A DNA stretch of 34,172 nt, taken from the NCBI GenBank assembly GCA_020062745.1, contig JAGUVT010000015.1:1-34172 (forward strand), read 5' to 3'. Numbering within the stretch: the stretch's first letter is position 1; each line of letters starts with the position of its first letter. This document shows, one piece after another, positions 1-34,172 of the stretch. Made by a program: the position numbers and the translations under genes. The notes below the pieces were generated by a model. It searched no databases, was not told the origin of the DNA, and worked only from the letters and a program-made list of their open reading frames with translations. Source of the DNA: Deltaproteobacteria bacterium (lineage in GTDB: Bacteria; Bacillota; Desulfotomaculia; Desulfotomaculales; JAGUVT01).

Positions 1-99
1 ACGACGGGAATGTTCATCATCACTATAAAATCTTAGAAAGGAGGCCCCATGTATCTTAAGTTTTTAAAAAACCTGTCTTGACAATGGGGTCCACCTTAG

Positions 100-792
100 C
101 TTAATGAATTTTACTTTAAGTATATAAAAACCGGTATACCTTTTGTTACCATAAAGTTTGCCCAATCTCTTGATGGCCGTATTGCTACTAAAGCTGGTAA
201 GTCGCAATGGATTAGTTCTACGGCTTCTTTGCGATTAGCGCACAGATTAAGAGGGATACATGACGGGATCCTGGTAGGTATTGGTACATTATTAAAAGAT
301 AACCCCAGGCTAACAGTAAGGATGATCAGAGGAGCAAATCCTTTCCGGATTATTGTTGATACTAATTTAAAGATTCCATTAACAGCTAATGTTTTAGCCG
401 ATCATAATGTTAATAAAACAATAATTGTTACTACAAAAACTGCCAGAGAAGAAAAAGTTGCCGCGATAAGCAAACTTGGCGCCCGTGTTTTAAAGATAAG
501 CCAAGATTGTCGGGGCTGGGTGAACTTGAAAGAAATGCTTTTTGAATTGGGAAGGTTGGGCTTGTCATCAATAATGGTTGAAGGCGGGGGGAAGATTATA
601 ACATCTTTGTTTAAAGACAGGCTTGTAGACCGCCTGGTGGTAGCTGTTGCGCCAAAGGTTATTGGGCAGGGAATAGAAGCGGTAGGCGATTTAGGAATTG
701 AGAACCTGACCAGCGCCTTTGAATTTACTGATGTAAGCTATAGAAAAATAGGCGTAGACTTTGTTTTTGAGGGGAGACCGGTTATAAAATGA
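100..792 (+). CDS. RibD-type reductase domain protein, N-terminus broken or start unclear
   Basis: The frame is open from 100 and encodes the C-terminal reductase domain of RibD (5-amino-6-(5-phosphoribosylamino)uracil reductase, DHFR-like fold). Visible motifs are FAQSLDGRIAT and SQWIS near the N-terminus, then VGIGTLLKDNPRLTVR and VEGGGKI, all typical of this domain. The first residues (LNEFYFKYIKTG) match the linker that joins the deaminase and reductase domains in bifunctional RibD, so the ancestor probably had a deaminase part that is now gone. There is no in-frame ATG, GTG or TTG before the domain; the first TTG (229) would cut into it. A good ribosome binding site and ATG at 49 are in the same frame but are stopped at 79 and 97. 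Either the gene is 5'-truncated or an unusual start is used. The stop overlaps the next start (ATGA), so the genes are coupled. Role in a pteridine-like pathway is inferred from the neighbours. Confidence 0.75.
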   Translation, partial: LNEFYFKYIKTGIPFVTIKFAQSLDGRIATKAGKSQWISSTASLRLAHRLRGIHDGILVGIGTLLKDNPRLTVRMIRGANPFRIIVDTNLKIPLTANVLADHNVNKTIIVTTKTAREEKVAAISKLGARVLKISQDCRGWVNLKEMLFELGRLGLSSIMVEGGGKIITSLFKDRLVDRLVVAVAPKVIGQGIEAVGDLGIENLTSAFEFTDVSYRKIGVDFVFEGRPVIK

Positions 793-1802
793 GAACTTTA
801 AGCTTATGGTTTACGGGCCCTAGCAGTGCAGAGATTAAAGAAAGCATGGTTAACCCCCCGCAAAAAAATGAAGTATTGGTGCACACACTATTTTCCGGCA
901 TTAGTTCAGGTACTGAAATGGTTGTTTACAGGGGAGAGACAGCTGAAGAGGATGCAAAAGATATTTCTTTACCTACAATTGAAGGCAGCTTTAACTTTCC
1001 TATAAAATATGGCTACAGCAACGTCGGTAAAGTAATAGCTGCCGGCCCAGAAGCAGTTTATTTTAAACCAGGCGATATTGTTTTTGTCCATGCCCCCCAT
1101 CAAAAGGAATATGTAGTCCCAGAAGACCTTGCCTTTAAGTTGCCAGAAAATATTTTACCAGAGGAAGGGGTATTTTTGGCCAATCTAGAAACATCTGTTA
1201 ATTGCCTTTTAGATTCAGATTTTTATTTAGGGGAAAATGTTGTTATTTTTGGTCAAGGTGTGGTTGGTTTACTGCTTACCCAGGTATTTCGGCTGGCTGG
1301 AGCAGGTAAAATTATTGCTGTGGATAAGATCGCCAGAAGACGTAACATTTCAATCGCTGTGGGCGCTGATTATAGTTTTTCCCCTGATGAAGATGATTTT
1401 ATCGCCAAAATCTTAGCGTTAACAGATGAAAAAGGGGCAGATTTAGCAATTGAAGCCAGCGGGAATCCAGAAGCTTTAAACCTGGCTTTAAAAACAGTCG
1501 CTTTTCAATGTACGGTAATGGTAATATCGTGGTATGGAATAAGGCCGGCTATTCTTTACCTGGGTAAAGAATTTCACCGGAAAAGGCTTAAGTTGCAAAG
1601 TAGTCAGGTTTCGCATATAAATCCCGGGCTTTACCCGCGCTGGGATAAAAAGCGAAGAATGGATATTGCGCTGAGGCTTTTGCCGCGTCTACAGCTAAAA
1701 GAGCTGATTTCTCATGTATATCCTTTTTATAAGGCCCCTGAAGTTTTTCAAGAAATTGATGTCAACCCTGAGGATGTCGTTCAAGTAATTTTAAAATATT
1801 AA
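789..1802 (+). CDS. MDR-family (BchC-like) dehydrogenase
   Basis: A 337-residue medium-chain dehydrogenase/reductase. It has the GroES-like N-terminal half with the SGISSGTE motif found in BchC-like members, and a Rossmann fold starting at VVIFGQGVVGLLLTQ with an acidic residue after the next strand (AVDKIARRR), as expected for NAD(P) binding. The catalytic-zinc cysteine seen in classical alcohol dehydrogenases is replaced in the SGISSG region, so zinc-independent chemistry is likely. The start overlaps the reductase stop by four bases and the 6-PTPS homologue follows after 13 bases, so this is one operon. It probably oxidises or reduces an alcohol/keto group on the product of the cluster; the substrate cannot be told from sequence. 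Confidence 0.85.
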   Translation: MRTLSLWFTGPSSAEIKESMVNPPQKNEVLVHTLFSGISSGTEMVVYRGETAEEDAKDISLPTIEGSFNFPIKYGYSNVGKVIAAGPEAVYFKPGDIVFVHAPHQKEYVVPEDLAFKLPENILPEEGVFLANLETSVNCLLDSDFYLGENVVIFGQGVVGLLLTQVFRLAGAGKIIAVDKIARRRNISIAVGADYSFSPDEDDFIAKILALTDEKGADLAIEASGNPEALNLALKTVAFQCTVMVISWYGIRPAILYLGKEFHRKRLKLQSSQVSHINPGLYPRWDKKRRMDIALRLLPRLQLKELISHVYPFYKAPEVFQEIDVNPEDVVQVILKY

Positions 1803-1815
1803 GGGAGGTTTATTT

Positions 1816-2208
1816 ATGGGCTATTTGTTTGAGGTTGGTGTAATTCAAGAATTTGAGGCGGCCCATAAACTAAAGGGTGACTTTGGGCCTTCTTCTTTTT
1901 TGCATGGCCATACGTATAAAGTAGAGGTAAAAGTTAAAGGAGAAAAACTGGACGATCAGGGCGTACTTTTTGATCTTGGAGCGCTCAAGGAAAGTCTGAA
2001 TAAAGTTACCGGCCAGTTACACTGCAGGTATCTAAATGAACTTGAAGCATTTAAAAAAGAAAATCCTACGGCGGAAAATGTTTGTAAATTTATTATAGAA
2101 CAGCTTTTACAAAAGATAAATAAAGACCATAGTAAATTATCCCAGTTAAAAGTTACTGTTTGGGAATCTTCTTCGGCTTTTGCCTCCTGCCAGAAGATTT
2201 TTAAGTAA
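1816..2208 (+). CDS. 6-pyruvoyltetrahydropterin synthase / QueD family protein with altered active site
   Basis: A 130-residue member of the 6-PTPS / 6-carboxytetrahydropterin synthase family, preceded by AGGGAGG. The three zinc histidines are present (H17 in FEAAH, H30 and H32 in HGH), as are LNELEAF, NPTAEN and the WESSSAFA segment with the conserved Glu (E117). The catalytic set is not canonical. Ser26 stands where QueD has the nucleophilic Cys four residues before HGH, and the Asp-His pair before YLN is replaced by His69-Cys70. Genuine queuosine-pathway activity is therefore unlikely; a related reaction on a pterin or deazapterin is more plausible. No queC, queE or folE is adjacent. The genes on either side (RibD-like reductase, dehydrogenase, glycosyltransferase, methyltransferase) suggest a dedicated pathway. 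Confidence 0.9.
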   Translation: MGYLFEVGVIQEFEAAHKLKGDFGPSSFLHGHTYKVEVKVKGEKLDDQGVLFDLGALKESLNKVTGQLHCRYLNELEAFKKENPTAENVCKFIIEQLLQKINKDHSKLSQLKVTVWESSSAFASCQKIFK

Positions 2209-2225
2209 ATTATAAATTTTATGAA

Positions 2226-2357
2226 TTGCAGATAAGGCATTGTATAGAAACCGTAAACTATGCCGGGAACGTTGCTCCAACCAGGCCGGTTCCCACTCTT
2301 CCGCAGGGCTTCTTATATCTTTTGGCTGGTGAAGTAAGGGAGAAGCTTAAAGAATGA
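2226..2357 (+). CDS. short ORF, probable truncated remnant
   Basis: A 43-codon frame opening at TTG 2226 and ending in TGA at 2355-2357, overlapping the ATG of the glycosyltransferase as ATGA. The C-terminal part (PTLPQGFLYLLAGEVREKL) looks like real protein rather than noise, and the four-base overlap is typical of coupled genes. There is no clear ribosome binding site before the TTG. I do not recognise the family. The most likely reading is the C-terminal end of a gene whose 5' part was deleted; a genuine small protein cannot be excluded. Confidence 0.35.
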   Translation: MQIRHCIETVNYAGNVAPTRPVPTLPQGFLYLLAGEVREKLKE

Positions 2358-3373
2358 AAATAGGGCTTTTGGTTTATGAACCTCTTAAAGATCAATCAGG
2401 CGGATATTTATATGACCGGAAAGTAATAGATTATTTAAGAACTCAGGGACATGAAACATTAGTTTATACCTTTCCTTTTGAAGCAGGCAAAGTTATTGAA
2501 GATAGAGTTGACTTGCTTCTTGAAGATGAACTGTGCTATAAAGATCTTCTCGCATTTAACTTGCATCTTAAGAAAAAAACGCCAATTCCCGTAATTGCCA
2601 TCGTTCATCACCTTAAGTGCCTTGAGTCTATTCCACATCCTGAAGATGAAAGAGAAAAAGAGAAAAATTTTTTACAATGTTGTAATGCTGCCATTGTGAA
2701 TAGTACCGCAACCTTTGAGGAAATTAGGAAATTAGGAATAAATCTTCCTGCTCTTATTGCTAAACCTGGCTGCGATCATTTTCGTTTACCTTCAGGGTTC
2801 GAGAGAAAGATTCCGCAAAATCATTTTAAACTGCTTTCTATAGGAAATTTAATCCATCGCAAAGGATTTCACTTGATCCTCGAGGCTTTAGAAGGTCTTC
2901 CCGATTTTTCTTGGGAGCTTTATATAGCGGGAGATGAAACATGGGATGCTAATTATGCCGGGCTTCTCAAGAGAAAAGCCGGGAGGTTTAAAAATAAAGT
3001 AAAGTTTTTGGGCAAAATTTCAGGAGAGTATCTTTCCCAACTTTACCTCCATTCGGACATTTTTGTTCTCCCTTCTTATTTTGAAGGTTTTGGCATGGTT
3101 ATTGCTGAAGCAATCTTCCATCGCTTACCGGTTATAGCTTCAAGAGTGGGAGGAATACCCGAAATAGTTCAAGATAGAAATGAGGGGATTCTTATCCCGC
3201 CAGGAGACAAATTTGCCTTGGAACAAGCGTTGCGTTTCTTTTTGGAATGCCCGGAGCGCCTTAAGCCATTTATAGAAGCCTGTTCTTTGCGATGTTCGTC
3301 ATTACCTACATGGGAAGAAACAGGTAGAAACATAGCTAACTTTTTAGGTTTACAATATGATGAACAAGCTTGA
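2354..3373 (+). CDS. GT4-family glycosyltransferase
   Basis: A 339-residue retaining glycosyltransferase with GT-B fold. The N-terminal domain starts MKIGLLVYEPL with a glycine-rich GGYLYDRKV segment. The nucleotide-sugar half begins LLSIGNLIHRKGFHLIL, and the donor-site EX7E motif is visible in FEGFGMVIAEAI, followed by PVIASRVGGIPEIV. It should transfer a sugar from a nucleotide donor to a small-molecule acceptor or lipid in the cytosol. The start overlaps the preceding truncated frame and the stop overlaps the methyltransferase start by 17 bases. In this neighbourhood a glycosylated pterin-like product is a reasonable inference, but the acceptor is unknown. Confidence 0.88.
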   Translation: MKIGLLVYEPLKDQSGGYLYDRKVIDYLRTQGHETLVYTFPFEAGKVIEDRVDLLLEDELCYKDLLAFNLHLKKKTPIPVIAIVHHLKCLESIPHPEDEREKEKNFLQCCNAAIVNSTATFEEIRKLGINLPALIAKPGCDHFRLPSGFERKIPQNHFKLLSIGNLIHRKGFHLILEALEGLPDFSWELYIAGDETWDANYAGLLKRKAGRFKNKVKFLGKISGEYLSQLYLHSDIFVLPSYFEGFGMVIAEAIFHRLPVIASRVGGIPEIVQDRNEGILIPPGDKFALEQALRFFLECPERLKPFIEACSLRCSSLPTWEETGRNIANFLGLQYDEQA

Positions 3374-4235
3374 AAAATATTTCGATGCCAAATTTTTAAT
3401 AGATGAGAGAAGCTTTCACAAGCCGACAAAGGAACTTTTTCTCTCTGCCGGGTTAGGAGGCAGGGTCCTTGACCTTGGCTGCGGCTCTGGCAAAATGTTA
3501 CAAAGGTTTTTAAATTGGGAGGCTCCTGAGATCAAGAACTATACCGGCGTGGATTCCGATCCCGGGATGTTCGGGCCTTTCAAAAAAACCTTTAAATCTT
3601 TGTTTACTCAACTTCAAATAAAAATAGAGAATAAAAAAATAGAAATCATTATTCCAGGAGATATACGAATTTGCTTTTGTAATCAAAAAGCCGGGGATTT
3701 TTTAAAGAAAGAAGAATATTTCGAAATTATCACCGCTTGTTCCTTTTTTGATTTGGTTGATGTCTACTCTCTTCTTTCTTTAACTTATAAAAGGCTAAAA
3801 AAGGGGGGATTAGCTTATTTTGTTTGTAACTTTGATGGTGAGACCTCCTTTGAGCCGGTGATTTCACCTGAGCTGGATGAAAGGATTATAAAACTATATC
3901 ACGGTTCGATGAAAGAGAGAAATCTAAAGCTTGGCATTTCGGAGGGGGAATATCGAACTGGCAGAAAAATTGCCCCTGTATGGCAAAGATGTGGAGGAAA
4001 AGTTATTTCCCTGGGGCCTTCTGATTGGGTAATCTATCCCAAAGAAAGGAGGTACCGGGGAGAGGAACGATATTTCCTTAAGGCCATCCTTAATTTTATT
4101 GCTTGCTCTTTAAAAGGGAATCCTCAAATTGATCCCCAAGAACTCGATTATTGGTTGCGGGAAAGATACCGCCATTTAAAAAAAGGAGAGCTTTTCTTTT
4201 TAGCCCATAACCTTGATTTCCTGGGGACAAAGTAA
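3357..4235 (+). CDS. class I SAM-dependent methyltransferase
   Basis: A 292-residue protein with the SAM-binding motif I VLDLGCGSG (about residues 37-45) and the acidic motif II in YTGVDSDPG. Residues near 125-135 (ITACSFFDLVDVYS) correspond to the motif IV/post-I region. The C-terminal third is specific to this subfamily and carries a basic stretch (YPKERRYRGEERY). The start at ATG 3357 or 3360 lies inside the end of the glycosyltransferase gene, so the two are coupled. It likely methylates the product or an intermediate of the cluster. It is the last gene of the AT-rich operon. Confidence 0.85.
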   Translation: MMNKLEKYFDAKFLIDERSFHKPTKELFLSAGLGGRVLDLGCGSGKMLQRFLNWEAPEIKNYTGVDSDPGMFGPFKKTFKSLFTQLQIKIENKKIEIIIPGDIRICFCNQKAGDFLKKEEYFEIITACSFFDLVDVYSLLSLTYKRLKKGGLAYFVCNFDGETSFEPVISPELDERIIKLYHGSMKERNLKLGISEGEYRTGRKIAPVWQRCGGKVISLGPSDWVIYPKERRYRGEERYFLKAILNFIACSLKGNPQIDPQELDYWLRERYRHLKKGELFFLAHNLDFLGTK

Positions 4236-4328
4236 GTTATATAAACTGGGGCCGGCCGTTACGCGCGCTGCCCTTTATTTCTTTGCTGGCCAATATGGGG
4301 CTAGTTGTGGATGAGCTTTCAATTGTAC

Positions 4329-4358
4329 TTGACTTAAGCGTATTGACCGTGATAAACT
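4329..4358 (+). promoter_or_regulatory. probable sigma-A promoter for the riboswitch transcript
   Basis: TTGACT at 4329-4334, an 18-base spacer, then TAAACT at 4353-4358. It lies about 65 bases ahead of the riboswitch aptamer, a usual distance. An alternative -35 (TTGACC at 4343) is close by, so the exact start is uncertain. Confidence 0.5.
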
Positions 4359-4420
4359 GAGCTTGCTTTAAAGTAGTTTTTCAGGACATTAATCATCCTT
4401 TAATTAAATAATGTTTTTGT

Positions 4421-4627
4421 CTGGGTGTCTTTGCCATGGAGGCAAAGGATAATAGGGAACCAGGTGTAAATCCTGGACGGTCTGGCCACTGTTAATGGGA
4501 AGTTGCTTATCAATATGCCACTGAGGGAAGGACCCGCGGGAAGGTCATAAGCCGGCGGTAAACCATGAGTCAGGAAACCTGCCCGGGCAATTGGTACGTG
4601 TGCAACTCCCAATGAGAGGATGGTACC
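4421..4627 (+). promoter_or_regulatory. cobalamin (B12) riboswitch aptamer
   Basis: The conserved core is directly readable. An AATAGGGAACCAGGTG block at 4451-4466 is followed by AAATCCTGGACGG at 4468-4480, then GCCACTG at 4517-4523, and the B12-box region GAGTCAGGAAACCTGCC at 4567-4583. The outer helix around GTCTTTGCC...GGCAAAGG (4427-4448) and a 3' hairpin closed by GGTAC/GTACC (about 4593-4626) carrying the candidate kissing loop are also visible. Binding of adenosylcobalamin or a related cobamide should favour the downstream terminator and turn the operon off. The first gene starts about 200 bases downstream, so control is most likely at transcription. Confidence 0.93.
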
Positions 4628-4643
4628 AGAGAGATATTTATTG

Positions 4644-4685
4644 CTCCAGCTCTCCTTTAATGGGGGCTGGGGTTTTTAGTTTTTC
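4644..4685 (+). terminator. riboswitch-controlled intrinsic terminator
   Basis: An 11-pair stem, CTCCAGCTCTC (4644-4654) with GGGGGCTGGGG (4662-4672), some pairs being G-U, with a 7-base loop and then TTTTTAGTTTTT. It sits just after the B12 aptamer, as expected for the expression platform. The 140 bases between it and the first gene hold only very short frames. Confidence 0.85.
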
Positions 4686-4829
4686 ACAGGGAGGGTTTTG
4701 CTGCTTAAATGCTTATGGACGAGCCGTTGCAGATAGAAATAATAAAGAGAGAATAGTTTCCAGGAGGTCACTGGCAGCGAATTTTACTTAATACATGGGT
4801 TATAAGCAAGAAAGAGCGGGGGAAAAAGG

Positions 4830-5750
4830 ATGGCGATGGCAGTAAAGCGGCCGGTGGAGGAAAGAACGGGAACATTTGCCCCGGAATACTTGCCGGCGGT
4901 AATTGAGCTAAGGAATGTGGTCAAGCACTATGGTAAAATCAAAGCCGTTGACGGGGTGAGCCTTTTGGTCGGGCAGGGGGAGATTTTTGGCCTGCTTGGT
5001 CCTAATGGCGCCGGTAAGACCACTATGATCCGCATGCTTATCACCCTTACCCGGCCTACTGCCGGGGAACTGTATGTGGCCGGCTATTCTGTGGCCGGAC
5101 GTCCGGTAGAGGTCAAGCGGCGTATCGGGGTGGTACCGCAGCAGAACAACCTGGAACGGGAGTTGACCGGACGGCAAAATCTTCTATTGCATGCTTTATT
5201 GCACAAAATTCCCGGACCGGAACGAACTCGGCGCATTGAGGAGCTTCTGGCCTATGTAGGGTTGCAGGCCCGTGCTGATGAACAAATCCAGCGGTATTCC
5301 GGGGGAATGGCCCGGCGGCTTTTAATTGCCCGGGCCATGCTGCACCGCCCGCCAATTCTGTTCATGGACGAGCCCACCATTGGCCTGGACCCCCAGACGA
5401 GGCGCAAGATCTGGGATCTCATCCAGTTGATGAACCGGGAAGGGGTGACGGTGCTCCTGACCACCCACTACATAGAGGAAGCGGAGAGCCTGTGCCACCG
5501 GGTGGGCATTGTGGATTACGGCCGGCTCATTGCCCTGGGGACGCCGGCAGAGCTGAAAGCAAGCCTTGGGGAGGTTTGCGCGGAGTTTTTAGGCTCGGGC
5601 GGTACCAGCAGGCGTTTCTTTCCGACTCGTGCCGGGGCCAAAGAATACGCGCAAAACAGAGATGATGATGTGACGGTGCGCCGCACCAACTTGGAAGATG
5701 TATTTGTGGAGTTGACGGGACGTGAAGCAAGAGAGCTGTCATCCGGTTAA
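4830..5750 (+). CDS. DrrA-like ABC exporter ATPase, copy 1
   Basis: A 306-residue ABC ATPase. Walker A GPNGAGKTT is at residues 57-65, the signature is YSGGMARRL, and Walker B with catalytic Glu is in ILFMDEPTIGLDP. The C-terminal end LEDVFVELTGRE is typical of the DrrA / CcmA-like family that pairs with ABC-2 permeases. It would energise export of a hydrophobic or chelate-type substrate together with the next two permeases. It is the first gene under the B12 riboswitch, preceded by GGGGGAAAAAGG. It resembles the second ATPase at 11575 closely in every motif, so the exporter is duplicated within the cluster. A role in export of a corrinoid, metal chelate or toxic tetrapyrrole is inference from context only. 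Confidence 0.9.
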   Translation: MAMAVKRPVEERTGTFAPEYLPAVIELRNVVKHYGKIKAVDGVSLLVGQGEIFGLLGPNGAGKTTMIRMLITLTRPTAGELYVAGYSVAGRPVEVKRRIGVVPQQNNLERELTGRQNLLLHALLHKIPGPERTRRIEELLAYVGLQARADEQIQRYSGGMARRLLIARAMLHRPPILFMDEPTIGLDPQTRRKIWDLIQLMNREGVTVLLTTHYIEEAESLCHRVGIVDYGRLIALGTPAELKASLGEVCAEFLGSGGTSRRFFPTRAGAKEYAQNRDDDVTVRRTNLEDVFVELTGREARELSSG

Positions 5751-6552
5751 GCCAAACTTGACTCCGGCGGGAGCGGCATTGGCCGGGTTTCTTCCGGGCG
5801 CCCGCCGGGGCGGCGGTTACCTGGACTGGTTTCCCGTCGTGCTGGTCATGGGGATGGTCTGGCGGAGGCGCTGGTGGCGTTTTATTATCGGGGGAATCAA
5901 CCGCCCTCTTATTTTCATGGCCATATTTGCCTGGAATATTGGTGGTTCTTCTGCTGCCGGGGGCTACCTCGAATTCCTGATTCCCGGTCTGGTGATCATG
6001 TCAGCCGTAACTGCCAGCTATACCGACCTGGTGGGCTGGTTTACCCAGCGGCGGGTGTACCGCCGGGAACTGGACGAGTACCTCCTGGCGCCCATCTCCA
6101 ACACTTCACTGCTGGTGGGGCATGTGCTCGGAGGCGGAGGGAAAGGATTTTTAATTGCTTTAATGGTATTTCTCACGGCGCACTTTTCAGTGGTAAAATT
6201 TTCTTTTTCGTTTTTGTTGCTGGCGCAGCTGCTTATTGTCTCTCTGGCTTTTGCCTGCCTGGCTGTGGCCGTGGCCATGGTAGCCGGGGGAGATAAAGAA
6301 ATGCTCATGTTTACCAATTTGATTATCTTTCCCATGACTTTTTTCTGCGGCACTTTTTTCCCAGTGGAGCAGCTGCCCGGACCGTTTGCTGCCTTAAGCC
6401 GGGGTTTGCCGCTTACAGCCGCAACCTATAATTTACGTGCCCTGGCCTTGACGGGGGTTAACCATTTTTCCTGGCTGGGGCAGAGCGCAGGCTGGCTGGC
6501 AGCCCTTTATCTGGCAGCTTATTTATTACTGAAAATAAAGCGGGAGGATTAA
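5722..6552 (+). CDS. ABC-2 type exporter permease
   Basis: A 276-residue polytopic membrane protein with about six hydrophobic segments. It carries family features such as YLEFLIPGLVIMSAVTASY, an RRELDEYLLAPIS cytoplasmic loop and the re-entrant FPMTFFCGTFFPVEQLPG segment. The annotated GTG start overlaps the ATPase gene by 29 bases and gives a Pro/Gly-rich N-terminal stretch unusual for the family; ATG 5848 is an alternative start nearer the conserved WRRRWWRFIIGG region. It should form the membrane channel with the permease at 6558 and the ATPase at 4830. Confidence 0.85.
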   Translation: MKQESCHPVKPNLTPAGAALAGFLPGARRGGGYLDWFPVVLVMGMVWRRRWWRFIIGGINRPLIFMAIFAWNIGGSSAAGGYLEFLIPGLVIMSAVTASYTDLVGWFTQRRVYRRELDEYLLAPISNTSLLVGHVLGGGGKGFLIALMVFLTAHFSVVKFSFSFLLLAQLLIVSLAFACLAVAVAMVAGGDKEMLMFTNLIIFPMTFFCGTFFPVEQLPGPFAALSRGLPLTAATYNLRALALTGVNHFSWLGQSAGWLAALYLAAYLLLKIKRED

Positions 6553-6557
6553 AGAAA

Positions 6558-7301
6558 GTGAGCTGGTACCCCATTGTCTGGGAGGAATTGATTTATCTCC
6601 GGAACAAATTCTGGCTGCACCTGGTAATGTATACTCTTTCACCGCTGATTTTTCTTTTTGCTTTTGGCTTCGGTGTGGGACAGCGGTTGCAGCTGATGAT
6701 GCCGGGAGGGATAAGTTACCTGGATTTTCTGGCGCCCGGCATGGTGGCGCTGGCCCTTTTTAACAATGGTGTCAACTCGGTGATTATTCGCATGTTCTAT
6801 ACCCGCCTTTTTTATAATAGTTTTGAGGCTTACCAGCTGGCGCCTATGAACAGTTTTTTTCTGTGGCTGGGCTATACCTTGTCCGGAACTCTGCGGAGCT
6901 TGCTGGCCGCGGCGGTTGTGCTGGGAGTGATGTTTTTAGCGGTACCGGGCCTGGTTTTAACCCGGGCTTTTGGTCTCGCCGTGGTCATGGCTGCTTTTTG
7001 CTTCGGGAGCCTCGGAGTGTGTGTCGGCTTGTGGCTGCGTTCCTTTGACGATCATGCGCTGGCCAATGAGTTTATCCTCGTGCCGATGACTTTTTTAAGC
7101 GGTACTTTGATTCCGGTAGAACGGCTGCCCGGCTTCTTGCAGCAGTGCGTCTGGCTTTTCCCGCTTACACCGGTAACCGAGCTTCTTCGTTCTACCATGA
7201 CCGAGAGAGGTTGGGACGTAACCCTGGCCGCGCTTACCGCGGGATGGTTTGTATTATTCTTTTTTATTGGTTGGTTGACGATCAAGCGTCTTGGAAATTA
7301 A
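6558..7301 (+). CDS. ABC-2 type exporter permease, second subunit
   Basis: A 247-residue membrane protein starting at GTG 6558 with GGAGG about 10 bases upstream, five bases after the previous stop. Hydrophobic segments alternate as in ABC-2 permeases. The YLDFLAPGMVALALFNNG and VPMTFLSGTLIPVERLPG segments correspond to those of the preceding permease, so the two are likely to form a heterodimer. Downstream is an AT-rich 118-base gap before the methylmutase gene. Confidence 0.87.
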   Translation: MSWYPIVWEELIYLRNKFWLHLVMYTLSPLIFLFAFGFGVGQRLQLMMPGGISYLDFLAPGMVALALFNNGVNSVIIRMFYTRLFYNSFEAYQLAPMNSFFLWLGYTLSGTLRSLLAAAVVLGVMFLAVPGLVLTRAFGLAVVMAAFCFGSLGVCVGLWLRSFDDHALANEFILVPMTFLSGTLIPVERLPGFLQQCVWLFPLTPVTELLRSTMTERGWDVTLAALTAGWFVLFFFIGWLTIKRLGN

Positions 7302-7419
7302 TGATTTTTTTCAGGGTTGGCTTTAAAGAAATATTATTCATTACTTTTTTATATATTGAGCATAGCAAAAGGAATTGTTTTATTTTGCTTTTGAAATATA
7401 TCAGGCGAGGAGGATTAAG

Positions 7420-8040
7420 ATGGAATTCATGAAAGATCCGCGGGGCATCGAAGAGCGCAGCATGGCAATTATCGAGGAGAGCGTGCCGGAACTTCAGTCC
7501 CTGGCGTTGGAGGAACGGAGGGTCATTGAGCGGGTGGTGCATACTACCGGCGATATTTTTTATGCTGGTCTTGTACGTATCTCTCCCGGGGCGGTGGCGG
7601 CCGGCCTGGCCGCCATCCGGGCGGGCCGGTCCATCATTACCGATGTCAATATGTTGAAGGCCGGGCTGAATGCGTCCCGGCTGAAGAAATACGGCGTCAC
7701 GGTCAATTGTTATATCAATGATCCCCGGACGGCGGCTGAAGCCCGCCAGCAGGGTGTGACCCGCGCCATGGCGGCGATGCGCCTGGCGGCGCCGGAACTG
7801 GACGGCGGCATTGCGGCCATCGGCAACGCGCCTACCGCCCTGTTTACTCTTTGTGAACTGATTAATCATGGTACGGCCTCGCCGGCGCTGGTGGTGGGCA
7901 CGCCGGTGGGTTTTGTCGGAGCTGCGGAAAGCAAGGAGGTGTTGATGAAAATGGCCGTGCCGCATGTTACCGTGCCCGGCACTAAAGGCGGGAGTACGAT
8001 TGCAGTAGCCGTGGTCAATGCTCTTTTATACCTGGCATGA
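7420..8040 (+). CDS. cobH: precorrin-8X methylmutase (CobH/CbiC), copy 1
   Basis: A 206-residue CobH/CbiC family protein. The enzyme moves a methyl group from C-11 to C-12 of the corrin ring to give hydrogenobyrinic acid (or the cobalt form). The catalytic histidine is H41 in ERVVHTTGD. The substrate-loop motifs RSIITDVNMLKAGL and VGNAPTAL-type AIGNAPTAL are present, as is the C-terminal GTKGGSTIAVAVVNALLYLA. ATG 7420 was chosen over upstream starts because of AGGAGGATTAAG just before it and because the second copy has the same length and N-terminus. No other corrin-ring genes flank it, so it either completes a pathway encoded elsewhere or acts in corrinoid salvage or binding. Confidence 0.93.
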   Translation: MEFMKDPRGIEERSMAIIEESVPELQSLALEERRVIERVVHTTGDIFYAGLVRISPGAVAAGLAAIRAGRSIITDVNMLKAGLNASRLKKYGVTVNCYINDPRTAAEARQQGVTRAMAAMRLAAPELDGGIAAIGNAPTALFTLCELINHGTASPALVVGTPVGFVGAAESKEVLMKMAVPHVTVPGTKGGSTIAVAVVNALLYLA

Positions 8041-8137
8041 ATTTATAATAATCCAAAAAGCGTGCGGGCAGGAGTCGTGTTTTAAGCCGCTATGAGTTTA
8101 AAAATTTGTCGCTTATTTAAAAGAAGGAGTTTTTCAA

Positions 8138-8197
8138 ATGCGTGAAGAACAAAAGCATAACACAGAATGGATAAATCCGGCCACGAAGGCTCTTTAG
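8138..8197 (+). CDS. putative 19-residue leader peptide
   Basis: AAGAAGGAG lies 9-10 bases before ATG 8138, and the frame runs 19 codons to TAG at 8195-8197 (MREEQKHNTEWINPATKAL). Its last codons form the 5' arm of the intrinsic terminator at 8185-8234, so a ribosome reaching the stop would cover that arm. This is the arrangement of translation-coupled attenuation. No run of a regulatory amino acid is obvious. Confidence 0.4.
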   Translation: MREEQKHNTEWINPATKAL

Positions 8198-8234
8198 TCC
8201 TTGCCGAAGCGAGGAAGAGTCTTCTTTTTTATTT
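8185..8234 (+). terminator. intrinsic terminator / attenuator before the chelatase D gene
   Basis: A ten-pair stem GAAGGCTCTT (8185-8194) with AAGAGTCTTC (8215-8224), one G-U pair, is followed by TTTTTTATTTT. A smaller inner pairing (CCTT with GAGG) can stack in the loop. It separates methylmutase copy 1 from the chelatase genes and would set the level of read-through. Confidence 0.7.
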
Positions 8235-8291
8235 TCAGGTGCCTTTTAAAAAAGATTTGGAACGGCCTGGATCATATAAAGGAGATAGATT

Positions 8292-10352
8292 ATGGGAGAT
8301 TACCGGCGTTTTACCTTTCCCTTTTCAGCTATAACCGGCCAGGAAAAGATGAAGAAGGGGCTTTTATTGAACGCGGTCAACCCGCGGCTTGGCGGCGTGC
8401 TGGCGCGCGGCGAAAAAGGGACGGCCAAGTCCACGGCGGTACGGGCGCTGGCAGCGCTTTTGCCGGAAATAGAGATGGTGGCGGGTTGTCCGTTTAACTG
8501 CGACCCGGATGATTACGACAGGCTTTGCCGACTCTGCCGTTCTCGCCTGGCGGACGGGCGGAGGCTGGAGAGAGCCTGCCGGCAGGTGCGGGTGGTAGAT
8601 CTGCCGGTGTCGGCCACCGAGGACAGGGTGGTGGGCAGCCTGGACTTTGAACACGCCGTCAAGCACGGCCGGCCCCGCTTTGAGCCCGGCCTTTTAGCCA
8701 GCGCCAACCGGGGGATTATTTATGTTGACGAGGTTAACCTGCTGGACGACCACATCGTCGATGTGCTTTTGGACGCCGCCGCCATGGGAGTAAATGTGGT
8801 AGAACGCGAGGGCATCTCCTACAGCCATCCGGCGGAATTTATCCTGGTGGGCACCATGAACCCCGAAGAAGGTGACCTGCGCCCGCAGCTGCTGGACCGG
8901 TTCGGCCTGTGCGTCCAGGTGGAGGGGGTTACGGATCCCGGCGAACGGGTAGAAATTGCCAGGCGGCGCGAAGCCTTCGACGCCGACCCCCTTGGCTTTA
9001 TTGCCCAGTGGTCGGAAGAAGAACAGCGTTTGAGAGAAAGGATTACCGCTGCCCGCCGCCTGCTGCCGGCAGTGATCATTGCGCCGGAATTGCTGGATCT
9101 GATTTCCGGATTGTGCCTGGACGCCTTTGTAGCCGGCCACCGGGCCGACATCATTATGGCGGCCGCTGCCCGCACCATCGCGGCCTGGAACGGTCGTACC
9201 GGGGTCGAAGAAAGTGACGTTTATGAGGCTGTCGAACTGGTATTGTTCCACCGGGCGCGGGAAGCGCCCCCGCCGCCCCCCGAACAGCCCGAGCCGCGGG
9301 ACGAGCAGGAGGAGCAGGAAGAACCGCCGGAACAAGAGGAAGAAGACGACGACAGCCGGGAACAGGAGCAAGAACCGCCCGAAGAGCCCGCAGAGACACC
9401 GCCGCCGGGGCAGCAGGATCCGGAACCGGAAGAAAAGGAACAGCAAGAAGAGCAGAAACAGGACGGCGAGCAGGAACAGGATGCCCCTTCCCCTGCGGCG
9501 CCGCAGGAAACCGTGTTTACCGTCGGGCAGCCCTTCCCTGTAAAACGCATCAGCCGCGACCGGGACCGTATTTTGCGGAAGGGCTCCGGAAGGCGCTCCC
9601 GCACCAAAACCGCCTCCAAGGCCGGCCGCTACGTACGCAGCGCCATGCAGCGCAAGAACGACGACCTGGCCTTCGACGCCACCTTGCGGGCGGCGGCCCC
9701 GCACCAGACGCGCCGGCCGCGGGAAGGGGTGGCTATTGCCATTGAGCCTGTAGATATCCGGGAGAAAGTGCGGGAGAAGCGCATCGGCAACTTCCTGCTT
9801 TTCGTGGTTGACGCCAGCGGGTCGATGGGAGCCCAGCAGCGGATGGTGGAAACCAAGGGGGCCATCCTCTCCCTGCTGCTGGACGCCTACCAGAAAAGGG
9901 ACCGCATCGGGATGGTGGCGTTCAAGGGCCATACGGCGGAAACGCTCCTGCCGCCTACCAGCAGTGTGGAGATGGCCCACAAACTCCTGGAAGAGCTGCC
10001 GACGGGAGGCAAGACGCCCCTGTCCGCCGGCCTTATTAAAGCCTTCGAGGTGGCCAGGGCTCACCTTTATAAAGACCCGAACATTTCGCCGCTCTTGATA
10101 ATTGTTTCCGACGGCAAGGGCAATGTAAGCATGGGCGCCGGCAAGCCCCTGGCTGAGGCGCGCCGGGCGGCGGAAATCATCAGGGACGAGGAGAGAATCA
10201 AAACCCTGGTCGTCGACGTGGAGAAAGACGGCTTCCTCGCTTTCGGGCTGGCCCGGGAATTAGCCGCAACCCTCGGCGCCGGGTACTATAAAATCGATGA
10301 TTTGAAAGCCGATACCCTGGTGCAGGCGGTAAAGTGCCTGAATGACGCCTGA
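8292..10352 (+). CDS. ChlD/BchD-like metal chelatase subunit (AAA+ plus VWA)
   Basis: A 686-residue chelatase subunit related to Mg-chelatase D and the cobaltochelatase partners of CobN. The AAA+ domain (about 1-320) has Walker [10 protein letters not shown] (40-48), Walker B region [11 protein letters not shown] and sensor [18 protein letters not shown]. The middle (about 325-402) is a low-complexity Pro/Glu/Gln linker. The C-terminal VWA domain has the MIDAS DASGSMG (about 506), TPLSAG and SDGKGN. Unlike classical BchD, the ATPase motifs look intact. A four-cysteine insert (C66, C70, C79, C82; spacing 3-8-2) sits after Walker A and recurs in the next gene. It should couple ATP hydrolysis to metal insertion by the CobN-type subunit. 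Start fixed by AAAGGAGATAGATT before ATG. Confidence 0.92.
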
Positions 10353-10390
10353 CCCGGCGCCTTGACTTATTAATTAAGGAGTGTTTAAAA

Positions 10391-11452
10391 ATGGACGAAT
10401 TCAAAAAAATCTATCCCTTTTCCGCGATTGTGGGACAAGATGAAATGAAAAGAGGGCTGCTTCTTAACGCAGTTAACCCCAAGCTTTCCGGAGTCCTGAT
10501 CCGCGGGGAAAAGGGGACGGCCAAATCCACAGCCGTGCGGGCGCTGGCGGCGCTGCTGCCGGAAATTGAGGTGGCGCCGGATTGCGTGTACGGCTGCGCT
10601 CCGGACGACCTGACCACCATGTGCGCGCAGTGCCGGGAGCGCCTGGCCGCCGACGGGGAACTACCCCGGAAGCGGCGGAAGATGCGGGTGATCGACCTGC
10701 CGGTATCGGCCACTGAAGACAGGGTGGTGGGTACCCTTGATATTGAAAAGGCCATCAAAAAAGGGGAGAAGCATTTCGAACCCGGTGTGCTCGCCCAGGC
10801 AAACCGGGGCATCCTTTATGTGGATGAGGTAAACCTCCTGGACGACCACATCGTGGACGTGCTCCTGGACTCGGCGGCCATGGGGGTTAATACCGTGGAG
10901 CGGGAAGGGGTGTCTTTCACCCACCCGGCCAACTTTATTCTGGTGGGCACCATGAACCCCGAAGAAGGTGAGCTCAGGCCCCAGCTCCTGGACCGCTTCG
11001 GGCTGTGCGTGAACATCGCCGGCATCCCTGATCCCGCGCTCAGGGTGGAAGTGGTCAAGCGCAGGGCCGCTTTCGAGGAGGATCCGGAAGGGTTTGCCCG
11101 GCAGTGGGAGGAAGAGGAGGAGCGCTTGCGCCGGCAAATCGTGGCGGCCAAAGCGCTCCTGCCGGCAGTCCGGATATCGGACGAGATGCTCTTTTTAATC
11201 GCCCGGATTGCCGTCGAAATGGGGGTGGACGGCCACCGGGCCGACCTGGTCATGATGAAGGCGGCCAAAACTACGGCGGCGCTGCACGGTAGGGAGGAAG
11301 TCATTGAAGAGGATGTGAGCCGGTCGGTAGACCTGGCCCTGCTCCACCGCATGCGCCGCAAGCCCTTCCAGGACCTGGCCATGGACCGGGAGAAACTCCA
11401 GGGGGTGATTGGAGGGCCGCGGCAAAGCCACCAGCACAACCATGCCCATTAA
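10391..11452 (+). CDS. ChlI/BchI-like metal chelatase ATPase subunit
   Basis: A 353-residue AAA+ ATPase very similar to the N-terminal half of the preceding gene, pointing to duplication. It has Walker [21 protein letters not shown], and the [18 protein letters not shown] sensor/arginine-finger region. The same cysteine insert is present (C65, C69, C78, C81). It has no VWA domain and ends in a short His-rich tail (HQHNHAH) that could bind metal. It would form the I-type hexamer working with the D-like protein and CobN. AAGGAG precedes ATG 10391, 38 bases after the previous stop. Confidence 0.92.
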
Positions 11453-11574
11453 CCATGCCGGCACGCCCGGACGCGGCGACCGCCGCTCTCATCATGATTT
11501 TCGATGTTAATAAGGTTTTGCAGGACAATGATAGAGGAAAGGTTGTAATAATTGCAGAGGAGTTTTCCAGATAG

Positions 11575-12414
11575 ATGATTGAAATAAAACAGCTGGCCAA
11601 ACAGTACGGCAACATTCAGGCCGTTGCCGGGCTGGATTTGATCATTGACGCCGGCGAAATTTTCGGCCTGCTGGGGCCGAACGGGGCCGGCAAAACCACC
11701 ACTATTAGAATGCTCACCATGCTTACCAGACCCTCCGGCGGAAGCGCGTTTATCAACGGATGCGAGATAACCCGGGATTTGGGCAGGGTAAAAAAGGAAA
11801 TCGGCGTGGTTCCCCAGCATATCAACCTGGATCTGGAGCTGACGGCCCGGGAAAACCTGGAGCTGCACGGGCGGCTGCATAAAATGCCGGGAGCGGAGCG
11901 ACGGCGGAGAATTCAAGAACTCCTCGACTATGTGGAGCTGGCCGACCGGGCCCATGACCTGGCGGGCAAATTTTCCGGCGGGATGAAGCGGCGGCTGATG
12001 ATTGCCCGGGCTTTGATGCACCGCCCCGGCGTGCTGTTCCTGGACGAGCCGACGGCCGGGCTCGATCCCCAGACGCGGCGCAAAATCTGGGATTTGATCA
12101 GGAGGATGAACGGCGAGGGCATGACCGTTTTGCTGACCACCCACTATATTGAAGAAGCGGATGCGCTCTGCCGCCGGGTGGGGATTATGGACCGCGGCCG
12201 GCTGATTGCCCTGGACACGCCGGCGGAACTGAAGAAGAAAGTGGGGGAAATAGTCGTTGAGGCGCACAAACAGGGCGAAACCGAATACCGGTTTTTTACC
12301 GGCCGGGAGCAGGCCCTGGAATATGCCGGTAACCTGACGAAAAACGTTACGATCCGGGAGGCCGACTTAGAAGATGTCTTTGTTGAGCTGACCGGCCGCA
12401 AAGTAGGTGATTAG
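11575..12414 (+). CDS. DrrA-like ABC exporter ATPase, copy 2
   Basis: A 279-residue ABC ATPase with Walker A GPNGAGKTT, signature FSGGMKRRL, Walker B VLFLDEPTAGLDP and the C-terminal LEDVFVELTGR end. It closely parallels the ATPase at 4830 but lacks that protein's N-terminal extension. It pairs with the permease directly downstream. Its stop and the permease start region overlap or abut (see that entry). GAGGAG lies 11-17 bases before ATG 11575. The 120 bases upstream hold no gene. Confidence 0.9.
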   Translation: MIEIKQLAKQYGNIQAVAGLDLIIDAGEIFGLLGPNGAGKTTTIRMLTMLTRPSGGSAFINGCEITRDLGRVKKEIGVVPQHINLDLELTARENLELHGRLHKMPGAERRRRIQELLDYVELADRAHDLAGKFSGGMKRRLMIARALMHRPGVLFLDEPTAGLDPQTRRKIWDLIRRMNGEGMTVLLTTHYIEEADALCRRVGIMDRGRLIALDTPAELKKKVGEIVVEAHKQGETEYRFFTGREQALEYAGNLTKNVTIREADLEDVFVELTGRKVGD

Positions 12415-12446
12415 AGATCGACTTCTACACTGTATTCTGGCGGGAA

Positions 12447-13154
12447 ATGATTGTTTTACGGCGCACTTTCAGCAAGTTTTTCGCTTCCCGCCTGGTCGGA
12501 CCCCTGCTCTACCTGGTGGCTTTCGGCTGGGGACTGGGGCGGAGCATCCAGATGGACGGCGGCAGTTACCTGGAATTCATCGTGCCGGGGATTATCGCCC
12601 TGAGCGCCATGAATACCAGTTTCAGCGCTGTAGGGATTAACCTCAACATGAGCCGGCTTTACCACAAGACCCTGGACGAGTACCTGATCGCTCCAATCAG
12701 CCCGGGCGCCTTTGTGCTGGGCAAAGTGCTGGCCGGCACCGTGCGCGGGCTGATTGCGTGCCTGATCATCCTGGCGCTGGCCTTCCTGTTCGGGGCGCGC
12801 CTGGCGGCGAACGGCTGGTTTTTTCTGGTGGTCCTGCTCACCTGTTTTCTCTTTTCCGCCCTGGGGGCGGTGGCTGCCATGGTGGTCAATTCCCACGAAG
12901 ACATGGCCAATTTCTCCACATTTGTCATTTTACCCATGTCTTTTTTATGCGGCACCTTTTTTTCGCCGGACCGCCTGCCGCAAGTTTTTAGTTTTGTTAT
13001 TGAAATCCTGCCTCTTACCCACGCCAGCTACCTGCTGCGCGCCATTGGCTCCGGGACCGGGATGCCCGGGCTCTCCCTGGCGGCGCTGGTCCTCTATACG
13101 GCGGTTTTTTATGCAGGAGGCGTGCTGGCGGTGTGGAAAGTAAGGAAGTCTTAA
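12447..13154 (+). CDS. ABC-2 type exporter permease, copy 2
   Basis: A 235-residue membrane protein, homologous to the permease at 5722 (YLEFIVPGIIALSAMNTSF, TLDEYLIAPIS, LPMSFLCGTFFSPDRLPQ). ATG 12447 gives a slightly short N-terminus. The same frame is open from 12411 and reads DFYTVFWREM, the usual start of this family, but without a start codon. A GTG at 12407 begins MIRD in another frame, so one extra base near 12419 would explain the mismatch. Either a recent frameshift or sequence error moved the start, or the protein begins at 12447. Only one permease gene is present here, against two in the first exporter. Confidence 0.82.
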   Translation: MIVLRRTFSKFFASRLVGPLLYLVAFGWGLGRSIQMDGGSYLEFIVPGIIALSAMNTSFSAVGINLNMSRLYHKTLDEYLIAPISPGAFVLGKVLAGTVRGLIACLIILALAFLFGARLAANGWFFLVVLLTCFLFSALGAVAAMVVNSHEDMANFSTFVILPMSFLCGTFFSPDRLPQVFSFVIEILPLTHASYLLRAIGSGTGMPGLSLAALVLYTAVFYAGGVLAVWKVRKS

Positions 13155-13191
13155 ACTTTTAATTTTTGAAACGAACAGAAGAACTGTTCAG

Positions 13192-13250
13192 AAAAACCAC
13201 GAAGGTTTTGTGTTTGTAAAAATACAAGGCAGGCGTGGTTTTTTGTCTTT
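13192..13250 (+). terminator. intrinsic terminator upstream of cobN
   Basis: AAAAACCACG (13192-13201) pairs with CGTGGTTTTT (13234-13243), and the T-rich run continues to 13250. The 32-base loop holds a small hairpin (TTGTA, four A, TACAA). A separate hairpin GAACAG/CTGTTC lies just upstream at about 13174-13190. The terminator separates the exporter from cobN. Confidence 0.65.
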
Positions 13251-13413
13251 TGGCCCTGGCGAGAAAAAATGCGGTCAACCTGTTATAGGGCGCCCACTTA
13301 CCTCCACGTTTTTGTATTTTACTTGCACGCCTGAATCAATTATACCACTTAAGGCACAATCCCTTTTCGTTCCGTTTTGTGTCTTGAGTAAAAAAGAAAG
13401 GATGTTTACGAAA
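13251..13413 (+). promoter_or_regulatory. cobN leader with inverted sequences and weak promoter
   Basis: No gene is visible. CCACG near 13303 and CACGCCTG near 13326 are complementary to the right arm of the terminator just upstream (CAGGCGTGG), so an alternative pairing that breaks the terminator is possible. A weak promoter can be read: TTTACT 13318-13323, 17 bases, TATACC 13341-13346. The B12 aptamer core is absent here. Confidence 0.35.
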
Positions 13414-16400
13414 ATGAAAAAGATTACCGCCATACTGTGGCACAGCCACAGTACCACCATGCGGCGGGCAAAAGAACTGGTTAAGGACACCCTGTCCGTG
13501 GAAGTTTATTCGGCCCGCTTCCTGGACGAAGGAAAGGAAGACCTGGTTGCGGCGCTGGCCGGTATGGAGCAGGCCGATCTGGTTTTTCTCTACCGTTCCG
13601 CCGCCGAAAATATCTGGGATCAAATGGAAGAAGCTGTCAGAAGGTTAAACAAGCCCGTGGTCTGCGTGGCCCACGACCCGGCCCTGTGGACGCTTTCCAC
13701 CGTCGGCCCGGAAATGATCTCCCGCTGCCAGAGCTATGTCGTTCAGGGTGGCGAGGATAACTTTGCCCGGATGCTCCGCTACCTGGCCGCGGAGGTGCTG
13801 GGTGAGCAGGTGGGGTACGCTGATCCGGTGATATACCCCTGGGAAGGGATTTACCACCCGGCGGCGCCGGAGCATTTTACCTCGGCGGAAAGTTATCTTG
13901 AGTGGTATGGTCCGTACCGGCGTGATCTTGAAGGCAGTCCGCAGCCGGATGGATTATCGCCCGACCCCAACTGGACGGCTGTTTCTTTTACCCCGGACGT
14001 TCCCACCGTGGGCCTGCTTTTTACCCGAAACAACTGGGTAAACGGCAACCTGGCAGTGGAAAATTTACTGATCCGCCTGCTGGAAGAGAAGGGTTTTAAC
14101 GTCATTCCTGCCTTCTGCTACTCGTTAAAAGACGCCGAACTAGGGACAAAAGGCTCCGGGGAGGTGGTGCGCCAGTACTACTTTGATCGGGACGGGCGGC
14201 CGCGCCTCAACGCCCTGGTCAAGCTTATCTCCTTCTTCCTGGAGGCGCGCATCATGACCGACGACTTTTTAAAAGAGAGCGTGGCTTCTTCCGGCGTAAC
14301 TCTTTTGCAGAAGCTCAACGTCCCCGTCTTTCAGCCGGTGACTTCCTTTTACCGCACGGTGGAGGAATGGGCTGAAGATCCCCAGGGCTTAAACCGGGAC
14401 ATCGCCTGGTGCATATCGCTGCCGGAGTTTGAAGGAGTCATTGAGCCCATTTTCATTGCCGGCGCCAAACGGGAAGGAGAGCTGGAAGTGCGCGTGCCGG
14501 TGGCGGAGCGATGCCGGCATCTGGTGGAGCGGGTGGCAAGCTGGATCAGGCTGGCCCAAAGGCCGGTGTCCGAAAGAAAGGTTGCCTTCATCCTGCACAA
14601 CAACTCCTGCGCCTCGGTGGAGGCCACCGTAGGCGGCGGGGCCAACCTGGACACCCTGGAGAGCGTGGCCCGGGTGCTGCAGCGGATGCAGGAGGCAGGC
14701 TACCGGGTGGAGCCCCCTTCCTCGGGCAAAGAACTAATCGACACTATTATGGACCGCAAGGCCATCTCCGAGTTCCGCTGGACCACGACGGACGAAATAA
14801 TCGGCAAGGGCGGGGCTTTGAAACTCATGCCGGTGGAAGAGTACAGGGAGTGGTTCGACACTTTGTCCCCGCAAGTTAAAGAACGCCTCACCGGAGCCTG
14901 GGGCGCCCCGCCCGGAGAAGCCAAAAACGGTGTGCCCGCCGCCATGGTTCACGACGGCAAGATCATTATCACCGGCGTGCAGTACGGGAACGCCGTGGTC
15001 TGCGTGCAGCCGAAAAGGGGCTGCGCCGGGGCGCGCTGCGACGGGCAGGTCTGCAAAATCCTGCATGACCCGGACATCCCGCCGCCCCACCAGTATCTGG
15101 CCACCTACCGCTTCCTGGAGCGGGACTTCGGCGTGGACGCCTTGGTGCACGTCGGTACCCACGGCAACCTGGAGTTCCTGCCCGGCAAGGGCGTTGGCCT
15201 CTCCGGCGACTGTTATCCCGATCTGGCCATCGGCGCCATACCGCACCTTTATATCTATAACGCCGACAACCCGCCGGAAGGGACCATCGCCAAAAGGAGG
15301 AGCTACGCCGCCCTGGTGGACCACATGCAGACGGTAATGACCGGGGGCGGGCTCTACGACGAGCTGGCCGAACTGGACCGCTGCCTGGAGGAATACGAAA
15401 AGGCCAAGGTGGCCGACCCGGGCCGGGCGCATATGCTGGAGCACCTGATTATCGAGGAAATCCGGAAGACCAACCTGGATAAACAGATTGATGTGGAGGG
15501 CGGCCACGAGTCATTTGCCGCCATAGCCGAAAAAGCCCACGCCGTGCTTTCCGTCATCCGCAACACCCAGGTCCAGGACGGCCAGCACATCTTCGGGGAT
15601 TTGCCGGAAGACGAACGCCGGGTGGAATTCATCAACTCCATCCTGCGCTTTGACGCCGGTCAGGAAATCTCCCTGCGCCGCGCCGTGGCTGGCCTCATGG
15701 ACCTGGACCTGGCCGGACTGCTGGCCGACCAGGGAAGGATTTCCCTGCGCCACGGCAAATCCCACGGCGTGCTTTTAGAGGATATCGATGCAGCGGCCAG
15801 GGCTTTTATCGCCCGGTTCCTGAAAGGACAAGAGGTGGACGCCGGCCTGGCCCAAGAAGTTTTGGGAGATAAGTTTCTTTGCGCCGAAGCCTTGCCCATG
15901 CTGAACGCCGCTCTGCCCCGGGTGCTGGACCTCAATGCCCGCATTGAGGCCTCCAGGGAGATCGAATCCCTTCTCTCCGGCTTTGCCGGGGGGTATATCC
16001 CCGCCGGCCCCTCCGGCCTGATCACCCGCGGGCGGGACGACGTCCTGCCCACCGGCCGGAACTTCTATTCCCTGGACCCCCACCGGGCGCCCACCCGGGC
16101 AGCCTGGGAGGTGGGGAAGCGCCTGGCCGAAAAAGTACTGGCCAAGCACCTGGATGAAGAGGGCCGCTATCCGGAAAACGTGGCCCTGTACTGGATGTGT
16201 AACGATATCATGTGGGCGGACGGCGAAGGACTGGGGCAGATGTTTTACCTGCTCGGCGTAAAGCCGAAGTGGCTACCCAACGGGCGGGTGGCCGGCGTCG
16301 AGGTGATCCCGCCGGAAGAGCTGGGGCGGCCCCGCATCGACCTGACCGTGCGGGTTTCCGGCATCACCCGGGACAACTTCCCCAACTGCGTGGAACTCCT

Positions 16401-17349
16401 GGACGAGGCCGTCCAGGCCGTGGCCGCCCTGGACGAACCGGTTGAGCAAAACTACGTCCGCAAGCACACCCTGGCCCAATTGGACGGCCAGAGCGACGCG
16501 CAAGCCTGGCGGGACGCCACCCTGCGCATCTTCGCCTCCAGGCCCGGCACTTACCAGGCCGGGGTGAACCTGGCCGTCTATGCCTCGGCCTGGAAAGAAG
16601 AAAAAGACCTGGCCGACATCTTCGTCTACTGGAACGGCTACGCCTACGGCAAGGGCGTCTTCGGCCGGGAGGCCTTCCGCCAGCTCCAGGCCGGCCTGAA
16701 GACGGTGGACGTCACCTACAACAAGGTGGTCACTGACGAGTACGACCTCTTCGGCTGCTGCTGTTACTTCGGCACCCACGGCGGCATGACCGCCGCCGCC
16801 CGGGCGGCTTCCGGCAAAGAAGTGAAGACCTACTACGGCGATACCAGGGAGCCGGAGCACGTGGAGGTGCGCACCCTGGCCGACGAAGTGCGCCGCGTGG
16901 TGCGGACGAAACTCTTGAACCCCAAGTGGATCGAGGGGCAGAAAAGGCACGGCTACAAGGGCGCCGGGGACATTTCCAAGCGCGTCGGCCGGGTCTACGG
17001 CTGGGAGGCCACCACGCATGAAGTGGACGACTGGGTCTTCGACGACATCACCAGGACCTTTATCATGGACGAGGAAAACCGCCGGTTCTTCGAAGAGCAC
17101 AACCCCTGGGCTCTGGAAGAAATCGCCCGTCGGCTTTTGGAGGCCCACCAGCGCGGCCTCTGGAAAGCCGACCCTGAAATGCTGGAAGGTTTGAAAGAAC
17201 ACTACCTGGAAATCGAAGGCTGGCTGGAAGAAGAGATGGGCGAGGTCAAGGGCGAGTTCCAGGGCGGCACCATCGACATCCTCACCGCCGAGGAGGTGGC
17301 CGACTGGGGCGCCAAGATGCAGGAAATAAAGGCAAAGCTGGGAAGCTGA
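13414..17349 (+). CDS. cobN: CobN-type cobaltochelatase large subunit
   Basis: A 1311-residue member of the CobN/BchH family, the porphyrin- or corrin-binding subunit that inserts the metal with help from the I- and D-type ATPases. Conserved family features include HVGTHGNLEFLPGK (about residue 578), HLYIYNADNPPEGTIAKRR, LYWMCNDIMWADGEG and the C-terminal FGCCCYFGTHGG. The frame stays open to 13210, but that extension has no family similarity. ATG 13414 has AAAGGA at good distance, while ATG 13402 is too close to it. Its length and motifs fit CobN better than Mg-chelatase H, and the B12 riboswitch and CobH neighbours agree. Cobalt is the expected metal; nickel or another tetrapyrrole cannot be excluded. 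Confidence 0.92.
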   Translation: MKKITAILWHSHSTTMRRAKELVKDTLSVEVYSARFLDEGKEDLVAALAGMEQADLVFLYRSAAENIWDQMEEAVRRLNKPVVCVAHDPALWTLSTVGPEMISRCQSYVVQGGEDNFARMLRYLAAEVLGEQVGYADPVIYPWEGIYHPAAPEHFTSAESYLEWYGPYRRDLEGSPQPDGLSPDPNWTAVSFTPDVPTVGLLFTRNNWVNGNLAVENLLIRLLEEKGFNVIPAFCYSLKDAELGTKGSGEVVRQYYFDRDGRPRLNALVKLISFFLEARIMTDDFLKESVASSGVTLLQKLNVPVFQPVTSFYRTVEEWAEDPQGLNRDIAWCISLPEFEGVIEPIFIAGAKREGELEVRVPVAERCRHLVERVASWIRLAQRPVSERKVAFILHNNSCASVEATVGGGANLDTLESVARVLQRMQEAGYRVEPPSSGKELIDTIMDRKAISEFRWTTTDEIIGKGGALKLMPVEEYREWFDTLSPQVKERLTGAWGAPPGEAKNGVPAAMVHDGKIIITGVQYGNAVVCVQPKRGCAGARCDGQVCKILHDPDIPPPHQYLATYRFLERDFGVDALVHVGTHGNLEFLPGKGVGLSGDCYPDLAIGAIPHLYIYNADNPPEGTIAKRRSYAALVDHMQTVMTGGGLYDELAELDRCLEEYEKAKVADPGRAHMLEHLIIEEIRKTNLDKQIDVEGGHESFAAIAEKAHAVLSVIRNTQVQDGQHIFGDLPEDERRVEFINSILRFDAGQEISLRRAVAGLMDLDLAGLLADQGRISLRHGKSHGVLLEDIDAAARAFIARFLKGQEVDAGLAQEVLGDKFLCAEALPMLNAALPRVLDLNARIEASREIESLLSGFAGGYIPAGPSGLITRGRDDVLPTGRNFYSLDPHRAPTRAAWEVGKRLAEKVLAKHLDEEGRYPENVALYWMCNDIMWADGEGLGQMFYLLGVKPKWLPNGRVAGVEVIPPEELGRPRIDLTVRVSGITRDNFPNCVELLDEAVQAVAALDEPVEQNYVRKHTLAQLDGQSDAQAWRDATLRIFASRPGTYQAGVNLAVYASAWKEEKDLADIFVYWNGYAYGKGVFGREAFRQLQAGLKTVDVTYNKVVTDEYDLFGCCCYFGTHGGMTAAARAASGKEVKTYYGDTREPEHVEVRTLADEVRRVVRTKLLNPKWIEGQKRHGYKGAGDISKRVGRVYGWEATTHEVDDWVFDDITRTFIMDEENRRFFEEHNPWALEEIARRLLEAHQRGLWKADPEMLEGLKEHYLEIEGWLEEEMGEVKGEFQGGTIDILTAEEVADWGAKMQEIKAKLGS

Positions 17350-17372
17350 ATTAAGAAAGGGGATGAACGGAC

Positions 17373-18215
17373 GTGAGGTTTTTGATTCAAGATATCCGCT
17401 TTTCCTACGGCAGCCATTCCGTGCTGAAGGGCGTCACTATGGAAGTGGCGCCCGGGCAGGTCTTAAGCATCGTCGGGCCGAACGGTTCCGGGAAGAGCAC
17501 GCTCCTGCGCTGTCTGGCCCGGGTGTTGAAGCCGCAGGGCGGGGCCGTGTTTCTTGACGGCCGGGAAGCGGCCCGGATCAGCTCCCGGGAACTGGCCCGG
17601 CTGCTGGGCTATGTCCCCCAGGCGGTGGGAGAAGTGTTTCCCTTTACGGTGCTGGAAACGGTGCTTATGGGCCGCAAGCCGCACCTGAACTGGGGAGTCG
17701 CCCCAAAAGACCTGGCCGTCGTCGCGCAGGTGATGCAATTCATGGGCCTTGTTGAAATGGCCCAACGGCAAATGGACCAGTTAAGCGGCGGCCAGAAGCA
17801 AAAAGTCTTCATCGCCCGGGCTCTGGCCCAGGAGCCGCAGGTTTTCCTCTTCGACGAGCCGACCAGCAGCCTGGACATCAGGCACCAGCTGGAAGTGCTG
17901 GAATTGGTCAGAGAACTGGCCGGTCAGCAGAAGCGCCAGGTGGTCATGGTGCTGCACGACTTGAACCTGGCCGCCCGCTTCTCGGACCGGATGGTCATGC
18001 TCAAAGAGGGGCTGATCTTTGCCGCCGGCCGGCCAGGGGACGTACTGACGGCGGAGAATGTCAGCGCCGTCTACGGGGTGGAGGCCTCTATCGCGGACAG
18101 CGCGCTTGGCCCTTACGTCCTGCCCTTAAGGCCCGTGGCGGTCGGGCCGGCTCCATCGCGGGCGGCTGGTTCCTGTATTCCGGAAAATACGAAAAAGGAG
18201 GTAAAATATGCTTAA
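17373..18215 (+). CDS. BtuD/FecE-like ABC importer ATPase
   Basis: A 280-residue ABC ATPase of the iron-siderophore/cobalamin uptake class. Motifs are Walker A GPNGSGKST, signature LSGGQKQKV, Walker B VFLFDEPTSSLD and the switch histidine in VLHDLNLAARF. It starts at GTG 17373, 23 bases after cobN. It works with the lipoprotein at 18291 and the permease at 19410. Substrate is probably a corrinoid or a metal chelate, inferred from the operon. Its last codons contain a strong AAGGAGG that serves the small frame at 18208. Confidence 0.9.
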   Translation: MRFLIQDIRFSYGSHSVLKGVTMEVAPGQVLSIVGPNGSGKSTLLRCLARVLKPQGGAVFLDGREAARISSRELARLLGYVPQAVGEVFPFTVLETVLMGRKPHLNWGVAPKDLAVVAQVMQFMGLVEMAQRQMDQLSGGQKQKVFIARALAQEPQVFLFDEPTSSLDIRHQLEVLELVRELAGQQKRQVVMVLHDLNLAARFSDRMVMLKEGLIFAAGRPGDVLTAENVSAVYGVEASIADSALGPYVLPLRPVAVGPAPSRAAGSCIPENTKKEVKYA

Positions 18216-18294
18216 AGCGAGTGGCTTCCGGGTAACGGGCAGTTTGATTTTTGTTTTGGGTGAAAAAGTTCATGAAAGGGGTTTTTGTGTATGA
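18208..18294 (+). CDS. 28-residue ORF coupled to the binding-protein gene
   Basis: AAAAAGGAGGTAAAAT precedes ATG 18208, one of the best ribosome binding sites in the window. The frame encodes 28 residues (begins MLKASGFRVTG) and its TGA overlaps the next ATG as ATGA. It may be a leader that delivers ribosomes to the lipoprotein gene, or the original start of that gene displaced by a frameshift. No family is recognised. Confidence 0.4.
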   Translation: MLKASGFRVTGSLIFVLGEKVHERGFCV

Positions 18295-19367
18295 GGAATG
18301 GGAGAAAGTTTGTTATAAGGGAATATGTGGGTTTAGTAATTTTTCTTAATCTCATCTTTCTCGTTCTTATATCTGCCGGTTGCGCACAGAAACAGCAATC
18401 TACCTCTCTTGGCAAAGGGAAGGTTACCATCACCGATTCCCTGGGCCGGACGGTGGATGTGCCCTGCCCGCCGCAGCGGATCGTTTCTGTAAACAGCGAC
18501 GTTTCGGAAGTAATCTGCGCCCTGGGGGCGGCGGATAAAATTGTCGGCGTGGCGGATACCGCTGATTTTCCGCCGCTGCTAAAGGATAAGGCAAAAGTGG
18601 GCCATGCCTTCACTCCCGGCGTGGAAAAGATCCTGGAACTCAAGCCGGACGTGGTCTTCGGCTACGGCAAGTTCCTCAAATCCGAGCTGGCCCAACAAAT
18701 CGAGGCGGCCGGCATACCACTGGTTTATCTCGACTGTTATAAACTGGGCGCCATGAGCAAGGATGTTAAGACCCTGGGCATGATCCTGGGTAGGGAGAAA
18801 GAAGCTGGTGAATATGAAGCCTTGTTTGAAAAATGTTTAAAGCAAATCGCGGACCGGACAAAAGATCTCAAACCCGAAGAAAAGATCCCGGTTTACCTGG
18901 AAGGCTATACCGACTACAGCAGCAACGCGGCCGGCTCCGGCGGGGCCGAGATGATCGACATGGCCGGCGGCAGAAATATCGCTGCCGCGGAAGCCGTTCC
19001 TTTTCCGAAAGTAAGCCCGGAATGGGTGGTGGGCAAGGATCCCCGGGTGATCATCAAGGCTGCCGGCAGCCATAACGTTGCTTCCGGCTACGGCACATCT
19101 GACGAAGATATGAGAAAGCTGCGGGAGCAGATCATATCCCGCACCGGGTGGCGGCAAATCAAGGCCATCAAAGATGGGCGGGTATACGTCATCTCCAGCG
19201 AGATTTACACCGGCCCGCGCGCGCCGGTGGGTGTCGCCTATTTTGCCAAATGGCTTTATCCGCGGCTCTTTGCCGATATGGATCCCGAAGCTGTGCATAA
19301 GGAATTTCTCTCCCGCTTCCACGGCCTGGAAACCGGCGGCGCCTGGGTCTACCCGGGAGGGCATTAA
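18291..19367 (+). CDS. BtuF/FecB-like substrate-binding lipoprotein
   Basis: A 358-residue extracellular binding protein for an ABC importer. A signal peptide (hydrophobic VGLVIFLNLIFLVLISAG) leads to a lipobox cysteine in ISAGC. The mature part has the two-lobe BtuF/FecB pattern: DSLGRTVDVPCPPQRIVS at the start, LKPDVVFGYG in lobe one, and KDPRVIIKAAG plus GWRQIKAIKDGRVYVI in lobe two. ATG 18291 with AAAGGGG upstream is preferred over TTG 18285. The protein should sit on the outer face of the membrane and deliver a corrinoid or metal chelate. Confidence 0.9.
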   Translation: MRNGRKFVIREYVGLVIFLNLIFLVLISAGCAQKQQSTSLGKGKVTITDSLGRTVDVPCPPQRIVSVNSDVSEVICALGAADKIVGVADTADFPPLLKDKAKVGHAFTPGVEKILELKPDVVFGYGKFLKSELAQQIEAAGIPLVYLDCYKLGAMSKDVKTLGMILGREKEAGEYEALFEKCLKQIADRTKDLKPEEKIPVYLEGYTDYSSNAAGSGGAEMIDMAGGRNIAAAEAVPFPKVSPEWVVGKDPRVIIKAAGSHNVASGYGTSDEDMRKLREQIISRTGWRQIKAIKDGRVYVISSEIYTGPRAPVGVAYFAKWLYPRLFADMDPEAVHKEFLSRFHGLETGGAWVYPGGH

Positions 19368-19409
19368 TTTACAAGTTTAATTTATCTGTCATGAGGAGTT
19401 GCGCGGGAT

Positions 19410-20531
19410 ATGGGTATATCCGGAGTGAAAGTGGATTATACCGGAACTGGCGGCGGTCCGGCGGAGATCGGAGAAATATATTCGCACCATGCGGCCAGAA
19501 AAGTATTCTTGCTGGGCGCCCTGGTTTTGTTCCTGGTTTTAGTAGCGCTGCTGGCTACTGTGGTCGGGGCGGCGTCGGTCAGCGTCGGCGACGTTTTCCG
19601 GGTGATCGCCTCCCGCATGGCGCCTTTCTACCAGGGTTCTGCCAGTACTCTGGCTGAAACAGTGGTCCTGCAGCTGCGCCTGCCGCGCATTTTGCTGGCT
19701 TTAATTACCGGGATCAGCCTGGCCGGGGCCGGGGCGGTGATGCAGGGCATCCTGCGCAACCCCCTGGTCAGCCCCTACACCCTGGGCATGTCCGGAGGCG
19801 CCTCCTTCGGCGCCGCCCTGGCCATCGTCCTGGGCACGAGTTTGCTGGGACCTTACTTCAAGGTGGCCGGTACTTATTTAATCGCGTTCAACGCCTTTAT
19901 CTTCGGCTTTTTGACCATGCTGCTGGTGTACGGCATCGCCCGCCTGAAAGGGACGGCGCCCGAGACGCTCATTCTGGCCGGCGTGGCTCTCGGCTACCTC
20001 TTTTCCGCCGGCGTTTCGGCGCTGAAATACTTTTCCAACAATGAGGCCTTGAAGGAACTGGTGATCTGGCTGATGGGGGGCATGTGGGGGGCCACCTGGC
20101 AGCAGGTCGGATTTCTAGGTCCCCTGGTGCTGGCCTGCACGGTTGTTTTGCTGTGCTACGCCTGGGACATGAACGCCCTCTCCGCCGGAGAGGAAGTGGC
20201 CGTAAACCTTGGGGTCAACGTAAACCGGCTGCGCCTGATTTGCCTGACCGTATCCGCTCTCGCCGCCTCGGCCACCGTGGCTTTTACCGGCGTGATCGGA
20301 TTTATCGGCCTGGTATCGCCGCATATCTGCCGTATGCTCATCGGCAGCGACAACCGGTTTTTGATCCCCTGTTCCTGCCTGATGGGGGCGGCGCTGCTGC
20401 TGGTTTCCGATACTCTGGCCCGCACCATCATTGCGCCAACCGAAATCCCGGTGGGAATCATTACTTCCTTAATCGGCGCCCCCTTCTTCCTTTACCTGCT
20501 GCTCAAGAAAAGAAAGCACTGGTGGTCTTAA
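19410..20531 (+). CDS. BtuC/FecCD-like ABC importer permease
   Basis: A 373-residue permease with about ten membrane segments. Hallmarks of the FecCD family are visible: LRLPRILLALITGISLAGAG, MQGILRNPLVSPYTLGMSGG, and near the end FIGLVSPHICRMLIGSDNR and PTEIPVGIITSLIGAPFF. The N-terminal 30 residues are hydrophilic. GAGGAG lies about 15 bases before ATG 19410, a slightly long spacing. It completes the importer and is the last gene before the second methylmutase unit. Confidence 0.9.
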   Translation: MGISGVKVDYTGTGGGPAEIGEIYSHHAARKVFLLGALVLFLVLVALLATVVGAASVSVGDVFRVIASRMAPFYQGSASTLAETVVLQLRLPRILLALITGISLAGAGAVMQGILRNPLVSPYTLGMSGGASFGAALAIVLGTSLLGPYFKVAGTYLIAFNAFIFGFLTMLLVYGIARLKGTAPETLILAGVALGYLFSAGVSALKYFSNNEALKELVIWLMGGMWGATWQQVGFLGPLVLACTVVLLCYAWDMNALSAGEEVAVNLGVNVNRLRLICLTVSALAASATVAFTGVIGFIGLVSPHICRMLIGSDNRFLIPCSCLMGAALLLVSDTLARTIIAPTEIPVGIITSLIGAPFFLYLLLKKRKHWWS

Positions 20532-20636
20532 AGAAAGAAAACGCCCTGTCGTAAACGCATTGTTAAGGAGAGTCTCCATTTTTAAAATAAGTATCTTATT
20601 TGTGCAGAGAAAATATGAACGGAGAATATATGGCAA

Positions 20637-20747
20637 ATGAATAAAAAAGTGGCGCTGATTCATGCAGTTGTACACTGGAAGGATAAGGAGAAAAACCTTG
20701 CCGGGTTAGAGCAACGGTTTGACCGGTTTTTCCAGGAAACCAGTTGA
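20637..20747 (+). pseudogene. N-terminal remnant of a carbon-nitrogen hydrolase-like gene
   Basis: A 36-codon frame starting MNKKVALIHAVVHW with NLAGLEQRF following, a pattern like the first strand and helix of nitrilase-family proteins. It then stops at TGA 20745, far short of any catalytic residue. Its stop overlaps the promoter of the second cobH. The family call rests on a short stretch and is tentative. A small real protein is the alternative. The rest of the 20532-20830 gap holds the promoter and palindromes listed separately. Confidence 0.3.
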
Positions 20748-20772
20748 CTTCCTCATATGGTGACCATATAGT
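20744..20772 (+). promoter_or_regulatory. strong sigma-A promoter for cobH copy 2
   Basis: TTGACT (20744-20749), 17-base spacer, TATAGT (20767-20772); each hexamer has one mismatch to consensus. It lies 58 bases before the start codon, so the second methylmutase can be expressed apart from the riboswitch operon. Confidence 0.7.
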
Positions 20773-20808
20773 ATGGTTATCAGAGGTACTCATTTTGTCA
20801 TTATGACA
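20755..20808 (+). promoter_or_regulatory. overlapping palindromes, candidate operator
   Basis: Three exact inverted repeats are packed here: ATATGGT-G-ACCATAT (20755-20769) between the -35 and -10, ACCATA-TAG-TATGGT (20763-20777) across the -10, and TGTCAT-T-ATGACA (20796-20808) downstream of the start point. Their positions suit a repressor or a spacer-binding activator. The regulator is not evident in the window. Confidence 0.5.
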
Positions 20809-20830
20809 GTATATCTGGGAGGTGCAACAG

Positions 20831-21451
20831 ATGAACTTTATGAACGACCCCTGCGCTATTGAGGAGCGCAGTATGGCCATAATCGAAGAGAACCTGCCGG
20901 AGTTGAACAGGCTGCCGGTAGAAGAACGGCAGATTGTTAAAAGAGTGATTCACACCACCGGGGACCTTTCATACGGCGGCCTGGTGCGCATCAGCCCCGG
21001 CGCGGCGACTGCCGGACTGGCCGCTGTTCGGGCGGGGCGGCCGGTAATCACCGATGTCAACATGCTGAAGACGGGCTTAAACCCCGGCCGTCTGGAAGCC
21101 TTCGGGATCAAGGTCAACTGTTACATCAGGGATCCCCGGGTGGTGGCGGAAGCCCGGGCGCAGGGGATCACCCGCGCCATGGCCGCCATGCGTCTGGCGG
21201 TGCCGGAAATGGATGGCGGTATCGTGGCCGTCGGCAATGCTCCCACCGCTCTTTTTGTTCTTTGTGAATTAATCAGGCGGGGGGAAGTTTCCCCGGCGCT
21301 GGTGGTGGGCACACCGGTGGGTTTTGTGGGGGCCGCCGAAAGCAAAGAGATGCTGATGGGTATGCCCGTGCCGCACATTACCGTGCCTGGCACAAAAGGC
21401 GGGAGCACCGTCGCCGCTGCTGTGGTCAACGCTCTTCTATATATGGCCTGA
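20831..21451 (+). CDS. cobH: precorrin-8X methylmutase (CobH/CbiC), copy 2
   Basis: A 206-residue paralogue of the protein at 7420, same length and nearly colinear. The catalytic H41 is in KRVIHTTGD, and RPVITDVNMLKTGL, AVGNAPTAL and GTKGGSTVAAAVVNALLYMA are all kept. ATG 20831 is placed by GGGAGGTG seven bases upstream; GTG 20822 is less likely. Unlike copy 1 it has its own strong promoter with palindromes, and no riboswitch. Two intact copies flanking one chelatase cluster suggest different conditions of use or distinct substrates. Confidence 0.93.
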   Translation: MNFMNDPCAIEERSMAIIEENLPELNRLPVEERQIVKRVIHTTGDLSYGGLVRISPGAATAGLAAVRAGRPVITDVNMLKTGLNPGRLEAFGIKVNCYIRDPRVVAEARAQGITRAMAAMRLAVPEMDGGIVAVGNAPTALFVLCELIRRGEVSPALVVGTPVGFVGAAESKEMLMGMPVPHITVPGTKGGSTVAAAVVNALLYMA

Positions 21452-21520
21452 GAAACTTTCTAAATAGTGTCGAGATTATTTATGATAAAGAAGGAAGGGA
21501 GACTTGAGTAGAGATCCGAA

Positions 21521-21555
21521 GGTTGGAAAGGGATGAATATTAATAATATTAATAT
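21521..21555. repeat. AT-only inverted repeat between convergent genes
   Basis: AATATTAAT, three bases, ATTAATATT sits at about 21536-21556, between the end of cobH copy 2 and the end of the coiled-coil gene. It has no GC pairs and is a poor terminator; function unknown. Confidence 0.3.
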
Positions 21556-21842
21556 TTGGCCAGCTTTTCCAGTTTGACAACCCTTGCCACCAGATAGCGT
21601 ACATCAGTTGAAATGTCATCCAGTGTGTCGATAATCCGCGCAAGCTTATCTTCATGAGCTTGCCAGCCGTCAAAAAGCACCTTGATCTTTTCAATAACCT
21701 CGTTTTCCAGGCGGATTTCAATCTTCAACTGGCCTTTCTCCAGTGCTTGTTGGCCCTTTTCCACCGCATCCAGCCGGTCTGTTATTAAATCCAGTTTTTT
21801 TAAGACTGCATCTTGAAATTTTTCGTTTTCCACTTTACTCAT
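21549..21842 (-). CDS. small coiled-coil protein, unknown function
   Basis: About 97 residues from ATG 21842 (a TTG at 21863 would add seven). The sequence is strongly heptad-like and charged, with LDLITDRLDAVEKGQQALEKGQ and a C-terminal ISTDVRYLVARVVKLEKL. No membrane segment or catalytic motif is seen. Such short coiled-coil proteins with repeated KGQ units are common in Clostridia and usually unannotated. It lies 53 bases downstream of the HD-GYP gene on the same strand and may be cotranscribed with it. Confidence 0.65.
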   Translation of the reverse strand: MSKVENEKFQDAVLKKLDLITDRLDAVEKGQQALEKGQLKIEIRLENEVIEKIKVLFDGWQAHEDKLARIIDTLDDISTDVRYLVARVVKLEKLAKY

Positions 21843-21895
21843 CCTCTCAAAAATTTTAAACAAACGCAGTCCTTATTACTTTTCTATATAAACTA

Positions 21896-23308
21896 TCAAT
21901 TTCCTCTATTTTCTCCTGCTTCGCCTGAGGCCAGCACCTCCATGAAAACCTTCACGATTTCAGGGTCGAGCTGAGTTCCGGCAACTCTTTTCAATTCCTC
22001 GACGACCACTTCTTTGCTCAAAGCCTTCCTGTAGGCGCGATCGGAGGTCATCGCGTCGTAAAGGTCCGCCACGGCAATAATCCTCGCTCCCAACGGAATC
22101 TCCTCCCCTTTCAACCCGGCGGGGTAACCTTTTCCGTCATATCTTTCATGGTGGGCATAGATGAGGGGTTTGACCTTCCAGGGAAAGTTAATGCCGTTTA
22201 AGATTTTCAAGCTTAATTCAGGGTGCTTTTTTACCTTCCTCAACTCCTCCTCATCCAGCCTCCCGGGCTTATTGAGAATAGCCTCACGGATACCGATCTT
22301 CCCGATATCGTGGAGGACAGCCGCCACTTCGATACCTTCTATTTCTTTAGGGGATAGGCCCAGCCTTCTGGCTATGGCTACCGCATGTTTTGCCACGGCG
22401 TCGGAATGGCCTTTCGTATAAGGATCTTTTATCCCCAGAGCGGATACCAGTGCCCGGATGGTGCTGAGATAGCTTTCATGCAGGTTCCGGTACAGGCTGG
22501 CGTTTTCAATGGCAGACGCCGCCTCGTGGGCCATGGTGGAAAGGAGATTTAAGTCATCTTCCGCAAAAGGCTCGGAATCTTTTTTCCGGTTGAGGTTGAT
22601 CACACCGATGGTGCCCTTCCTGGTTTTCAGAGGGGCGCAGATGGAATTTACCCCTTCATACTTATTTCTGCCTTTAATTTTAACCAGTGGATTGTCCGCC
22701 TTTCCGCAAATAACCATAGGTTTGCCGCTCAGGGCCACTGTTCCGGCAATACCTTCCCCTATTTCAATCCTGGTTTTTCTGATAACATCTTCGTTTAAAC
22801 CGTGCGCCTTCTTTATAGTCAAGACTTTCTCTTCAGGGTTGAAAAGCATCAGGGAACCGTCTTCTGCCTTGAGGGTCTCGACAGCGCTCTTGAAAATCAA
22901 CGAAAGCACTTCATCCAGGTCAAGGGAGGAACCGGTCATCTTGACGGTCTCATGCAGGACGGTCATCTCGGTCAGTCTTTGACTCAATCTGATGTTCAGA
23001 TCCTTGATCTCGGCCAGGTAGCCGTCCGTCATGGAATTTAGATATTCCCTGTACGCCGTCCCATAGCTCATGATTCCTTCCATAAGAAAGGTGAAGGACT
23101 CATCAATAGCTTTCTTTGGATATACTTTTTTATCTTTATTGATTTTCTTTATGGCATTGAGGTGCATTTCAACAATCGATTCAGGACCTGTCCCCTGCTT
23201 CATCAGTTCCTTGCCGAACCCGGAGATCTGATAGAGATATGTCTCCCGGCCTGTATCCAGGTAAAGCGCGAGATTTTTTTCGTAGTCGAGACTTAGCTGC
23301 TCATCCAT
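21896..23308 (-). CDS. RsbU-N-like / GAF / HD-GYP cyclic-di-GMP phosphodiesterase
   Basis: A 470-residue protein in three parts. Residues 1-92 resemble the N-terminal domain of RsbU, the RsbT-binding domain: YLYQISGFGKEL, GPESIVEMHL and FLMEGIMSYGTAYREYL follow the RsbU pattern. Residues about 110-270 form a GAF domain. Residues about 285-465 form an HD-GYP domain with the metal pair H333-D334 (LHDIGKIG) and HHERYDGKGYP at 386-396, all intact, so hydrolysis of c-di-GMP is expected. GAGGTGG precedes ATG 23308. The gene lies on the same strand as the stressosome operon, separated from it by a decayed IS3 element. Control by an RsbT-type protein is inferred from the N-terminal domain. Confidence 0.9.
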   Translation of the reverse strand: MDEQLSLDYEKNLALYLDTGRETYLYQISGFGKELMKQGTGPESIVEMHLNAIKKINKDKKVYPKKAIDESFTFLMEGIMSYGTAYREYLNSMTDGYLAEIKDLNIRLSQRLTEMTVLHETVKMTGSSLDLDEVLSLIFKSAVETLKAEDGSLMLFNPEEKVLTIKKAHGLNEDVIRKTRIEIGEGIAGTVALSGKPMVICGKADNPLVKIKGRNKYEGVNSICAPLKTRKGTIGVINLNRKKDSEPFAEDDLNLLSTMAHEAASAIENASLYRNLHESYLSTIRALVSALGIKDPYTKGHSDAVAKHAVAIARRLGLSPKEIEGIEVAAVLHDIGKIGIREAILNKPGRLDEEELRKVKKHPELSLKILNGINFPWKVKPLIYAHHERYDGKGYPAGLKGEEIPLGARIIAVADLYDAMTSDRAYRKALSKEVVVEELKRVAGTQLDPEIVKVFMEVLASGEAGENRGN

Positions 23309-23719
23309 AAAGCCACCTCATTGAGCTGTCCCCGATAAAATAGCACACTAAACTGCATGATGCTTTGATTCTCACAGAATCTCATGAAATTACATAATAG
23401 TCACCTTGTTACTCCAACTCACACGACATGACCGGCAAGCCTTGACTCGCCGTAGGATATCGAATCCAGGGGGCGGGCGAGGGTGACGGTAGACGGTATC
23501 ATTGATTATCACGCCCGCCCCGGACAAGTTATTTTACCACGGCGGTCAAGGCCAAGCCGCTGACGCGGTTGCCGGCCATGTCTAAGCCAAGTGGTAAGGC
23601 GTAACCTTTAGAAAAAGGGGGTCAAGCTTAAGGCTCCGGCATCCGGTATCAACGAATAATCAGAGCTAACCTTAAGTGCTTTAGTGCGAATAGCACATCC
23701 CAGTTATAATATTACATTT
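23309..23719. other. intergenic region with strong inverted repeats, no gene
   Basis: No convincing coding frame. Close to the HD-GYP start is GATTCT-CAC-AGAATC (23367-23381), a possible operator. Further away are GGGGCGGGCG (23470-23479) with CGCCCGCCCC (23512-23521), and TTACCAC (23534-23540) with GTGGTAA (23591-23597) enclosing a second GC-rich pairing. The composition differs from the flanking genes, so this may be the relic of another mobile element or a structured RNA. Confidence 0.45.
23470..23597. repeat. two GC-rich stem-loop units, unknown
   Basis: Stem one has ten perfect pairs (23470-23479 with 23512-23521) and a 32-base loop. Stem two has seven outer pairs (23534-23540 with 23591-23597) and an inner GCCGC/GCGGT pairing around 23555-23569. 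No T-run follows either one. I do not recognise a known RNA family. Confidence 0.45.
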
Positions 23720-23735
23720 TGACCATAGATAACCA

Positions 23736-24500
23736 TCAAAGAAGGTTAATCATACCCTTAATACAGGTAAATTTGTCCGCCTTACTCCTGTTTATGCAAC
23801 CTTTGCCATTACTTTTTGCAAGTATTGACACTTGAATTCCCAAGGCGTCATGTATCCCAGGCTTCCAGTGACGACGCTGCCGGTTGTAATATACTTCAAT
23901 GTAATCAAAAATGGCCTGTTTGGCTTCATCCCGTGTTTTGAAGCGGCGCAAGTGAATAAGCTCATTTTTCAAGGTACTGAAAAAGCTCTCCGCAGGGGCA
24001 TTGTCATAACAATTCCCTTTACGGCTCATGCTCTGTATAAAACCGTTCTCACGAAGCAGGTCTTGATAGGCATAACTGGCATATTGAACCCCCCGGTCGA
24101 AAATGATGGATTAACCCTTTGGATGGGCGCTCACGGCCGATCGCCTGCTTTAAAGCCTGGATTACAAGCTCTTTAGGCATAATACTGTTCATAGCCATGC
24201 CAACTACATCTTTGCTATAAAGGTCAACAATGCTTGCCAGATGAAAGCCGGCCCTCATTGGTCGGGATGTAGCTGATGTCGCTTACCCACACAGTATTGG
24301 GGGCGGCAACCTTAAAGTTCTGGTTCAAAAGATTTTCCGCCACTGGGAAGTTGTGCTTGGAATTTGTAGTGGCTTTATACTTCCTGGGGCTTCACCGACT
24401 GAATACCATTTGCCTTCATGAGGCGGTGCACACGGTTTTTCCCGCATCCGAATTGATCTTTAACATCAGCATGTATCCGGCGCACTCCATATAATTTCCG
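23736..24500 (-). pseudogene. IS3-family orfB (DDE transposase), frameshifted
   Basis: The integrase-core reading frame is broken into several pieces. In order they show GVRRIHADVKDQFG, then VWVSDISYIPTNEG, then AGFHLASIVDLYSKDVVGMA, then FDRGVQYASYAYQDLL, then SRKGNCYDNAPAESFFSTLK and, in another frame, LGYMTPWEFKCQYL. The three acidic residues of the DDE site (SDIS, FDRG, AESF) can all be found, but at least four single-base shifts separate the pieces. One is an extra T in the run near 24112. Active transposition by this copy is unlikely. Confidence 0.85.
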
Positions 24501-24795
24501 GCTTTCGGGGGTTTGCAAAGATGGCCGCCGCCTTTTTTAGAATGGCATTCTCCTCACGCAAGTCCTGGTTTTCACGTTTCAACCGGCGAATTTCTTCTTC
24601 GTCCGGTCTCAGGCGGCCACTGCCCCGGAAAGAGTTCACCGGGTCGGCTGAAAACTCTTTGATCCATCGTAGGAGGGTATCATAACTGATACCAAGATCG
24701 GTTGCTACACTGCTTGTTTTCCGTCCTTTTTCCAGTACCATTTTAACAGCGCCAAGTTTAAAATCTTTGTCGTACCGTTTACCTGTTATTGCCAT
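24466..24795 (-). CDS. IS3-family orfA (helix-turn-helix) protein
   Basis: About 110 residues from ATG 24795, with AGGAGGTG upstream. The start MAITGKRYDKDFKLGAVKMV, the SVATDLGISYDTLLRWIKEF helix-turn-helix and a leucine-zipper end (LKRENQDLREENAILKKAAA) are typical of IS3 OrfA. Its last residues come from the overlap with orfB. It is apparently intact. Confidence 0.85.
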   Translation of the reverse strand: MAITGKRYDKDFKLGAVKMVLEKGRKTSSVATDLGISYDTLLRWIKEFSADPVNSFRGSGRLRPDEEEIRRLKRENQDLREENAILKKAAAIFANPRKPEIIWSAPDTC

Positions 24796-24844
24796 GATGG
24801 ACACCTCCTGCTGAATTATATTTTACTTCAGTTCTGTGTGTCCA

Positions 24845-26023
24845 TCAAACCGGGTACAAGGCACATTCATATAAGCAAACTCTATCTTTACCTTCCCCCT
24901 TGGCCCGGTATAAAGCTTCGTCCGCCTTTTTTACCAGGTCTGATTCGCCCATATCTTTCACAGAATAACCAGCAACCCCTGCACTCAGCGTTACCCTTAA
25001 ACGAACTGCGTCCACTTCAAACGTGTGACCTCTGATTTCATCCAGTACGCGAACAGCCGCGTTAACGGCCTGTTTCTTATCGGTATCCGGCATGAGGATG
25101 ACGAACTCATCGCCTCCGTATCTGGCCACTACATCCGTTTCCCGGACAATATCTTTGAGAATCCCGGTTATATTTTTGATAATTGCATCTCCAACAAGAT
25201 GTCCGTAACAATCGTTTATTTCTTTCAGATTGTCTATATCCATTATCATAAGAGAGAGCCTCTGCCGGTATCTCCTGGCCCGCTGAGTTTCTTTTGCCAG
25301 TATTTCATAGAAATGCCGCCTGTTAAAGACTCCAGTCAACCCGTCCGTTGTAGACTGTTCCTCCATGAGCTTATACAGCTTTAACCTTTCAAGCGCCAGG
25401 GCGAACTGGTTGGTTAGAATAGAAATCATCCGTTTCTCTACTTCATCCGGAGTAAAATCCTTTCTGCCGCCAAGCCTGACTTCTCCTGCCAGCACCTTGT
25501 CTATCTTCAAGGGAATGCGAACAGGAAAGTTTTCCCCTGCGTCTTTCTCCAAGTTCTTTGCCTGTATGGATCTGGCAACCACCAACTCCAACTCACCCGT
25601 TGCATTGTTTTTCAGGAATAAATATCCTTCCTCCATTTTTAGCAACTCGGCGGTCTTATCAACAATGTACCGGTATAAGGAATCCATGTCGAGAAAAGAA
25701 ATTAGTCTCATGCCTACTTCCTGCAAAAAGCTTAACCTCTTTAGTTCGACGTAATGCCCAAAGGCTATCTCATAAGGTGATATAACCTCCAGGAAAGCTC
25801 TGAATGTCCGGAAGACTGCCGCCGGCTGTGAGAGTAAAGAATCCTCAGCTAATATCTTCTCCAACGACTCGATGTGCAGGACCAGGATGTCCCCGGGGCC
25901 TAACCCTTCACCCATGAACGACTTGCTCAGTTCATAAAGCGTGTAGAGGCATTCTTCCCGGTTTTCCTTCAAGCACTGGAGCAATGCGGCCGCATACTCT
26001 TCACGTCTTTGATGATCGATCAT
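24845..26023 (-). CDS. RsbU-N-like / GAF / GGDEF diguanylate cyclase
   Basis: A 392-residue protein. Residues 1-92 are an RsbU-N-like domain (YTLYELSKSFM, GPGDILVLHIESL, SPYEIAFGHYVELK), a GAF domain spans about 100-215 and a GGDEF domain about 222-388. The active site GGDEF is at 303-307, and R294-D297 forms an RxxD I-site exactly five residues before it, so product inhibition is likely. Synthesis of c-di-GMP from GTP is expected. The gene starts one base after rsbX, with its GGAGA inside rsbX. The same domain order and position occur in the Moorella stressosome operon. The last few residues after the domain are at the IS boundary, so the native C-terminus may have been trimmed slightly. Confidence 0.93.
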   Translation of the reverse strand: MIDHQRREEYAAALLQCLKENREECLYTLYELSKSFMGEGLGPGDILVLHIESLEKILAEDSLLSQPAAVFRTFRAFLEVISPYEIAFGHYVELKRLSFLQEVGMRLISFLDMDSLYRYIVDKTAELLKMEEGYLFLKNNATGELELVVARSIQAKNLEKDAGENFPVRIPLKIDKVLAGEVRLGGRKDFTPDEVEKRMISILTNQFALALERLKLYKLMEEQSTTDGLTGVFNRRHFYEILAKETQRARRYRQRLSLMIMDIDNLKEINDCYGHLVGDAIIKNITGILKDIVRETDVVARYGGDEFVILMPDTDKKQAVNAAVRVLDEIRGHTFEVDAVRLRVTLSAGVAGYSVKDMGESDLVKKADEALYRAKGEGKDRVCLYECALYPV

Positions 26024-26024
26024 T

Positions 26025-26612
26025 TTAGTTCTCCATTTTGTCTTGCCGGGCCACTACAATGGTGAAGTCATCCCTTTCTCTGCAGAACTCGGCGGCAATT
26101 CTCTCAGCAATGGTCTGAGGATGCTGCCCCAGAAACTCCGGTGGAAAAAGGTTGAAATCAAACTTTCCGGATATGCCGTCCGAGTGGAGAATAATGAGAT
26201 CTCCCGGGTTGTAAGGGAATTCTTCCTCCTTTACCTTGCGGAGGTTATAGCCTAAGATACCGTTTACGGAAACCGGCCTGATTGTCGTCCGGCTCCTTAC
26301 TCTCGCCTCGATATTCCCAACGCCGGCATACCTCAATACGGAACGGTCCAGATCAATCAGCGCCAGTCCTATAGCTGCACCCCTGGTTTTTTTCAACTCC
26401 TCATGGCAGCCCTTGATAATTTCCGTAAGACTTTTCTCATAGTGGCTTTCCAGGTACTCCACAGCTCTGTTTGCGGCAACGGCGGCATCACTTCCATGAC
26501 CCAGGCCGTCTATCACGGCAATCAGTACTTTGTTCTCAAATTCCTTGATAAAATAGGCATCCCCACAGACTGTCTGCCCTTTTAACGCTTCATTAATCAC
26601 GCCAAACCGCAT
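26025..26612 (-). CDS. rsbX: RsbX-like PP2C phosphatase of the stressosome
   Basis: A 195-residue PPM/SpoIIE-type phosphatase. Metal-binding motifs are CGDAYF, IDGLGHGSDA, LHSDGISGKFD and the terminal RDDFTIVVA. RsbX resets the stressosome by removing phosphate from RsbS and RsbR after RsbT has acted. Its length fits RsbX, not the longer RsbU. It lies seven bases after the second rsbT-like gene. Confidence 0.92.
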   Translation of the reverse strand: MRFGVINEALKGQTVCGDAYFIKEFENKVLIAVIDGLGHGSDAAVAANRAVEYLESHYEKSLTEIIKGCHEELKKTRGAAIGLALIDLDRSVLRYAGVGNIEARVRSRTTIRPVSVNGILGYNLRKVKEEEFPYNPGDLIILHSDGISGKFDFNLFPPEFLGQHPQTIAERIAAEFCRERDDFTIVVARQDKMEN

Positions 26613-26619
26613 AACAACC

Positions 26620-27039
26620 TCACAGCCATTTTCTTACCCGTATCGTCGTTCCTTTTCCCGGCTCAGATTCTATCTCCAGTTCGTCCATCATCCTCTTTGC
26701 TCCCGACAGTCCTATTCCCAATGAGTCTTTGGTGGAATATCCATCTCTGAAAACCCGGGCAGTGTCCTCCAAACCCGGTCCCCGGTCGGCAAAAATAATC
26801 TCCAGCCCTCTTTTTTCTCCCGTAGAAATTCCCCTGAATGTCACCGTGCCCTTGCCGGCGTGGGCAAGGATATTCCTGGCCAGTTCTGAAACGGCGGTAA
26901 TGATGAGAGTTGTCCTCACCTCTTCGAATCCCATCAGACGGGCGTGCTCTGCTGCTGCCCGCCGGGCCACGCCCACATGGTATTCCTCTTCTATTTTTAG
27001 TATAATTTCCCTGTTCTTAATCTTCTTTATCTCAGCCAT
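26620..27039 (-). CDS. second RsbT-like GHKL switch kinase
   Basis: A 139-residue GHKL ATPase of the anti-sigma/RsbT family. The N-box is VSELARNI, the G1-type motif FADRGPGLED and the G2-type motif LGIGLSGAKRMMDELE. It is a clear paralogue of the gene just upstream (27027-27428) but differs in the stretch after the N-box (LAHAGKG in place of LYAGTG) and has a longer N-terminus. The canonical stressosome has only one RsbT. With two RsbU-N-type targets in the locus, each kinase may serve a different one; this is inference. Its start overlaps the previous gene by 13 bases. Confidence 0.9.
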   Translation of the reverse strand: MAEIKKIKNREIILKIEEEYHVGVARRAAAEHARLMGFEEVRTTLIITAVSELARNILAHAGKGTVTFRGISTGEKRGLEIIFADRGPGLEDTARVFRDGYSTKDSLGIGLSGAKRMMDELEIESEPGKGTTIRVRKWL

Positions 27040-27428
27040 TTTTTGATGGTCACTATAGTTCCCGCCCCCACCTTGCTCTTTATCTCGAACTCGTCCACAA
27101 GGCGCTTTGTTCCCGGAAGGCCCTGACCCAAACCCTTGCTTGTGCTGTAGCCGTCCTGCATAACCATTTCGATGTCCGGAATGCCGGGACCATTGTCCTC
27201 TGCCACAATCTCCATCCCTTTTCCGGAATCTCCTGACACAGCTTTAATAACCACCCTTCCCGTTCCGGCATACAGGTAGATGTTGCGGCTGAGTTCTGAG
27301 ACAGCCGTGGTGATGCGGGTCTGGTCCGCCAGGCCGAAACCAAGCTTTTTGGCCATTTCCCTGGCAACCTGACGGGCAAGGATAACATCCTCGCTGCTTT
27401 TTATGCTGGTTTCTTTAACCTCCTTCAT
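27027..27428 (-). CDS. rsbT: RsbT switch kinase
   Basis: A 133-residue RsbT. It closely follows the Bacillus pattern: DQTRITTAVSELSRNIYLYAG, the ATP-binding VAEDNGPGIPDIEMVMQDG and GLGQGLPGTKRLVDEF, ending VTIKKWLR. RsbT is held on the RsbR-RsbS complex, phosphorylates them under stress, is released, and then activates its RsbU-N-type partner. ATG 27428 (MKEVKETS) was chosen over the longer frame because it overlaps the end of rsbS by 14 bases and matches the family length. Confidence 0.93.
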   Translation of the reverse strand: MKEVKETSIKSSEDVILARQVAREMAKKLGFGLADQTRITTAVSELSRNIYLYAGTGRVVIKAVSGDSGKGMEIVAEDNGPGIPDIEMVMQDGYSTSKGLGQGLPGTKRLVDEFEIKSKVGAGTIVTIKKWLR

Positions 27429-27789
27429 GACCCACCTCACCCATGTTCTGCAGCAATTCCAGACCCTTTTCCAAGTTGAGGGCGGTATGGACACCTTTGA
27501 GTTCCAGCCCCATCTCCTGCAAGGTAATGGCTATATCTGGTTGAACGCCCACCAGCACGCTTTCAACACCCATGGTTCTGGCCATGACGGCCGTGTCGGA
27601 GATCATTCTTCCCATAAAGCTGTCAACCAGATTTACAGCGCTCACATCTATCACCAAACCCCGCGCCCTGGTTTCATAAATTTTCTTTAAAATATCCTCC
27701 TGAAGCCGGAACGCCATCTCATCGTGAAGTTCCACCTGAAGGGTGAGGATGAGGGTATCACCCATCTTTAATATCGGTACCCTCTCCAT
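27415..27789 (-). CDS. rsbS: RsbS stressosome scaffold (STAS)
   Basis: A 124-residue single STAS domain. The phosphoacceptor Ser57 is in NLVDSFMGRM, the position of Ser59 in Bacillus RsbS, followed by VGVQPDIAITLQEMG. It forms the core with RsbR and holds RsbT in the unstressed cell. GGAGGG sits about nine bases before ATG 27789, four bases after rsbR. Confidence 0.94.
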   Translation of the reverse strand: MERVPILKMGDTLILTLQVELHDEMAFRLQEDILKKIYETRARGLVIDVSAVNLVDSFMGRMISDTAVMARTMGVESVLVGVQPDIAITLQEMGLELKGVHTALNLEKGLELLQNMGEVGHEGG

Positions 27790-27793
27790 TTAC

Positions 27794-28657
27794 TTATCCC
27801 TCCGCCTTCGTTACTTTAAGCTTCAACTTTCTGAAGGCCAGCTCCAGTCCGTCCCGGAGACTTGCCCTGGTAACAAACCCCGACAGGTCAACCCCGAGGT
27901 GGACGATGGTTTGAGAAATCTGGGGGCTCAAACCGGTTAGAATACTTTCTGCGCCCATAAGCCTGGCTGCCTGCATGGTTCGCAGGAGCCTGCTTGCCAC
28001 CTCGGTGTCCACAGCAGGCACACCGGTGATGTCTATAATAACCATGGAAGACTTGGTGGTCACAATGCTCTCAAGGAGGCTCTCCATGATCTGCTTGGCC
28101 CTGGCGCTGTCAACGCTCCCGATGAGTGGTAAGATCAGGATCTCGTCCCAGACCTGAATCACGGGAGTCGAGAGTTCCAGCATAGATTTCTGCTGCTCCC
28201 TGATGACTTCTTCTCTTCCCTTCACATAGGCTTCAAATGTGACGATGGCCAGCTTGTCGAGGAGATCGGCGAATACAAGTCCCGCATTGACAAGCGTGTC
28301 CAACCGGTCATCGAATTCCTTCTGTAGGATCCTGATAAAGATTTGTCTGAGCGAGAGTATGAAGTTCGTCGTTTCTGACGGCGAAAAACCAATGGACGCC
28401 CTGGATGTGGAGAGGTCAGCCAGAGACTTGTTGATCTCATCGTACTCCGGCGCGGTTATGTCCTCCAAGTTTCCACCTGCTACAGCCTTAACTAGAAGTT
28501 TTAAGAACCGGCTCGACTCCTCCTCCAGTTGTTTTGCTGTAATCAACCCTTTTTGGAAGGCCGGGAGGTCCGCTTGCGCCTTTATCCAGGCGTCCAATAT
28601 CTCCTTTTCTTTCTTTACCAGTACTCCTGAAATGTTTGAGACCTCTTTTTTCGCCAT
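27794..28657 (-). CDS. rsbR: RsbR stressosome sensor (RsbRD-N-like plus STAS)
   Basis: A 287-residue RsbR. The N-terminal half (about 1-155) is helical and starts KKEKEILDAWIKAQ, resembling the RsbRD N-terminal sensor domain rather than a globin-type RsbRA domain; the signal is unknown. The C-terminal STAS domain keeps both phosphoacceptor threonines: T218 in PAVDTEVASR and T250 in QISQTIVHLG. ATG 28657 was chosen over 28708 because of GGAGG seven bases upstream. First gene of the operon, behind the promoter at 28738-28766. Confidence 0.93.
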   Translation of the reverse strand: MAKKEVSNISGVLVKKEKEILDAWIKAQADLPAFQKGLITAKQLEEESSRFLKLLVKAVAGGNLEDITAPEYDEINKSLADLSTSRASIGFSPSETTNFILSLRQIFIRILQKEFDDRLDTLVNAGLVFADLLDKLAIVTFEAYVKGREEVIREQQKSMLELSTPVIQVWDEILILPLIGSVDSARAKQIMESLLESIVTTKSSMVIIDITGVPAVDTEVASRLLRTMQAARLMGAESILTGLSPQISQTIVHLGVDLSGFVTRASLRDGLELAFRKLKLKVTKAEG

Positions 28658-28737
28658 TTTCCTTCCTCCTGTCATAGACCTGGTCTGCAATTTTTCATAA
28701 TCCGACAAATTTATAGTTTTTTATACAATATAGTTAT

Positions 28738-28766
28738 ATTTTAAAACCAATAATATATTTAGTCAA
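28738..28766 (-). promoter_or_regulatory. sigma-A promoter of the stressosome operon
   Basis: On the - strand: TTGACT (28766-28761), a 17-base AT-rich spacer, TAAAAT (28743-28738). Each hexamer has one mismatch. It starts about 90 bases before rsbR. No sigma-B-like promoter is seen. The divergent side toward 28897 has no clear promoter; AATATC-GGTTAT-GATATT at 28827-28844 is a possible binding site. Confidence 0.65.
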
Positions 28767-28896
28767 TAAAAATATAAACTATCCGTTGTTTTTTGTTATA
28801 TTATGGTAGGTCTGGCCATCGGCGTGAATATCGGTTATGATATTTCTTGAATCGTAAAGACTTTTGCCGAATCAAAAATTTTTTCAGGTGTGAAGG

Positions 28897-29733
28897 ATGA
28901 AAAAGATACGCATCGCCCTAGCCCAGGTTCAGTCCAAAACCGGCCGGATGAAAGAGAATGTTGAAAAGATCGCCCTGTTTGCCGGCAGGGCTGCCGCCCG
29001 GAAGGCGGACGTTATCTGTTTTCCCGAATTGTGCATACAGGGGTATAGCTGTGCGAAGGCGCATTTGACCGCCGAGGCGATTCCCGGCGAAAGTTCACTG
29101 GTTGTCGGCGGCCTGGCAAAGGAAACCGGCATGGTTATCCTGGCCGGGATGGCGGAGAAATCCGGTGCCGGGAAGCCTTTCATCACTCAACTGGTTGCCT
29201 TTCCCGACGGCACATTGCAAAAGTACAGGAAAACCCACCTTGGCAAGAGCGAGCAGCCTTACTTTGCGGCGGGAGACAGTTTCACCGTTTTTACCACCGC
29301 TAAAGCTAATTTCGGCATCCAGATCTGCTGGGATCTGCATTTTCCTGAAGTGACTACCGTTTACTCTTTAAAGAATGCTGAAATTATCTTTGCTCCCCAC
29401 GCTTCGCCCGTGATGGTGGGGGACAGGAGGGGCATCTGGCTGAAGTACCTGTCAGCCCGGGCCTACGATAATGCGGTATACGTGGCGGCCTGCAACCTGG
29501 TCGGGGATGACGGGGAGGGCAACAGTTTCTGCGGAGGGGCGCTGGTGGTCGACCCCAAGGGCAACGTGGTGGCGGAGTCTTTTCACGGCCGGGAGGATTT
29601 GCTGGTGGCCGACCTCGATCCGGACCTGATCAACACGATCCGGCGGAAAGAGTCCGGTTCCATGCGCTACAGCTTTTATCTGGAAGGCAGGAGGCCGGAA
29701 CTGTACGGTGAGCTGGTGGAGAGGAAGCTGTAG
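28897..29733 (+). CDS. nitrilase-superfamily carbon-nitrogen hydrolase
   Basis: A 278-residue amidohydrolase of the nitrilase superfamily. The Glu-Lys-Cys triad is visible: E44 in CFPELCIQGY, K112 in KYRKTHLGK and C144 in IQICWDLHFPE. N-carbamoyl- or omega-amidase-type substrates are possible; sequence alone does not decide. It is divergent from the stressosome operon and alone on its strand. The start has AAGG directly before ATG and a better AGG a little further up, so it is a moderate fit. Confidence 0.9.
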   Translation: MKKIRIALAQVQSKTGRMKENVEKIALFAGRAAARKADVICFPELCIQGYSCAKAHLTAEAIPGESSLVVGGLAKETGMVILAGMAEKSGAGKPFITQLVAFPDGTLQKYRKTHLGKSEQPYFAAGDSFTVFTTAKANFGIQICWDLHFPEVTTVYSLKNAEIIFAPHASPVMVGDRRGIWLKYLSARAYDNAVYVAACNLVGDDGEGNSFCGGALVVDPKGNVVAESFHGREDLLVADLDPDLINTIRRKESGSMRYSFYLEGRRPELYGELVERKL

Positions 29734-29804
29734 CGGGGATATAAACGGCATTTTCATCCCCTGCCGAAACAAGGTGGGAGAACATGGCCTTTTAATTACA
29801 GGCA

Positions 29805-29833
29805 CAGGCCAGGGTATGGTATGCCCTGGCCTG
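29805..29833. terminator. perfect hairpin between convergent genes
   Basis: CAGGCCAGGG (29805-29814), nine-base loop, CCCTGGCCTG (29824-29833): ten perfect, mostly GC pairs. It lies between the converging hydrolase and lipoprotein genes, so a bidirectional terminator is likely, but neither side has a good T-run. The rest of 29734-29947 shows no supported gene. Confidence 0.45.
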
Positions 29834-29947
29834 CGGTTGACTCCTGCTTGCCCGGAGGTGGAAAGGGAACTGGCGGCAGGGGTTGCGGCGTTGATTGCCT
29901 GATAATGACACGGCCGGCGCGCCTTCCCTGAGAAAACGCCTTGCCTG

Positions 29948-30691
29948 TTATGGCTGTTTTCCGGTCCCCGGGTACCCTGAGGGAAGCTGGTCCATCATCT
30001 TGCCCATATCGGTCACCTCTACCCCCGGCGGCAGATTAAAGGTGTCTGCCGGCAACGGGCCTACCTGCAGGTTCTTATATTCCATCACTGTTTTGACGCC
30101 GGCGGCGGAGGTTGTCTCTACCCGCACGGGCAGGCCGTAATCCTCGCGCACCCACATGCGCGTCTCTTCCTTGTTGTCTGCTCCGTAAACCGCCACTAGC
30201 TTGCACTTCACACCTTCATAGACGACAGTCTCCAGAATTTTTGCTTTGCCCGGATCAACTTCGCTGGTGTATTCGCCGGGCGTCGAAGCGGTTTCCGGCT
30301 GCTTTCCGGTGGAAAGCTTGACGGCTTTGTTTTGGTCGGGATAGTAGGTGATGACGGTGTTGGTGTCCCCGTCAATATAGCTGACCATCCGCTGTCCTTC
30401 GACGGTCGCCTCGGTTTTGACCTGCTTGCCCTGTGTCCAGACCTTGCCTTTCATCACTTCGGAGCCGGCGGTCAGGGTGTACTCGTAAGACATCCCCGCT
30501 GCCTGCTTGCCTTTGGCGAACAGGTCTGCTGCCGACTCTTCTTTAACCTGCCCGCTGTCTTTTCCTGCGGCGGGTTGCTGGTTTTCCGCCTGCTGACCGC
30601 TTTTCCCGCAACCGGCCAGAATAAGGGCGAGTGCAAGGGGGATCAATGCTGCAAAAAACAACAAACGCTTTTTGATCTTGAACACCTCCAC
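29948..30691 (-). CDS. LolA/DUF4412-like lipoprotein
   Basis: About 247 residues with a lipoprotein signal: basic start (KIKKR), hydrophobic core, lipobox LILAGC. A short Gln/Ala/Lys linker follows. The mature domain has KMSYEYTL-type strands (GMSYEYTLTAGSEVMKGKVW), YYPDQNKAVKL, and VREDYGLPVRVE, a pattern of LolA-like beta-barrel lipoproteins that bind lipid or hydrophobic ligands. The start is uncertain: GGAGG lies inside the first codons of the longest frame (GTG 30691), which suggests a slightly later, non-ATG start. It is last in the - strand group with the YbjQ protein and the ABC exporter. Confidence 0.75.
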   Translation of the reverse strand: MEVFKIKKRLLFFAALIPLALALILAGCGKSGQQAENQQPAAGKDSGQVKEESAADLFAKGKQAAGMSYEYTLTAGSEVMKGKVWTQGKQVKTEATVEGQRMVSYIDGDTNTVITYYPDQNKAVKLSTGKQPETASTPGEYTSEVDPGKAKILETVVYEGVKCKLVAVYGADNKEETRMWVREDYGLPVRVETTSAAGVKTVMEYKNLQVGPLPADTFNLPPGVEVTDMGKMMDQLPSGYPGTGKQP

Positions 30692-30702
30692 ATTTTTACA
30701 AT

Positions 30703-30785
30703 GAGTCAGATAAAATTTTATTCGACAATGAAGATAAAACTCCTTGTTAAAAATATTTTTTTGCGGTTAAATTTATGTCTGACTC
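30703..30785. repeat. 83-base inverted-repeat element
   Basis: GAGTCAGATAAAATTT (30703-30718) faces AAATTTATGTCTGACTC (30769-30785): eight perfect terminal pairs, then an imperfect arm, around 50 AT-rich bases. It fills the gap between the YbjQ gene and the lipoprotein gene. It could be an mRNA hairpin or a small transposon-like element. Confidence 0.4.
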
Positions 30786-30809
30786 TCCTTGAAAAATACG
30801 TCGCTCTTC

Positions 30810-31112
30810 TTAAATCTTTACTGCTGTGCCGTAGGCCAGGATCTCGGCGGCGCCGGTGGTCACCGTGGAGGTAGAAAACCTGACCCCTATAACGGCGTTG
30901 GCGCCCAGCTTCTCAGCTTCGGCAATCATCCTTTCCAGCCCCTCCCGGCGTGCTTCATCGATCATTTTTCCGTAAGTTCCCACCTCCCCGCCGATGAGCC
31001 TTTTCAAAAAGGCGAGAACATCCCTCCCCAGGTGCACCGCCTTGATGCTGGAACCCTGCACCAGCCCCAGAACCTCGTATTCTTTGTTGATGTCCAGCGT
31101 GGTCAACAGCAT
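30810..31112 (-). CDS. YbjQ / UPF0145 family protein
   Basis: 100 residues from ATG 31112, which has GGAGG at good spacing; the longer frame to 31241 overlaps the permease gene and is not needed. Conserved features are TLDINKEYEVLGLVQG near the start, ARREGLERMIAEAEKLGANAVIGVRF in the middle and EILAYGTAV at the end. The family forms small pentameric domains, sometimes listed as heavy-metal-binding, with no firmly known function. It follows the ABC permease by about 50 bases. Confidence 0.88.
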   Translation of the reverse strand: MLLTTLDINKEYEVLGLVQGSSIKAVHLGRDVLAFLKRLIGGEVGTYGKMIDEARREGLERMIAEAEKLGANAVIGVRFSTSTVTTGAAEILAYGTAVKI

Positions 31113-31161
31113 ACTGACTGCCTCCTTGAATAATTGTCCGCCGGCGGGTCGAAGAATCGCC

Positions 31162-31941
31162 TCAAAGAACCTCCCGGCGGGAAAAGAACAAAAGCGCCAG
31201 GAGAAAGAACCCCGCTGCCAGAAGGGCGGCGGCAAGAGCAAAAGGAACGGGGAAGATTCCCTCTTCTAAAAGCCGGACGCCGGCCATGTGGTAAAGAATG
31301 TTTAAGGTGTTGCTTTTTATGAAGTAAGGAGAAAGCACGGAACAAGCGGTTGTTATTAAACTCCCGACGGCTGCCGGCAGCGCGCCCGGCGAGAGGGACG
31401 AAAAGAAGGCGGTGAGGGCGAAAATGAGCACGGCGCCGAAAAACGGCGGTGCGGCGAGGGCTATCTGGACGCCCCAGGAAAAGTGCCCGCCGGTCAGCCG
31501 GGCGGCAAAAAGCATGACCAGGGTGGAAGCAAAAATGACAATTGCCAGGCAGGTGATCCCGGAGGCAAACTTGCTTCCCAGGATCCTCGCCCTGCTGATC
31601 GGCCGGGCCAGCAGGAAAAAGGCGGTTTTCTGTTTGTATTCGCCGGCGACCACGCCCATCCCCAGGATAACGGCCAGAATGCCTCCGGCCTGGGTGAGGT
31701 TTTTGCCGGCCCACTGCGACCACAGGTAGAAATCGTAATCCTGGCGCATTCTCTCCATTTCATTGAGCAATGTTTCCCTCATTCCGGCAGGTACCTGGTT
31801 TAAAGCGCCGGAATCAAGGGGAACGAATGGCAGGGAAGTCAGCAGGGGATGGAGCAAAGGGATGCCGGCCGCCAGAACGGAGAAGATAACCAGACTCCAG
31901 ATCAGCTTTCCTCTGATTTCCAGCCACTCTTTTTTAAACAT
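31162..31941 (-). CDS. ABC-2 family transporter permease
   Basis: About 259 residues from ATG 31941 (MFKKEWLEIRGKL). It has roughly six hydrophobic segments, with the extracytoplasmic loop (residues about 30-90) expected for YtrC/ABC-2 type permeases, then GMGVVAGEYKQKTAFFLLARP. The start overlaps the ATPase gene by eight bases. It would form an exporter or membrane-stress transporter with that ATPase. Confidence 0.85.
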   Translation of the reverse strand: MFKKEWLEIRGKLIWSLVIFSVLAAGIPLLHPLLTSLPFVPLDSGALNQVPAGMRETLLNEMERMRQDYDFYLWSQWAGKNLTQAGGILAVILGMGVVAGEYKQKTAFFLLARPISRARILGSKFASGITCLAIVIFASTLVMLFAARLTGGHFSWGVQIALAAPPFFGAVLIFALTAFFSSLSPGALPAAVGSLITTACSVLSPYFIKSNTLNILYHMAGVRLLEEGIFPVPFALAAALLAAGFFLLALLFFSRREVL

Positions 31942-32827
31942 CCCTGTTTCCCCCTTCTTCAAAGTACTGGAAAAAGATCTGTTCCAGGTTCTGGTCGACG
32001 ACCTCCAGGGCAAAAAGCGGGTGTTTGTTCAGCTCCGCCAGGACTCCTTCCAGGTTTCCGTCAACCGTCAGGATAAAGCTGTCTTTTTCTCGCTCCACGT
32101 CGGCCACCCCGGTAAGCGAAGCCAGATCCTCCGGCGGCGCTTTTTGAAAAACCACCCGGATTTTTTTCTGCCGGGTCTTGATCTCATCCAGGGACTTGAC
32201 GGCTAAAAGTTTGCCGTCCTTGATTATGCCCACCCGGTCGGCAATCCGTTCCACCTCGTGCAGCCGGTGCGAGGAAAGAAAAATAGTCTGCTCTTCTTCC
32301 TTATTCTCCAGCAGCAGGCTCAAAAACTGCTGCTGCCGGAGGGGATCGAGCCGGCTGGTGGGATCGTCTAAAACTAACAGGGCCGGGCGGGGGGCCAGGG
32401 CCAGGATGATCTCCAGTTCCTGCTTCATCCCGGCGGAAAAGGTGGCGATCTTCTGTTTTAAGGGGATGCCGAACCTTTCCATGGATCTGCTGACAAACCC
32501 GTCGTTCCAGGAGGGATAGTAAGGTTTCACCACATCGATCAGTTGGGCCGGAGTCAGGAAAGGATAAAGGATATTGTCTTCGGAGACATAGCCCACCTTT
32601 TGTTTTACAGCCGTGCTGTAGGCGGGATTTTCGCCGAGTATTTCAACCTCTCCGGAAGAAGGCCTGATGAGCCCCAGGAGCAGCTTGACGGTTGTGGTTT
32701 TACCCGCCCCGTTGGGCCCTAAAAAGCCGAAGATTTCCCCTTCTTCAATTTGGAGGTCCAGCGGTCCCAGAGTCCAGCCGGAGCGGTACCGCCTGGCGGC
32801 TTTTTTAAAATGAACTGCTTTGGTCAT
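31934..32827 (-). CDS. YtrB-like ABC transporter ATPase
   Basis: A 297-residue ABC ATPase with Walker A GPNGAGKTTT. The signature is FSAGMKQEL, away from LSGGQ but within the range of YtrB-like proteins. In Walker B the usual Glu is replaced: LLVLDDPTSRLDP has Asp where the catalytic Glu stands, which may slow hydrolysis. The switch histidine is in LSSHRLHEVE. It follows a YtrA-type regulator, as in ytr operons controlled by cell-wall antibiotics. GAGGG precedes ATG 32827. Confidence 0.9.
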   Translation of the reverse strand: MTKAVHFKKAARRYRSGWTLGPLDLQIEEGEIFGFLGPNGAGKTTTVKLLLGLIRPSSGEVEILGENPAYSTAVKQKVGYVSEDNILYPFLTPAQLIDVVKPYYPSWNDGFVSRSMERFGIPLKQKIATFSAGMKQELEIILALAPRPALLVLDDPTSRLDPLRQQQFLSLLLENKEEEQTIFLSSHRLHEVERIADRVGIIKDGKLLAVKSLDEIKTRQKKIRVVFQKAPPEDLASLTGVADVEREKDSFILTVDGNLEGVLAELNKHPLFALEVVDQNLEQIFFQYFEEGGNRDV

Positions 32828-32878
32828 TACTTATCCCTCGCGATTTAAGCATTTGGATTTGAAGGCCGTCATGCTTGA

Positions 32879-33274
32879 CTACATTTTTTCTTCCAGTTCG
32901 AGCAAAATCATTTTCTTTAGATCGTCCTTGTCTATCTCCAAAAACCGCGCCTCGGCCAGCAGTTCCCGGATTTTTCTTTTAATCTCTTCCTCTTTTTGCC
33001 CTTTTCTTAGTTTTTTAGCCGCTGGGGCGATAAAAGTGCCGCTCCCCTTTTTGGTGGTGATGATGCCTTCCTTCTCCAGTTCCTGATAGGCCCTGACGAT
33101 GGTGTTGGGGTTGATCAGGAGTTCTACGGCAAGCCGCCTGACCGGCGGCAGTTGTTCTCCTTCTTTGATCACGCCGGTAATCACGGCTTTTTTAATTTGT
33201 TCCGCAATCTGGATGTAAAGCGGTATGCCCGTGTAGGGATTGACAAAAAGCTTCAAAATAAGAACCCCACCCAT
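32879..33274 (-). CDS. YtrA-type GntR transcriptional regulator
   Basis: About 125-131 residues. The winged helix is IPLYIQIAEQIKKAVITG through LPPVRRLAVELLINPNTIVRAYQELEKEGII, and the C-terminal part is a short helical dimerisation region, as in the YtrA subfamily. TTG 33256 (giving MKLFVNPYTG) has a better-spaced GGTGGGG than ATG 33274, and is preferred. It heads the - strand ABC operon and probably represses it through the palindrome over its promoter. Confidence 0.9.
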   Translation of the reverse strand: MGGVLILKLFVNPYTGIPLYIQIAEQIKKAVITGVIKEGEQLPPVRRLAVELLINPNTIVRAYQELEKEGIITTKKGSGTFIAPAAKKLRKGQKEEEIKRKIRELLAEARFLEIDKDDLKKMILLELEEKM

Positions 33275-33277
33275 ATC

Positions 33278-33315
33278 ATTGTATTAATATTATGATACAA
33301 TTTTGTTTTTGTCAA
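33278..33315 (-). promoter_or_regulatory. promoter and operator of the YtrA-type operon
   Basis: On the - strand: perfect TTGACA (33315-33310), 17 bases, TAATAT (33292-33287). ATTGTAT (33278-33284) and ATACAAT (33295-33301) form a perfect seven-base inverted repeat around the -10, with ten bases between. This is the expected layout for autorepression by a GntR protein. Confidence 0.65.
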
Positions 33316-33327
33316 TCAAAACTTTTA

Positions 33328-33357
33328 TTGACGGGAGTTCTTGGTAAAAGATAGAAT
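33328..33357 (+). promoter_or_regulatory. promoter of the deleted methyltransferase gene
   Basis: TTGACG (33328-33333), 18 bases, TAGAAT (33352-33357), about 33 bases before ATG 33391, which itself has GGGAGG. Both hexamers have one mismatch. Confidence 0.5.
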
Positions 33358-33390
33358 GAGTTAACTTCTACCAGAATCGGGAGGAAGAAC

Positions 33391-33730
33391 ATGAATACGG
33401 ACCTCAAATGGCAGTATAATGAAATGCGCCAGATCGGCGCCGATTATGCGGATGCTGCGGAAGTGCGGGCCTACGACTCCCGCATGCAAAAGTTGCGGAA
33501 CGTCAAAGAGGAAATTGGAAGCATTATCAATTGCCTGTGCCTCACTTCCAACCAGACAATTCTTGATTTTGGAACGTGATATACAAACACATATTCGGGA
33601 TGAGTATACGACGCTTGGCTGGATTATGGAAGGTTTGCTCGAAAAGGCCGGGTTTACTATAAACAGTGCTTCCTATAGCGAAGGTTATATGGCAGTTTAT
33701 GTATGTACAGCAGGTTTAAGGCATTATTGA
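33391..33730 (+). pseudogene. SAM methyltransferase with internal deletion
   Basis: The first frame (33391-33579) gives 62 residues ending ...NQTILDFGT and a stop, exactly at the start of the SAM-binding motif of a class I methyltransferase. Immediately after, in another frame, comes RDEYTTLGWIMEGLLEKAGF and on to HY* at 33730, which looks like the C-terminal part of the same protein. The centre of the gene is missing and the ends are joined out of frame. Promoter and ribosome binding site are still good, so the loss may be recent. Confidence 0.75.
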
Positions 33731-33742
33731 GGCGCAGGAAAT

Positions 33743-34007
33743 TTGAAGAAGGAGAAATTCGGACAGTATATACAGGCTGCGGCAGAAGAAATCTACCTTT
33801 ATGAAGTAGCCGGGGTTGAGAAATTCATTGCAATGTAGCGGTAATTTACCCGGGCAGGGATTCAGACTGCTACCGCTTATTACAAGCAGATGTATTGATC
33901 TACACGGCTTAGAGCAGCCAGACATAATCCTGGCGGCAATCCACGATGCCGTCGATGTACACCGTGTCTTCCTTGATTTGATGATTGCCTATGAGATAGT
34001 CGAATGA
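33743..34007 (+). pseudogene. frameshifted gene of unknown function
   Basis: Three neighbouring frame pieces read as one protein of about 88 residues if two indels are allowed: KFGQYIQAAAEEIYLYEVAG, then VAVIYPGRDSDCYRLLQAD, then LEQPDIILAAIHDAVDVHRV to the stop at 34007. The breaks are at the TAG after ATG 33835 and at the TAG near 33910. TTG 33743 is the only start. I do not recognise the family. Confidence 0.45.
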
Positions 34008-34120
34008 TTGTTATAAAGAAAAGGAACATCAATGCATAAAAATTTACTCTAACATATGGCCATAATAGCTATTTGCTGATATAATGAAGGGGAAGATATT
34101 TGAAGAAGGGTGAGCAAAAC

Positions 34121-34172
34121 ATGCCACAGGTCTCTATCCACGAAGCCAAAAATAAGCTGACCGCCCTGCGCC
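34121..34172 (+). CDS. Phd/YefM-type antitoxin, cut by window end
   Basis: ATG 34121 with GAAGGGTGAG upstream begins MPQVSIHEAKNKLTALR, the usual N-terminus of Phd/YefM antitoxins, which bind DNA and neutralise a partner toxin. Only 17 codons are in the window, so the toxin gene, if any, lies beyond. The preceding 34008-34120 is AT-rich and may hold its promoter. Confidence 0.65.
   Translation, partial: MPQVSIHEAKNKLTALR

Follow-up and report, generated by a model that had tools for sequence, protein, structure and literature searches.

Stressosomes and the control of cyclic-di-GMP

In Bacillus, RsbT phosphorylates RsbR and RsbS under stress and is then released. Its binding to RsbU orders the helix that follows the RsbU_N domain into a coiled coil and thereby switches the enzyme. 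A stressosome associated with an RsbU_N-GAF-GGDEF protein was reportedly described in Moorella thermoacetica by Quin et al. in 2012. Published accounts, in the parts available, likewise associate the stressosome genes of this species with an RsbU_N-GAF-GGDEF cyclase (PMC12143880, PMC4976288) and agree with the Moorella precedent for a stressosome-controlled GGDEF protein that an earlier sequence-only reading of the DNA studied here had invoked. Furthermore, the available text on RSTX modules of Gram-negative bacteria, Vibrio vulnificus being one of them, proposes that the stressosome controls c-di-GMP (PMC9237108, PMC10014275). One figure legend names GGDEF, EAL, HDc and RsbU_N among the domains of the downstream proteins, and the combination of RsbU_N with HDc may occur among them (PMC9237108). 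As far as these excerpts go, Vibrio has as output a two-component pair in which RsbU_N was not detected, whereas the outputs described below carry this domain. Moreover, in the SiaABCD system of Pseudomonas aeruginosa, according to the part of the literature available, Ser/Thr partner-switching proteins control a cyclase, as would be the case here. To our knowledge, SiaABCD has no stressosome core, no RsbU_N domain and no HD-GYP partner.

We analysed a stretch of 34,172 nucleotides (hereafter, the window) whose minus strand carries rsbR, rsbS, two rsbT genes, rsbX and the genes of an RsbU_N–GGDEF and an RsbU_N–GAF–HD-GYP protein, as seen from open reading frames and Pfam. The locus resembles that of Moorella in associating stressosome genes with an RsbU_N cyclase but differs from it, as described in the available text, by an HD-GYP output, by a second RsbT and, in some relatives, by a stand-alone RsbU_N protein. 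It shares RsbU_N, RsbT and core proteins with phospho-acceptor residues with the RsbRST-RsbU-sigma-B system of Bacillus subtilis, but c-di-GMP enzymes take the place of the RsbU phosphatase and sigma-B. The RsbU_N–GGDEF stressosome output is already known from Moorella. No description of an RsbU_N–HD-GYP fusion was found in the literature consulted, which came mostly from outside the subscription journals and did not extend to the stressosome surveys of 2005 and 2017.

Organization of the locus

The gene order and coordinates proposed by the sequence-only reading are correct, and every gene lies on the minus strand. The first gene, rsbR (27794..28657), encodes an RsbRD_N sensor and a STAS domain (Pfam E-values 1.1e-21 and 3.6e-16); it starts at the ATG at 28657, a further in-frame TTG being present at 28708. 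It is followed by rsbS (27415..27789), encoding the STAS scaffold (1.8e-12). Alignment with Bacillus-type proteins shows both phospho-acceptor Thr positions in the STAS domain of RsbR and the phospho-acceptor Ser within DSF in RsbS, these being the residues that we take to be phosphorylated. Next come rsbT1 (27027..27428; HATPase_c, 1.7e-11), a switch kinase gene whose start we infer to be an in-frame ATG overlapping rsbS, rsbT2 (26620..27039; HATPase_c_2, 3e-12), encoding a second, divergent switch kinase, and rsbX (26025..26612; SpoIIE, 5.4e-15), encoding a PP2C-type feedback phosphatase. The adjacency of the RsbR, RsbS, RsbT and RsbX genes identifies a stressosome module.

Both output enzymes announced downstream of rsbX are present, but their genes do not adjoin each other. 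They are separated by about 1.5 kb (23309..24844) containing, on the minus strand, a decayed transposase that we assign to the IS3 type (HTH_Tnp_1, 2.2e-16; rve_2, 2.3e-14) and that does not figure in the sequence-only reading. Pfam matches and reading of the sequence place the orfA remnant at 24466-24804 and the end of orfB at 23736-24029. Neither a terminator-like site within 23309..24844 nor the inverted repeats of the decayed element were found. This insertion cuts the HD-GYP gene off from the cyclase gene, and expression of the HD-GYP gene in the window is uncertain.

Sigma-B, noted earlier as missing near the locus, was not found elsewhere in the genome either: only two of 12 matches to the SigBFG model exceed the cut-off, and these are sigF-like and sigG-like. 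The former lies in a spoIIA-like operon and the latter beside a sigE-like gene, the names sigF, sigG and sigE being our assignments from gene order.

Two output enzymes with RsbU_N domains

The HD-GYP gene (21896..23308, minus strand) encodes a predicted c-di-GMP phosphodiesterase with RsbU_N, GAF and HD-GYP domains (RsbU_N, 1.1e-15; GAF_2, 9.8e-17; HD_5, 1.7e-37). Its catalytic motifs are intact (HDIGKIGI at 333; HHERYDGKGYP at 386, matching the signature HHExxDGxGYP) and the gene is under purifying constraint (dN/dS 0.11-0.20). The structure model shows four N-terminal helices, the last continuing into the linker (residues 65-127), and its residues 106-470 match PDB 4mcw (Z 29.0, rmsd 4.0, 353 aligned residues), the structure of PmGH, the GAF-HD-GYP phosphodiesterase of Persephonella marina; PmGH itself has no RsbU_N. 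In this alignment, a Tyr occupies the position of the PmGH Glu that is presumably the third-metal ligand. The G of 'ALGIKD', replaced by E in the other four RsbU_N–HD-GYP proteins, had been considered as a lost metal ligand, an idea dropped because the alignment places the PmGH Glu elsewhere. The N-terminal 127 residues of the protein had no match in plasmids (tblastn).

The cyclase gene (24845..26023, minus strand) encodes RsbU_N (5.9e-10), a reduced GAF-like domain and GGDEF (6.8e-45). The catalytic signature is intact, with an RxxD I-site five residues upstream (RETD-VVARY-GGDEF). A GAF domain had been proposed for both enzymes; this is borne out for the phosphodiesterase, but the cyclase matches no GAF family in Pfam up to E = 1 and shows only a reduced GAF-like alpha/beta domain in its structure model. 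The full-length G185 cyclase (L126), which contains a masked run, is not part of the alignment behind this model. Here too, four N-terminal helices are modelled, the last continuing into the linker (residues 67-107). The other aligned cyclases have a longer linker, and the fourth helix of the HD-GYP protein is longer by 22 residues.

The proposal of an RsbU_N-like first domain in both enzymes is supported. The domain spans residues 8-85 of the phosphodiesterase (23054..23287, minus strand; 58.0 bits in Pfam and 61.2 in the search of the genome) and residues 8-87 of the cyclase (25763..26002, minus strand; 39.6 and 42.7 bits), both above the cut-off of 25.5 bits for PF08673, and the genome search gave no other RsbU_N match at a threshold of E = 0.1. 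E24 and Y28, residues implicated in RsbT binding, are present in both. E24, L27 and Y28 occur in all 25 RsbU_N domains compared, a set that, like the RsbU_N tree, includes neither the histidine-kinase types nor the G223 and G497 cyclases nor the partial matches from G159, G231 and G892. Y28 is not universal in the family, since the histidine-kinase types of G547, G583, G573 and G536 have, by eye, no Tyr at this position. The RsbU_N of the window cyclase is highly divergent in the tree (branch 2.82), and its RsbT-contact helix deviates from all 24 other domains compared (S78, P79, E81). A profile built from the HD-GYP protein and its relatives matches the solved N-domain of RsbU (E about 1e-17), and the N-domain of the window protein alone matches PDB chains of this domain (1w53) from 9.3e-6. 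The putative assignment to the four-helix dimerisation fold of 1w53 combines this match with the four predicted helices. Structure-search matches cover mainly residues 106-460 and 96-389, outside RsbU_N; GAF, HD-GYP and GGDEF entries dominate, and no RsbU_N entry is named among the matches listed.

Distribution in relatives

RsbU_N–HD-GYP proteins are encoded in four of the 35 genomes with an RsbU_N match, each with one copy adjoining R-S-T1-T2-X. The HD-GYP gene is therefore linked to stressosome genes in all four genomes, contrary to the possibility, raised at the outset, that relatives would never show this linkage. A fifth such protein (L157) has no stressosome genes in the 11 kb of DNA covered. 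No RsbU_N was found in the best 80 of 493 HD-GYP-protein loci of a genome scan (RsbU_N profile, E up to 0.01), a result that says little on rarity because these loci were taken up by relatives of the catalytic domain. Since T2 and the HD-GYP enzyme are both present at all four R-S-T1-T2-X loci, they form the shared unit. The extra rsbT-like gene, correctly listed by the sequence-only reading but given no role, is thus the very gene that co-occurs with the HD-GYP gene.

By comparison, the paired cyclase is intact at only one of these loci, that of the window. In G687 a deletion has left a remnant with 47 residues of its N-terminus and about 20 of its C-terminus; in G027 and G900 it is absent from the slot, which contains a stand-alone RsbU_N protein instead (71% identical between the two genomes). 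The N-terminal remnant is identical to the window cyclase at 32 of 47 positions (68%), just under the 70-82% of the other locus genes between the window and G687, which argues against a marked acceleration of the cyclase before the deletion. Rapid decay of the cyclase had been considered from its 33% identity to the stand-alone protein of G027 but was rejected, as the G687 remnant indicates that these are different genes. Among the 17 cyclase-only genomes, 15 have R-S-T-X followed by an RsbU_N-GAF-GGDEF cyclase, rsbX being visible in 15 cyclase-only loci.

Role of the second RsbT and fate of the cyclase

In the RsbT tree, the T1 genes of the four loci form a clade (97/97) lying among the RsbT genes that relatives have as a single copy, and T2 forms its own clade (100/100). 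T2 retains E45, N49, D78, G80 and G82, which we take to be the ATP-site residues, and is under purifying constraint (dN/dS 0.13-0.20, six pairs). Loss of Arg23 was rejected as a hallmark of T2, being found in just two of the four proteins.

A T2-clade gene is present in all four HD-GYP loci and in none of the 16 cyclase-only loci in which an rsbT is visible (Fisher p 2e-4, a value overstated because the four HD-GYP loci descend from one event). Furthermore, stems are long for T2 (1.17) and the HD-GYP RsbU_N (1.29) and short for T1 (0.36) and the stand-alone RsbU_N (0.43); a further RsbT tree gave 1.1 or 0.75 for T2 and 0.38 or 0.32 for T1. These matching stems and the co-occurrence would suit dedicated channels, T1 acting on the cyclase or stand-alone RsbU_N and T2 on the phosphodiesterase, such that one core with two kinases would change synthesis and breakdown separately. 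We consider this a plausible arrangement but lean towards doubting it: in G547 and G583, where RsbX carries a second RsbT-like domain as a fusion, a histidine kinase is the single output, which indicates that a second RsbT need not imply another output; in G188 an extra divergent RsbT occurs alongside a cyclase as sole output; and the divergent RsbU_N of the window cyclase could itself be the partner of T2. The RsbX fusion, which occupies the same slot, and the position of T2 directly before rsbX in all four HD-GYP loci would fit an RsbX adaptor or RsbT antagonist that sits on the core and, together with RsbX, resets it, T1 alone driving both outputs. Such a role is unlikely, given that the tree gives no resolved sister relationship between the fused domain and T2 and that the cyclase-only loci, 15 of them showing rsbX, contain no T2-clade gene.

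The locus might also be decaying, duplication and loss leaving only the phosphodiesterase output and the window cyclase being on its way out. The loss or truncation of the cyclase in the three relatives, its short linker, shorter fourth helix and reduced GAF in the window and the IS inserted between the output genes all point in this direction, but the GGDEF motif and I-site are intact and the G687 remnant is barely less conserved than its neighbours, and we find this history rather improbable. It is least credible that the genes are coincidental neighbours, RsbU_N having ceased to bind RsbT and both enzymes answering to their GAF domains only: the altered contact helix of the window cyclase would agree with this, but E24 and Y28 are kept, the linkage holds in four of four genomes and the stand-alone RsbU_N proteins are conserved between two genomes.

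Proposed mechanism and significance

We favour, with fair confidence, a stressosome with c-di-GMP turnover as output instead of sigma-B, the phosphodiesterase being the shared direct output and the cyclase a second one here. By analogy with Bacillus, stress would lead RsbT to phosphorylate RsbR and RsbS and would free RsbT. By analogy with RsbU, free RsbT would bind the dimer of four-helix RsbU_N domains and the helix that comes next in the output enzymes; ordering of this helix into a coiled coil would switch the attached enzyme. We infer this binding, the direction of the activity change and the physiological role alike. The HD-GYP phosphodiesterase would be the direct output common to the four loci, joined in the window genome by the GGDEF cyclase with its own RsbU_N. 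If one RsbT turned both enzymes on together, a futile cycle would result. Most simply, T2 would provide a second, partly insulated channel, with the phosphodiesterase, the cyclase and RsbX as candidate partners. The earlier suggestion that one complex sets both sides of c-di-GMP turnover fits the window genome but is not a shared theme, the cyclase being intact at one locus of four; what the loci appear to have in common is a c-di-GMP phosphodiesterase as stressosome output, together with a duplicated RsbT. More speculatively, and with considerable reservation, one sensor core might raise or lower c-di-GMP by means of two paralogous switch kinases and as many as three RsbU_N receivers (the phosphodiesterase, the cyclase and the stand-alone protein as RsbT buffer or heterodimer partner), receivers being gained and lost independently in what are apparently different phyla.

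Depending on the genome, the RsbU_N docking domain is joined to a phosphatase, a cyclase, a histidine kinase or a phosphodiesterase. These loci offer a natural test of whether RsbU_N and its helical linker are, as has been proposed, an exchangeable switch module, and the duplicated RsbT and stand-alone RsbU_N make the specificity of one core for several receivers directly testable. The output of the stressosome would thus extend to the destruction of c-di-GMP through a direct RsbT receiver.

Organization of the stressosome locus

The minus strand at 21896-28657 encodes, in this order, RsbR (RsbRD_N and STAS domains according to Pfam), RsbS (STAS), two RsbT-like switch kinases (T1 and T2), RsbX, a 392-residue RsbU_N-GGDEF protein (hereafter the cyclase) and a 470-residue RsbU_N-GAF-HD-GYP protein. 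Gene content and domains thus confirm the observation, made in the sequence-only reading, that stressosome genes and both GGDEF and HD-GYP output enzymes share one locus. The T1 gene overlaps rsbS, the T2 gene overlaps that of T1, and rsbX and then the cyclase gene come next, each at a spacing of a few bases only. Between the cyclase and HD-GYP genes lie about 1.5 kb (23309-24844), in which no terminator-like site was found. They contain the decayed gene of an IS3-type transposase, oriented like the flanking genes, and beside it a further segment at 23310-23735. A cobalamin riboswitch (103.8 bits) lies at 4406-4600.

Both output enzymes carry RsbU_N, the RsbT-docking domain (PF08673), with scores of 58.0 bits for the HD-GYP protein and 39.6 bits for the cyclase (Pfam cut-off 25.5). 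These are the only two matches in the window's genome (2.69 Mb, 99.65% complete). The solved N-domain of RsbU was matched at E ~1e-17 by a profile built from the HD-GYP protein and its RsbU_N-bearing and HD-GYP relatives, and from E 9.3e-6 by the HD-GYP N-domain as a lone query. AlphaFold models of the two enzymes (mean pLDDT 85.4 each) have four N-terminal helices, the last of which (residues 65-127 in the HD-GYP protein, 67-107 in the cyclase) extends into the linker. In RsbU of B. subtilis, E24 and Y28 have been implicated in RsbT binding (PMC12143880). Both residues are conserved in all 25 RsbU_N domains compared, including those of the window (histidine-kinase types being left out); by eye, four histidine-kinase-type domains lack the tyrosine at the Y28 position. 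In the second contact helix, the HD-GYP protein has residues that are ordinary among the rows compared (M74, M78 and G81), and the window cyclase has residues (S78, P79 and E81) that differ from all other rows of the 25-domain table.

The cyclase has a GGDEF motif with an RxxD I-site. It gave no Pfam GAF match up to E = 1; a reduced GAF-like domain is present in its model. In the HD-GYP protein, the HD, HHERYDGKGYP and further HD-GYP motifs are all intact, and residues 106-470 of its model can be aligned with PmGH (4mcw), a GAF-HD-GYP phosphodiesterase (Z 29.0, rmsd 4.0, 353 residues aligned). Furthermore, the Pfam RsbU_N search found no RsbU_N phosphatase in the window's genome. SigBFG gave 12 matches there, of which two exceed the cut-off: one in a STAS-HATPase-sigma operon and the other beside a sigE-like gene. 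From sporulation gene order, we take this operon to be spoIIA-like and this neighbor to be sigE-like, so that no sigma-B was found among the matches above the cut-off.

Distribution of RsbU_N output proteins

The Pfam RsbU_N search gave a match in 7 of the 113 genomes of the order (the class search returned the same 113 and 7), 20 of 398 drawn from the phylum (window's genome included), 6 of 13 from another order, 6 of 395 sampled from the phylum to which the genome with locus L098 belongs, 2 of 4 from one class (both already counted), 2 of 155 from the class of G687 and none of the 8 genomes behind named loci. Taken together, these overlapping samples yield 35 different genomes in which RsbU_N was matched at E up to 0.001, and the counts are valid for these samples only. 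Among them, 17 encode RsbU_N-GGDEF without RsbU_N-HD-GYP in the loci inspected and four encode an RsbU_N-GAF-HD-GYP protein (G027, G687, G900 and the window's genome, which has the cyclase too). Six others encode proteins that resemble RsbU and are 333-344 residues long; these were classed as phosphatases by their ends and, for L104, by an rsb neighborhood. Five encode RsbU_N-kinases, called histidine kinases by eye (G536 being below the Pfam cut-off), and three have partial or unclear domains (G159 and G231, below cut-off, and G892). The linkage of RsbU_N-HD-GYP to rsbRST, a check proposed in the sequence-only reading, was found in all four genomes having such a protein, the rsbR-rsbS-T1-T2-rsbX block lying beside its gene in each.

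Other HD-domain genes, which lack RsbU_N, lie near cyclase-type stressosomes: immediately after the cyclase in G020 (L021) and before rsbR in G021 and G024 (L019, L020), all with HD_5 and GAF domains. Two more follow the cyclase in G125 (L123), assigned solely because they resemble the HD-GYP domain of the window protein. Likely breakdown enzymes therefore recur at these loci with other sensor domains. Another stressosome (L130:5278-11268) comes, with domains called by eye, with an RsbU_N-histidine kinase and a receiver as well as a STAS-like protein and a receiver-PAS-HD-GYP protein that ends in an RsbT-like ATPase.

In Moorella, RsbU_N and RsbT control a cyclase, and the linker has been proposed as a module that can be exchanged among phosphatases, kinases and cyclases (PMC12143880); the word 'phosphodiesterase' is absent from the main text of that paper. 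Eleven downstream architectures of stressosome modules have been reported, with a legend naming RsbU_N, GGDEF, EAL and HDc (PMC9237108), and c-di-GMP degradation has been proposed for the two-component output of Vibrio (PMC10014275). No description of an RsbU_N-HD-GYP fusion was found in the published literature searched, whose coverage is partial.

Evolution of the HD-GYP loci

RsbR, RsbS, T1, T2, RsbX and the HD-GYP protein share 68-91% pairwise identity among the four genomes, with dN/dS of 0.07-0.31, several pairs being near synonymous saturation. The slot between rsbX and the HD-GYP gene has variable content. It harbors the intact cyclase in the window and, in G687, a cyclase remnant identical to the window cyclase at 32/47 N-terminal and 16/20 C-terminal residues, whose end overlaps the region in which the HD-GYP gene starts. 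In G027 and G900, it encodes RsbU_N as a stand-alone protein, about 100 residues long (L022:4600-4911 and L165:4666-4974; 76.8 and 79.6 bits). These two proteins, from distant genomes, are 71% identical over 101 residues, dS being too saturated for a ratio. In the RsbU_N tree, they neighbor the HD-GYP RsbU_N domains (support 91/91); the window cyclase is on a very long branch and its placement is unsure. The fifth RsbU_N-GAF-HD-GYP protein is a second, orphan one in G687 (L157:3341-4723), with no stressosome genes within the 11 kb fetched. Its first residues are similar to the start of the stand-alone proteins, which suggests recombination between tandem copies.

The joined genes group the window with G027 against G687 with G900 (39 informative sites versus 18 and 8; 500/500 resamplings). 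RsbS alone (2 sites versus 0 and 0) and T1 alone (3 versus 2 and 1) lean to the window with G687. Since slot content cuts across the grouping of the joined genes, cyclase and stand-alone protein may both have been present in the ancestor and been lost separately; alternatively, slot content may have been exchanged.

T1 and T2 form separate clades in the RsbT tree (97/97 and 100/100). Trees rebuilt with other rows retain both (98/98 or 91/93 for T1, 100/99 or 100/91 for T2), the placement of T2 among other RsbT being uncertain. T2 keeps the ATP-site residues. Its Asp at position 14 is replaced by His in all four genomes and that at position 92 by Gly in three, the window being the exception. 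In G900, an in-frame insertion in the T2 gene (L165:3460-3930) adds 18 residues, with Pro and Gly abundant among them.

T2 might simply be paired with the phosphodiesterase. None of the 16 cyclase-only loci in which an rsbT is visible was found to have a T2-clade gene (for the 17th genome, G144, the 12 kb fetched contain no rsb genes), and T2 co-occurs with HD-GYP (Fisher p 2e-4, loci being counted as independent although they are not). However, G188 has an extra RsbT and cyclase-only output, and in two genomes with a single kinase output RsbX is fused to a further RsbT-like domain, both of which argue against such a pairing. These fusions (L158:7964-8965 and L159:1147-2148; 333 residues) lie between rsbT and the gene of an RsbU_N-PAS-kinase-receiver protein.

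The sequence-only reading had this stressosome wired to both synthesis and breakdown of c-di-GMP. A cyclase and a phosphodiesterase are indeed both present in the window, but this dual wiring is not common to the four loci. Judging by the cyclase remnant in G687, it would already have existed in an ancestor of that genome. On sequence grounds, the locus is best read as a putative stressosome in which a c-di-GMP phosphodiesterase would be the direct output and the switch kinase is duplicated.

Follow-up and report, generated by a model that had tools for sequence, protein, structure and literature searches.

The stressosome of Moorella thermoacetica is encoded by the gene series MtR-MtS-MtT-MtX-MtG, and its output protein has an RsbU_N-GAF-GGDEF architecture (Quin et al. 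2012, as cited in PMC12143880). Minimal stressosome modules of the R-S-T-X type with varied downstream outputs have been described as well (Heinz et al. 2022, PMC9237108). Both the R-S-T-X modules with varied outputs and the control of a cyclase by a stressosome via an RsbU_N domain are already known (PMC12143880, PMC9237108). The reset of the stressosome after RsbT release has been less studied than its firing. In the open-access literature, to which our search was confined (subscription papers lay outside it), no title or abstract dealt with two RsbT kinases in one operon or with a kinase domain fused to RsbX.

Here, we analysed a 34,172-nt stretch of DNA (hereafter the window). It carries on the minus strand a stressosome operon with rsbR, rsbS, two genes for RsbT-type kinases (T1 and T2), rsbX, and a gene for an RsbU_N-GGDEF protein. 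A gene for an RsbU_N-GAF-HD-GYP protein lies beyond a broken IS3-type element. The features are as follows.

27794..28657, minus strand: rsbR, RsbRD_N sensor domain and STAS domain (Pfam RsbRD_N 1e-21, STAS 4e-16)
27415..27789, minus strand: rsbS, single STAS domain with the DSF phospho-acceptor motif (Pfam STAS 2e-12; sequence)
27027..27428, minus strand: T1, canonical RsbT switch kinase, every RsbT hallmark residue kept (Pfam HATPase; residues)
26620..27039, minus strand: T2, second RsbT-like GHKL kinase, ATP site intact, hallmarks 23/35/38/53 lost (Pfam, residues, fold)
26025..26612, minus strand: rsbX-type PP2C/SpoIIE feedback phosphatase (Pfam SpoIIE 5e-15)
24845..26023, minus strand: output 1, diverged RsbU_N and GGDEF diguanylate cyclase (Pfam GGDEF 7e-45, RsbU_N 6e-10)
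23736..24804, minus strand: IS3-type remnant between the two output genes, outside the system (Pfam HTH_Tnp_1 2e-16; ORF list)
21896..23308, minus strand: output 2, RsbU_N, GAF and HD-GYP c-di-GMP phosphodiesterase (Pfam RsbU_N 1e-15, GAF_2, HD_5 2e-37)

The start of rsbR was placed at ATG 28657 behind an AGGAGG, giving a protein of 287 aa; the longest ORF begins at 28708. The start codon of T1, ATG 27428, lies inside rsbS, giving an overlap of 14 nt. That of T2, ATG 27039, lies inside T1 with 13 nt of overlap, and 7 nt separate the end of T2 from rsbX. Given these two overlaps and the short gap, the genes look translationally coupled. T2 (139 aa) and RsbX (195 aa) are separate ORFs, with no covalent PP2C fusion in the window. 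The order rsbR, rsbS, rsbT, rsbX and then an RsbU_N-GGDEF gene, by which the Moorella-type c-di-GMP stressosome is recognised, is present in the operon, and the cyclase carries both the GGDEF motif and the RxxD I-site. The IS3-type remnant, which starts no more than ~40 nt from the stop codon of the cyclase gene, parts the cyclase from the HD-GYP gene. Its orfA is open (24466-24804), and orfB is present only as a C-terminal fragment of at least 80 aa (23736-24029); a search for inverted repeats marking the ends of the element found none. With the remnant in between, the phosphodiesterase gene may have become uncoupled from the operon.

The preliminary description had proposed a near-canonical RsbT at 27027-27428 and an RsbT-type paralogue beside it in the same operon, and both ORFs were confirmed. 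The two proteins are ~45% identical, and both match Pfam HATPase_c_2/HATPase_c well over the cut-off. T1 is located after rsbS and has the GHKL fold with the N-box, DxGPG, and GxGL motifs. The kinase motifs of T2 are intact as proposed, with the N-box E/N, D78, the D-x-G-P-G box, and the G-x-G-L box all kept. An AlphaFold2 model of T2, built from a 4-sequence alignment, adopts the GHKL fold (pLDDT 85, pTM 0.81). T2 is 68% identical between the window and its nearest relative, G039, and over the same comparison its purifying constraint is similar to that of T1 (pN/pS 0.33 versus 0.30). T1 and T2 are the only RsbT-like genes of the window genome, besides one weak GHKL match on another contig.

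Residues are numbered after the B. subtilis RsbT and RsbU sequences. The letters and numbers were checked against PMC12143880 at R19, R23, N24, and D92 of RsbT and at E24, Y28, S49, K53, I74, I78, T89, R91, G92, and Q94 of RsbU. Among 75 RsbT proteins, R19 is invariant, and R/K23 (73/75), D35 (70/75), R/K38 (72/75), and Y53 (71/75) are nearly so. T1 carries the complete set of R19, R/K23, D35, R/K38, Y53, and D78. The T2 proteins of the window and G039 keep R19 and have A or I at position 23, R or Q at 35, L or F at 38, and H at 53, so that the RsbT signature R/K23, D35, R/K38, and Y53 is absent from them. The main departures of T2 fall on helices 1-2, at B. subtilis RsbT positions 14, 23, 35, 38, and 53. 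T2 had been described as differing from T1 in a lid or partner-facing stretch; the divergence is real, but the lid is not its main site. Three residues of RsbT have been implicated in binding to RsbU (PMC12143880, citing Hardwick 2007); R23 is one of them, and its loss argues against canonical RsbU_N binding by T2. In the window, the RsbT-contact residues E24 and Y28 are present in both RsbU_N domains, and the RsbU_N of the cyclase shows strong divergence, with I78 replaced by S, G79 by P, and G81 by E. With E24 and Y28 retained in the two domains and R19 and R23 in T1, T1 alone could serve both outputs.

A different partner altogether was also considered. T2 might be an anti-sigma-type kinase of the RsbW/SpoIIAB kind, acting on a sigma factor or on a separate STAS antagonist, and the closest PDB structures to the T2 model are indeed SpoIIAB and RsbW, in a comparison for which PDB sequence searches yielded no solved RsbT chain. 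However, T2 scores 49 with NCBIfam spIIAB against a cut-off of 135, reaches 17 bits with an RsbW-type HMM against ~147 bits for RsbT, and lies in an operon that has no sigma gene. An anti-sigma function was rejected on these scores, and we regard this reading as highly improbable.

We annotated loci from relatives with HMMs built from the window proteins. At the order level, an RsbT-type gene is present in 19 of 113 genomes, and T2 occurs only in the window genome and G039. At the phylum level, 51 of 398 genomes have RsbT-type matches. Five operon layouts were found: (a) R-S-T-X-RsbU_N-GGDEF, the Moorella type with one kinase and one RsbU_N, in G125, G342, G398, and others; (b) R-S-T-X-GGDEF, lacking RsbU_N; (c) R-S-T and then T'-X, in which X is joined to a second kinase domain, with outputs that are mostly histidine kinases or GGDEF proteins; (d) R-S-T-T2-X with a free T2, in the window, G039, and also G541 and G542 from another class; and (e) R-T'-S-T-X-RsbU_N-GGDEF, in G188 (operon at L112 1629-5648). 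In G542, no rsbR was detected on the contig. The second RsbT-type kinase of G188, between rsbR and rsbS, retains the hallmark residues. Layout (c) also appears in plasmid records of D. radiodurans, Deinococcus sp., Paraburkholderia, Phaeobacter, and Halobaculum, spanning Deinococcota, Pseudomonadota, and Halobacteria, and one of these names the phosphatase 'ATP-binding SpoIIE family protein phosphatase'.

In all the T2 and T'-X loci inspected, RsbX either directly follows the second kinase (the window genome, G039, G541, and G542) or forms one protein with it (22 sampled genomes, plus the plasmid records above). Judged from gene order, pairing with X is the steady feature of the second kinase. 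T2 shares with T' this direct pairing with RsbX, and not the covalent fusion. A scan of genome contigs with T2 as query returned only distant kinases, including an orphan T-X pair in Chloroflexales. In that pair (L004 and L005 5935-6974), rsbT-like and rsbX-like genes are followed by a large GAF histidine kinase gene, with no RsbR/RsbS gene found nearby. Elsewhere, an RsbT-like domain is N-terminal in larger ATP-binding proteins of the histidine-kinase type beside stressosome genes (L181 6345-8261, L182 5351-7054, L185 5423-6778, L092 5250-7550). In G020 (L054 4503-6665), rsbT is in two pieces ~1.7 kb apart within an otherwise complete stressosome operon.

The number of kinases had been noted to equal the number of RsbU_N targets, and this holds for the window genome, which has T1 and T2 and exactly two RsbU_N proteins. 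Each kinase could then have its own RsbU_N enzyme to activate, and a single stressosome would direct c-di-GMP synthesis and breakdown via separate kinases. If T1 and T2 served separate outputs, stress could raise or lower c-di-GMP depending on the kinase released. Two RsbU_N proteins were found in no sampled genome besides the window genome and G039, each of which also has two kinases; RsbU_N outputs occur in each of the four free-T2 genomes; and the cyclase RsbU_N has diverged at positions 78, 79, and 81, as a re-paired target might. The counts across genomes do not follow this arrangement, however. Genome-wide, the free-T2 genomes have 2, 2, 1, and 1 RsbU_N proteins; T'-X genomes have none (0 in 22/22); and genomes without a phosphatase-linked second kinase have one (21 genomes) or none (16 genomes). 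The presence of the second kinase does not, therefore, follow the number of RsbU_N targets. The suggested check, whether genomes with one output carry a single rsbT, came out against the proposal, as G541 and G542 carry T and a free T2 with one RsbU_N each. The only RsbU_N protein of G541 is an RsbU_N-PAS-histidine kinase encoded straight after rsbX. G188 likewise combines two RsbT-type kinases with one RsbU_N cyclase. With the missing R23 of T2 added to these counts, we consider one kinase per output unlikely. Its specific form, in which T1 serves the RsbU_N phosphodiesterase and a re-specialised T2 the diverged cyclase RsbU_N, appears more doubtful still.

G039 also stands against one kinase per output. 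Its T2 is conserved, yet it has no stressosome-linked cyclase and has at the place of the cyclase a bare RsbU_N domain of 103 aa. This domain is 33% identical to the cyclase RsbU_N and groups in the tree with the HD-GYP RsbU_N (89/89), so that its orthology to the window cyclase is doubtful. The gene (L038 4600-4911) lies between rsbX and the RsbU_N-HD-GYP gene, and its product has almost no linker and no effector. The free-standing domain is possibly a decoy for RsbT. In the genomes counted, RsbU_N accompanies free T2 in all four cases and fused T' in none of 22, which could hint at a link between T2 and RsbU_N; this is not proof, and the two patterns may reflect two independent events.

We compared T2 with RsbT and with the fused T'. 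The main lineage of fused T' has H53 in 18/20 and R20 in 17/20 proteins, and D35 and R/K38 are mostly absent. T2 has H53 and R20 in common with most fused T'. The T2 proteins of G541 and G542 have H53, yet retain K23, D35, and R/K38. At the top 20 sites that discriminate RsbT from T', the T2 proteins score -5 and -10 (RsbT mean -45, T' mean +56), an intermediate position at or just past the edge of the RsbT range. Over the whole length, T2 scores higher with the RsbT HMM (147-150 bits) than with that of fused T' (127 bits).

A concatenated R-S-T-X tree joins the window and G039 as sister to the fused-type operons (93/93) and keeps them separate from those of the Moorella type (95/93). Support for the grouping with fused-type operons falls to 48/78 without X and without the long rows. 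The grouping is absent from the X-only tree, and both the X-only and the R-S-T-only trees are weak. A clade of 16 rows (94/87) contains T1, its G039 orthologue, and RsbT proteins that nearly all belong to T + T'-X operons; the sole exception is L176, in which X was not detected. With moderate support from these trees, T1 and the R-S-T-X core appear to group with the fused-type operons. For T2 itself, AU tests rejected none of the placements compared, giving p-AU 0.22 for one clade with fused T', p 0.47 for a position inside RsbT, p 0.43 for a grouping with the T2 of G541/G542, and p 0.15-0.25 for a grouping with its own T1, which was 7.5-8.9 lnL worse and the worst of the groupings tested. A recent duplication of T1 is thereby disfavoured as the origin of T2. 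A split from a fusion, an ancestral free T' with fusion elsewhere at a later time, and an old duplicate of RsbT that came to occupy this place fit equally well.

These results bear on whether T2 acts independently of X. As a diverged RsbT duplicate that binds RsbR/RsbS, T2 could compete with or buffer T1 and so tune its hold and release, and its place before X would simply reflect tandem duplication. The higher overall RsbT score and the intact ATP site of T2 agree with such a competitor, and the AU test does not reject duplication from T1. On the other hand, the same position recurs in G541/G542 of another class and as fusions across many lineages, and the grouping that a tandem duplicate of T1 calls for was the worst tested. 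We therefore think a competitor independent of X fairly unlikely. Competition as such, which the preliminary description had raised for one of the kinases, is compatible with the reading that we prefer, in which T2 corresponds to the phosphatase-linked second kinase in unfused form and acts with X to reset the stressosome or to compete with T1 there. Resting on gene order and sequence, this reading seems to us somewhat more probable than its alternatives taken together.

In the proposed reset mechanism, T1 would be an ordinary stressosome switch kinase held by RsbR/RsbS. Upon stress, it would phosphorylate RsbR/RsbS, leave, and bind the cyclase and the phosphodiesterase at their RsbU_N domains. 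T2 would be the free-standing version of the GHKL module T', which many stressosome operons encode as an N-terminal fusion with RsbX. Together, T2 and X would form the reset unit through a putative physical association, with T2 presumably recognising the RsbR/RsbS STAS core via the usual GHKL-STAS face. T2 would thus bring X to phosphorylated RsbR/RsbS, occupy the docking sites of T1, or do both. It would thereby set the threshold and duration of T1 release, in a direction that we infer, and would not drive an output of its own.

One GGDEF lineage offers a view of what T' may contribute. In its fused T', much of the ATP lid is missing, as is the second glycine in the first glycine box, and X-only operons are nested among these decayed-T' operons in the R-S-T-X tree. 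The decay and the nesting suggest that a non-catalytic T' can still serve for docking or gating, and that T' is dispensable. Because its ATP site is complete, the T2 of the window may also phosphorylate. The decayed loci are L049, L050, L106, L108, L109, L113, L114, L119, and L122, and their output is a GGDEF protein without RsbU_N. The second kinase stands free beside RsbX in some operons and forms one protein with it in many phyla, which suggests that a GHKL subunit linked to the phosphatase recurs among stressosome modules. As T2 of the window is a separate small protein, binding, competition, and deletion tests would be simple.

Compared with known systems, the window shares with Moorella thermoacetica the R-S-T-X module followed by an RsbU_N-GGDEF cyclase. 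The Moorella system, as cited, has one kinase and one output, whereas the window adds a kinase before X and an RsbU_N-HD-GYP output. In the modules of Heinz et al. 2022, the feedback phosphatase also directly follows RST and the outputs occur with or without RsbU_N; in contrast, RsbX is a single-domain protein there, and the account of these modules in PMC9237108 makes no mention of a second RsbT-like kinase. All RsbT hallmarks of B. subtilis are found in T1, and E24 and Y28 of its RsbU in the RsbU_N domains of the window. The B. subtilis output is a phosphatase, whereas those of the window are c-di-GMP enzymes and T2 is without R23. The HATPase-PP2C fusions that follow rsbT, as on the plasmid of Paraburkholderia sp. 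D15, resemble the window in that a second GHKL domain is paired with RsbX downstream of rsbRST. In the plasmid the kinase is covalently fused, whereas in the window it forms, with RsbX, separate proteins of 139 and 195 aa, and T2 is less diverged from RsbT.
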